44,090 nt of DNA from Deltaproteobacteria bacterium (lineage in GTDB: Bacteria > Desulfobacterota > GWC2-55-46 > DRQE01), in contig JAJRSM010000026.1 in assembly GCA_024278765.1 (NCBI GenBank), forward strand, positions 1 through 44,090, in the 5' to 3' direction. This document shows, piece after piece, positions 1 through 44,090 of the stretch; within the stretch, counting starts at the first letter, position 1; the number at the start of each line of letters is the position of its first letter. The translations under genes and the position numbers were made by a program. Under the pieces are notes generated by a model. The model saw only the letters and a list, made by a program, of their open reading frames with translations, was not told the DNA's origin and searched no databases.

Positions 1-1
1 A

Positions 2-124
2 ACCGAAGATTGGATAACTGAATACAACGAAGAGAGGCCTCACGAATCGCTTGGGAACTTGACTCCGGCAGAGTATCTGCCGGAACACTTAAAACAGGAA
101 AACTCTAATTTAGACTGGCACTAA
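2..124 (+). mobile_element. IS3-family transposase (OrfB), C-terminal 40 residues; 5' part outside window
   Basis: The frame opening at base 2 reads WITEYNEERPHESLGNLTPAEYL followed by about 17 more residues and a TAA stop. The pattern W-x2-EYN-x2-RPH-x-SLG-x-LTP-x-EY is the C-terminal signature of the IS3-family DDE integrase-type transposase, just after the catalytic Glu. Only the tail is in the window, so whether the element is intact cannot be judged. The element probably ends near base 140, where GGAGGTTTACA finishes in the 5'-CA-3' expected of IS3 termini (inference). It lies directly against a truncated AhpD-like gene. Confidence 0.85.
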
Positions 125-141
125 ATAAGGGAGGTTTACAC

Positions 142-453
142 AGGTACTGTAAGGCCGCTTATACCGCTATGGGAAAGATGGCAGGGCTTGCACCGACGGA
201 GCTAGAGTTGATTAAGCAGAGCAAGAGTTCGAAGGATAAACGTTTGTCCTCGTCGATTGATGCGGTGCGCATAATTCGCAGTAAGAGAGGCAAGGTTACG
301 AAGGCCGAGTTGCTGGCTATGGAAGCTGGAGGGGTTGGTAGAGGTGAGATCTATGAGCTTGTCATGTTGATAGCTAATAAGGAGATTCCTACCTATATAA
401 ATCATATCGCAGGAACAAAGGTGGATATAGAGTTTAATGAAAACGCCGATTGA
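142..453 (+). pseudogene. 5'-truncated carboxymuconolactone decarboxylase/AhpD-like gene
   Basis: The frame from about 142 reads YCKAAYTAMGKMAGLAPTEL and continues to a TGA at 451-453. It aligns without gaps to the second half of the intact paralogue at 577-1140, starting at that protein's CNYCKAGHTAMAKMAG motif. The N-terminal half and the first Cys of the C-x2-C pair are missing because the IS3 end lies immediately upstream. An ATG at 169 could be used, but the product would lack the first redox cysteine and half of the fold. The remaining frame has no internal stops, so the insertion may be recent. I read it as a tandem paralogue broken by the IS. Confidence 0.8.
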
Positions 454-576
454 AAGAAAAATAGCAGATTTAGCTAAAAAAGACCAATAGTTTTATGAAA
501 TTGGCAAAAGGTGAAAGGGTGGGAGTTTAGGGGTATTAACATTTAAAGAGACCGCTAAGGCGGAAGGAGCGCAGAG

Positions 577-1140
577 ATGAGTATAGAAGAGCAGAGAGAG
601 GCAATATTTGCAAAGGTAGGGGAGAAGTTCGGATTTGTTCCTAATGTTATAAAAGAGATGGCAACTAGCCCGGTCGTAGTAGATGCATATCTGAAAGGTG
701 TTGAGGCTCTAAGTGGGGGCGCATTTACAGCGCAGGAGGTGCAGGTAATAAACCTTGCGGCAGCTACGGCAGAGGAGTGTAATTACTGTAAGGCCGGGCA
801 TACTGCGATGGCTAAGATGGCAGGCGTTGAGGCCAGTGAATTAGAGCTGATAAAGGCCGGTAAAGACCCGGTCGATGAAAGGTTAAAGGCACTTGCCTGT
901 GCCACGCGCGTTATTCATGATAAAAGGGGTAAGCTCTCGGCAGATGACCTGAAATGCGCTGAGAGTAAGGGGCTAACCAAGGGTGATCTATACGAGATCG
1001 TAGCGATAAGTGCGACCAAGATGATCACAACATATATAAATCATATTGCTGGCACAGAGATAGATAAGGAGTTCACAGACGGCGTGGGCTGCGCAGAGGT
1101 TGGAGCAGCTGTAAGCACAGGCTCAGGTTGCTGCGGCTAA
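577..1140 (+). CDS. Carboxymuconolactone decarboxylase/AhpD-like alkylhydroperoxidase family protein
   Basis: This 187-residue protein has the AhpD/CMD signature EECNYCKAGHTAMAKMAG at about residues 66-83. The C-x2-C pair and nearby His are the thiol/proton-relay residues of AhpD-type peroxidases. The all-helical region before it resembles peroxidase-related CMD proteins. A short C-terminal extension ends in Gly-Ser-Gly-Cys-Cys-Gly, a second possible thiol or metal site not typical of the family. The ATG follows a good ribosome-binding site (GGAAGGAG, spacing about 8). A truncated copy lies upstream and a remnant of a flavin reductase lies downstream, suggesting a former redox/detoxification locus. 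The substrate cannot be told from sequence; peroxide reduction is the family-based guess. Confidence 0.85.
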   Translation: MSIEEQREAIFAKVGEKFGFVPNVIKEMATSPVVVDAYLKGVEALSGGAFTAQEVQVINLAAATAEECNYCKAGHTAMAKMAGVEASELELIKAGKDPVDERLKALACATRVIHDKRGKLSADDLKCAESKGLTKGDLYEIVAISATKMITTYINHIAGTEIDKEFTDGVGCAEVGAAVSTGSGCCG

Positions 1141-1184
1141 AAAGGGTTGGGTGGAAAGATTAGGAGTATCTAAGGGTGACCATT

Positions 1185-1223
1185 AAGACAAAGGGACTAC
1201 CGGGCAGATAGTCCCTTTGTCTT
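1185..1223 (+). terminator. Strong stem-loop, likely terminator after the AhpD-like gene
   Basis: A perfect 15-bp inverted repeat (arms 1185-1199 and 1209-1223) encloses a 9-nt loop. It lies 45 bp after the stop codon of the CMD/AhpD-like gene. The T-tract is weak (TTGCCCTT), so termination may be inefficient or the hairpin may stabilise the 3' end. Confidence 0.65.
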
Positions 1224-1256
1224 GCCCTTATGTTGCAGGTAGCAAAGAGAATCTAA

Positions 1257-1493
1257 AGTTGGGCTAGATCTAATAATAAGATTGTCGAGGCAGTGTTAAT
1301 AAAGGACGGGATGGATTATATCTCGATCTGCAGGCCGCTAATACTAGAGCCCGACCTGGTGGGACGCTGGTTCGCTGGTGATACTTGTAAGGCCGGATGT
1401 CTGTCGTGTAATAAGTGTTTTGTACTTGGGCTGGAAGAGGGTGGCATCTACTGCGTCTCAAAGAAGCAAGAAACAGCGACGACCACTAACTAA
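1257..1493 (+). pseudogene. NADH:flavin oxidoreductase (old yellow enzyme-type), C-terminal fragment
   Basis: The open frame reads WARSNNKIVEAV, then GMDYISICRPLILEPDLVGRW, then CKAGCLSCNKCF, and ends in TAA. This matches the C-terminal end of the TIM-barrel domain of old-yellow-enzyme-type reductases: the conserved D-[FY]-I-S-x-x-RPLI-x-EPDL strand followed by the cysteine-containing C-[IL]-SCN-x-C-F segment. In the family this region follows roughly 280 residues that are absent here. The frame is closed by a stop (TAA 1254-1256) just upstream, so this is a remnant rather than a small gene. A GTG or TTG start within it is possible but has no convincing ribosome-binding site. Confidence 0.75.
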
Positions 1494-1558
1494 AGAGTAG
1501 AGCAGATGTGGGAGCTATGGTAGTAGGATTTAAATTTATAGTTATTAGAGATGCAAAG

Positions 1559-1596
1559 ACGCACAGACCTTTTTGTCTTTAAATAGGTCTGTGCGT
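1559..1596 (+). terminator. Stem-loop, possible terminator
   Basis: Twelve-base arms ACGCACAGACCT (1559-1570) and AGGTCTGTGCGT (1585-1596) enclose a 14-nt T-rich loop and are followed by TTAAGT. It lies about 65 bp after the stop of the flavin-reductase remnant. It is probably the original terminator of that gene and would work in either direction only weakly. Confidence 0.5.
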
Positions 1597-1835
1597 TTAA
1601 GTATGGAAGCATTCGGTGGTGCATTAATGTTGCGGCATAGTGCAGAGTGTAGTGCCTTCCATGAGTGATCTAAAGAGGATACAGATTAAGAGGTCTTTTA
1701 GGCAAGTACTTGTTTGTAAAGAATAAAAAGGCATTTTTTTGCCATCCCCCCCTGACAAAACCAATATTTGAAACAGAATCATCTTTATACACTAAAAACG
1801 TTGAGACTAAAGTATGAGTAATTGCTTCTTTATAC

Positions 1836-1864
1836 TTGACAAAATTACCTTGGTATGGGATAAA
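1836..1864 (+). promoter_or_regulatory. Possible sigma-70 promoter for the cco operon
   Basis: A perfect TTGACA (1836-1841), a 17-bp spacer and GATAAA (1859-1864, 4 of 6 matches to TATAAT). If used, it would give a leader of about 400 nt before ccoN, long enough to contain the folded segment at 2104-2140. Confidence 0.4.
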
Positions 1865-2270
1865 AGAGACCTCTTTAATCTCCTTTGCCGTGCTGATGTT
1901 TTGTTTTGTTGATTATTGTTTGTTTGCGTGGCTTTACGGCAGTGTCTTATTGGAGACTATTATTTAAATATCAAGAGGGGTGGCAAGTTTTTTTGCCGGC
2001 CTTTTATATAAGAGGAAGTATGCGGGCGGTGTCTTTAAATGGACTTAAACCCACTTTAGAGGAAAAATAATCTTTCAAACGAATCACTGAAAAACAATTG
2101 GAACCTACTATGTGTCGGGGCTTTAGCCGAGGGTAGTAGGGGGAAGCGTAGGTTAAGGCTTGGTTTATCACTGAGAGTTTGGCATTACTAAATAACAGAA
2201 GAATTACCAAGAGTCTAAGACAGGTTGATCCCGTCTATGACGGGTAGGACGCTCAAAGGAGGGCTTTTTT

Positions 2271-3674
2271 ATGTCAGAGGAAGTAAAACCTAAATATGAT
2301 GATGCGATAGTCAAGAAGTTTTGCATCATGGCGGTTGTTTGGGGCATTGTTGGAATGCTGGTCGGTGTTATCGCAGCAGCGCAACTTGCCTTTCCGGCTG
2401 CCAATCTGGATCTACCGTTTTTAACGTTCGGCAGGATCCGTCCGCTGCACACAAATGCGGTAATCTTCGCATTTGGCGGATGCGTTCTTTTTGCAGCGAT
2501 CTATTACTCGGTGCAGAGGACAATGCTTGTGCCTTTATTTAACAAAACAATATCCAATATTACCTTCTGGGGATGGCAGTTGATTATTGTTCTCGCAGCC
2601 CTTACTCTTCCGCTGGGTATGACGCAAGGTAAAGAATACGCAGAGCTTGAGTGGCCGATTGATATCATCTTAGCGGTTGTCTGGATACTGCTGGGGGTTA
2701 ACTTCTTCGGTACTATCAAGAGAAGAAAGGTCAAGCATATTTATGTCGGGAACTGGTTCTTTATGGCCATGATTATTGCCGTGACCTTGTTGCATGTCGT
2801 AAACTCACTGGTCATACCTGTCTCATTGACCAAGTCCTATCCGGTCTTTGCGGGTGTGCAGGATGCGATGGTCCAGTGGTGGTATGGTCATAACGCGGTT
2901 GGTTTCTTCCTGACCGCCGGGTTCTTGGGGATTATGTATTACTTCCTGCCTAAGCAGGCAAAATTGCCAATCTATAGTTACAGGCTCTCGATTCTGCATT
3001 TTTGGACCTTGATATTCCTCTATGTCTGGGCAGGTCCTCATCATCTGCTCTATACGGCATTGCCGGATTGGACGCAGACGTTGGGGATGAGCTTTAGTAT
3101 TGTCTTGCTTGTGCCGTCATGGGGCGGAATGATAAACGGACTAATGACGCTCAAAGGTGGATGGAACAAGCTTCGGACCGATCCGATCTTGAAGTTTATG
3201 ATCGTTGCGATTACCTTCTACGGAATGAGTACATTTGAGGGGCCGATGATGGCGATACGTACGGTAAATGCACTCTCTCATTATACGGACTGGACCATAG
3301 GGCATGTCCATAGTGGAGCACTTGGCTGGGTCGCTATGATTAGTATTGGCGCACTTTATTATATGATTCCTCGTGTTCTGGATAAGAAGGCCATGTATAG
3401 CAAAGGACTTATTAACCTGCATTTTTGGATGTGCACAATCGGCGTTGTTGTTTACGTCATCGCTATGTGGGTCGCGGGTATAACGCAGGGGCTTATGTGG
3501 AGAGCTGTTACCGATGATGGCTCGCTTGCCTTTACATTTACCGAGACGGTTGCTGCGATGCATCCTTATTACGTCACAAGGTTAATAGGTGGCTTTATTT
3601 TCTTCGCGGGTATGATAGTTATGGCATATAACTTTATCATGACCGCAAAGGTTGGTGAAAGGAGGGCTGCATGA
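2271..3674 (+). CDS. ccoN: Cytochrome cbb3 oxidase subunit I (CcoN/FixN)
   Basis: This is the catalytic subunit of the high-affinity haem-copper oxidase, reducing O2 to water at a haem b3-CuB site in the inner membrane. The 467-residue protein is membrane-spanning throughout and carries the expected ligands. His60 in IRPLHTNA and His347 in [10 protein letters not shown] fit the low-spin haem b pair. His207 in WWYGHNAVG and His257-His258 in GPHHLLYT fit CuB. His345 fits the haem b3 ligand. The shorter length compared with proteobacterial CcoN is common outside that group. The start follows AAAGGAGGG. The 3' end overlaps ccoO by 4 bp (ATGA), so translation is likely coupled. Confidence 0.97.
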
Positions 3675-4276
3675 AACATTCAGATATAGAAAAGAAAGGC
3701 CTTCTGATGGCCATACTGGTAATCATAGTTATAAGCATCGGCGGTCTTGTCGAGATAACACCGCTCTTTTTCCTTAAGAGCACGATACCTCCGCTGGAGA
3801 ATGTAAGACCGTATACCCCGCTAGAGTTAGAGGGGCGTGATATCTATATTAAAGAGGGTTGTTATAACTGTCACTCTCAGATGATTAGGCCATTTAGGGC
3901 CGAGACACTCAGATATGGCCCGTACTCTAAGCCTGCTGAGTCGCGCTATGACCATCCTTTCCAGTGGGGTTCGAAGAGGACCGGGCCTGATCTGGCTCGG
4001 ATCGGCGGAAAGTATCCTGACTCATGGCATGTGCAGCATATGAAGGACCCGAGAAGTCTCGTGCCAGAGTCAATTATGCCAAACTATCCGTGGCTGGAAA
4101 AGACAGCCCTGGACTATAGCAAAATAGAGACGAAGATGCGTGCTCTGCGAATGGTCGGCGTACCTTATACAGACGAGGAGATCGCAGAAGCAAGAAAAGG
4201 GCTGGTTGGTAAGACAGAGCTTGATGCCATGATAGCCTACCTGCAGATGCTAGGCACTGCCGTTACGGAGGACTAG
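3671..4276 (+). CDS. ccoO: Cytochrome cbb3 oxidase subunit II (CcoO/FixO), mono-haem c
   Basis: CcoO is the membrane-anchored c-type cytochrome that passes electrons to CcoN. The 201-residue protein has one N-terminal membrane helix (about residues 11-30), then a periplasmic domain with the haem c site CYNCH (Cys64, Cys67, His68). The motif [14 protein letters not shown] is diagnostic for CcoO. A distal Met, probably Met136 in [10 protein letters not shown], is the expected sixth ligand. It overlaps ccoN by 4 bp and precedes ccoQ by 2 bp. Length is normal for the family. Confidence 0.97.
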
Positions 4277-4278
4277 AG

Positions 4279-4422
4279 ATGGAAGAGATACTTGTATATA
4301 CAAAGAGCGGAGTTCTTATTTATTTTACCGTAGTATTCGCGGCCATAGTGGTCTGGACATTTTCGCGTAAAAATAAAAAGAACTTTGAAGAAGCCAAGAA
4401 AATTCCGCTTATTGAAGACTAG
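4279..4422 (+). CDS. ccoQ: CcoQ/FixQ-type small membrane subunit of cbb3 oxidase
   Basis: A 47-codon frame (ATG 4279, TAG 4420-4422) encodes MEEILVYTKSGVLIYFTVVF, then a hydrophobic stretch to about residue 28, then a basic SRKNKKNFEEAKK segment. One membrane helix followed by a charged tail, placed between ccoO and ccoP, is the typical CcoQ arrangement. CcoQ stabilises the oxidase complex, especially in the presence of oxygen. The sequence is too short for family assignment alone, so the call rests on position and topology. Confidence 0.85.
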   Translation: MEEILVYTKSGVLIYFTVVFAAIVVWTFSRKNKKNFEEAKKIPLIED

Positions 4423-4437
4423 GCGAAGGAGGATGTA

Positions 4438-4941
4438 GTGCCAAAAAAAGTAGAACACTCCGTAGACGGCATTGAAGAGTATGATAACCCTATACCAAAG
4501 TGGCTGATGTGGTTGCTATACGCGACTATAATAATAGCAGTTGTATATCTGATAATGTATCCGGGTTTCTGGAGAGGGTTGACCGGCTGGAATCAGCATA
4601 AGATGTACGCTGCCGAGATGGCCGCGGCAGAGGTAAAGTACGGTGCCCTTAAAAACGCACCGGTAGATGTAGCAGCACTAATAGGCGATAGCAGTGCGAT
4701 AGAAAAAGGTAAGGCGATTTATGGTCAGAACTGTGCGGCATGTCACGGAGCCGGCGGTGAGGGCTTTATCGGGCCAAACCTGATTGATAAAGAGTGGTTA
4801 TATGGTGGTAGTCCTGAGCAGATAGTCAAGGTTATTACCGATGGCACTGATAAGGGTATGCCCAACTGGGGTCCTTCACTTGGCACTAAGAAGATAGCCA
4901 ATATTACGGCCTTTATTAAAAGCCTTGATCAGGGGCAGTAG
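4438..4941 (+). CDS. ccoP: Cytochrome cbb3 oxidase subunit III (CcoP/FixP), short mono-haem form
   Basis: The GTG start at 4438 follows an AGGAGG ribosome-binding site. The protein opens with the CcoP-type N-terminus (VDGIEEYDNPIPKWLMWLLY), a membrane helix at about residues 20-41, and then one cytochrome c domain with CAACH (Cys99, Cys102, His103) and a probable distal Met141 in KGMPNWG. Proteobacterial CcoP usually has about 290-310 residues and two haem c domains; this one has 167 residues and a single CxxCH. The stop is followed by clean intergenic sequence with a hairpin, so I see no sign of truncation. It is probably a genuine mono-haem variant. Confidence 0.95.
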   Translation: MPKKVEHSVDGIEEYDNPIPKWLMWLLYATIIIAVVYLIMYPGFWRGLTGWNQHKMYAAEMAAAEVKYGALKNAPVDVAALIGDSSAIEKGKAIYGQNCAACHGAGGEGFIGPNLIDKEWLYGGSPEQIVKVITDGTDKGMPNWGPSLGTKKIANITAFIKSLDQGQ

Positions 4942-4976
4942 GTTTTAATATAATCCGCGATAGCGGTCAGAGCAAC

Positions 4977-5003
4977 CCGGGCCTTTGCCCTGCAAAGGCC
5001 CGG
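4977..5003 (+). terminator. GC-rich stem-loop between ccoP and ccoG
   Basis: Arms CCGGGCCTTTG (4977-4987) and CAAAGGCCCGG (4993-5003) form a perfect 11-bp stem with a 5-nt loop. A weaker outer AGAG/CTCT pair (4969-4972, 5007-5010) may extend it. There is no T-tract, so it fits an mRNA-stabilising or partial-attenuation hairpin separating the abundant structural genes from the assembly genes better than a full terminator. Confidence 0.55.
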
Positions 5004-5038
5004 ACACTCTGGCATCTATGAGGTGAATTTAGCTAACG

Positions 5039-6424
5039 ATGAAGATTAATGAGATAGAGGTTGAGGCTTATGAGTTGGATCATAAGGTCTACGCTAGGAA
5101 AGTACGTGGTAAGTTCAGGAATCTACGCTGGGCAGTAGCTGCGATACTGTTGTCTATATACTTTATCGTACCCTGGATAAAGATAGGCGGGCGTCACCCG
5201 GTAATGCTGGATATTCCATGGCGCAAATTCTATATTCTCGGTAGTGTCTACTGGCCGCAGGACTTCTTTTATCTGGCCCTGCTCTTGATCGTCTTAACCG
5301 GTGTGCTTTTTATATTTACGGCAATAGCAGGTCGGCTCTGGTGCGGTTATGCCTGTCCCCAGAGTGTCATTACAGATATCTTTATCTCGGTCGAGCGTTT
5401 TTTTGAGGGTAGTGCACAGAAAAGACAAAAACTCGATGACGGCTCCTGGGGTGCGGTAAAGGTAGAGAAGAAGGTGGCAAAGCATATCGTCTGGCTTGTG
5501 ATGTCATTTATTATATCCTTTACCTTTGTTGTTTATTTTGTTCCGGCAGATGTGCTGGTGGGAAGGATCTTAACCGCCACTCTGACTCTTGCTAATATAT
5601 TCTGGCTACTTTCTTTTACGGCCTCGGTCTATTGTTTTTGCGCCCTCTGGCGTGAGCTTATATGCCTTGTCCCGTGTCCGTACGGTCGTTTTCAGAGTGC
5701 GCTTGTTGATGCTGACTCACTTGTTATTGGTTATGACGTCGGGCGCGGTGAGCCACGCGGTCATAAGCTGCGCGAAGAGAATAGAGATAGTCATCAAAAA
5801 GAACTGGGCGATTGTATTGATTGCTCGCTCTGCGTTCAGGTATGTCCGACTGGAATAGATATTAGAAACGGCCTGCAATGCGAGTGTATTGGGTGCGCGC
5901 TTTGTATAGATGCTTGTAATGCGGTTATGTGCAAGATAGGTCGCCCCAAAGGGCTTATAAGATATAGCTCGATGCGGGCACTCTCGGGCGGGGTAACAAA
6001 GGTAATAAGACCAAGGGTCGTTGCTTATACGCTTAGTATAGTATTGCTGATAGGTTTTTTTGGTTACGAGCTATATACTCGTGTACCGATGGAGATGCAG
6101 GTTCTTAGAGACAGGACCGCACTCTTTATAAAGGGTGAGGGCGGAGTAATCAGGAATGTCTATACCCTGCGAGTTACGAATATGGATATAGATGATCATA
6201 AATTTAAGGTAAGTGCCGCAGCCCTTGATGATAATCTAGAGGTCAGGCTCAGTATGGGAGAAAACCCAATAACGGTAAAGAGCGGCGAGGTCTATGAGGG
6301 GCTTGTTGTCTTAACGGCAGATAAAGAGATAGATCAGAAGATAAACTATCTAAATTTTATAGTAGAGAGTGTGAGTGATAAAGAGCTGCGCACAATAAGA
6401 GACGCAACCTTTGTAATGCCCTAG
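5039..6424 (+). CDS. ccoG: CcoG/FixG, polyferredoxin-type cbb3 maturation protein
   Basis: CcoG is a membrane protein with two ferredoxin-type clusters, linked to copper reduction/delivery for cbb3 assembly. The 461-residue protein has several membrane helices. It has a conserved WCGYACPQ motif (Cys102, Cys106). It also has two cysteine clusters, CIDCSLCVQVCP (Cys259, 262, 265, 269) and CECIGCALCIDAC (Cys281-293), that can bind two 4Fe-4S clusters. The C-terminal domain after about residue 340 is a periplasmic immunoglobulin-like domain, as in FixG. The gene is followed at once by ccoH. Family identification is firm. Confidence 0.96.
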   Translation: MKINEIEVEAYELDHKVYARKVRGKFRNLRWAVAAILLSIYFIVPWIKIGGRHPVMLDIPWRKFYILGSVYWPQDFFYLALLLIVLTGVLFIFTAIAGRLWCGYACPQSVITDIFISVERFFEGSAQKRQKLDDGSWGAVKVEKKVAKHIVWLVMSFIISFTFVVYFVPADVLVGRILTATLTLANIFWLLSFTASVYCFCALWRELICLVPCPYGRFQSALVDADSLVIGYDVGRGEPRGHKLREENRDSHQKELGDCIDCSLCVQVCPTGIDIRNGLQCECIGCALCIDACNAVMCKIGRPKGLIRYSSMRALSGGVTKVIRPRVVAYTLSIVLLIGFFGYELYTRVPMEMQVLRDRTALFIKGEGGVIRNVYTLRVTNMDIDDHKFKVSAAALDDNLEVRLSMGENPITVKSGEVYEGLVVLTADKEIDQKINYLNFIVESVSDKELRTIRDATFVMP

Positions 6425-6443
6425 AATGGCGGGAGGTTTTCTG

Positions 6444-6938
6444 ATGATGACTGAGGTTATGAAAAAAGATATGAAAGAGAAAAAAGGCATTAACTGGCCC
6501 ATGGCGATAGTCATCTTTTTCTCGGTAGTATTTGTTATGAATGCTTACCTGATATATACGGCCTATACGAATTTTGACGGGCTCGTCGATGATAATTATT
6601 ATCAGAAAGGTCTTTTCTATGACGCTAATAGAGATGCCGCCAAACAGATTGGGTGGGGCTTTGAGTTGAAGTTTAAAGATACGCTCGCTACCAATAGAGA
6701 TATCCCATTTGTATTGAAGCTGAGTGAGAAAACAGGCGTACCCCTTACGGGAGCAACCGTCGTGGCGACACTTAGAAGGCTTGCTACCGATAAATATGAT
6801 GACGTATATCAGCTGACTGAGACTGAGGCAGGTTATACGGGGGTTATGAGTATTCCGATGCGCGGTACGTGGGAGGTCTATGTCGAGGCGGAGAAAGACG
6901 GTGCTCGGCTGACAAAGCGTATTAAGTTGAAGATCTAG
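6444..6938 (+). CDS. ccoH: CcoH/FixH-like cbb3 assembly protein
   Basis: A single N-terminal membrane helix (INWPMAIVIFFSVVFVMNAY) precedes a periplasmic domain with the FixH motif DDNYYQKGLFYD; the call also rests on position between ccoG and ccoI. CcoH is needed for stable cbb3 assembly and interacts with CcoN and the ATPase. The longest frame begins at ATG 6426, only 2 bp after the ccoG stop. A GGGAGG (6431-6436) sits 7 nt before ATG 6444, so I chose that start, giving 164 residues (MMTEVMKK...). Length and topology are normal. Confidence 0.9.
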   Translation: MMTEVMKKDMKEKKGINWPMAIVIFFSVVFVMNAYLIYTAYTNFDGLVDDNYYQKGLFYDANRDAAKQIGWGFELKFKDTLATNRDIPFVLKLSEKTGVPLTGATVVATLRRLATDKYDDVYQLTETEAGYTGVMSIPMRGTWEVYVEAEKDGARLTKRIKLKI

Positions 6939-6970
6939 GGCGGAGAAATATTAGGTGGGAGAAGTATCAA

Positions 6971-9568
6971 GTGAATGAAACGGCACAGATAGGCGGCGAG
7001 CTGGCATCAAACACCCAGAGTCCTCTGGACGATTGTTTTCACTGTGGGCTGGATGCGACAGGCGTCGGTATCAGGGAACGGGTCGGTGCGAAGTTGCGCG
7101 AGTTTTGTTGTAATGGCTGCCTGCAGGTCGCAAAGTATATTTATAGCGCAGGGCTTGAGGCCTATTATGATAAGCGCAGTGAGAGTAGACCCGGTGTAGT
7201 GCCGCAGGCTCTAGCCGATAAACTCATAATCGATGAGAATGCGGACTTTATCAGGGCCGTCGGTGACGGAAAAGAAGCGACCCTTATAGTAAAGGGGATT
7301 CATTGCGCGGCATGCATCTGGTTGATCGAGCATGTTGTTGGTGCTGTAGCGGGTGTAGAGACTGTCAGGGTTAATTTCTCTTCGCATAAGCTATATATCA
7401 AGTGGTCGCCGCAAGCGACCACTCTTAAAGTTATTATAGACAAGCTTGGCAGTCTTGGCTACGAGGCAGCACCTTTTACTGATCAGGCACGTGACGAGCT
7501 CCTAGAGAAACGCCGCAGTGCGTTGCTTATAAAAATGATAGTCGCGGCCTTTGGTACGGCTGCTACGGTCTTTTTTGCGGACGGCCTTTATGCCGGATTT
7601 TTCTGGGGAATAGAGGACGGCTTTAGAGATTTTATGCAGTGGGCGAGTCTGGTCGTGGCCGTGCCGGTTGTTTTGTTTTCTTCATCTATCTTTGTAAAGG
7701 GCGCATATGTTGGGCTCAAGCATCGCTCACTTACAATGGATTTGCCTGTAGCACTCGGTGCGATCATAACCCTTATTTATAGTAGTTGGGCGACCTTTGC
7801 AGGGAGAGGCGACGTCTACTTTGACTCGGCCTGTATGTTTGTCTTTTTGATTCTGCTTGGCAGGTACTTTGAGGCTGCGGCCAGAAGGAAGGCACTGGCC
7901 GAGAGCTCTAACTTGCAGGCACTTGAGGTCAATACCGCGACCCTTATTGCAGGAGGCGAGCGTAAAAGAGTAGCAACCACGACTATTAAGGTAGGGGATA
8001 TTATAGAGGTCGCCCCGGGTGAGGTGATAGCCCTTGACGGGACTATTATTCAGGGGAGATCTACAATCGATGAATCGATGTTAACCGGAGAGTCACGCCC
8101 GCTTGGTAAGGCAGAGGGGGGGCTGGTTTATGGAAATACGATAAATATAGACGGTTCACTTCGTATAGAGGTTCTAAAGATCGGAGCGGATACGGCCTTT
8201 TCTTCGATTAAGCGTATGGTAGAGGACGCGCAGCTCGGTAAGGCTCGAATTCAGAGAATTGCTGATAAAGTAGCTTCTTATTTCGTGCCGCTTATTCTGA
8301 TCATAGCAGCCGGGACCTTTGTATATTGGTCTTTTTATGATCTCTCGAATGCCGTTGTCTACTCGGTAGCTGTTTTGATTATAACTTGTCCTTGTGCTCT
8401 GGCTCTTGCCACGCCGTGCGCGATCCTGGCCGGTTGCGGGGCTGCGGCAAAGAAAGGTATCCTTATAAAAGGGGCAGAGGTTCTGGAGAATGCCTGCAAG
8501 GCAACGGTAGTTTTGCTGGATAAGACAGGGACGCTCACCCAGGGGAAGATGACGGTTGAGGGTGTTTTTATAGACGTCAGTTCTGATGCCCTTCCGGTAG
8601 ATCAGGCAGAGGTCCTGCGTATTTCGGCCTCAATGGAGGTTCGTTCAGAGCATCCCATAGGTAAGGCCATAGTGAAAAAAGCCAAGCTAAGGTCAAGTGA
8701 GCTCTATAAGAGTTCGGAGTTTAAGGCCATCCCGGGTATGGGTCTTGTTGGCAGTTTACTGGAGACCCCGGAGTTTCTGGCCCTTAGCGGTCAAGATGCT
8801 GAGGGCAAGGTTGTTAGCATCTCAGGGGTTACCGAGCTTACTGTTTATATCGGTAATGAAAAGCTTATGAGAGAGAACGGTGTCGTCGTTAGCAGCGATC
8901 TATACGACAGGCAGAGAGAGCTAAGTAGCCGTGCCATAAGCTCGGTTTATCTGGCGATTGGCCCCGGCGCAACCTCAGGTAAGAGTCGCGCGGTAGCGGT
9001 CATAAGCGTCTCTGATCCGGTAAGGGCCGAGTCTGCTTCCCTGATCAAAGAGCTTGGTTTAATGGGTCTTAAGACAATCATGTTGTCAGGAGATAACAAA
9101 GAGACCGCAGAGGCCGTGGCAAGTAGGCTTGGCATATCGCGTGTTATAAGTGAGGTCATGCCGCAGGATAAGGAAGAGGTCGTAAAGAAGTTGAGGGCAG
9201 AGGGTGAGGTTGTGGTCATGGTCGGCGATGGTATAAATGACGGGCCAGCTCTGGCGGCAGCTAATGTCGGAATGGCCGTAGGCTCGGGGACGAGTCTTGC
9301 TATAGAGAGTGCGGATATAGTACTTTTAAATAGTAATCCGCGTATGGTTGGAGAGGCACTCGCAATATCTCGTTCCGTCTACAGCGGGATCAAGCAAAAT
9401 TTATGGATATCTTTGTTTTATAATCTCCTCTTTATCCCGCTTGCAGCGATGGGTTTTGTAGTACCTGTCGTGGCTGCGATAGTTATGCCGCTTAGTTCTT
9501 TGATAGTCATAGGGAACTCGGTGCGGGCCGCTCGCAAGGGGCTTAGAGTAAAAGATCTAAAGATCTAG
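6971..9568 (+). CDS. ccoI: CcoI/FixI (CopA2-type) copper-exporting P1B-ATPase for cbb3 oxidase
   Basis: This P-type ATPase supplies copper for the CuB centre of cbb3 oxidase. The 865-residue protein begins with a cysteine-rich metal-binding domain (CFHCG at about 22-26, CCNGC at 46-50). A heavy-metal-associated domain follows with HCAAC (Cys112, Cys115). Next come membrane helices, the E2 motif LTGES (about 371-375), the intramembrane metal site CPC (473-475), the phosphorylated Asp517 in DKTGT, and the hinge VGDGIND near 751-757. The N-terminal CxxC-rich domain before the HMA is typical of FixI/CcoI rather than CopA. The GTG start follows GGTGGGAG. Confidence 0.96.
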   Translation: MNETAQIGGELASNTQSPLDDCFHCGLDATGVGIRERVGAKLREFCCNGCLQVAKYIYSAGLEAYYDKRSESRPGVVPQALADKLIIDENADFIRAVGDGKEATLIVKGIHCAACIWLIEHVVGAVAGVETVRVNFSSHKLYIKWSPQATTLKVIIDKLGSLGYEAAPFTDQARDELLEKRRSALLIKMIVAAFGTAATVFFADGLYAGFFWGIEDGFRDFMQWASLVVAVPVVLFSSSIFVKGAYVGLKHRSLTMDLPVALGAIITLIYSSWATFAGRGDVYFDSACMFVFLILLGRYFEAAARRKALAESSNLQALEVNTATLIAGGERKRVATTTIKVGDIIEVAPGEVIALDGTIIQGRSTIDESMLTGESRPLGKAEGGLVYGNTINIDGSLRIEVLKIGADTAFSSIKRMVEDAQLGKARIQRIADKVASYFVPLILIIAAGTFVYWSFYDLSNAVVYSVAVLIITCPCALALATPCAILAGCGAAAKKGILIKGAEVLENACKATVVLLDKTGTLTQGKMTVEGVFIDVSSDALPVDQAEVLRISASMEVRSEHPIGKAIVKKAKLRSSELYKSSEFKAIPGMGLVGSLLETPEFLALSGQDAEGKVVSISGVTELTVYIGNEKLMRENGVVVSSDLYDRQRELSSRAISSVYLAIGPGATSGKSRAVAVISVSDPVRAESASLIKELGLMGLKTIMLSGDNKETAEAVASRLGISRVISEVMPQDKEEVVKKLRAEGEVVVMVGDGINDGPALAAANVGMAVGSGTSLAIESADIVLLNSNPRMVGEALAISRSVYSGIKQNLWISLFYNLLFIPLAAMGFVVPVVAAIVMPLSSLIVIGNSVRAARKGLRVKDLKI

Positions 9569-9632
9569 AGATAGAGAATGGCTGCTGCGCAAGGTGGCGG
9601 CTGCTGAAGTTTACTGGTTGGGGGGGCATATT

Positions 9633-9776
9633 ATGGAGATGCTTTATATAATGATACCGGCTGCGATCCTGCTGGGGCTTGGCGGGCTGGTGGCACTTAT
9701 CTGGTCGATCAAAAACGGGCAGTTCGAGGATATGGAAGGCCCTAAGTACAGGATATTTTTTGAAGATGATGATTAA
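9633..9776 (+). CDS. ccoS: CcoS/FixS cbb3 maturation protein
   Basis: This 47-residue protein (MEMLYIMIPAAILLGLGGLV, then ALIWSIKNGQFEDMEGPKYR and the acidic tail) has one membrane helix followed by the CcoS hallmark: G-Q-[FY]-x-D-x-E-G-P-x-x-R-I. CcoS is needed for haem b/copper incorporation into CcoN. The longest frame starts at GTG 9594, but a G-run ribosome-binding site (9619-9626) precedes ATG 9633 by about 6 nt and the shorter form matches the family's usual length. It follows ccoI by 64 bp. Confidence 0.9.
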   Translation: MEMLYIMIPAAILLGLGGLVALIWSIKNGQFEDMEGPKYRIFFEDDD

Positions 9777-9815
9777 ACAGGTAGCTTTTAGAGTCGTTCG
9801 TCGGGTAGGGATAAA

Positions 9816-10481
9816 ATGGGTGACTTAATAGCGGTATTTTTTATTGGAGTTTTAGGGGTTGTGCACTGCGCGGCGATGTGCGGAGGGCTTATGACGGCCT
9901 GCGCGATGAGGTTTGGCGGTAAAGGGATAAAGCCTACTATTGGCTTTTCTTTTATATATAATCTGGCGAGGATATCAACCTACGCGGCCTTTGGCCTGCT
10001 GATGGGAGTGCTCGGAAAGGCCCTTATAAAGATAGGTCTCTTAACAGAGTTTCAGACTATGATGCCATTTATAGCCGGAGCTGTTATGGTCCTTATCGGG
10101 ATTGACTTGCTGGGGCTTATGCCTAAGGGTGCTAAAAAATATACCTCACGTCTTTTCCCAGCGCATCTGCTGGGTCGGGTAAGCAGGGCAGGAGGAAACC
10201 GCAAGTATCTGTCGGCGGCTATTATGGGGCTTGTAAACGGGCTTATTCCGTGTGGTATGGTCTATGCCGTTGGTGCAAAGGCCGCTGCAACCGGCGAGCC
10301 TCTAAGTGCCGTGCTTATAATGGCGGCTTTTGGTCTGGGTACGTTCTTACCACTTGTCTTTGGTGTAGCACTAGCAAAGGGGCTTGCCGGGGTAAAGACA
10401 GCGGGCTTTACCTACGTGACCTCTTTGATAATCATAGTGCTCGGGGTAAAGACTATGTATATGTCCTTTATGGGTATGTAG
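9816..10481 (+). CDS. TauE/SafE-like (UreH/DsbD-type) membrane protein of the cbb3 cluster
   Basis: The 221-residue protein has about six membrane helices and the motif GVVHCAAMCGGLMTAC near the N-terminus, with NGLIPCGMVY in the middle. Together these mark the cysteine/methionine-rich SafE/UreH/DsbD-related transporter family often found at the end of ccoNOQP-GHIS operons. The paired cysteines suggest transport of reductant or a metal such as copper, but no substrate has been settled for this clade. It follows ccoS by 39 bp and is the last gene of the operon; a heavy-metal role is inference from context. Confidence 0.85.
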   Translation: MGDLIAVFFIGVLGVVHCAAMCGGLMTACAMRFGGKGIKPTIGFSFIYNLARISTYAAFGLLMGVLGKALIKIGLLTEFQTMMPFIAGAVMVLIGIDLLGLMPKGAKKYTSRLFPAHLLGRVSRAGGNRKYLSAAIMGLVNGLIPCGMVYAVGAKAAATGEPLSAVLIMAAFGLGTFLPLVFGVALAKGLAGVKTAGFTYVTSLIIIVLGVKTMYMSFMGM

Positions 10482-10576
10482 ATGGCATCTTTGCGGGGAA
10501 GGAATATAGAGTAGCAAGGGCTGTAGACTGACTGCGGTCCTATTTTGTGATAATTGATTTGGTAAGGTGATCTTGT

Positions 10577-11026
10577 CTAGTTTGGAATGCTATATATTGG
10601 GTGGATATTGAGGTGTGTCCAGTATTGGCTGATCTGCCCTACTTCGTCTATAAACCTGTGAAAGTCTATTGGTTTCTGAATAAAGCTGTTGCATCCGAGC
10701 CGGTAAGCCATATTAATACCCTCTTCCATATCAGAGGAGGTAAGGACTACTACCGGGAGATGACGGGTTCTCTTTGCCTCTCTTAGTTTTTCAAGGACAT
10801 TTAAGCCGCTGATCTTTGGTAGTTGGAGGTCTAGTAATACTACCGCAGGCAACGGGTTCGCCCAGGCCGTGTCTCCGAGCAGATAAGCTAATGCATCTTC
10901 CCCGTCTCGCATGACAGTGACCGTGCTATCAAAGTTGTTCTTTCTGATTGCACGCAGCGTCAAGGCCTCGTCATCATTATTGTCCTCTACCAGTAAAATC
11001 GTTTTTTCCTTTATAAATGAGTCCAT
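10577..11026 (-). CDS. Rcp1-type single-domain response regulator
   Basis: The 149-residue protein is a stand-alone receiver. It has the acidic pair in LLVEDNNDDE (about 11-20), phospho-acceptor Asp66 in VVLLDLQLP, Thr in VVVLTSS, and Lys in FIQKPID. The VEDNxxDE start and the ALAYLLG loop typify the Rcp1 branch, whose members pair with phytochromes and other hybrid kinases. No output domain or kinase lies nearby, so the partner is unknown. The gene runs convergently to the cco operon; the 95 bp between them lacks a strong terminator. Confidence 0.9.
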   Translation of the reverse strand: MDSFIKEKTILLVEDNNDDEALTLRAIRKNNFDSTVTVMRDGEDALAYLLGDTAWANPLPAVVLLDLQLPKISGLNVLEKLREAKRTRHLPVVVLTSSDMEEGINMAYRLGCNSFIQKPIDFHRFIDEVGQISQYWTHLNIHPIYSIPN

Positions 11027-11511
11027 AGTTACCTGATCTATGCTTGCAGGTTAAGTTAATAGTTTCAGTTACAGCAAGACTAAAAGGTGTATAAACAATA
11101 TTTATAGAGATTTGCAGGCAATTATAAGTTAACATAAATTTTATTTTTTGTCAAACATAACACTGCCTTTTGGCGTATTGTATCTTTGAAGTCCTATCGT
11201 TTGATGAAATATTTGCGCATTCTAAAAATTGGTATATACTCTTGAAAAGGGAAAGATCAGCAACAAGACCTTTTTGCCATATCCTGCAAAAAGGGCAAAG
11301 AATTAGAATATTCACGCCGAAATTCGCATCCATTCATCCCCTAAAAAAGACATCATGAAAAATAAAATGAAGTAGACCGACCTGTCGGGTTTATTTTAAG
11401 AAAAAAGCGTAAGGCCGCTTTAATGTTGAACAATTGCGTTTGCATGCGGCCACCTTTGCCTAAAAAAATTGGGATAGCTGCGTACTACGACTTGGAGGTT
11501 AATGAAGAGAT
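11027..11511. other. Divergent intergenic region between two response regulators
   Basis: This 485-bp AT-rich region has no credible gene; the 60-62-codon frames on both strands at 11151-11358 overlap each other and carry no recognisable motif. It contains a possible promoter (11213-11240) and a 9-bp hairpin CCTTTTTGC/GCAAAAAGG (11269-11277 and 11286-11294). Further on are an inverted repeat AAAATAAA/TTTATTTT (11359-11397) around a CCGA/TCGG stem with a T-rich end, and an AAAGCG/CGCTTT hairpin (11404-11421). Together they could mark a small non-coding RNA or a structured leader of the NarL-type gene. Confidence 0.5.
11213..11240 (+). promoter_or_regulatory. Possible sigma-70 promoter
   Basis: TTGCGC (11213-11218), a 16-bp spacer and TATACT (11235-11240, 5 of 6 matches to TATAAT). 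It would start a transcript near 11247, about 265 bp upstream of the NarL-type regulator. Confidence 0.35.
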
Positions 11512-12168
11512 ATGGGAGAGTTAAAGATTTTTTTGGTAGATGATCATCCTTTGCTAAGAAAAGGGCTTCGCGTGCTTTTAGAGAACAGGGGTTTTGTTGT
11601 AGCAGGTGAGGCAGACAATGGTTTGGAGGCTCTGGAGCGGTTACGTGATATAGAGGTTGATCTGGTCCTGATGGATATATCAATGCCGTTAATAGATGGG
11701 ATCGAGACGACAAGGCGGCTGAAAGCAGAGAGTGCCGAGGTGCGTGTCTTGATATTTACAGGACATACTGGCTTACAATATGCGGTAGAGGCTTTTAAGG
11801 CCGGAGCAATGGGGTATGTAGTTAAGGATTCTAATCCTGATGAAGTGATAATTGCAATTGAAAAAGTAATGAAGGGGCAGCAATATACAAGCCCTGCAGT
11901 GGCAGAGGATATGCTTGGTGACTTCGTGGCTATGGTCAGGAGAGAGCCGGGCAAAGAAAGGCGAGACTCTCTTAGTGCTCGTGAGAAGGAGGTCTTGACC
12001 CATATAGCAGAGGGCGATACCAATAAGGAGATCGCGGGAAAACTATTTATATCTGTCTCAACGGTCAAGACGCACAGGGTAAATATAATGAAGAAGCTTA
12101 AGATAAAAGATACCGCAGGGCTTGTAAAGACGGCGATTCGCAGGGGGTTGGCAAGGGTTGATTGCTAG
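11512..12168 (+). CDS. NarL/FixJ-family response regulator
   Basis: The 218-residue protein has an N-terminal receiver (FLVDDHPLLRKG, phospho-acceptor Asp55 in LVLMDISMP, Thr in IFTGHT, Lys in VVKDSNP). A LuxR-type helix-turn-helix follows at about 148-205, with LSAREKEVLTHIAEG, NKEIAGKLFISVSTVKTHRV and NIMKKLKI. Such proteins bind DNA as dimers after phosphorylation. No histidine kinase is adjacent, so it is an orphan regulator here. The ATG is preceded by GGAGG at 13-nt spacing with GAAGAGA closer by. Its targets cannot be read from the sequence; proximity to the cbb3 and chemotaxis operons makes them candidates. Confidence 0.92.
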   Translation: MGELKIFLVDDHPLLRKGLRVLLENRGFVVAGEADNGLEALERLRDIEVDLVLMDISMPLIDGIETTRRLKAESAEVRVLIFTGHTGLQYAVEAFKAGAMGYVVKDSNPDEVIIAIEKVMKGQQYTSPAVAEDMLGDFVAMVRREPGKERRDSLSAREKEVLTHIAEGDTNKEIAGKLFISVSTVKTHRVNIMKKLKIKDTAGLVKTAIRRGLARVDC

Positions 12169-12390
12169 GGATGGGTCTAGGGCGAAGGGTGTTTGTGTTG
12201 ATGATTTTTATGGGCCAGGAGACTAAAGGTTTCTAGGCGTTTGAGAGAAGGAAAATACATATAATTACCGATTGGCATGTAACCAGAAAACTCCGAAAAG
12301 AAACTATGGGTAGAGGGTATGCAACCGCATTAGGGGCAAGGTTGTTCTTATATTGAAGTTAAACAGATAAAGAACAGAGGAGGAGGCGGA

Positions 12391-12702
12391 ATGGCGATTA
12401 AGTTTGAAAAGAAAGGAAGGGGCAGTAAGAAAGAGGTCTGTATTGTTATTGAAGGGAGTGTGGGGATTGAGGATGCCCTGGAGTTTCATATACGTCTGAA
12501 GGAATGTCTCGAGAAGACAAATATACTGACCATTGACCTTTCTGGAATAGACAGTGTTGATACATCAATTATACAGCTCATATTAGTTAGTAAAATTTGG
12601 GTCTGCGGTCGCGGAGGGAGTTTTAATATGGTAAATCCTTCGGTTGAGTTAATGAAGATGCTTAGCATGACCGGGCTTGAAGATGAACTTGGAGCGGCAT
12701 AA
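12391..12702 (+). CDS. STAS-domain protein (anti-sigma-factor-antagonist-like)
   Basis: This 103-residue protein consists of one STAS fold: a beta-rich N-terminus (KKEVCIVIEGSVGIEDA), then LTIDLSGIDSVDTSIIQLIL, which matches the conserved DLS-x(4)-D-[ST]-[ST] phosphorylation loop of SpoIIAA-type proteins. The NPS-x-E-L-M-K-M-L segment follows. No partner anti-sigma kinase lies nearby. It heads the chemotaxis operon, 46 bp before an MCP gene, and has a strong GAGGAGGAGG ribosome-binding site. STAS proteins in chemotaxis clusters have been linked to type IV pili or other surface-motility pathways, but the role here is inference. Confidence 0.88.
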   Translation: MAIKFEKKGRGSKKEVCIVIEGSVGIEDALEFHIRLKECLEKTNILTIDLSGIDSVDTSIIQLILVSKIWVCGRGGSFNMVNPSVELMKMLSMTGLEDELGAA

Positions 12703-12748
12703 AAAGCCAACATATTGATATCAGAGCTGCATACATAAGGGTGGAGAG

Positions 12749-14098
12749 ATGGTGAAAAAAGTAACTGGAACAACAGTAGAGACGATAAAAACTAATGAGT
12801 CAGATGACATAACTACTACCGGTGAGCAGGCATTGTCGAGTCCTAAAAAGTTTTTAAGCCTAGAGGTTCTTGCAGGTTCACTCTCTGGTTTTGGGCTCGG
12901 TGCCGCAGCCTTTATAGTTGTGTTTGGCGTTATAGGGTTTCTGAGCGGAGTCTCAGGCTTGGGGCTTGTCGGCGCTGTTGTGGCTTATCTTATCGGTGCA
13001 GGCATTGTCACAGCAGTAGTTACGCACAAATATGAGGCGAAAGTTCAAGCTGCTAAAGATGCTTTGGCAGAGTGTGAGGCTGGCTCAGCACATGAGAAGG
13101 TTCTCTTGAATTCGGTTAGCGAAGGGTGCTTACAGCTGATACCCGTCTTAAACGGGCAACTGGTAGCGGTGATGGATCAGACTGAGGACGCTGCTATTGA
13201 GATCGGAGGCAGGTTTCAGGGTATAGCACTGAAGGCGGGACGCCAGGCTGAGATGGCCTCGGCTACGATGGGCGGAGAGCCAGGTACAAGTGGTGAGAGT
13301 ATAGAGGGCCTGCTTGAAAGAACCAGCGAAAATCTCTCGGGCATGGCGGATGTAGTAGATAATGCGACGCAGTCTTCGTTTAAAGCAGTTGAAGAGATGG
13401 ATGATATTACCGCAAAGGTACAGGTGATTAAAGAGATCTTAGAAGATATTGACTTTATAGCGAGCCAGACCAATCTGCTGGCACTAAATGCATCAGTTGA
13501 GGCAGCCAGAGCAGGAGAGGCGGGCAGGGGTTTCTCGGTCGTAGCCGAAGAGGTCTCGAAGCTGTCAGATAGATCGAATCAAGCAAGTGAAAGGATTCGG
13601 GGGATGGTCAAGGATATAGAGACGTGTGTTGATGGTGCGGCGGTCAGGCTTAAAGGTATGGCGACACAGAATGCCGAGAGCGCAAAAGAATCAAAAAAAG
13701 GCATTGATACCTTGCTTTCATCGCTTATGAGTACACACGGAAGGATCAAGAGTTCGGTAGATGAATTGGCTGTCAGCAGTCATGATATAGCAAGTGATAT
13801 TTCTTCGATAGTAACGACTTTGCAGTTCCAGGACGCCACACGACAAAGAATAGAACATGTTATTGAGCCGCTAACAAGGCTTGAGGCCGATATGTTGAAG
13901 ATAGCACGTGGTCGCGGTGATAGCGAGTCTAATGAGGAACTAGAGGTAAGTGTAAGAGATATAGGCGGGCTTGCAAAGATATATACGATGGAGAGCGAGA
14001 GGAAGATGCTCAATCGTTCATCTGGTGGTGAGCTTGGCAGTGAGAGTGAAGACGAGTTGGAAGAAGAAGGTCCGGTAGAGAATATAGTTCTTTTTTGA
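12749..14098 (+). CDS. Methyl-accepting chemotaxis protein with membrane hairpin and no periplasmic sensor
   Basis: The 449-residue protein has two adjacent membrane helices (about 43-66 and 70-92) separated by only a few residues, so there is no ligand-binding ectodomain. No HAMP domain is evident. The coiled-coil signalling domain follows, with the conserved tip [20 protein letters not shown] near residues 238-257. After the tip comes [19 protein letters not shown], a segment also seen in receptor-like proteins and in CheZ-like phosphatase helices. It may sense a membrane or cytoplasmic cue. It lies between the STAS gene and cheY, probably in the same transcript. Confidence 0.9.
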
Positions 14099-14146
14099 TC
14101 GGCGGGGATAATGCTCGGCTTTTGCGGGTAACCGAAGGAGGTTTCA

Positions 14147-14518
14147 ATGGGTAAGACAGTCTTGATAGTAGATGATGCACCGACAATTAGGCAGATGGTT
14201 GGCTTTGCCCTTAAAGGTAATGGTAATTATGATGTGGTAGAGGCGGGGGATGGTTCAGAGGCACTGGAGAAGCTTAAGGGAGGGTTAAAACCCAGCCTGG
14301 TGATAACAGATCTTAATATGCCTAAGATGGACGGAATAACGATGATTAAAAATATACGTAAAATGCCGGCGCATAAATTTACGCCGATATTAATGCTTAC
14401 CACTGAATCTTTGGGTAGTAAGAAGAAGGAAGGGCAGGCCGCCGGTGCGACCGGCTGGATTGTAAAGCCTTTTAAGCCTGAAGAGCTTGTGCAGGTTGTG
14501 GGCAAGGTTATCAAGTAA
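14147..14518 (+). CDS. cheY: Chemotaxis response regulator CheY
   Basis: A 123-residue single-receiver protein with LIVDDAPTIRQM at the N-terminus, phospho-acceptor Asp55 in LVITDLNMPKMDG, Thr in LMLTTES, and Lys in WIVKPFKPEEL. It has the CheY length and no output domain. Phosphorylated by the adjacent CheA, it would bind the flagellar switch or a pilus motor. AAGGAGG precedes the ATG at good spacing. It lies 43 bp upstream of cheA. Confidence 0.96.
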   Translation: MGKTVLIVDDAPTIRQMVGFALKGNGNYDVVEAGDGSEALEKLKGGLKPSLVITDLNMPKMDGITMIKNIRKMPAHKFTPILMLTTESLGSKKKEGQAAGATGWIVKPFKPEELVQVVGKVIK

Positions 14519-14561
14519 AGCTTTGATTATTGATTTGGTTGATTAAGCAAAGGAGGACGGC

Positions 14562-16604
14562 GTGGCGGAAGATAATGCAATTTTAGATATGGAAAAACTC
14601 AAGGAGACTTTCTTTATTGAGTGTGCAGAACATGTAGCTACGATGGAATCGTCGATACTTGAGATGGAGGATCACCCTGATGACGAAGAGCTTATGGGAG
14701 GGCTCTTTAGGGCGGCGCATTCGCTAAAAGGTAATAGCGGGTGTCTAGGATATATGGATATCAATGGCTTTACTCATGTGTTGGAGACGGTCCTAGAAAA
14801 GGTAAAGATGGGAACGCTTAAGTGGAGTGAGACGCTGACTTCTGTGATGCTTGACTCTGTGGATGCGACCAAGCTGCTTATCGAGGCGGCAAAAGAAGAA
14901 AGAGATTGTGAGGGAGATGTCGAGAGCACTAAAGTGCGGTTGTTGGCTCTTACTGATGAGAAGCCTGTGTGTGTAAGTGTTGCAAAGGAAGAGGGTTCAA
15001 AGCAAAGCGAGGGAGGTAAGTGCGGCTCATTAGAGATACACTTCTCGCCTGACCCTGAGATACTGAAGCGCGGTATGGACCCGATAAATAAAATAATACT
15101 GGAGATCTGGGAAAGCTGCGAGGTGCTCTCGGTCTCTGTCGATACGACGCATTTACCTACGCTTGATAACATGCAGCCAGAGACCTGTTACCTGACCTGG
15201 AACGTGGTTGTCTCTGGCAGTGTTGGCAGGAGTGTTGTCGAGGACATATTCGAATTTGTGATGGATGATAGCAAGATAGAGATTACCGAGCTAGGCGGTG
15301 GCGATAGTGATGAGAGTGAAAGCGGGCTACGGGTAGTTGATGCGGAAGAGGATATAGTTGAGGAAGTTACCCCGGGCAAAACCACTACTAATGTCGGTAA
15401 AAAGACAAAGTCACAGGCAAAGAGCTCAAAGATGGGAGAGGCTACGATCAGAGTAGATACGGATAAGGTAGATGCGCTGGTTAACCTTATCGGAGAACTT
15501 CTTATAACGCAGGCAATGATTAGCCAGTTGACCAAAGATCAGCTTGGTGAGAAGGCAGCACCCCTGCAGAGAGCAGCCGTACAGCTGGAGCGAAATACCA
15601 TAGAGATGCAGGAGCGTGTGATGTCTATCAGGATGCTGCCGATAGGTAGTATCTTTGCCCGCTTCAGACGACTGGTAAGAGATTTGGCCGTGGCAAAAGG
15701 TAAGAAAATAAAGCTCGATATCTCAGGTGAAGAAACCGAGCTGGATAAGACCGTAATAGAAAAACTGGCTGATCCGTTAACGCATCTCTTAAGAAACTCG
15801 GTTGATCACGGCATTGAAAACCCGCAGGAAAGGCTTGAGGCGGGTAAAGAGGAAGAAGGGATTATAAAGCTTAATGCCTACCATGAAGGTGGCGAGGTGG
15901 TAATTAGCGTCAGTGATGACGGAGCTGGACTGAATAAGAAGAAAATAATTGCGAAAGCAGTTGAAAAAGGAGTATTGGCATCGCCTGCGGAGGTAAGTGA
16001 TGAGGACGCAAATGCCCTGATCTTTGCAGCCGGTTTTTCGACCGCCGATGTGATCTCGGATGTCTCGGGGCGTGGCGTGGGTATGGATGTCGTCAAGAGC
16101 AATATAGAAGAGATGGGCGGCTCTGTGGGTATAGAGAGTTACTACGGTGAGGGCACAAAGTTCTCGCTTAGGTTGCCATTGACGCTTGCGATAATCCAGG
16201 GGCTTATTGTAGGGATTGGGCAGGAGAAGTTTATTATTCCTATAACCATGGTGCTTGAGTCAAAAAGACCGACTCAGGAAGAGGTAAAGACGGTAGAGGG
16301 GACAGGCGAGGTGATGAGCTTCAGGGGTCATTACGTGCCGATTATCCGGCTCTATAAACTCTTTAAGATAAATCCGGTAGAGACTGATCCCTGGAATGCT
16401 ATTGTTGTTGCTATCTCGGTAGAAGGCAAGAACTACGGCCTGCTGGTAGATGAACTTGTTGGGGAGCAACAGGTTGTTATCAAAGGGCTCGGTGCCTTGC
16501 ACGGTATCGGTGGCATCGCTGGGGCGACTATCCTTGGAGATGGCCGTGTGGCACTTATTCTGGACGGCGGTGGTGTGGTAAAGAAGGCATACTCAGCAAA
16601 ATGA
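14562..16604 (+). CDS. cheA: Chemotaxis histidine kinase CheA
   Basis: The 680-residue protein has the full CheA order. An HPt domain carries His53 in RAAHSLKGNSG. A P2-like region follows at about 150-245. The dimerisation helices contain RVDTDKVDALVNLIGELLI. The ATPase domain has the N box LLRNSVDHGIENPQ, the G1 box SDDGAGL, and GFSTADVISDVSGRGVGMDV. The C-terminal CheW-like domain runs from about 545. A single HPt and no receiver show a classic CheA rather than a hybrid pilus kinase. The GTG start follows AAAGGAGG. It autophosphorylates and passes phosphate to CheY and CheB. Confidence 0.97.
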   Translation: MAEDNAILDMEKLKETFFIECAEHVATMESSILEMEDHPDDEELMGGLFRAAHSLKGNSGCLGYMDINGFTHVLETVLEKVKMGTLKWSETLTSVMLDSVDATKLLIEAAKEERDCEGDVESTKVRLLALTDEKPVCVSVAKEEGSKQSEGGKCGSLEIHFSPDPEILKRGMDPINKIILEIWESCEVLSVSVDTTHLPTLDNMQPETCYLTWNVVVSGSVGRSVVEDIFEFVMDDSKIEITELGGGDSDESESGLRVVDAEEDIVEEVTPGKTTTNVGKKTKSQAKSSKMGEATIRVDTDKVDALVNLIGELLITQAMISQLTKDQLGEKAAPLQRAAVQLERNTIEMQERVMSIRMLPIGSIFARFRRLVRDLAVAKGKKIKLDISGEETELDKTVIEKLADPLTHLLRNSVDHGIENPQERLEAGKEEEGIIKLNAYHEGGEVVISVSDDGAGLNKKKIIAKAVEKGVLASPAEVSDEDANALIFAAGFSTADVISDVSGRGVGMDVVKSNIEEMGGSVGIESYYGEGTKFSLRLPLTLAIIQGLIVGIGQEKFIIPITMVLESKRPTQEEVKTVEGTGEVMSFRGHYVPIIRLYKLFKINPVETDPWNAIVVAISVEGKNYGLLVDELVGEQQVVIKGLGALHGIGGIAGATILGDGRVALILDGGGVVKKAYSAK

Positions 16605-16674
16605 ATTGGTAGGCAGGGTTTTTAATATAGAGCGTCAGGATAAAGAAGATAATATTAAAACGGAGGATATGGTC

Positions 16675-17280
16675 ATGGCAGAGGCGCAGGATAATATAAC
16701 TGTAGGCGGTAGTGGGTGTCAGTTTGTAACCTTCTGCCTGGGTGTAGAGGAATATGGGGTGGATATCCTTAAGGTTCAGGAGATCATCGGGATAACCCCT
16801 GTGACAAAGGTCCCGTATCTACCTGATTTTATAAAGGGGGTTATAAATCTGCGCGGAATCGTTGTGCCTATAGTTGATCTCAGGCTCAGGTTTCTCCTGC
16901 CGGTCGCCGAGTATACCGACCGTACATGTGTTGTCATTATAAAGGTAGTTGAACGGGTTGTAGGGATGGTAGTAGATTCCGTAAGCGAGGTGATGGAGAT
17001 CGCAGAGGCGATGATAGATGCGGCACCATCATTTGGTCACGGAGTAAGGACTGATTTTATAGAAGGGATGGGTAAGGTAGATGAAAGGCTTATCTTGCTC
17101 TTAAATATTGAGAAGCTCTTTACCGAGGGTGAGATGCAGGAGATAAATACAGTTTCGAGTACGGATGTAGAGGCTGCGGGGATAGCAGAGACAAGTGGTA
17201 AAGCTCAGGAGCAGGCAGTAGAGGCAGAGGGATGTACAGATAGCGGGGATAACGAACTGCAGAGCCAGGATGCGGTCTAA
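16675..17280 (+). CDS. cheW: Chemotaxis coupling protein CheW
   Basis: CheW bridges receptors and CheA. The CheW fold is clear: FCLGVEEYGVDILKVQEIIG, VPYLPDFIKGVINLRGIVVP, and VDSVSEVMEI. The longest frame begins at TTG 16606, just after the cheA stop, but CGGAGG (16661-16666) sits 8 nt before ATG 16675, so I chose that start (201 residues). After the fold, from about residue 155, there is an acidic, low-complexity tail not needed for CheW function and of unknown role. It lies between cheA and two receptor genes. Confidence 0.93.
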   Translation: MAEAQDNITVGGSGCQFVTFCLGVEEYGVDILKVQEIIGITPVTKVPYLPDFIKGVINLRGIVVPIVDLRLRFLLPVAEYTDRTCVVIIKVVERVVGMVVDSVSEVMEIAEAMIDAAPSFGHGVRTDFIEGMGKVDERLILLLNIEKLFTEGEMQEINTVSSTDVEAAGIAETSGKAQEQAVEAEGCTDSGDNELQSQDAV

Positions 17281-17305
17281 TAAATAGAGCCAGGGGGTGA
17301 TGGTC

Positions 17306-18460
17306 ATGTTTGAAAAATTCTTTAATAGTGGTACGAAGGAAGATAGTTCAGATTTGGAAATATTTCGTGAGGAAAAACATAAATATGAGTGCATGCTAAA
17401 TGCATGTACGGAAAATGTATTTGTCTGTGATGCTACAAAAGAAAACACACTTTATTGGATGAATGAAACGGCAAAGCAAAGTCTGCAGGATATGAAGGCA
17501 AATCTTAGAAGTGAAATGGGTGTTGATGCCGATGCGATTATGGGCGGCAGTATACACAGGTATCATAAAGACCCTGATGCTATACGAAATATATTAAGAG
17601 ATATGGGTGCAAGCGATAAGACGCATAAGATGGATATCCCCCTTGGCAGATATATATTACAGACTCAGGTCAGACCTCTTAAGTCAACGAGCGGCGAGCT
17701 TGTAGGGTTTGTGGCTTGCTGGAAGGACGTAAGTGCTGAGCGAAGGCTTAAAGAGAAGGCTAGAAATGAAGAAAAGGCCGTAACACGTATTAGCTCTGCT
17801 GTTGAGGAGCTTACGGTCTCGGTTCATCATAACGCGGATAATGCCAAGGCCGCAAATGACCTTTCCGGCGAGGCGCGTGATATTGCGGAGAATGGTGGAA
17901 GTGTCGCTGAAGAGTTGGTCGAAGCGATGACCGAGATTAGCAAGAGTAGTAGGAAGATATCCGATATTACTACGGTTATAGACGAGATAGCCTTTCAGAC
18001 CAATCTGCTCTCGCTCAATGCCGCAATTGAGGCGGCGCGAGCCGGAGAGCTCGGCAGAGGTTTTGCAGTAGTCGCCTCTGAGGTAAGAAACCTAGCTCAT
18101 AGAAGTTCGACTGCGGCTAAAGAGATAACGGATCTTATAAAGGATAGCGTAGAGAAAGCCGCCAAGGGTGACAAGATGGCGGTAAAGACAGGCAAGACGC
18201 TTGGCGATATCGTAGGGAGTGTAAAGAAGGTCGCAGACCTTATAAGTGAGATATCAGCTGCCTCCAGCGAGCAGGCACGTGGCATCGATGAGGTCAATAA
18301 ATCTATATTACAACTGACCGATACGATAGACGGTTCAGATGGTAGTAGCCACTCACCTTCTGCTCATCCTCATGCTAGGCGGGCCGCCGGTGGGGGAAGT
18401 GCAGGTAATCTTGCTATTGCTAGCCCCAGTTCAGATGAAGAAGGGTTCGTGGAGATCTAG
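17306..18460 (+). CDS. Cytosolic PAS-domain methyl-accepting chemotaxis protein
   Basis: No membrane helix or signal sequence is present, so the receptor is soluble. The N-terminal 130 residues look like a PAS domain ([20 protein letters not shown] ... [18 protein letters not shown] ... [16 protein letters not shown]). The signalling domain follows with the tip [20 protein letters not shown]. The usual heptad C-terminal arm seems short: after LQLTDTIDG the sequence becomes Ser/His/Ala/Gly-rich for about 45 residues. The longest frame starts at GTG 17297, but AGGGGGTG (17292-17299) fits ATG 17306. A cytoplasmic redox, gas or energy signal is a family-based guess; no cofactor ligand can be identified with certainty. 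Confidence 0.88.
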
Positions 18461-18527
18461 GGTAAAATCTAGAGCGGGTAATTAAGATAAATAACATTTA
18501 TATAATATGAAGGTGGGGGTAGTGACG

Positions 18528-20504
18528 ATGAAGTTCGGGATAAAATTAAAGTTGGGGGTGATTATGGGGAGCTTCGTGGTGCTTATCTTGGCGACTATCG
18601 CGGCTACCTTTTTGACGGTCAGTTCTCAAAAAAGTGATGGTACTGTTATGAATATGGCAGGTAGGCAAAGGATGCTTAGCCAGAAGATGAGCAAAGAGGT
18701 TATGGCGCTTTTGCAGGGTAAGGCAGAGGCGCAAGAGGTGCTTGCAACGGCAGCACTCTTTGATAAGAGTCTTACGGTACTTATATCAGGCGATGAAGAG
18801 CTTGGGATTCCAAGGACAAAAAACCCTGAGATCCAGACGCAACTCGGTAAGGTCAAGGGGATGTGGAAGGGGTTTGAAGCGCAGTTGATCGGGCTTGTTG
18901 ATCACGCCGATAAGAGGGTCGAGCATTATGCGTATGTATCCGGGAAAAATGAAGAACTCTTGAGAGAGATGAATAAGGCCGTAGGCTTAATAGATAAGGC
19001 AGGACTTAGTGCGCATACGTTAAATATGGCAGGCAAGCAAGGAATGCTTAGCCAGAAGATGACTAAAGAGGTTATGGCGCTTGACAATGGTGTTGGCAGT
19101 GAAAAGAAGACGCTTGCTACTGTAATGCTCTTTGGTAAGACACTTAACGGCCTGCTCAGAGGAGACAAAGATCTGGGGCTTACGGCACTTAAAAAATCTG
19201 CGATAGTAGGCCAGCTTCAAAGGGTAGAAGGACTCTGGAAACCCTTTAAAAAGAATTTAGAGGGACTAATCGAGAAGATCAATTCGATTGAAAAAAACAG
19301 GAGTTATATTCTCTCCAATAATGTGCCGCTCTTGAAAGAGATGAACAAGGGGGTCGGCATGTTTGAGGCCGTGAGTGCCGGTAAGGTCGCAAACCTTAAG
19401 AAGATGCAGGTAGGTTTTCTTTCAGCGACAATCGTTGTCTTTATTATTGCGTGGATAGTGCTAGGGAGAATCATAATAAAGCCAATTCAGGACGTTGTCT
19501 TGCTCGCCGGAAATATCGCTGATGGAGATCTGACTAAGAATGATATTGCTGTAAGGTCAAATGACGAGGTCGGCAAGCTGGCAGAGACCATGAATACGAT
19601 GAAAGGTAACCTGAACGATATGATGCAGAAGATACGAAGCGGATCGACGCGGGTAAGTAGTTCTTCTGACGAGCTGGCCGATGCCAATGCGGATTTCTCG
19701 CAACGTATAACCGAGCAATCGGGTTCGATTGAAGAGACGGCTGCGACTATAGAGGAGATCTCGGCCGGTGTAAATCAGAATGCCGATACCTGTAAAGAAA
19801 CCAATAAGATCGCTACGGATTGCCGTAATAAGGCAGAAGAGGGTGGCACGGTCATGCACAGTATGATGACATCAATAGAGGATATTAACAGCAGCAGTAA
19901 AAAGATAGCGGACATAATCAATGTGATTGAAGAGATTGCGTTTCAGACCAATCTTTTGGCCCTTAACGCAGCGGTCGAGGCCGCAAGAGCCGGAGAGCAG
20001 GGCAAGGGTTTCGCCGTTGTCGCTGTAGAGGTCAGAAACCTGGCGCATCGTAGCTCAAAGGCTGCAAAGGAGATTACAGGGCTTATCAAAGAAAATCTTG
20101 AGAAGGCTCAGGGCGGCACGCAGTACGCGCAGATGACCAAGGCCAATCTGGAAGAGATAATCGATAGTGTTAAGAAGGTAAGCGATCAGGTCGCCGAGAT
20201 AAGTGCCGCTTCAAGCGAGCAGGCCGTAGGGGTTGAGCAGGTCAATAAGGCCATCAGCCAGCTGGATCAGGTGACCCAGCAGAACGCCTCGATGCTAGAG
20301 CAGTCTACGGCAACTGGTGAGCAGATGAATGCGGAGTCGAGCAAGCTGCTTCAGTTGGTCGGGCAATTTAAGTTGCGCTCTGGCAGCAGCAGTGTATCGG
20401 TAAATGGTAAGAAAAAAGCTTCGCAAAATGTAACACACATCAAGAAAGGTGAGTCAGATGGTGCTGCGGCTTGGGTTGACGAGGCATCAAAGAAAGCAGT
20501 CTAA
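18528..20504 (+). CDS. Methyl-accepting chemotaxis protein with duplicated PilJ-type sensor domain
   Basis: A first membrane helix (about 9-31) leads to a periplasmic region with two copies of the type IV pili MCP (PilJ N-terminal) motif: NMAGRQRMLSQKMSKEVMAL near residue 42 and NMAGKQGMLSQKMTKEVMAL near 165. The second helix is at about 294-314 (FLSATIVVFIIAWIVLG), followed by HAMP and a full signalling domain with [23 protein letters not shown] 18507 begins the longest frame, but GTGGGGG (18513-18519) is spaced for ATG 18528 (658 residues). The same motif is found in NarX/PilJ nitrate- or pilus-related sensors, but the ligand is unknown. Confidence 0.92.
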   Translation: MKFGIKLKLGVIMGSFVVLILATIAATFLTVSSQKSDGTVMNMAGRQRMLSQKMSKEVMALLQGKAEAQEVLATAALFDKSLTVLISGDEELGIPRTKNPEIQTQLGKVKGMWKGFEAQLIGLVDHADKRVEHYAYVSGKNEELLREMNKAVGLIDKAGLSAHTLNMAGKQGMLSQKMTKEVMALDNGVGSEKKTLATVMLFGKTLNGLLRGDKDLGLTALKKSAIVGQLQRVEGLWKPFKKNLEGLIEKINSIEKNRSYILSNNVPLLKEMNKGVGMFEAVSAGKVANLKKMQVGFLSATIVVFIIAWIVLGRIIIKPIQDVVLLAGNIADGDLTKNDIAVRSNDEVGKLAETMNTMKGNLNDMMQKIRSGSTRVSSSSDELADANADFSQRITEQSGSIEETAATIEEISAGVNQNADTCKETNKIATDCRNKAEEGGTVMHSMMTSIEDINSSSKKIADIINVIEEIAFQTNLLALNAAVEAARAGEQGKGFAVVAVEVRNLAHRSSKAAKEITGLIKENLEKAQGGTQYAQMTKANLEEIIDSVKKVSDQVAEISAASSEQAVGVEQVNKAISQLDQVTQQNASMLEQSTATGEQMNAESSKLLQLVGQFKLRSGSSSVSVNGKKKASQNVTHIKKGESDGAAAWVDEASKKAV

Positions 20505-20534
20505 GAGGAGTAAACTGCGGGGAGGGGGAAGGTT

Positions 20535-21371
20535 TTGCCGATAAAAATGACAGATGAAGAGTTTACTACCTTTCAGAAACTTATATATGACGAGACGGGA
20601 ATAAGCCTGGCAAATGGCAAGAAAGACCTTTTAATATCCCGGCTGGCGAGAAGGTTTATAGATCTGAATGTAGGTAGTTTTTCAGAGTACTACAAAGTAG
20701 TAAGAAACGACCATAAGGAATTTATGGAACTCGTAGATAGAGTTAGTACTCATATGACCGAGTTTTTTCGTGAGCAGCCGCACTTTGACTTCTTCGAGAG
20801 TCGTTTTGTTAAGGAGATGGAAAAAAATTCTCTTAAAACAGGTCGGCGAAAGATAACGGTATGGAGCGTGGCTTGTTCAAGTGGTGAAGAGCCTTACTCG
20901 ATAGCTATGTCGATACTTGAGACGCTGGCGGTCCCGGTTAATTGGGAGATAAAGATACTGGCAAGCGATATATCAAATGGCGTCTTAGAGCAGGCAAAAA
21001 ACGGGCTGTATACGGGTGATAGAATGAAGGATATTCCCAAGTATCTCTGGAACAAGTACTTTCTTAAGGGGACCGGAGAGAATGCCGGTAACTATAAGGT
21101 CAAGGATTTTATGAGGGATATTATGATCTTCAGGCGTTTCAATCTCCTTGATAGCCAGTGGCCGATTAGAGGCGGCTTTGATGCAATATTTTGCAGGAAC
21201 GTCCTTATATACTTTGATAAAGAGATGCAGGCCGATGTTGTGAGGAAACTATGCGGGTACTTGCGCGATGGCGGTTACCTATTTCTTGGGCACTCCGAGA
21301 CATTTGTCGGCGGGGCTACCGGGTATCCGACGGTAATTCCGAGTGTCTTTAAAAAGCCCGAGTCAGAGTAG
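20535..21371 (+). CDS. cheR: Chemotaxis protein methyltransferase CheR
   Basis: CheR methylates glutamates on receptors using S-adenosylmethionine. The 278-residue protein has an N-terminal helical domain, then the SAM-binding motif WSVACSSGEEPYSIAM and the conserved CRNVLIYFD and GYLFLGHSET segments. TTG at 20535 is placed 9 nt after GGAGG (20521-20525); the alternative ATG 20547 is too far from it, so TTG is preferred. It lies 30 bp after the PilJ-type MCP and before cheB. Confidence 0.95.
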   Translation: MPIKMTDEEFTTFQKLIYDETGISLANGKKDLLISRLARRFIDLNVGSFSEYYKVVRNDHKEFMELVDRVSTHMTEFFREQPHFDFFESRFVKEMEKNSLKTGRRKITVWSVACSSGEEPYSIAMSILETLAVPVNWEIKILASDISNGVLEQAKNGLYTGDRMKDIPKYLWNKYFLKGTGENAGNYKVKDFMRDIMIFRRFNLLDSQWPIRGGFDAIFCRNVLIYFDKEMQADVVRKLCGYLRDGGYLFLGHSETFVGGATGYPTVIPSVFKKPESE

Positions 21372-21399
21372 TGCATAGTTATTATAGAGATGCCTGTAA

Positions 21400-22542
<1,143 letters not shown>

Positions 22543-22602
22543 CTAGTATAAGTCGCGATCCTACCTTAACTTGATCCTACCTTAAAGGCCCGCCCCAAAA
22601 AA

Positions 22603-22637
22603 ACACGAGGGTAAGTGCATAGCACTTACCCTCGTGT
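22603..22637. terminator. Bidirectional terminator between cheB and the trypsin-fold gene
   Basis: A perfect 16-bp stem (ACACGAGGGTAAGTGC, loop of 3, then its complement) lies between two converging genes. Read on the minus strand it is directly followed by seven T residues; read on the plus strand by CTTATCTTTTT. It should terminate both the chemotaxis operon and the minus-strand gene. Confidence 0.85.
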
Positions 22638-22683
22638 CTTATCTTTTTATATTAGAGTTGTAGCAAATGCAAACTAAAGCTTT

Positions 22684-23544
22684 TTAGCCCATTTCAAAGT
22701 CAACCTTTCTTTCCTTTAAGAAAGCCGTGATAACCTCGGTATGAACGGCCCAGCTGACGCTTAGGAACTGAGGAATCTGCATGGTCTCTTTTCCTATCGT
22801 CGTGCTTGCGTTGGTGTCAAGCGGGAGATGATGGGTCTTGCTGTGCATGCCCCATATGCGCCCTTCTGCGTCAAAGACCGGGCATCCGTTCTGCCCTCTG
22901 AGCGCGGGGGTAGAGGTCTCTATAAACTTAATCGGGATCTTGCGATCTTCCTTTGTGCGAAAGACGATATCTCTGGTGTATATGCCGTCCAGCGGACTGG
23001 TAACCAGGTTTTTAAAGTCCAGACTGAAGTTGTTTTTCTTTTCGTCATATTTGGTCGTCAGCTCTGTATAGGAAAAACCAACCTTACAAAGCTGGGTTCC
23101 TGACGGAAGATCTTTAGAAGGATCTTTAAAGACCGGGTAGTTTGTAACGGTGCTTGGGTCAAACGGGTCGAGCCTGCCAAGCAGGAGATCGGCCTCCGGG
23201 ATGACATCGAGATCGACGATCTTTTGACCATCGGTGCCAGGCCATATTGAAGAGGCCGTAATCCAGTTTGGATCGGGTACGAGCTTTTCCAGTTCTTTTT
23301 TGGCCGTCGGTGTATTCATCGACTCAAAGTTTTTTCTGTTGTTGGCCATTGTCTCTTTTTCCTGACGATGCTTTTTTAAGAGAGGTATTACCTCAAATTT
23401 ATGGGTAGCACCGAGGAACCAGCCCTCTTTATTTATGATGATGATGGTGGCACCTTCTGCCGTGATCTCGCCATTTTCCATACGTTTGCATATAATCGTA
23501 GGTTTGATGAAACCCTCTATCTTCTTAATTGCTTCCGAGAACAT
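22684..23544 (-). CDS. Trypsin-fold (chymotrypsin-like) protein with Asn in place of the catalytic Ser
   Basis: The 286-residue protein shows the trypsin-like pattern. EGWFLGATHKFEVI (His48) fits the catalytic His. EADLLLGRLD (Asp119) fits the catalytic Asp. TPALRGQNGCPVFDAEGRIWGMHSKT, read in short pieces, fits the nucleophile loop, where bacterial members normally have G-x-S-G-x-P-V. Here position 219 is Asn (AAC codon), one base from Ser (AGC). There is no signal peptide, so it is probably cytoplasmic. The ATG follows AAGGAGGAG. It is single-gene, between cheB and tadA. It may be an inactive binding protein or act by another route; function unknown. Confidence 0.75.
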   Translation of the reverse strand: MFSEAIKKIEGFIKPTIICKRMENGEITAEGATIIIINKEGWFLGATHKFEVIPLLKKHRQEKETMANNRKNFESMNTPTAKKELEKLVPDPNWITASSIWPGTDGQKIVDLDVIPEADLLLGRLDPFDPSTVTNYPVFKDPSKDLPSGTQLCKVGFSYTELTTKYDEKKNNFSLDFKNLVTSPLDGIYTRDIVFRTKEDRKIPIKFIETSTPALRGQNGCPVFDAEGRIWGMHSKTHHLPLDTNASTTIGKETMQIPQFLSVSWAVHTEVITAFLKERKVDFEMG

Positions 23545-23591
23545 AAGAAAACTCCTCCTTAATGGTCTATAACTTATAGTGGTAAATAGAA

Positions 23592-23620
23592 ACCTTAATA
23601 AATACAGGCGGAAAAGTCAA
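23592..23620 (-). promoter_or_regulatory. Weak candidate promoter of the trypsin-fold gene
   Basis: On the minus strand TTGACT (complement of 23615-23620), a 17-bp spacer and TAAGGT (complement of 23592-23597). The -10 match is poor, so this is tentative. Confidence 0.25.
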
Positions 23621-23713
23621 TTTATTAGTTTTTTTCTCTGTAAAATCAGGTAGTTACAGCTGGCCTTTAGAAGAGCTTGGGGCAGTGTTTTAATTTTTCG
23701 GCAAGATGCTTGC

Positions 23714-23743
23714 TTGACAATTCGTGGCTATAACTGGTACTCT
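23714..23743 (+). promoter_or_regulatory. Candidate promoter of tadA
   Basis: A perfect TTGACA (23714-23719), 18-bp spacer and a weak TACTCT (23738-23743). A start near 23750 would give a short leader to the ATG at 23778, supporting that start over the upstream GTG at 23724. Confidence 0.35.
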
Positions 23744-23777
23744 AAGTCCTTGGTTTTTTAGAGAATATGGGGTTGCT

Positions 23778-24245
23778 ATGGCCCGAGAGAAAGACTTGTT
23801 TTTTATGAAAAAGGCGATGGCGCAGGCAGCTAGGGCAGAGGCTTTGGGTGAGGTCCCTGTCGGTGTTGTTATCGTGCGAGACGGGCTTATAGTCGCTCGC
23901 GCATTTAACAGAAAAGAGACTGCACACGACCCGACCGCTCATGCCGAGATAATTGCCATTAGGAGGGCCGCCAGAAAGCTTGGTGCTTGGCGTCTGGACA
24001 GTTGCCAGTTATATGTTACCTTGGAGCCGTGCGTGATGTGCATGGGTGGGCTTATTCAGGCTAGAATCGGTAGGCTTATATACGGAGCAACAGATGCGAA
24101 GGCCGGTGCTTGCGGTTCACTCTATGACCTGTCGAGTGATAACCGTCTTAATTATCGTTTTTCAGTGACCAGTGGCGTTATGCAGCAAGAGGCCAGCGAG
24201 CAGTTAAGGGTTTTTTTTAGGGCACTAAGAAAGAAAAATAAATAG
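23778..24245 (+). CDS. tadA: tRNA-specific adenosine deaminase TadA
   Basis: TadA converts A34 to inosine in the anticodon of tRNA-Arg(ACG). The 155-residue protein carries the zinc/catalytic motif DPTAHAEIIAI (His55 ligand, Glu57 proton shuttle) and LEPCVMCMG (Cys85, Cys88 zinc ligands), plus the tRNA-binding FNRKETAHDPTAH segment. The open frame extends back to GTG 23724, but those 18 extra residues include no family feature and overlap the candidate promoter, so ATG 23778 is chosen. The mutase gene follows after 32 bp. Confidence 0.93.
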   Translation: MAREKDLFFMKKAMAQAARAEALGEVPVGVVIVRDGLIVARAFNRKETAHDPTAHAEIIAIRRAARKLGAWRLDSCQLYVTLEPCVMCMGGLIQARIGRLIYGATDAKAGACGSLYDLSSDNRLNYRFSVTSGVMQQEASEQLRVFFRALRKKNK

Positions 24246-24277
24246 GTTTTTTTGATATTAACAGGGGGAAGTAAGTT

Positions 24278-25735
24278 ATGCAGATTGAGGTCAAGGATCA
24301 TATATTCCGTGAGTATGATATTAGGGGCAAGTTTACTGTAGATATTACTCAGGATACAGCCGAGCTGTTGGCAAAGGCCTTTTGTTATTATCTGGGAAAA
24401 AAGACAGGGAAGACGAATTTTAAGGTGAGCGTTGGTATGGATGCCCGTCTGAGTTCAGAGACGCTAAGAAACGGTCTGGTCTTGGGGCTTATGTCGGGCG
24501 GCGCAAGTGTCATTGATATAGGGCTGTGCCCGACCCCGCTCCAGTACTTCTCTCTATTTACCGATGAACTGGACGGCGGCATTATGATAACGGGTAGCCA
24601 TAATCCGGCCGAGTATAATGGCTTTAAGATAAGTGTTTGTCAGGATACGATACACGGGGAAGAGATACAGATACTAAAGAAGATAATGCAGGAATTCTCT
24701 GCTAGAGGTTCAACTATAGTCGCTAAGATAAAGGGTACTCTGCGAAATGTTAATCTCGTTCAGCAATATACGGATACTATACTCAAGAACTTTGAGGGAA
24801 CGCTCCCTGCGACAGACCTTAAGAGACCGATAAAGGTAGTGATAGATGCCGGCAATGGTACGGGTGGGCTCGTTGCCCCCGATCTCTTGCGTAAGCTTGG
24901 TTGCGAGGTAGTCGAGCTCTTCTGCAAGCCAGATGGAAACTTCCCGAATCATCATCCTGATCCAACGGTAGAGGAGAACCTAGATGCCCTCAAAGCAGAG
25001 GTCGCCGAGCATGGTGCTGACTTTGGTGTGGGCTATGACGGAGACTCCGATAGAATCGGGATGGTCGATGAGAACGGTAAGGTTATCTGGGGCGACCAGC
25101 TGATGGTGATCTTTGCCAGAGCCATTCTGGAGAAAACCCCGGGTGAGACGATAGTCGGTGAGGTCAAATGCTCGCAGACTATGTATGATGAGATCAAGAA
25201 GAGCGGTGGTAAAGGTGTGATGTGGAAGACCGGCCATTCTCTGATAAAGGCCCGTATGAAGGAACTTAACGCCGCTATGGCCGGCGAGATGAGCGGTCAT
25301 ATCTTCTTTGCCGATAGGTACTTTGGCTTTGATGATGCGATATACGCGACCTGCCGCTTGGTCGAGATTTTAGCGCAGAAGAGGGCGGAGAATCCGGACT
25401 ATGCATTCTCAAGTCTTCTGGACGGGATGGAAGAGACCGTGACTACCCCGGAGATAAGGGTAGAGTGCCCGGAGCAGGAGAAGTTTGAGATAATAGAATC
25501 ACTTAAGAAGGTAATTAAAGAGGGTGTGCCCGGCCCTGCCATAAAGGAGCTTATTGATATCGATGGCGTTCGTGTCGTCTTTGAGCATGGATGGGCGCTG
25601 GTTCGTGCCAGCAATACGCAGCCTGTCTTGGTTATGCGTTTTGAGGCGATAGATGACTCGCTCTTGGAAGACTACAAGGGCTTTATGAGGGCTGCTATGG
25701 GGCGTGCCTGGCCAGGCGGCACTATTCAGGTCTAA
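24278..25735 (+). CDS. manB: Phosphomannomutase/phosphoglucomutase (AlgC/ManB type)
   Basis: This alpha-D-phosphohexomutase interconverts hexose 6- and 1-phosphates, supplying mannose-1-P for ManC at 31.5-33.0 kb and glucose-1-P for UDP-sugars. The 485-residue protein has the phosphoserine loop ITGSHNPAEYNG (Ser107), the metal loop DGDSDRIG (Asp254, 256, 258), the sugar-binding GEMSGHIFF, and the phosphate loop RASNTQPVLVMRFEA at the C-terminus. These features match AlgC. GGGGGAAG precedes the ATG. A strong terminator follows. Confidence 0.92.
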   Translation: MQIEVKDHIFREYDIRGKFTVDITQDTAELLAKAFCYYLGKKTGKTNFKVSVGMDARLSSETLRNGLVLGLMSGGASVIDIGLCPTPLQYFSLFTDELDGGIMITGSHNPAEYNGFKISVCQDTIHGEEIQILKKIMQEFSARGSTIVAKIKGTLRNVNLVQQYTDTILKNFEGTLPATDLKRPIKVVIDAGNGTGGLVAPDLLRKLGCEVVELFCKPDGNFPNHHPDPTVEENLDALKAEVAEHGADFGVGYDGDSDRIGMVDENGKVIWGDQLMVIFARAILEKTPGETIVGEVKCSQTMYDEIKKSGGKGVMWKTGHSLIKARMKELNAAMAGEMSGHIFFADRYFGFDDAIYATCRLVEILAQKRAENPDYAFSSLLDGMEETVTTPEIRVECPEQEKFEIIESLKKVIKEGVPGPAIKELIDIDGVRVVFEHGWALVRASNTQPVLVMRFEAIDDSLLEDYKGFMRAAMGRAWPGGTIQV

Positions 25736-25760
25736 TAACAAATATTATAGATTAACCTCA

Positions 25761-25797
25761 AGGCCTACTCGGTACTTATACCGAGTAGGCCTTTTTT
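25761..25797 (+). terminator. Intrinsic terminator after the phosphomannomutase gene
   Basis: A perfect 14-bp stem (AGGCCTACTCGGTA and its complement, 4-nt loop) ends at 25792 and runs into a T-tract. It lies 26 bp after the mutase stop codon. The rest of the gap to 26033 is AT-rich and holds no further feature that I can see. Confidence 0.9.
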
Positions 25798-26033
25798 GTT
25801 TTTTTTATAAAATCACATAGGCTTCGTGATACGTCTGTGGATAGGTTTTGCACAGCCCTGCACTCATTTTTTGTTTGCAAATCGAGGTTAGGTTCTACTA
25901 GTTTTAAGTAATGCAGCACTTGAGAATTTATCATTTAATAAATATATTGATAAAATTTCAACGAAAGAGGTCGGTTGAAAATATTGTCTTTTATCGTTTA
26001 GGGTTTGATTGTTCGGGCTGAGTTGTTCTCTAG

Positions 26034-26768
26034 TTACGGGGCAGTGCCGAGGCTAAAAGCAGACGGTGGTAGTTCTGGGTTGGGTTGCAGGGTGTAGTAA
26101 TTAATGGTTAGCAGGTCGCCTTTGCCATCAAGGACAAAGCTGAATGGAACGCGAAGGCCATCAACGATACGGTAGTCTCCGATGGTTATCTTGACTGGTT
26201 TTATCTGTTCTGGATTCGGGCGATTTTTTGTGGTCGCTAAGAGGGCGGTCGTTTCAGGGTTTGCAATAATACGTGTTAGTCTGCCGTAACCATCCAGAGA
26301 GCTCTGGCGCTCTGCAGAGTCCCTGAAGGCGAGCTCTCCTTTGCCAAGCAGTATCGGGACAAGGTTTCGGGGTGTTAATAGCCCTGATAACTCCGGCTCA
26401 TTCCAAGTGCATTCTTTAATAACCCCTTTTTTATATACCTTGCAATCATTACTGTCGCCTGCCACCACAGTCAGTATCTGCCCCATTATCCCGTAGATCT
26501 CGACCCTTATTAGATCAGGGCTCTTGATGGTCAGGGAGGCGCGACCCTTCAGTCCCGTTTGCTTAGAACTGAAGCGTAGCATCGCGGTTAGCGAGTCGGG
26601 GCTCTCAATCTCTGACGCTGCGGGGATGACTTCTTGCGGGTACGGGTCTGCATTGCGAGTGTTTTTTATAGAACATCCGGTAAGGGTAAGCAGTACTAGG
26701 GTTGTACTGAGCAGAAAAAGGGTGCCTAGCTTACTTGCTGGCCTTGATATCTTTTTTAATCCTTTCAA
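26034..26768 (-). CDS. Putative outer-membrane lipoprotein (LolB/DUF4292-like)
   Basis: The N-terminus is a lipoprotein signal: basic start, hydrophobic LLSTTLVLLTLTGC, and Cys32 in the lipobox, followed by Ser-Ile, which does not signal inner-membrane retention. The mature region, rich in beta segments (RASLTIKSPDLIRVEIYG ... VVAGDSNDCKVY ... LRVPFSFVLDG), resembles the LolB/LppX-type half-barrel that binds lipids or acts in lipoprotein transfer. The start overlaps the end of the upstream TPR gene by 38 bp, so the two are probably translated together. Assignment to LolB itself is not secure; an envelope-assembly role is inference. Confidence 0.7.
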   Translation of the reverse strand: MKGLKKISRPASKLGTLFLLSTTLVLLTLTGCSIKNTRNADPYPQEVIPAASEIESPDSLTAMLRFSSKQTGLKGRASLTIKSPDLIRVEIYGIMGQILTVVAGDSNDCKVYKKGVIKECTWNEPELSGLLTPRNLVPILLGKGELAFRDSAERQSSLDGYGRLTRIIANPETTALLATTKNRPNPEQIKPVKITIGDYRIVDGLRVPFSFVLDGKGDLLTINYYTLQPNPELPPSAFSLGTAP

Positions 26769-28488
26769 GCTTTATCTTCAGGTCCTTATTGTCGGGTGAG
26801 AGCTCGCATGCTCGTTCGTATGTTTTGATGGCTTTCTTTTTGTTATCTGCCTTTAGGTAAGCATCGCCGAGGTGCTCGGCGATTACGCCGTCATTTGGCA
26901 GAAGCTCAACAGCACGTTGCAGGGTAGAGATTGCCTTTTTAAGATCTCCTTTTTTAAAGTAGACCCAGCCAAGGCTATCTATAATATGGCCGCTTTCTGG
27001 CTTGATAACAAGGGCTCTTTTAATATACTCTTCGGCCTCGTCAAGATCTACTGATCTTTCAGCCAGTGTATAGCCTATATAATTAAGGGCATTTGCATGG
27101 TCAGGGTTCATCTCGATGAGTTTCTTCATCTTTGCAATGCTCTTTTTCCAGTCACCGTTTTCGTCGTAGAGGACACCCATCATAAAGAGTAGGTCTTCAT
27201 TTAGGGGCTCTAGATCTAGGGCTGCCTCTATGGTATTTACTGCTTCTTTTGTTTTGCCTGCCCCGCGGTAGATAGAGGCGAGAAGCCTGTAGAGCTCTGC
27301 GTTGCCGCTTTTAAGTTCTATTGCCTCTAGTATTGCACCTGCTGCCTCGTCGTGGCGTTGCTGGCGTTCAAAGATAAAGGCCACATGGACCTTGGCATCT
27401 ATAAAGGTATCTTTGCTAGGGGTTATTCTCTGAAACTCCAGTACGGCGTTTTCCAGATCATTATTTTCTTCGTAGACGGTGGCTAGGTAGTAACGTACTT
27501 TCTCAGCACCCGGTGTGTCTTTGAGGATCTCCTTGAACTCTGTGATTGCCTTGGCGTAGTTTTTCTGTTCAAAGTATATAAGGCCGATTCTGGTAGAGGC
27601 ATTGAGTTTGGTACTTTGTTGTCTTTTCAGCACTTGGAACTGCTCAATCGCTTTATTTAGTTTGCCTTGCTGTATGAATATCCTGCTGAGTTGTTTCCTT
27701 ACGGCGATCTCATTTGGAGAGAGTCGCAGGGCGGCTTCGTAGCTTTTGATTGCCTTTTCTATCATATCGTTGCGTTCATAAGCGAGCGCGAGTTCTATAT
27801 GGGCTGAGAGAAAACCAGGGTTGATCTCAAGGGCTTTTTTATAATACTTTTCAGCTAGATCCAGACGTCCTCTTTCAATTTCCACTCGCCCTAGATAGTA
27901 ATACCCCATTACTGATTCCGGCAGGGCCTTCATCATGCGCTGTAGTGTTGCTGTGGCATTGTCATAGTCGTTTGTTTTGGAAAATAAGGCTGCGAGCAAG
28001 AGGTATGGCTTCGGGTTGTCCGGAGCAAGCGTTATTGCCTCTTCAAATTCTTTGGTTGCTTTTTTATTTTGTTTTAAGAGTGTATAGATCTCACCGAGAA
28101 AGAGGCGTGTGGGTGTGTAGTCCGGCCCGACATCCCTTGATTTTTCAAGCAGGTCGAGGGCAAGCTCTGTATTTCCTCTTCTCAAATAGAGGTGCGCAAG
28201 CTCTGCGTATAAGACAGGGGAGACAGGGTCTACCTCGATTGCTTTTTTGTAATGTACTATTGCGCTACTGATATCTCCGGATTTCCTGAGCATCTGAGCA
28301 ATAGTGAAGTGATAGTAGCTGTCATGCGGAGAACCTTTTTTAACTATAATTTTAGTAAAATTAGGTTTTCTGCTATTTTTTGCAAACTGCATATAGCTGC
28401 TTGCACCATAGGCAGGGGCTACAGTAAGCAACAGTAGGGCCGCAGCAGCAGAGTATAGGGTTATAGCGAACTTTTTAGAGTTCTTCAT
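26731..28488 (-). CDS. Exported tetratricopeptide-repeat protein
   Basis: A signal peptide (KFAITLYSAAAALLLLTVAP, cleavage around AYGA) precedes 550 residues made almost entirely of TPR units, about 14, each with the W/L-G-Y-A-F-A-P type spacing (for example AIVHYKKAIEVDPVSPVLYA and AIKTYERACELSPDNKDLKI). TPR arrays act as protein-binding scaffolds, here in the periplasm or at the envelope. The gene leads a two-gene unit with the lipoprotein downstream and has a strong promoter about 160 bp upstream. The pairing suggests a joint role in envelope assembly or secretion. Confidence 0.88.
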   Translation of the reverse strand: MKNSKKFAITLYSAAAALLLLTVAPAYGASSYMQFAKNSRKPNFTKIIVKKGSPHDSYYHFTIAQMLRKSGDISSAIVHYKKAIEVDPVSPVLYAELAHLYLRRGNTELALDLLEKSRDVGPDYTPTRLFLGEIYTLLKQNKKATKEFEEAITLAPDNPKPYLLLAALFSKTNDYDNATATLQRMMKALPESVMGYYYLGRVEIERGRLDLAEKYYKKALEINPGFLSAHIELALAYERNDMIEKAIKSYEAALRLSPNEIAVRKQLSRIFIQQGKLNKAIEQFQVLKRQQSTKLNASTRIGLIYFEQKNYAKAITEFKEILKDTPGAEKVRYYLATVYEENNDLENAVLEFQRITPSKDTFIDAKVHVAFIFERQQRHDEAAGAILEAIELKSGNAELYRLLASIYRGAGKTKEAVNTIEAALDLEPLNEDLLFMMGVLYDENGDWKKSIAKMKKLIEMNPDHANALNYIGYTLAERSVDLDEAEEYIKRALVIKPESGHIIDSLGWVYFKKGDLKKAISTLQRAVELLPNDGVIAEHLGDAYLKADNKKKAIKTYERACELSPDNKDLKIKLERIKKDIKASK

Positions 28489-28649
28489 TGTAATTAACTA
28501 CCTGGTAATATACTACCTGCTTTGCGATCTTTTTTAATCTGGTTGAGATCGTCATCAAAGGTGAATTTATCAAGGAATGATCTTTTGTTGAATATAAGGG
28601 CCTTTTTATTATTTCTTAAAAACTCTATGTGCACTGTTTAACGTTACTG

Positions 28650-28678
28650 ATTATACCATTATTATCGGTTGTAGTCAA
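28650..28678 (-). promoter_or_regulatory. Strong sigma-70 promoter of the TPR-lipoprotein operon
   Basis: On the minus strand TTGACT (complement of 28673-28678), a 17-bp spacer and a perfect TATAAT (complement of 28650-28655). Transcription would begin near 28643, leaving a leader of about 155 nt before the TPR start at 28488. The leader has an in-frame-looking stretch without a usable start codon and no clear riboswitch. Confidence 0.65.
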
Positions 28679-28754
28679 TTGCGGCAGGGTGCTATGAAGC
28701 ATGGCTTGAGTAAGCCATGGTTTGGCAACTAATTAGAATTAATGGAAATTGTTG

Positions 28755-29060
28755 TTATGATGCGTTGGCACTGGAGTCTTGCGTGAGCTGAAGATGCTCT
28801 TTGGTAAGCTCTATTCTTTGTCGCAGCACGGGTGGCAGATGTAGTTGCTCGGTATCCATTGTGGAGAGTATCTCCGAGAGTAGCTCTATCTTTTCGTCTG
28901 TTGGCAGGTGTTTATGCAAGAGAATATGCCTCTCACCCCTTAGAACAAAAGCACCGCCTGTGGTATTGATAGCCCCTTTGCGCAGATTATCGTAGCCAAG
29001 CGTTATGGATAATTTCTCTACTGTTTGCTCCAGTAGCTCTAGAAGTTCGGTCTCTTTCAT
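28755..29060 (-). CDS. Small conserved-looking protein of unknown function
   Basis: I do not assign a function. The 101-residue product has no signal peptide and no membrane segment. It has an N-terminal helix (ELLELLEQTVEKLSITLGYD), a central GGAFVLRGERHILLHKHL beta-hairpin-like part, and a helical C-terminus with DTEQLHLPPVLRQRIE. Proteins with this general layout occur as unnamed families in deltaproteobacteria (recollection, not a search). A TTGACA (minus strand, 29092-29097) lies close upstream, so the transcript may be nearly leaderless. It is divergent from the thioredoxin gene. Confidence 0.65.
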   Translation of the reverse strand: MKETELLELLEQTVEKLSITLGYDNLRKGAINTTGGAFVLRGERHILLHKHLPTDEKIELLSEILSTMDTEQLHLPPVLRQRIELTKEHLQLTQDSSANAS

Positions 29061-29155
29061 ACAATATATGATGCACCTTTGTATAACTTGATGTCAAGGT
29101 AAAAGCACGGGAGGGGTAGCGCATGGCATTGGTAGCTACCTTGGTTAAAACTAGG

Positions 29156-29184
29156 TTGACAAGGGGCTTATCTTGATTTATATT
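29156..29184 (+). promoter_or_regulatory. Sigma-70 promoter of the thioredoxin gene
   Basis: A perfect TTGACA (29156-29161), 17-bp spacer and TATATT (29179-29184, 5 of 6). The start site would be near 29191, 27 bp before the thioredoxin ATG at 29218. A 10-bp palindrome GGTAGCTACC lies just upstream at 29131-29140. Confidence 0.65.
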
Positions 29185-29217
29185 TAGATTATAATATATG
29201 TGTGGGAGTTTGTGATT

Positions 29218-29544
29218 ATGTCTGATGACCTTTTTGATGTAACAGATTCAAGCTTTGAGTCTGCAGTTCTTGGTTCTGATAAACCTGTCTTGGTGGATTT
29301 TTGGGCCGAGTGGTGCGCCCCTTGTAGGGCAATCGCCCCGATAGTCGCAGAGGTGGCGGGTGAGTACGGTGGTAAGGTCAGGATTGCGAAGATAAATGTT
29401 GATGACAACCCGGCTACTCCTGGAAAGTATGGTGTTAGGGGTATTCCTACCCTGATACTTTTTAAAGATGGAGAAGTCGTAGATCAGGTAGTAGGTGCTG
29501 TGCCTAAAAGCCAAATAAAGGATTTGGTGGAAAAGGGACTTTGA
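29218..29544 (+). CDS. trxA: Thioredoxin
   Basis: A 108-residue classic thioredoxin with VDFWAEWCAPCRAIAPIV, active-site Cys33 and Cys36, cis-Pro in VRGIPTLILFKDG and the usual length. It is a cytoplasmic dithiol reductant. The active site is WCAPC rather than the more common WCGPC, a frequent natural variant. The frame extends back to GTG 29200, but GGGAG (29203-29207) and the promoter support ATG 29218. Two hairpins follow its stop. Confidence 0.95.
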   Translation: MSDDLFDVTDSSFESAVLGSDKPVLVDFWAEWCAPCRAIAPIVAEVAGEYGGKVRIAKINVDDNPATPGKYGVRGIPTLILFKDGEVVDQVVGAVPKSQIKDLVEKGL

Positions 29545-29573
29545 TCTCTAAGTGGTCTAGTGGTAGTCTTGTG

Positions 29574-29601
29574 ACCCGTCGGTGGCGGGTAGTTGTTTTT
29601 T
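29574..29601 (+). terminator. Terminator candidate after trxA (first hairpin)
   Basis: ACCCG (29574-29578) and CGGGT (29586-29590) form a short GC stem with a 7-nt loop, followed by AGTTG and six T residues. It lies about 30 bp after the trxA stop and is the first of two tandem hairpins. Confidence 0.6.
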
Positions 29602-29604
29602 GTT

Positions 29605-29637
29605 AGGGTAGCTGCGCCTGTGGCGTCTACCCTTTTT
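29605..29637 (+). terminator. Terminator after trxA (second hairpin)
   Basis: AGGGTAG (29605-29611) and CTACCCT (29627-29633) with an inner GCGCC/GGCGT pair form a long hairpin followed by TTTT. Together with the hairpin just before, this should insulate trxA from the TlpA-like gene. Confidence 0.75.
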
Positions 29638-29669
29638 CATTTTTAGAGAATGGAAGGTACTTAGAGAAT

Positions 29670-30224
29670 ATGAATAGAGCTATCCGTTTTTTCTTTCTGG
29701 GGTTTGTACTTATATTACTGGTCAGCTGTGATGCTGTATCTGTTACCGGGGACTCCTCGGCCTCGGCAGCGAAGAAGTATGATCTTCTTATTAGCCAGGT
29801 CGAGCGTGAGCCCGTACCGAACCTTGAGTTTATGACCTTTGATGGCAAGCGGTTTGATGTTAAAGATCATATCGGCAAGCCTGTTGTAATAAACTTCTGG
29901 GCCTCCTGGTGTGGTCCGTGCAGGCTTGAGGCCAGTGTCTTTGAGCATGCCTATAAAAAGTATAATGCATCGGCTGGTGTGGTTTTTGTAGGTATAGCGG
30001 TTCAGGACCGGGAAGAGGCGGCTAAAAACTTTGTTAAAGAGTTTTCTGTAACTTATCCGAACGGGATTGACGAGACAGGAGTAATAGGCGGCGTCTTTAA
30101 TATATTTGCGATACCACAGACCTTTATTTTAGATAAAAAGGGACGTATAGCAATGGTATATGTCGGTGCTATAGTAGAGGACAAGATCTTCGATGAGGTT
30201 CTGGGTAGGCTGATAAAGGAATAG
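29670..30224 (+). CDS. TlpA/ResA-like lipoprotein thioredoxin
   Basis: A lipoprotein signal (FFFLGFVLILLVSC, lipid Cys20) is followed by a TlpA-type thioredoxin fold: an extended N-terminal strand (VPNLEFMTFDGKRFDVKDHI), the active site FWASWCGPCR (Cys81, Cys84), and cis-Pro in FAIPQTFILD. Asp at position +2 after the lipid Cys is the E. coli inner-membrane retention signal, so it is probably anchored to the inner membrane facing the periplasm. Such proteins reduce apocytochrome c or other periplasmic disulfides, fitting the c-type cytochromes in the cco operon (inference). Confidence 0.88.
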   Translation: MNRAIRFFFLGFVLILLVSCDAVSVTGDSSASAAKKYDLLISQVEREPVPNLEFMTFDGKRFDVKDHIGKPVVINFWASWCGPCRLEASVFEHAYKKYNASAGVVFVGIAVQDREEAAKNFVKEFSVTYPNGIDETGVIGGVFNIFAIPQTFILDKKGRIAMVYVGAIVEDKIFDEVLGRLIKE

Positions 30225-30264
30225 TCATCCGGGATTGATATTTTTGTACCAAAAAGGAGCAGCA

Positions 30265-30942
30265 ATGGAAGGTAAAAAAATAAAGATATCCCCATCGATT
30301 TTATCGGCAGACTTCACAAGGCTCGGAGAAGAGATAAAGGCTGTTGAAGCAGCAGGGGCCGACTACATACATATAGATGTTATGGACGGCCAATTTGTGC
30401 CAAATATTACGATAGGTCCGCTCTTGGTCGAGGCTGCGAGAAGGGCCACCGAGCTGCCGCTTGATGTGCATTTAATGATAGATAGGCCGGAGCGTTTTAT
30501 TGAGGATTTTGCAAAGGCCGGTAGTGATATTATAACGATACATGCTGAGGCCACCCCGCATCTGCACCGCTGTGTACAGGCCATTAAAGAATGTGGTCTG
30601 AGAGCCGGCATCTCGATTAATCCGTCTACACCTGCGTCGGCCATAGAGCCATTGGCCGATTATCTTGACTTAGTTTTGGTTATGTCGGTCAACCCGGGTT
30701 TTGGAGGGCAACGCTTTATAGACTCGGCCCTGAGTAAGATAAAGCAGGTTCGTGCTATCCTTGATAATGCAAATTCAGTGGCAGAGCTTGAGGTCGATGG
30801 TGGTATTAAGGTCGGCAATATCGCGCAGGCGGCAAAGGCCGGGGCCGATGTCTTTGTCGCAGGCTCTGCGGTCTTTGGCAGTGACGACTATAAAAAGACT
30901 ATTGCAGATATGCGCAGAGAGCTTGAGCGCGACCTTAATTAA
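30265..30942 (+). CDS. rpe: Ribulose-phosphate 3-epimerase
   Basis: Rpe interconverts ribulose-5-P and xylulose-5-P in the pentose phosphate pathway. The 225-residue TIM barrel carries SPSILSADFTRLGEEI, the metal/catalytic segment HIDVMDGQFVPNITIGP, VHLMIDRPERFI, VMSVNPGFGGQRFI and LEVDGGIKVGN, all signature regions. The longest frame begins at 30235, but AAAGGAGCAGCA places ATG 30265 at the right distance. It follows the TlpA-like gene by 40 bp and precedes sixA. Confidence 0.95.
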   Translation: MEGKKIKISPSILSADFTRLGEEIKAVEAAGADYIHIDVMDGQFVPNITIGPLLVEAARRATELPLDVHLMIDRPERFIEDFAKAGSDIITIHAEATPHLHRCVQAIKECGLRAGISINPSTPASAIEPLADYLDLVLVMSVNPGFGGQRFIDSALSKIKQVRAILDNANSVAELEVDGGIKVGNIAQAAKAGADVFVAGSAVFGSDDYKKTIADMRRELERDLN

Positions 30943-30997
30943 TAAAGTAAGCACGGTGTTGTCGGTATATCAGAAGCTGTAATCTCTGGAGGTTTTA

Positions 30998-31468
30998 TTG
31001 TTTGTTTATCTTGTTCGCCATGGCATGGCAAAGAGCTCCGGTGAAGACCCGGAGCGAGGGCTAACAGCTGGTGGCGAAAAAGATATAGAAAAGATCGGCG
31101 CGTCTTTAAAAAAGCGTGGTCTTGCTGTGGATAATATATTTCACAGTCCTAAAAAACGCGCCTCTCAGACGGCACATATAATCAGTGATTACCTGAGCCA
31201 CGACGGCGGATCTTTTATTCAGCCAGAGCTCTCTGACGGTCTTTTGCCTGAAGACGACCCGGAGCAGTGGGCCGATAGGCTTGAGGATATGGATTGTGAT
31301 ACTATGCTGGTCGGGCATCTTCCGTATGTGGGGATACTTACCTCGCTTCTCAGGTGTGGCGACGAGTATAACGGCGTTGAAGATTTTTCACCTGGCACAG
31401 TTGTATGTCTGGAAAGGGCTGGCGAGTCCTATGAGTTGCGCTGGAAGATCGCACCGGGCAGATCATAA
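30998..31468 (+). CDS. sixA: SixA-like phosphohistidine phosphatase
   Basis: The 156-residue protein begins VYLVRHGMAKSSGEDPERGL, the RHG catalytic motif (His8) of the histidine phosphatase superfamily. A second active-site His is in MLVGHLPYVG. The short length and SPKKRASQTA segment match the SixA branch, which removes phosphate from HPt histidines. The TTG start follows GGAGG at 5-nt spacing. No HPt-containing hybrid kinase lies next to it; CheA's HPt at 14.6 kb is a possible but unsupported target. The next gene, manC, is convergent. Confidence 0.9.
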   Translation: MFVYLVRHGMAKSSGEDPERGLTAGGEKDIEKIGASLKKRGLAVDNIFHSPKKRASQTAHIISDYLSHDGGSFIQPELSDGLLPEDDPEQWADRLEDMDCDTMLVGHLPYVGILTSLLRCGDEYNGVEDFSPGTVVCLERAGESYELRWKIAPGRS

Positions 31469-31519
31469 CCTGCACATTATAAATACGCTCGGCAAATGCA
31501 GGTCTTTATTGAGAGCCGC

Positions 31520-33001
31520 CTACTTGACCCGAGCGTAATCATCTTCAAATCTTACTATATCGTCTTCCTCTAGATAATCGCCGTTTTGAACCTCTATGAT
31601 CACCAGTGGGGTATCAGATGAAGGATTTTTCAGGCGGTGCTTGACGCCTTTTGGTATATAGGTGCTTTGGTTCTCGGTAAGCTCTACTGTTTCTTCTCCG
31701 CGTTGCACGAGTGCACGTCCTGATGTCACGACCCAGTGTTCGCTCCTGCGCCGGTGCATCTGAAGGCTTAACCTGGATAGAGGTGCAACATAGATTTTTT
31801 TGAGTTTATAGTTGTCTCCGCCTTCTAAGACCGTATATGAGCCCCAAGGGCGATTGACCGTGACGTGGACCTCGTACTCGGAGTAATTTTTCTTTTTAAG
31901 TATCTTTACCAGATCCCTTACCTGCTGAGCCTTGTCCTTGGGGCATACAAGGGTCGCATCCGGTGTGTCTATTATGATTAAATCCTTGAGTCCAATCGTT
32001 GCTACGACGCGGTACGAACCAATAATATAAGAACCTGTACTGCCTATATCCACGACCCTACCTTGGATTATATTGCCGTCCTTATCGGCCTTATAGACAT
32101 CTTCAAGAGATGTCCACGACCCCATATCTGACCAGGGGAAGGTCGCCTCTATTACCTTTACATTCTTAGATCTCTCCATTATGCCGTAGTCAATAGAGAC
32201 CGATTCTATCTTGTCATAGTCAGCGGCACTTATGCTTCCGTTATCAATGGCAACAAGCGTTTTGTAGACCTTTGGAAGGTGTTCTTTTAGTTCATCCAGA
32301 ATGGCACTGGCACGCCAGACAAAGATGCCGCTATTCCAGTAGTAGCCGCCATCTTTCAGGTATTTTTTAGCGCGTCTTTTGTCCGGCTTTTCAATGAAGC
32401 GATCTACCTTTTTGATCTTAATGCCCTCTGTTTTTTTACTGGACGCAGGTGTCTTGACTTTTATATATCCGTAGCCAGTCTCGGGCGTGGTCGGCACGAT
32501 GCCGAAGGTTATCAGGGAGTTGTCTTTAGCAGCTATGGCTGCGGCCTTTAGAGTTTTACGGAATAGAGGGCCGCTCTTGATAAGGTGATCCGCAGGGAGC
32601 ACAGCCATAATGGCATCCGGGTCGCGCTTGATGAGTTCCAGAGCGGCAAGTCCGATGGCAGGTGCTGTGTTGCGCCCAGAGGGCTCAATTATAAGCTCAG
32701 GTTGTTTGATTAGAGGCTGGTTTGTTTGCTTGTCCTTCTTGCTGGCTTTAAGGGTGCGTCCATTTTGTGTGTTGCCAAAGTTAAGGTGAGTCCTTGTGAT
32801 CTCGGCTTGCGCCTGACTTGTGACAATAGATATACGGTCAGTGGGTATAAGGGGCGATAGCCTTTTTATAGTACCTTTTAAAAGGCTATCGGTGCCAGCG
32901 ACTTCCTGAAGCTGTTTTGGCGCTGATGCTCTGGACAGAGGCCAGAATCTGCTGCCAACACCTCCGGCAAGTATTATTCCGTATAGTTTCCCTTTAGCCA
33001 T
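31520..33001 (-). CDS. manC: Mannose-1-phosphate guanylyltransferase/mannose-6-phosphate isomerase (ManC)
   Basis: This bifunctional enzyme makes GDP-mannose from mannose-1-P and can convert fructose-6-P to mannose-6-P. The N-terminal nucleotidyltransferase has the signature AGGVGSRFWPLSRASAPKQL, AVLPADHLI and RFIEKPD; the C-terminal type II isomerase cupin has RPWGSYTVLEGG, SLQMHRRRSEHWVVTSG and YIPKGVKHRL. The length (493) is normal for the fused form. An insertion rich in Lys/Gln near residues 82-96 (LKASKKDKQTNQPLIKQPEL) is unusual. It is the last gene of the glycan operon. Confidence 0.95.
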   Translation of the reverse strand: MAKGKLYGIILAGGVGSRFWPLSRASAPKQLQEVAGTDSLLKGTIKRLSPLIPTDRISIVTSQAQAEITRTHLNFGNTQNGRTLKASKKDKQTNQPLIKQPELIIEPSGRNTAPAIGLAALELIKRDPDAIMAVLPADHLIKSGPLFRKTLKAAAIAAKDNSLITFGIVPTTPETGYGYIKVKTPASSKKTEGIKIKKVDRFIEKPDKRRAKKYLKDGGYYWNSGIFVWRASAILDELKEHLPKVYKTLVAIDNGSISAADYDKIESVSIDYGIMERSKNVKVIEATFPWSDMGSWTSLEDVYKADKDGNIIQGRVVDIGSTGSYIIGSYRVVATIGLKDLIIIDTPDATLVCPKDKAQQVRDLVKILKKKNYSEYEVHVTVNRPWGSYTVLEGGDNYKLKKIYVAPLSRLSLQMHRRRSEHWVVTSGRALVQRGEETVELTENQSTYIPKGVKHRLKNPSSDTPLVIIEVQNGDYLEEDDIVRFEDDYARVK

Positions 33002-33038
33002 TATAATCTCCTTTGTAGTCTTTGCGGCGAATTAATTG

Positions 33039-34088
33039 TTAGTCTTTTTCAGTAAGTTCTTCAACGCTGATGCCGTGCGTTAAGAGCCATCTGGAGAACT
33101 CGCTCTTAGTAGCGGTTCTGCGTAGTTGTATGCTTCGACGTTTTTTTAAGAGCATTGGGATATTTATTATAACAGCAAGGTATACTTTTATAAGAATTAA
33201 AAAAAGCTCTGATTTGCTGGTTTTCTCTGCGATGCGTGAGCTGGCCCCTTTGCCTGATCTGATGGCGGTCAGTTGTTTTAAGTAGCGCCTGAGTGTATAA
33301 AACGGAGAGCGGAGAATACAAGATAGCGGAAAGTTTTTAATTAGAACGTAAGCCCTGTTGCGTTCTATGTAAAAGGCCTTAAAGGTCGAGTATCCTCCGC
33401 TTGTAGCTGAATAGCTATGATAACAGATTGCTGCGGGCACATTTGCGGCGTCCCAGCCAAGTAGTCTTGCCCGAAGTCCAAGATCGGTATCTTCGCAGTA
33501 CGCAAAGAAATCCTCGTCAAAGAGTCCTACCTCGTCTAGCATTTCTTTGCGATAGAGTGCGGCGCAGGCACTAGGCAGAAGTATTTTAGAAAGTTTGTCG
33601 TATTGTGCTTTGTCTTGTTCAAGTCTTCCTCTTCCTCTGGCAAGACCGTCCGGGTAAAGCAAGAGCCCACCTGCTGAGTCTATGATGGTCTTATCGGCAA
33701 GAGAGAGTATCTTTGTGCCCCACATCCCAATTTTTGGATCTGCATCGACGACGACGGTCATTAAAGCCGAAAGGAAGTCTTTATCAAGGACTGTGTCGTT
33801 GTTGAGTGTTAGGATAAACTGGCCGTTCGCGGCTATGATGCCTTGATTGTTGGCCTTTGCAAAGCCAGTATTTATAGGGTTTTTAATTAGGCGTAACTTT
33901 GGATATTTTTTTTCGATAAATTTTACCGAGCCGTCGGTAGAGCCGTTATCAACGATGATGACCTCAAAGCTGGTCTGCAGCAGGTCTACGCTTGGGTGGC
34001 TCTGCGCAAAGATAGACTGCAGGCAGGAGCGAAGCAGAGCCTTACCGTTCCAGTTGGCGATTATAATAGAAAATAGAGGTCGAGACAA
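33039..34088 (-). CDS. GT2-family glycosyltransferase (rhamnosyltransferase-like)
   Basis: The 349-residue protein has the GT-A fold of GT2 enzymes: FSIIIANWNGKALLRSCLQS, VDNGSTDGSVKFIEKKYP, the NNDT metal-binding variant in LTLNNDTVLD, and EDTDLGLRARLLGW as the catalytic-base region. The pattern resembles WbbL-type rhamnosyltransferases. The C-terminal 90 residues include a hydrophobic basic stretch that likely binds the membrane. Donor and linkage cannot be told. It lies 37 bp upstream of manC. Confidence 0.88.
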   Translation of the reverse strand: MSRPLFSIIIANWNGKALLRSCLQSIFAQSHPSVDLLQTSFEVIIVDNGSTDGSVKFIEKKYPKLRLIKNPINTGFAKANNQGIIAANGQFILTLNNDTVLDKDFLSALMTVVVDADPKIGMWGTKILSLADKTIIDSAGGLLLYPDGLARGRGRLEQDKAQYDKLSKILLPSACAALYRKEMLDEVGLFDEDFFAYCEDTDLGLRARLLGWDAANVPAAICYHSYSATSGGYSTFKAFYIERNRAYVLIKNFPLSCILRSPFYTLRRYLKQLTAIRSGKGASSRIAEKTSKSELFLILIKVYLAVIINIPMLLKKRRSIQLRRTATKSEFSRWLLTHGISVEELTEKD

Positions 34089-34112
34089 AGTAGAGTCCTT
34101 TTGTTTGTTTGG

Positions 34113-35246
34113 TTAAATAATACTTAGTAGTGCTTGCTCCAGATCAGCACCGATTTTATCCCAGCCGTATTTTTCAATAACTTTCTTTCTGGCCTCAGCA
34201 CCCATACGAAGGCGCATTGCAGGGTCCTTATGCAAGAAGAAGATCTTCTCTTTTAGGTCTTGTAAATCTCCGGCCTTAACGATTAGACCGTCAAAGGTAT
34301 CTTTTACAATTGACGAAGGCCCCGGCAGATCAGAGACGATAACGGGCTTGCCTGAGGCCATTGCCTCTAGGACCACCAAGGGGAATGCCTCTGAATGTGT
34401 CGATGGCAGGACGAGAAAGTCTGCAAGATTGTAATGGGCTGGCAAGGCTTCGTGGGCAGACTGAGGACCTGCGAAGATGACCTTTGTCTGAAGGTTTTTT
34501 TCTTCTACGAGTTGCCTGCACTCCGCCTCGGCGTAGCCTCCGCCAACAACGAGTAGAGCGAGAGAGTCATCATTTAAGTCCGCCATAGCGTTGACTATAA
34601 GGTCTAATCTTTTGAAGGGTTGAATGTTGCCGACAAAGAGGGCGACGGTTTTGTTTTTAAGGCCGTATTTTTCTATAAGGACTTTATCTTTTTTAGCTGG
34701 GGTGAAGCTCTCAGTATCGACGCCGTTTGGCATCTCAATGACTTTGTTCCAGTCTATAAGCGTAGCGGCCTTGGAGCTCTTGAGGTGAGCCGTTGTAAGT
34801 GCCCCTACAAGGCTTGCTCCGCGTAGTATGGTCTTCATAAAGGCTTTTTCATATGTAGCGATGATAGGTTTTTTTAAAAGCGTATCTCCGAAAACATCCA
34901 TGTGATAGGTTATCATGTATTTCGGGCCTTTAAGAGAGGCGAGGTAAACATACTCGGCACCGCCATAAAAAGGGTAGTGAAGATGTACAACGTCAAAGTT
35001 TTTTAGGCGAGAAAATAGCCCCGGGACCATTCCTCCGTCTCCGAGCCCTATCGTTGGCTTGAGTCTGACGACCCGAAGCCCCATTACTTCATTTTTTTCC
35101 TCGCCATAGTCAAAGCCGGTTTTGCTTAGCGTAAAGACGGTGACCTCATGTCCTAGGCCTTTAAGTTGCAAGGAGTTATGAAGGCAGACATGTCCCATTC
35201 CACCGTGATGAGGAGGAAAGATGGCTATGACCTCTGCTATCTTCAT
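34113..35246 (-). CDS. GT4-family glycosyltransferase
   Basis: This GT-B glycosyltransferase has FPPHHGGMGHVCLHNSLQLK at the N-terminus, VVHLHYPFYGGAEYVYL, the nucleotide-binding region VALFVGNIQPFKRLDLIVNA, and the E-x7-E motif in PSTHSEAFPLVVLEAMASGK. The longest frame starts at 35270 inside the upstream gene; AGAGGG just before ATG 35246 supports the shorter 377-residue product. GT4 enzymes usually retain configuration and use GDP- or UDP-sugars. Its exact donor is unknown. Confidence 0.88.
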   Translation of the reverse strand: MKIAEVIAIFPPHHGGMGHVCLHNSLQLKGLGHEVTVFTLSKTGFDYGEEKNEVMGLRVVRLKPTIGLGDGGMVPGLFSRLKNFDVVHLHYPFYGGAEYVYLASLKGPKYMITYHMDVFGDTLLKKPIIATYEKAFMKTILRGASLVGALTTAHLKSSKAATLIDWNKVIEMPNGVDTESFTPAKKDKVLIEKYGLKNKTVALFVGNIQPFKRLDLIVNAMADLNDDSLALLVVGGGYAEAECRQLVEEKNLQTKVIFAGPQSAHEALPAHYNLADFLVLPSTHSEAFPLVVLEAMASGKPVIVSDLPGPSSIVKDTFDGLIVKAGDLQDLKEKIFFLHKDPAMRLRMGAEARKKVIEKYGWDKIGADLEQALLSII

Positions 35247-35259
35247 GGCTGCCCTCTTT

Positions 35260-36195
35260 TCATATATCATACTCCGTAGCGCCGCCGAAACGACTATGGA
35301 TGATTTTTTTAATATTACCGGGGGTAAACATTTTTAAATCTGCAAGGCGTACACGCCCTTTGTTTAGGGTAATATATTTTGTTAAGGATAAAAGAATCGA
35401 CAATGTAATTGTAATAAGATTGCTGGATCTTGAAACTTTTTTATTTTTAATCAGGTGATTGCAATATGCGTATACTCTATTGGCAGGGGCCCACCTGTAG
35501 TGTTTTATCACAACTTTTAGTATTTCACTATGCATTAGAAATGCATATTTCTCGGCCGTTGTCTTTGCTTCTCCGTGTAGCCTGTATGTTGAAAGGACTT
35601 GTTTGAGGTGGCTGAAACTTTCTACCTTTGCAAGCCTAATCCAGAGGTCGTAGTCCATTGTGTAGACAAGAGAAAGGTCAAGAGCTTCTGATTTTTTCCA
35701 AGCCGATGCCCTGAAAAATGTAGAAGGTTGGCAGATAAAATCAACGACGGCTAGTCTTTTGTAATCAAAAGCTTCTGTTGGATATTTTCCGATGATCTTG
35801 CCTGTAGTGTTTATGTAGTTAGCATCACCGTAGACTACGCTGATATCAGGATGTGAATTAAAGAAATCAACTACCTTGGATATAGCACTAGGCAGATAGG
35901 TGTCGTCTGAATTCAGCCACGCAAAAATCTCACCAGATGCCATGGCGAAACCCGTGTTGATGGCATCGGATTGACCTTTATCCTTCTTAGATGTCCAGCG
36001 TAGATCTTTTCCATAGCTTTTAAGAACCTCCAGTGTTGAGTCGGTCGAGCCGCCGTCCAAAATAATGTGCTCAATATTTGGATAGTCCTGCGCCCTTATG
36101 CTATCAATGGTCTCACGGATGAAGACCCCTTGATTATAAGAAGGGGTTATAATCGAGACAAGCGGTTTTTTTATTTTTTTATTTTTCTTAATCAT
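35260..36195 (-). CDS. GT2-family glycosyltransferase
   Basis: The 311-residue protein opens with VSIITPSYNQGVFIRETIDS and IEHIILDGGSTDSTLEVLKS, and carries WLNSDDTYL (DxD-type motif) and MDYDLWIRLAKV (acceptor/catalytic base region). These are typical of WcaA-like GT2 enzymes. The basic C-terminal region after about residue 240 has amphipathic helices that probably associate with the membrane. Spacing of 13 bp to the next gene supports one transcript. Confidence 0.88.
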   Translation of the reverse strand: MIKKNKKIKKPLVSIITPSYNQGVFIRETIDSIRAQDYPNIEHIILDGGSTDSTLEVLKSYGKDLRWTSKKDKGQSDAINTGFAMASGEIFAWLNSDDTYLPSAISKVVDFFNSHPDISVVYGDANYINTTGKIIGKYPTEAFDYKRLAVVDFICQPSTFFRASAWKKSEALDLSLVYTMDYDLWIRLAKVESFSHLKQVLSTYRLHGEAKTTAEKYAFLMHSEILKVVIKHYRWAPANRVYAYCNHLIKNKKVSRSSNLITITLSILLSLTKYITLNKGRVRLADLKMFTPGNIKKIIHSRFGGATEYDI

Positions 36196-36226
36196 TTAAT
36201 TAAGCCTGATAATGCTGTGCTGAATT

Positions 36227-37180
36227 TTATTTTGTAAGTCTCCACTCAAGGGTTTTTTCAACGCCTTCTTTTAAATCGACTTGGGGTTTCCAGTTGAGAA
36301 GTTTTTTTGCTTTATCAACGACCAGACAACTTTGTTTGATATCGCCGAGGCGTGCTTGACCAGTTAAGGGTGTGGCAAGCGCGTTGTCAGTATCTGGGTG
36401 AGCATCTTTTATTGCAATGTATACGACATTGAATAAGTCCATGGTGTGCGTGGGAGTGCCGGTGCCGATGTTGCAGGCCTCTAGGTTGCCGCTGGTAAGG
36501 GCCGCCAGATTTGCTTGCGCAATGTCACCGACGTAACAGTAATCACGCAGCATTCCTTTTGGTTCTTCGTCAAAGTGGTTTATGGTGCAGCTCTTACCAG
36601 AGATAAGTCTATCCATGAAGATCGCGACTACACCGGCCTCACCGTGAGGGATTTGGCGTGGCCCGTAGACATTGGCGTACCTGAGTACGGTATATTCAAT
36701 GCCGTACTGGTGGTTATAGTATTTGAGGTATTTCTCGGCGACCTCTTTAGCGATGGCGTAGGGGGAGAGTGGTATTGGCGAGTACGCCTCACTTGTCGGA
36801 TACTCCGTGGCCTCGCCGTAGATCGCACCGCCCGATGAGATAAAGATGACCTTGCCTTTTCCTGCGGTCTTGACTGCCTCCATGATATTGAGAAAGCCAT
36901 TTATATTTACATCGGCGTCAAAGAGAGGGTCTTCTACCGAGGCGGGTACGGATATCTGAGCAGCGTGATGATTAATGACATCAGGAGAGTGGGTGGCGAT
37001 AATATCGCGGATATTAGAAGAGCGAATATCACATTCGATAAATTTTGCTTTTGGATTTATGTTTTCAACCTTGCCTGAGGAGAGGTTGTCAACAACGACA
37101 ACCTCGTGGCCTGCATCAATATAGGCGTCAACGACATTTGAACCGATAAAGCCTGCGCCGCCTGTTACGAGTATTTTCAT
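36227..37180 (-). CDS. NAD-dependent epimerase/dehydratase (GalE-like UDP-sugar epimerase)
   Basis: This short-chain dehydrogenase-type sugar epimerase has the Rossmann motif MKILVTGGAGFIGSNVVDAY, VVVVDNLSSG, the conserved DVINHHAAQISV, SSGGAIYGE, and the catalytic Tyr141/Lys145 in SPYAIAKEVAEKY, and NVYGPRQ. The 317-residue length fits the compact GalE/WbpP group. The product sugar (galactose, GalNAc or uronate epimer) cannot be fixed. It sits mid-operon between glycosyltransferases. Confidence 0.9.
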   Translation of the reverse strand: MKILVTGGAGFIGSNVVDAYIDAGHEVVVVDNLSSGKVENINPKAKFIECDIRSSNIRDIIATHSPDVINHHAAQISVPASVEDPLFDADVNINGFLNIMEAVKTAGKGKVIFISSGGAIYGEATEYPTSEAYSPIPLSPYAIAKEVAEKYLKYYNHQYGIEYTVLRYANVYGPRQIPHGEAGVVAIFMDRLISGKSCTINHFDEEPKGMLRDYCYVGDIAQANLAALTSGNLEACNIGTGTPTHTMDLFNVVYIAIKDAHPDTDNALATPLTGQARLGDIKQSCLVVDKAKKLLNWKPQVDLKEGVEKTLEWRLTK

Positions 37181-37203
37181 CTTAGCTCCTTTTATTTCAG
37201 TTG

Positions 37204-38157
37204 TTAGTGATTGCTTTTAATGAGTTTTGCTTTACCGACCAAAGAAAAAATTAGCCTGACCGCTATAGAGGCCAGCGACGTTGGAAGCAGCGTTATAAAG
37301 TAAAGGCCCCATGCCGATGCCGACCATGGCCGTAACCCTAAAACACTCTGTGCGAAGCCGCGTGCAGCCCTAGATTGGCCCGAGCGAATAAGTTCAATAG
37401 CGTTATTGAAAAAACGTATTGAATCGCGCTTGCTCTTAAACTCTGATAAAAAAGGATGCACCCTGAGTAAATCCTCAAAGACGCAATCTTCCTCTGCCAC
37501 AACGGCGGGCAGCTGCTGAGCACCACCTGAGTGTATGCGTTTTTTAACCAATAAAGATCTTTCGTAAGATATTCTAAATTTTGCTCCTATACGCATAAGG
37601 AGTTCGTAGTCGTCCCAGCCCTTTAGGGTCCCGTCAAAGGATCCGATTTTATCAAGGCAAGATCTTCTGATCATCATAACGCTCGAGGAGTTTATAGGGT
37701 TTATGTAGAGGTTTTTAATGACCTCGTCTTGGTCGGTGTCATCAAAGCCCGTAAAGACCGTGGTCTCCACGCCGGCTGGATCTATAAAAAGCATGCCTGA
37801 GCAAACGACCCCTGCGCCTGAGTCTTGCTTAAGTCTTTTGGCCTGTAAACTTAGCTTGTCATCTCGCCATATATCGTCTTGATCGAGAAAGGCTATAAAC
37901 TCGCCTTTTGAATCCTTGATGCCTCGGTTTTTAGTCTTTGCAATGCCTAGATTTTTTTTATTCTTTAGTATTCGTATTCTTTTGTCGTGGCAGTATTTTT
38001 TAACTACATCTGTCGAGTTGTCGGTAGAGGCGTCGTCTATTATTAGCAGCTCCCAGTTTGTGTGCGACTGAGCCAGTACGCTCTCTATTGCTTCACTGAT
38101 GAAATGGCTGCCGTTATAGCAGGGGATGATCACTGTAATTAAGAAAGATTCAGTCAT
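37204..38157 (-). CDS. GT2-family glycosyltransferase with C-terminal hydrophobic tail
   Basis: The 317-residue protein contains ITVIIPCYNGSHFISEAIES, LIIDDASTDNSTDVVKKY, FIAFLDQDDIW (DxDD metal motif) and GWDDYELLMRIG (catalytic region). The last 50 residues (WGLYFITLLPTSLASIAVRL) form one membrane-associated segment. The start codon overlaps the stop of the upstream GT4 gene by 4 bp (ATGA), giving coupled translation. The sugar is unknown. Confidence 0.88.
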   Translation of the reverse strand: MTESFLITVIIPCYNGSHFISEAIESVLAQSHTNWELLIIDDASTDNSTDVVKKYCHDKRIRILKNKKNLGIAKTKNRGIKDSKGEFIAFLDQDDIWRDDKLSLQAKRLKQDSGAGVVCSGMLFIDPAGVETTVFTGFDDTDQDEVIKNLYINPINSSSVMMIRRSCLDKIGSFDGTLKGWDDYELLMRIGAKFRISYERSLLVKKRIHSGGAQQLPAVVAEEDCVFEDLLRVHPFLSEFKSKRDSIRFFNNAIELIRSGQSRAARGFAQSVLGLRPWSASAWGLYFITLLPTSLASIAVRLIFSLVGKAKLIKSNH

Positions 38158-39290
38158 GGCGATGCTCGGGTTTTTTGTTTAAGTGTCGATAAAATAAAAC
38201 TCTCAAGCTGACGAGTGGAATCCGCCCAGCTAAAGTTATCTGTTATGTGTTTGCGTCCGGCATCTGCTATTTCTTTACGAAGGGCTTCATTGCCTACTAG
38301 CTTTAAGATGCCAGCTGCCAGCTCTTCGCTGGATCGGGGCTCACAGACAATCGCGGTCTTATCTTCGATTGTATAATCCGGGACGGCCCCGACGCGCGTT
38401 AAGACTACGGCGCAGCCGCATGCCATTGCCTCCATCGGAGGCATGCCAAAGCCTTCTAGAATGCTCGGGAATAAGAAAATATCGCATGAGTTGTAAAGGT
38501 GCCTGAGTCTCTCGCGTGTTGGTCTTAGGTGAAACTCAGCATCAGCAGGAATGTCCGAACCTTTTTCAGGGCCGAAGATTACAAGTTTTATATGCGGGGT
38601 TTTTTCTTGTGCAATTTTAAATGCCTTAAAGCCGTCGGCCATGCCTTTCCATTCGATGTCTCTATAAGACAGGAGTATCCTTAGGTTGCCGTCGCCGTCA
38701 AGTCGTGATCTGTTCTGGTCTTCTATGAAAAACTGATCAAGATCAGGGGCGTGGGGTATTAAGATATCTACCGGCACTTTGAGCTTGTCTTCTAATATCT
38801 CTCTTAGCCAACTGGAGTTTATAATATTTTTAAGGCCAAGACGGAAAGATGCGTTAACTTTTTCTTCTGGGCCACCCCAGACCTCGTAGTGTTGGATTAG
38901 ATAAAACTTTTCACCTTTATCTTTCTGGTAGTCAGCTACCAGGTAGGCCGTCTCCCACCAGGTGGCAATGACGGCGTCGCCTTCGGGAATGTTTTTTTCA
39001 GCAAGCGTTGGGACTTTGATGAGTTTACCCCGGTAGTCAAACCAGTCCAGAGGTTCTGTTGTATTTATTTTTTTAGCCATCATACGGCCACGCCTGAGCA
39101 TAAGGCCCGGGTTATACCAACTGGCCCCGTTGCTCATTGGTATGGTCGGGTAGACGACTGTTACCTCGTGCCCCAGATCGATTAAATGATTTGAAAACTC
39201 CAGTACGGCCTTTACTCCGCCCGAGAGATCAACGTCTGGGACTATGAAGGTGATCTTTAGCTTTTTCAGATCTACTCTATTATAAGACAT
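38154..39290 (-). CDS. GT4-family glycosyltransferase
   Basis: The 378-residue GT-B enzyme has ITFIVPDVDLSGGVKAVLEF, YLIQHYEVWGG in the N-terminal half, LRILLSYRDIEWKGMADGFK as the interdomain/nucleotide region, and FPSILEGFGMPPMEAMACGC as the donor-binding E-x7-E motif. The pattern resembles rhamnan-synthesis (WsaF-type) enzymes. Its start overlaps the methyltransferase stop by 19 bp. The donor is not determinable. Confidence 0.87.
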   Translation of the reverse strand: MSYNRVDLKKLKITFIVPDVDLSGGVKAVLEFSNHLIDLGHEVTVVYPTIPMSNGASWYNPGLMLRRGRMMAKKINTTEPLDWFDYRGKLIKVPTLAEKNIPEGDAVIATWWETAYLVADYQKDKGEKFYLIQHYEVWGGPEEKVNASFRLGLKNIINSSWLREILEDKLKVPVDILIPHAPDLDQFFIEDQNRSRLDGDGNLRILLSYRDIEWKGMADGFKAFKIAQEKTPHIKLVIFGPEKGSDIPADAEFHLRPTRERLRHLYNSCDIFLFPSILEGFGMPPMEAMACGCAVVLTRVGAVPDYTIEDKTAIVCEPRSSEELAAGILKLVGNEALRKEIADAGRKHITDNFSWADSTRQLESFILSTLKQKTRASP

Positions 39291-40057
39291 GCCAAGCTGC
39301 TTCCTTCTATATGTTGTATGTTTTTAAAGGCTAGGTTATTTAAGTATAACTCGTTTAGAGCCCTAGTTACTCCTTCCCAGACGTGGTAGTCGTGCCATAG
39401 TATTATGCCTTTTTTGTTTCGTAGTAATTTTAAGGCCATCTCCGAGTCGTTAAGTAAGTACTCATATGAGTGAGAGGCATCAACAAAGACCATATCGATT
39501 GAGTTGTTTAATTGCTTAAAGTTAAAAGTTGCGGTGTCTCCATAGAGCTGGGTTATTTTCTTTTCTGCTTCAGTGTCAAGAAAAAGAGTGCCCGAGCGGT
39601 CTTTGCTAATAAATTGCCTGTCCAGAGGGGCAAGCGGTAGAGGTGTTTTTTCCATCTCGGTCTTTGGTAGATCCAGAGTCCAGATCTTTGTATTAGTAGA
39701 AGAGTTAGAAGCCATGTTTAGTGTGGTTCGTCCGTCAAAGGTCCCAAGTTCTAATATCTTTGAAGGCTTTCGTAGTTTTATAAATGTATTTATAACTGTT
39801 AACTCGAAAGCAGATACATTTCCGTCTATTCCGACAGGCACTAGTATTTCAATAGATATATCTTTAGTCTCTTGATCGGAAACTAAATCTGAGAAACTGA
39901 TTACAGGTATTTCGGCCTTGGAATAACCAAAATGAGAAGATATATGATCTAGAAAGAGACGGTTCTTGGTGAAAAGAAAGCCAAATGAAAAGAGATACAG
40001 GCAAGACAGTGCCGCATGACAATATATAAAAATAAAATATGTTATTTTCTTCGACAT
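39272..40057 (-). CDS. Membrane-anchored SAM-dependent methyltransferase (methyltransferase-24-like)
   Basis: The 261-residue protein starts with a hydrophobic segment (KKITYFIFIYCHAALSCLYL, to about residue 29), a likely single membrane anchor. A class I methyltransferase fold follows with motif I ILELGTFDGRTTLNMA, motif II KIWTLDLP, DMVFVDASHSYEYL and GIILWHDYHVWEGV. The FVDASH pattern is typical of macrocin/rhamnosyl O-methyltransferase-like enzymes that cap polysaccharides. Start spacing of 3 bp from the upstream radical SAM gene suggests coupling. Confidence 0.85.
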   Translation of the reverse strand: MSKKITYFIFIYCHAALSCLYLFSFGFLFTKNRLFLDHISSHFGYSKAEIPVISFSDLVSDQETKDISIEILVPVGIDGNVSAFELTVINTFIKLRKPSKILELGTFDGRTTLNMASNSSTNTKIWTLDLPKTEMEKTPLPLAPLDRQFISKDRSGTLFLDTEAEKKITQLYGDTATFNFKQLNNSIDMVFVDASHSYEYLLNDSEMALKLLRNKKGIILWHDYHVWEGVTRALNELYLNNLAFKNIQHIEGSSLACLIIE

Positions 40058-40060
40058 AGC

Positions 40061-41131
40061 CTAGTCCTTAATCAATAATTTAAGAGTAAAGAGCGGATGT
40101 TTAAAATAAAAGATCAGTGTCTGGTAGTGGCTTGACTCTATGCTCCAACCAGCACCCCATGAATTCAGGCAGCCACGACATTCTTTTACAGTCTTTCTGA
40201 CTTTTTTCATCTGCATGGATCTCCAAATGTCGGAAGGCGTGGCCTTGCGAACATTGCCTGCTGACTCATTGTAATAGTTCAGGCAAGGCACGATATCACC
40301 GTTTGCCTTTAAGACGCAGAAAGTATTCATCGCAAAGCAGGGAAACTTGATGGATTCGCCTTTAAGTTCTTTTACCCATAGCTCTTTTAAAGGAGAAGGA
40401 GACTGGGATTTTATGGCATCGTTAAGGTTGTTACTAAATGAGTGTTTTCCTATATTTCCATAAAAGCTGGACTCGTTATACCAGGCTTCAGTAAGCTCTA
40501 TATTTAATCCTTCGGTATAACTCCTAACTGCATCTACTGATTTAAGAGTCAGGTCTGATATTACAATGCCAACCGAGATTGTAAGTTTGCCTGCAGAGCT
40601 ATTTCTTATCTCCACAAGTTCACGCAGTAGCTTATCTGCTTTATTGAAGTTACCTTTTATGCCACGAATCTTATCGTGGTCCTCACCTATTCCGTCCAGA
40701 GAGATCCCAATGTAGAGTTCAATGCCGGCATCAAGTGCCGTGCGTGCGACCTTCAAGACTCTGGCAGGTAAAAGTGCGTTGGTGCTAATCTGTATTATCG
40801 CATCTGGCACTGCACGGTGAATACTTAATATGACATCATCAAGGTCTCCTCTGGTCGTCGGCTCACCTCCTGAGACCTGTATGTACTTTGTCTCGGAGAA
40901 GAGAGGGTCTCGAAGTGTCTTTTCTATCTCGGCCGGAGTTAGAGGGGGTACGAGATTATCTGTCTTCCATATGTTGCAGTGAGTGCATCTGGAGTTACAT
41001 TTCTCGGTAACCACAAAGACAAGCCACTTAGGTTTAAGCGGGATTTGGGCGTAAAGGAGAGCCATGTTTCTAGTTCCGATCAAGGAACTTTTTAATCCGC
41101 TAAATAGTTTTTTCAAAATGGTAGAACTCAT
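40061..41131 (-). CDS. Radical SAM protein with SPASM-like C-terminal cysteines
   Basis: The 356-residue protein binds a 4Fe-4S cluster through VVTEKCNSRCTHCNIWK (Cys45, Cys49, Cys52) and has the SAM-contact IQVSGGEPTTRGDL. The C-terminal half carries CFAMNTFCVLKANGDIVPCL and ECRGCLN, the cysteine arrangement of a SPASM/twitch domain that binds auxiliary clusters. SPASM enzymes modify peptides, sugars or other substrates. Here it sits between the flippase and methyltransferase genes of a glycan operon, so a sugar- or glycopeptide-modifying role is possible (inference). GGAGCAAAA precedes the ATG. Confidence 0.88.
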   Translation of the reverse strand: MSSTILKKLFSGLKSSLIGTRNMALLYAQIPLKPKWLVFVVTEKCNSRCTHCNIWKTDNLVPPLTPAEIEKTLRDPLFSETKYIQVSGGEPTTRGDLDDVILSIHRAVPDAIIQISTNALLPARVLKVARTALDAGIELYIGISLDGIGEDHDKIRGIKGNFNKADKLLRELVEIRNSSAGKLTISVGIVISDLTLKSVDAVRSYTEGLNIELTEAWYNESSFYGNIGKHSFSNNLNDAIKSQSPSPLKELWVKELKGESIKFPCFAMNTFCVLKANGDIVPCLNYYNESAGNVRKATPSDIWRSMQMKKVRKTVKECRGCLNSWGAGWSIESSHYQTLIFYFKHPLFTLKLLIKD

Positions 41132-41155
41132 TTTTGCTCCGTCATTAGCTTATAA

Positions 41156-42616
41156 TTATTTTGTACTCAGTGTCATTTTAAAGAGTGCAATGTCATCTTT
41201 ATCTATCCCTTTGCAGACTACAAGGATCGTAAAATAAATTACTACGGCCAACGGCGTTAGAATAAGCATATGCAGGCCGTAGAAGATAACTATAAAGATA
41301 CCCATTATTGTGGCTGAAATTATAATTTTACTTAGAAACCCTGTAAGTTTTGTTACTGAGATAGAGTAATTTATCTTTGTGCTCCATGCTATACAGAGGG
41401 CAAGTGATATAAATTCAGTTAGGACTGTAGCTATGCTGGCACCCACCAGGCTGTATTTAGGAATTAAAATGAGGTTGAAGATGATATTAAAGACCATGCA
41501 AGTAGCGGTTATCTTTGTTGCCAGGCCTTGTTTATTCAGGCAGTTAAAAAGATTGCCGTAGGTTATGCTCATATAGACCAAGAGCGCAGACCAGACGAGG
41601 ATCTGTAGCGGTAGTACGGAGTTGTTATATTCCGCGCCGAATACCAGCAGTATTAGTCTGGGTGCCAGCAGTGTAGTGCCAACGGCTAATGGTACGCCAA
41701 GGATACTCAGGTACTTAAAGGATTTTTCGTGAGAGCCTTTTAGGGATTCCGGATCTTTTTTGTGAAACACTGACATCACTGGATAGAGTGCGTTAATAAG
41801 GGTCTGGGGTATAAAAAGAAGAACTATAATCATACGGTAGGCAGCATTATACCAACCGACGACCGTGTCTCCTTTCATGTAGGATAGCATTATGGAGTCT
41901 ATCCAGTAAAAGATCATTACGAAGAAGAGTCCTAAACCAAAGGGCAGGGCTTTTTTTATGGTGGTTTGCCAAAAAGATATATCCAGCCTGAATATTTTAA
42001 GCCTGGACCAATCCTGGCGGACCTTTTTGAATTTGGTGATGAGAACCAATAGGCTGTAGATAAGACTAGTTAGAGCGGCTATTAGGTAGAGCGTGGCAAA
42101 GACTGTAATATCAAGGCCAGCCTTAATGGCGAGCACTGCACCTACGAGCATTATTGTGCTACTTAAAATTTGACCGGCAGCTTGGAACCCCATGCGTTCA
42201 TGTGCCTGAAAGATAGAGTAGATCATATTGGCAAATGATGAGACAAGGACTGATAGAGTTATTATATAGACGACGATAACGGTCTTGGCCGGGTAATCCA
42301 TTATGTTTATAACAACTGCGATAAGTGCAAAGGTCAAGGCTGCTAGGATAATTTTTATAGCGGTTAGATTTGCCAGATATTTAGCTGCAAGTGTCCTGTT
42401 GCGTGCGACCTCGCGCACAGTAAGGGGGTGAAAGCCGATATCTGTCAGAACGACAAAGATGGCCGTCAGGGCAAGGGCAAAGGATAGCACACCAAAACCC
42501 TCGGCACCGAGATACCTAGCTGTATATATAAAATAGAAAAACCCCAGACCATAGCCGATTAATTGAGCAATCGTCATAAAGACTACGTTTCTGGCTATCC
42601 GCTTAACGGTTGTCAT
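41156..42616 (-). CDS. Wzx-like oligosaccharide flippase
   Basis: The 486-residue protein has about 12-14 membrane helices across its length and the N-terminal NVVFMTIAQLIGYGLGFFYF typical of the Wzx/MATE-like polysaccharide exporters, with YIYTARYLGAEGFGVLSFAL-type sequence (here YFIYTARYLGAEGFG). It would flip undecaprenyl-linked repeats across the inner membrane. No Wzy polymerase or initiating sugar-phosphate transferase is in the window; these may lie beyond the IS30 end or elsewhere. It follows the dehydrogenase gene with 1 bp between stop and start. Confidence 0.92.
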   Translation of the reverse strand: MTTVKRIARNVVFMTIAQLIGYGLGFFYFIYTARYLGAEGFGVLSFALALTAIFVVLTDIGFHPLTVREVARNRTLAAKYLANLTAIKIILAALTFALIAVVINIMDYPAKTVIVVYIITLSVLVSSFANMIYSIFQAHERMGFQAAGQILSSTIMLVGAVLAIKAGLDITVFATLYLIAALTSLIYSLLVLITKFKKVRQDWSRLKIFRLDISFWQTTIKKALPFGLGLFFVMIFYWIDSIMLSYMKGDTVVGWYNAAYRMIIVLLFIPQTLINALYPVMSVFHKKDPESLKGSHEKSFKYLSILGVPLAVGTTLLAPRLILLVFGAEYNNSVLPLQILVWSALLVYMSITYGNLFNCLNKQGLATKITATCMVFNIIFNLILIPKYSLVGASIATVLTEFISLALCIAWSTKINYSISVTKLTGFLSKIIISATIMGIFIVIFYGLHMLILTPLAVVIYFTILVVCKGIDKDDIALFKMTLSTK

Positions 42617-42617
42617 T

Positions 42618-43937
42618 CTATGCCCTCAGGACGTTCTCGCATTTTATATCGTTGGTTGCGCCGCGCGTGTCTACGACGACGCTGCTATGCTTTACTATCC
42701 ATTCATAATCATAATCGCTATGGTCAGTCGCTATGAGTACGCAGTCGTAGCTCTGAATGTTTTTTTCATTTAACTCAATTGATTTCATTGCAAGGTCGTG
42801 GTTGCGCATCTTGTGCGTGGCCGGTACATGCGGATCGTTATATGCGACCTCTGCACCGAGCTTTTGCAAGAGTTCGATTAATACAAGCGAAGGGGATTCG
42901 CGTACGTCGTCTACGTCTTTTTTATATGCCAGTCCAAGTACCAGGATCTTTGAGCCTTTTATTGGTTTGGATTGTAAATTTAGGGCCTCAAAGACCTTGC
43001 CAACGACATAGAACGGCATCTGAGTATTTATCTCTCCGGCCAGTTCTATGAACTTTGTAGAAAAATCAAATTGCCGTGCTTTCCATGAAAGATAGAATGG
43101 GTCTATCGGTATGCAATGACCACCAAGGCCCGGCCCCGGATAAAATGGCTGAAAGCCAAAGGGTTTTGTGCTCGATGCCTTGATGACCTCCCAGATATCG
43201 ATATCCATACGCTCGGTGAGCATCTTGAGTTCATTGACCAGCGCGATATTAACGCAGCGATAGATATTTTCCAGAAGCTTGGTCATCTCGGCCGCCTTTG
43301 TGCTGGAGACCTCGACGACCTGCTCTATTACCTGAGAATATAAAAGTGAGCCGACCTTTAGGCACTCCGGTGTCGTGCCGCCAACGACCTTAGGTATCGT
43401 AGAGGTACTGAAGTCCTTTCGGCCCGGGTCTTCTCGCTCTGGCGAGAAGACCAGAAAATAGTCAGTACCTGTCTTTAAGCCCTTTTCCTCAAAGCGCGTC
43501 TGCAATAATTCTTCGGTAGTGCCAGGGTAGGTCGTTGACTCTAGCGATATTATCTGGCCGGGCCTCAGGTGCTTGGCTATTACATCGGCGGTCTCAACGA
43601 CGTAGCGCATCTCAGGCTCTCGCGTTTTGTTCAGTGGCGTGGGTACGCAGATTATTACGGCCTCGCAGTCGGCAAGTCCTGCCATAACCGTCGTTGCCGT
43701 GAAGTTGCCGCTCTCTGTGATCTTCTCAATAGCAGTAGCGGGGATATGCTTTATATAAGACCTTCCTTCACAGAGCGCGGTTACTTTGGTTGCGTCTACA
43801 TCAAAGCCGGTTACTGAAAAACCTTCTTCGCAGAACCGCAAGACCAGCGGCAGCCCTACGTAGCCGAGCCCTATGACGCCTATACGGGCACTTTTGTCTT
43901 TAATCTTATCGGTTAATTTATCGATTATCTTTGTCAC
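42618..43937 (-). CDS. Nucleotide-sugar dehydrogenase (WecC/WbpA/TviB type)
   Basis: This enzyme oxidises a UDP-(N-acetyl)hexose to the uronate. It has the Rossmann motif IGVIGLGYVGLPLVLRF, VPTPLNKTREPEMRYV, VFSPEREDPG, the central ENIYRCVNIALVNEL, the catalytic-Cys loop GPGLGGHCIPIDPFYLSWKA, and VLGLAYKKDVDDVRESPS. The EREDPG pattern fits the TviB/WbpA branch more than UDP-glucose dehydrogenases. The longest frame begins at ATG 43997, but its first 20 residues read into the IS30 tail. GGGGGAG with GTG at 43937 gives the natural start (439 residues). It is the first gene of the glycan operon. Confidence 0.93.
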   Translation of the reverse strand: MTKIIDKLTDKIKDKSARIGVIGLGYVGLPLVLRFCEEGFSVTGFDVDATKVTALCEGRSYIKHIPATAIEKITESGNFTATTVMAGLADCEAVIICVPTPLNKTREPEMRYVVETADVIAKHLRPGQIISLESTTYPGTTEELLQTRFEEKGLKTGTDYFLVFSPEREDPGRKDFSTSTIPKVVGGTTPECLKVGSLLYSQVIEQVVEVSSTKAAEMTKLLENIYRCVNIALVNELKMLTERMDIDIWEVIKASSTKPFGFQPFYPGPGLGGHCIPIDPFYLSWKARQFDFSTKFIELAGEINTQMPFYVVGKVFEALNLQSKPIKGSKILVLGLAYKKDVDDVRESPSLVLIELLQKLGAEVAYNDPHVPATHKMRNHDLAMKSIELNEKNIQSYDCVLIATDHSDYDYEWIVKHSSVVVDTRGATNDIKCENVLRA

Positions 43938-43950
43938 AGTCTTTTTATCT

Positions 43951-44090
43951 CCCCCACATTCAAGGTCGAAGTGCAACAGAGGCGGAAGCGACCTCAAGCG
44001 GTGTTTTGTAGCCCAGACACTTTCTGGGCCTGTTGTTGATCAGTGATTCTACCCTTGCCACCTGCTCGTCCGTTATTTTAGCGAAGTCCG
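43951..44090 (-). mobile_element. IS30-family transposase 3' end and terminal inverted repeat
   Basis: On the minus strand the frame entering at 44090 reads DFAKITDEQVARVESLINNR, then PRKCLGYKTPLEV, and stops at TGA (43960-43962). N-x-RP-R-K-x-LGY-x-TP-x-E-V is the C-terminal signature of IS30-family transposases. The final codons and following bases (TTGCACTTCGACCTTGAATG) look like the terminal inverted repeat, as IS30-type genes often overlap their IR. The rest of the element lies outside the window. It ends only about 15 bp before the dehydrogenase start. Confidence 0.85.

Follow-up and report, generated by a model that had tools for sequence, protein, structure and literature searches.

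The 286-amino-acid protein encoded on the minus strand at 22684..23544 of the window, by which we mean the whole 44,090-nucleotide stretch analysed here, is predicted to adopt the two-barrel HtrA/trypsin (S1-like) fold and carries Asn219 in place of the nucleophilic serine of its homologues. The protein is probably a retained pseudoprotease, most likely one that binds without cutting. Indeed, computational comparison with its family shows that the protein of its closest relative, in genome G005, also lacks the serine, that the two sisters share correlated changes at columns otherwise fixed in the family, and that the gene is under purifying selection, all of which supports the pseudoprotease proposed from the sequence in an earlier note. 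Judged by its sequence, the protein appears to be a pseudoprotease of the MamO-like kind, in which the catalytic residue is lost and the protein is retained under selection.

The gene and its predicted HtrA-type fold

The open reading frame is intact and begins with ATG, just 5' of which lies the ribosome-binding site AAGGAGGAG (23552..23560, minus strand); both the position of the 286-residue frame and the good gene signals described in the earlier note are thereby borne out. His48 (codon CAT, 23401..23403, minus strand), at the general-base position, and Asp119 (codon GAT, 23188..23190, minus strand), at the position of the triad Asp, are in place as that note had stated, and each is found in 29/29 homologues. 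The His-Asp-Ser triad is nevertheless incomplete, with residue 219 being Asn (codon AAC, 22888..22890, minus strand) within a loop that reads GQNGCPV. Downstream of the gene, a terminator scan finds a 16-pair terminator-like hairpin (22603..22637) that separates it from the convergent cheB on the plus strand. The scan places a T-rich tail on the plus side of the hairpin and, by eye, a minus-strand T run also follows, such that the hairpin is apparently usable from both sides. A role in chemotaxis was considered and rejected, since cheB is on the opposite strand past this hairpin and the relatives of the gene adjoin other genes.

The fold assignment is based on an AlphaFold2 model from the 29-row family alignment, which has a mean pLDDT of 92.9 and a pTM of 0.87; an earlier model from 7 sequences reached a pLDDT of only 39.8 and was not used for the fold search. 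The best structural match in the PDB is HtrA1 (6z0x), with a Z of 21.1 over 181 residues at 2.7 A (VIA-align), and all 994 chains aligned to the model have Z of at least 8. Foldseek returns as best matches the protease domains of Deg9, DegS, DegP and HtrA1 (E 2e-9 and up). The model and the HtrA1 match thus agree with the earlier view that the fold is otherwise well kept. Family profiles reach HtrA1 at E 1e-7 to 3e-8, and the profile alignments match His48 to the catalytic His of HtrA1 and residue 219 to the Ser of its GNSGGP loop, whereas Asp119 is placed by its conservation in 29/29 homologues and by a Trypsin_2 match starting at residue 112, rather than by explicit structural superposition. 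In addition, Gly217 is invariant in 29/29 homologues and, by the G-x-S(219) spacing, is the equivalent of position 193. The match of the window protein to Pfam Trypsin_2 (PF13365) is sub-threshold (19.2 bits, for a cut-off of 27.6), as is that of the G005 protein (20.3 bits), whereas the Ser-bearing relative in G001 passes with 40.4 bits; all seven class-level members match Trypsin_2 at E <= 1, the best at 8e-10. A phmmer search of the PDB with the window protein gives no match.

The closest solved folds are the protease domains of HtrA1, DegS, DegQ and Deg9 (Foldseek E 2e-9, Z about 20-21), to which the window protein is 12-18% identical. It differs from them by the absence of the Ser, of a signal peptide and of a PDZ domain, none being found by Pfam in this single-domain protein of 286 residues, and by the presence of a two-helix insertion at model residues 52-87. 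No signal peptide is evident at the N-terminus, nor is a strong hydrophobic segment, as read from the sequence itself. Rather, the AlphaFold2 model already shows domain structure, one helix and one strand, at residues 3-22. Secreted HtrA proteins usually carry a signal peptide, and by that standard its absence is unusual, as the earlier note held. Within the family, however, it is the rule: the N-terminus is conserved (MF..A......P) and 29/29 homologues start directly at the domain, so the missing signal peptide is not peculiar to the window gene. The protein is presumably cytosolic.

Counts refer to an alignment of 29 full-length sequences, the window protein included. Matches were obtained in 8 of 63 genomes searched at the class level (7 full length), 15 times in a phylum sample of 395 genomes, in 17/26 genomes of a second class of the phylum (13 with a full-length member) and in 15/148 genomes of a third class (2 full length). 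Seven IMG/VR contigs, the viral nature of which is putative, encode Ser-bearing relatives that are 27-34% identical to the window protein; one of the IMG/VR searches used a pattern with GQSGGP and is biased to Ser; the two others used no such pattern. Left out of the 29 rows are the partial sequences L039 (residues 1-179), L043 (1-54) and L044 (1-42), none of which reach residue 219, the duplicates L003, L004, L011, L012 and L033, and short stretches of other reading frames, most of them far longer, that match weakly (E 1e-4 to 1e-3). We note that L040, L041, L035-L038 and similar loci encode larger HtrA-like proteins that match weakly over a short stretch (E about 1e-4 to 1e-3) and fall outside the family. 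The reading of the gene as mobile or phage-derived was rejected, as the window protein has no match among 50,697 phage and 72,556 plasmid records, although seven IMG/VR contigs do carry Ser-bearing relatives; two of these, L027 compared with the plasmid records and L028 with the phage records, likewise give no match. Among the papers listed for trypsin-like and HtrA pseudoproteases and non-peptidase homologues, we found no description of this protein family.

Loss of the serine and accompanying changes

Column 219 is occupied by Ser in 27 of the 29 sequences (21 AGC, 5 AGT and 1 TCC), by Asn in the window protein and by Thr (ACC) in the G005 protein. With Ser in 27/29 full-length homologues and the His and Asp in 29/29, the Asn reported for the catalytic Ser in the earlier note is confirmed and does not reflect chance. 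That note had reasoned that the change would be functional if Asn were common among homologues, and that Ser in all close relatives would point instead to a mutation or an error. Asn is not common (Asn 1/29, Thr 1/29), and neither do all close relatives have Ser, as the closest of them, the G005 protein with 64% identity, has Thr. Asn is specific to the window genome and Thr to its sister. The two proteins are sisters in the tree with a support of 100/100, and the grouping survives when two rows with long branches are removed along with the eight columns in which the window or G005 deviates; since these columns were picked for that deviation, the G005 tip of almost zero length in that tree carries no weight as evidence. 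As noted before, a single base separates AAC from a Ser codon; the codon in question, AGC, is present in 4/5 other same-order relatives, as would be expected if one base of the window had been misread or misassembled. Such an error is very unlikely, because G005 has a different non-Ser codon at this position, which is also present in the public record WGEY01000090.1, and because Q234H and F183S are common to both proteins.

Further changes accompany the loss of the serine. Twenty-four columns are invariant across the 27 Ser-bearing members; of these, the window protein alters 4 (F183S, G214A, S219N and Q234H) and the G005 protein 5 (F183S, R191K, S219T, P222A and Q234H), such that columns 183, 219 and 234 are altered in both. 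When the Ser-bearing members are left out one at a time, 23/27 alter none of the fixed columns, three alter 1 and one alters 2. Residue 234 (codon 22843..22845, minus strand) is Gln in all 27 Ser-bearing members and His only in the window and G005, and residue 183 (codon 22996..22998, minus strand) is Phe in all 27 and Ser only in these two. Positions 214 and 234 are presumably located at the S1 pocket, as judged by chymotrypsin numbering and simple spacing. At a guess, His234, His238 and His239 could form a candidate metal site. These genomes do not lose the serine as a rule, since the other Trypsin_2 proteins of the window genome and related genomes keep Ser in 30/30 loci examined (33 matches, 3 of them without a locus, one of which is the window).

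Ancestral reconstruction with a codon model gives, for the common node of the window and G005, Ser at 0.58, Thr at 0.22 and Asn at 0.18, and places Q234H before the split at 0.93. With Ser the likeliest state at this node, the reconstruction does not establish that the serine was lost once, ahead of the split; it may have been lost late and twice, a possibility that makes it less certain that selection acted on the gene once the serine had gone. A pocket that changed first, followed by later loss of the serine in each lineage, would, if correct, fit both readings.

Thr can be the nucleophile in other protease classes, and Asn in self-cleaving peptide lyases, which raises the question of whether Asn in the window protein, or Thr in G005, supports a slow or different reaction. 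The intact His48 and Asp119 and the Gly at the oxyanion position, all invariant in 29/29, would be in keeping with such residual or altered catalysis. We nevertheless consider it improbable, because two different residues occur in two sisters together with the correlated loss of further fixed columns, and because the Thr of MamO proved dispensable and MamO a non-protease (PMC4794232). On the pseudoprotease reading, the ancestors of this cytosolic single-domain HtrA-fold protein would have been serine peptidases, and the nucleophile would have been lost in the branch leading to the window genome and G005, with the fold, the His-Asp pair and the oxyanion Gly217 being kept. Peptidase activity would accordingly be expected to be absent from a protein of this sequence. 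The former substrate groove, with its S1 region altered (Q234H, F183S and G214A), would then hold a protein or peptide partner uncut, and we suggest that this presumed binding role may be that of an adaptor, a decoy or a sensor.

Purifying selection and evolutionary rate

Two genomes carry the non-Ser form, with one genome per genus, and selection was assessed with a branch codon model on seven sequences, in which synonymous sites are saturated, the fitted lengths are rough and some branch lengths are at their bounds. In this model omega=1 is rejected when the two tips are taken jointly (2dlnL 227), for the window tip by itself (2dlnL 17.3) and, only modestly, for the G005 tip (6.6). The one-ratio maximum-likelihood omega is about 0.04, and separate ratios for the tips are no better (2dlnL 1.1 to 2.8). 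The protein distance between the window genome (G000) and G005 is 0.59 for the pseudoprotease, compared with 0.72 for phosphomannomutase, 0.75 for the TPR protein and 1.13 for the TadA-like deaminase. The rejection of omega=1, together with a divergence below that of three neighbouring genes, indicates that the gene is kept; it is under purifying selection, and the constraint may have loosened somewhat in the line of the window genome.

A gene in early decay, in which the peptidase became dispensable (for example through loss of an upstream partner gene) and the nucleophile is gone while the rest is not yet degraded, would be compatible with several features. The tip of the window pseudoprotease is long (0.54, compared with 0.056 for G005). 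Each of the four genes has evolved faster in the line of the window genome than in that of G005, the window tip being 2.7 to 3.5 fold longer for the other three, but the pseudoprotease is the most uneven, exceeding the asymmetry of phosphomannomutase, TPR and TadA. The TPR tree groups the window with G005 (97), whereas the phosphomannomutase and TadA-like trees, with weak support, do not. Moreover, the metallo-beta-lactamase-fold gene found upstream in several relatives is absent from the window genome, and the few private changes of G005 at conserved columns besides S219T (R191K, P222A and G232A) sit near the active site. We nonetheless regard decay as unlikely: the window tip rejects omega=1 and the two tips combined do so strongly, stops and frameshifts are absent in both genomes, and divergence is not above that of the neighbouring genes. 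In addition, the Ser-bearing G003 and G004 are also without the upstream gene, yet keep all or nearly all of the fixed columns.

Neighbourhood, upstream hydrolase and precedents

The order of the pseudoprotease, TadA-like deaminase, phosphomannomutase and TPR genes in the window is that of G003 and partly that of G001, and the gene is therefore at an inherited place; this synteny supports orthology, not function. Between the pseudoprotease and the divergent deaminase gene is a gap (23545..23723), which in G001 is the site of a metallo-beta-lactamase-fold gene (PF13483, 241-249 residues). This gene is located directly upstream of the protease and on the same strand, at differing genomic places, in G001 (L065:11933-12670), G005 (L063:6089-6811) and G007 (L064:3922-4668). 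No relic of it is seen in the gap of the window, and the window genome, G003 and G004 contain only distant matches (24-27%), the best of those in the window genome (27%) being elsewhere than upstream of the pseudoprotease. The gene is also found without the protease in G006 and G008. Four of the five full-length copies have the motif HHHVDH, whereas the copy of G005, next to the Thr protease, alone has HHHVEH; the Asp of this motif is a metal ligand in this fold, which Glu would be expected to impair.

The coincidence of HHHVEH and Thr in G005 is one case and may be due to chance, yet it offers the strongest lead to a partner and suggests a module of two enzymes that may have lost catalysis in concert. 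A candidate history for the pseudoprotease would thus include a module with the hydrolase encoded just upstream in three relatives. We tentatively propose, as a rather unlikely extension, that a stand-alone metallo-beta-lactamase-fold hydrolase and a cytosolic HtrA-fold protease formed this module and that one clade lost catalysis in both (Ser to Thr and HHHVDH to HHHVEH in G005; Ser to Asn and loss of the hydrolase gene in the window), leaving a selected non-enzymatic binding protein. If true, the family would comprise natural active and inactive forms of one regulator, without an active same-family copy in the genome. The Ser-bearing relatives, two of which (G001 and G007) are beside the metallo-beta-lactamase-fold gene, allow the catalytic form of the protein to be readily compared with the non-catalytic one.

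Pairs in which a nuclease is encoded upstream of a trypsin-like protease have been published, and in the Hachiman and AVAST systems trypsin-like proteases cut and activate the adjacent nuclease-type protein (PMC12799240). The window protein could by analogy be a defence remnant, in which the ancestor cut and activated the adjacent metallo-beta-lactamase-fold protein and the pair was later switched off, with the protease fold kept for binding. The same-strand gene in G001, G005 and G007 resembles the nuclease-protease pairs of Hachiman, AVAST, Lamassu and DRT as described there (PMC12799240), and the HHHVEH of G005, compared with HHHVDH in 4/4 other full-length copies, would suit such a switch. 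However, the protease is a stand-alone protein of 286 residues with no sensor or defence enzyme fused to it, the upstream proteins are PF13483 members of 241-249 residues and not 42-kDa gated nucleases, and the upstream gene is absent in the window genome and also stands alone in G006 and G008. In PADLOC, the three upstream proteins have no match, and 4/5 proteases tested have only weak ones (E 2e-4 to 0.02), with none for that of G005 and none in the window. A defence remnant is distinctly improbable, and filing the protein under the defence pairs was rejected in view of the missing fused sensor, the smaller upstream protein and the weakness of the PADLOC matches.

For the pseudoprotease, the closest precedent is MamO, an HtrA-like protein with Thr for Ser that was shown to be inactive, activates the protease MamE and binds metal; further independent losses are described in magnetotactic bacteria (PMC4794232). 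Within the literature covered here, few trypsin-fold pseudoproteases of bacteria show evidence of selection, namely MamO and its convergent relatives (PMC4794232). The window protein shares with MamO the HtrA/trypsin fold, the replaced nucleophile, the kept His and Asp and the retained gene. MamO carries a residue other than glycine at position 193 and a TauE transporter domain, and it is partnered by an active protease, MamE (PMC4794232); the window protein, in contrast, keeps Gly217 and is a single domain without a signal peptide. In MamO a His of the metal-binding di-histidine stands just before the triad Asp (PMC4794232), whereas residue 118 of the window protein is Ala. Furthermore, no Ser-bearing member of the same family was found in the window genome; the role of the protein can thus not simply be the regulation of an active same-family sister.

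Other genes lie next to the Ser-bearing relatives. In the second class, the protease gene of L018, L019, L020, L021 and L032 is followed by a TrmO-like gene on the same strand (PF01980 in the one tested). In six of the seven IMG/VR relatives, a reading frame of 61-74 residues starts 1 to 53 bases past the protease stop (L027 after 5897, L028 after 1483, L058:5888-6082, L059:5894-6088, and L060 and L061 after 5900). Two of these small frames have no match in Pfam, and that of L060 resembles that of L061, as does that of L058 that of L059. Their product is a possible candidate for a small partner, substrate or inhibitor of the protease.
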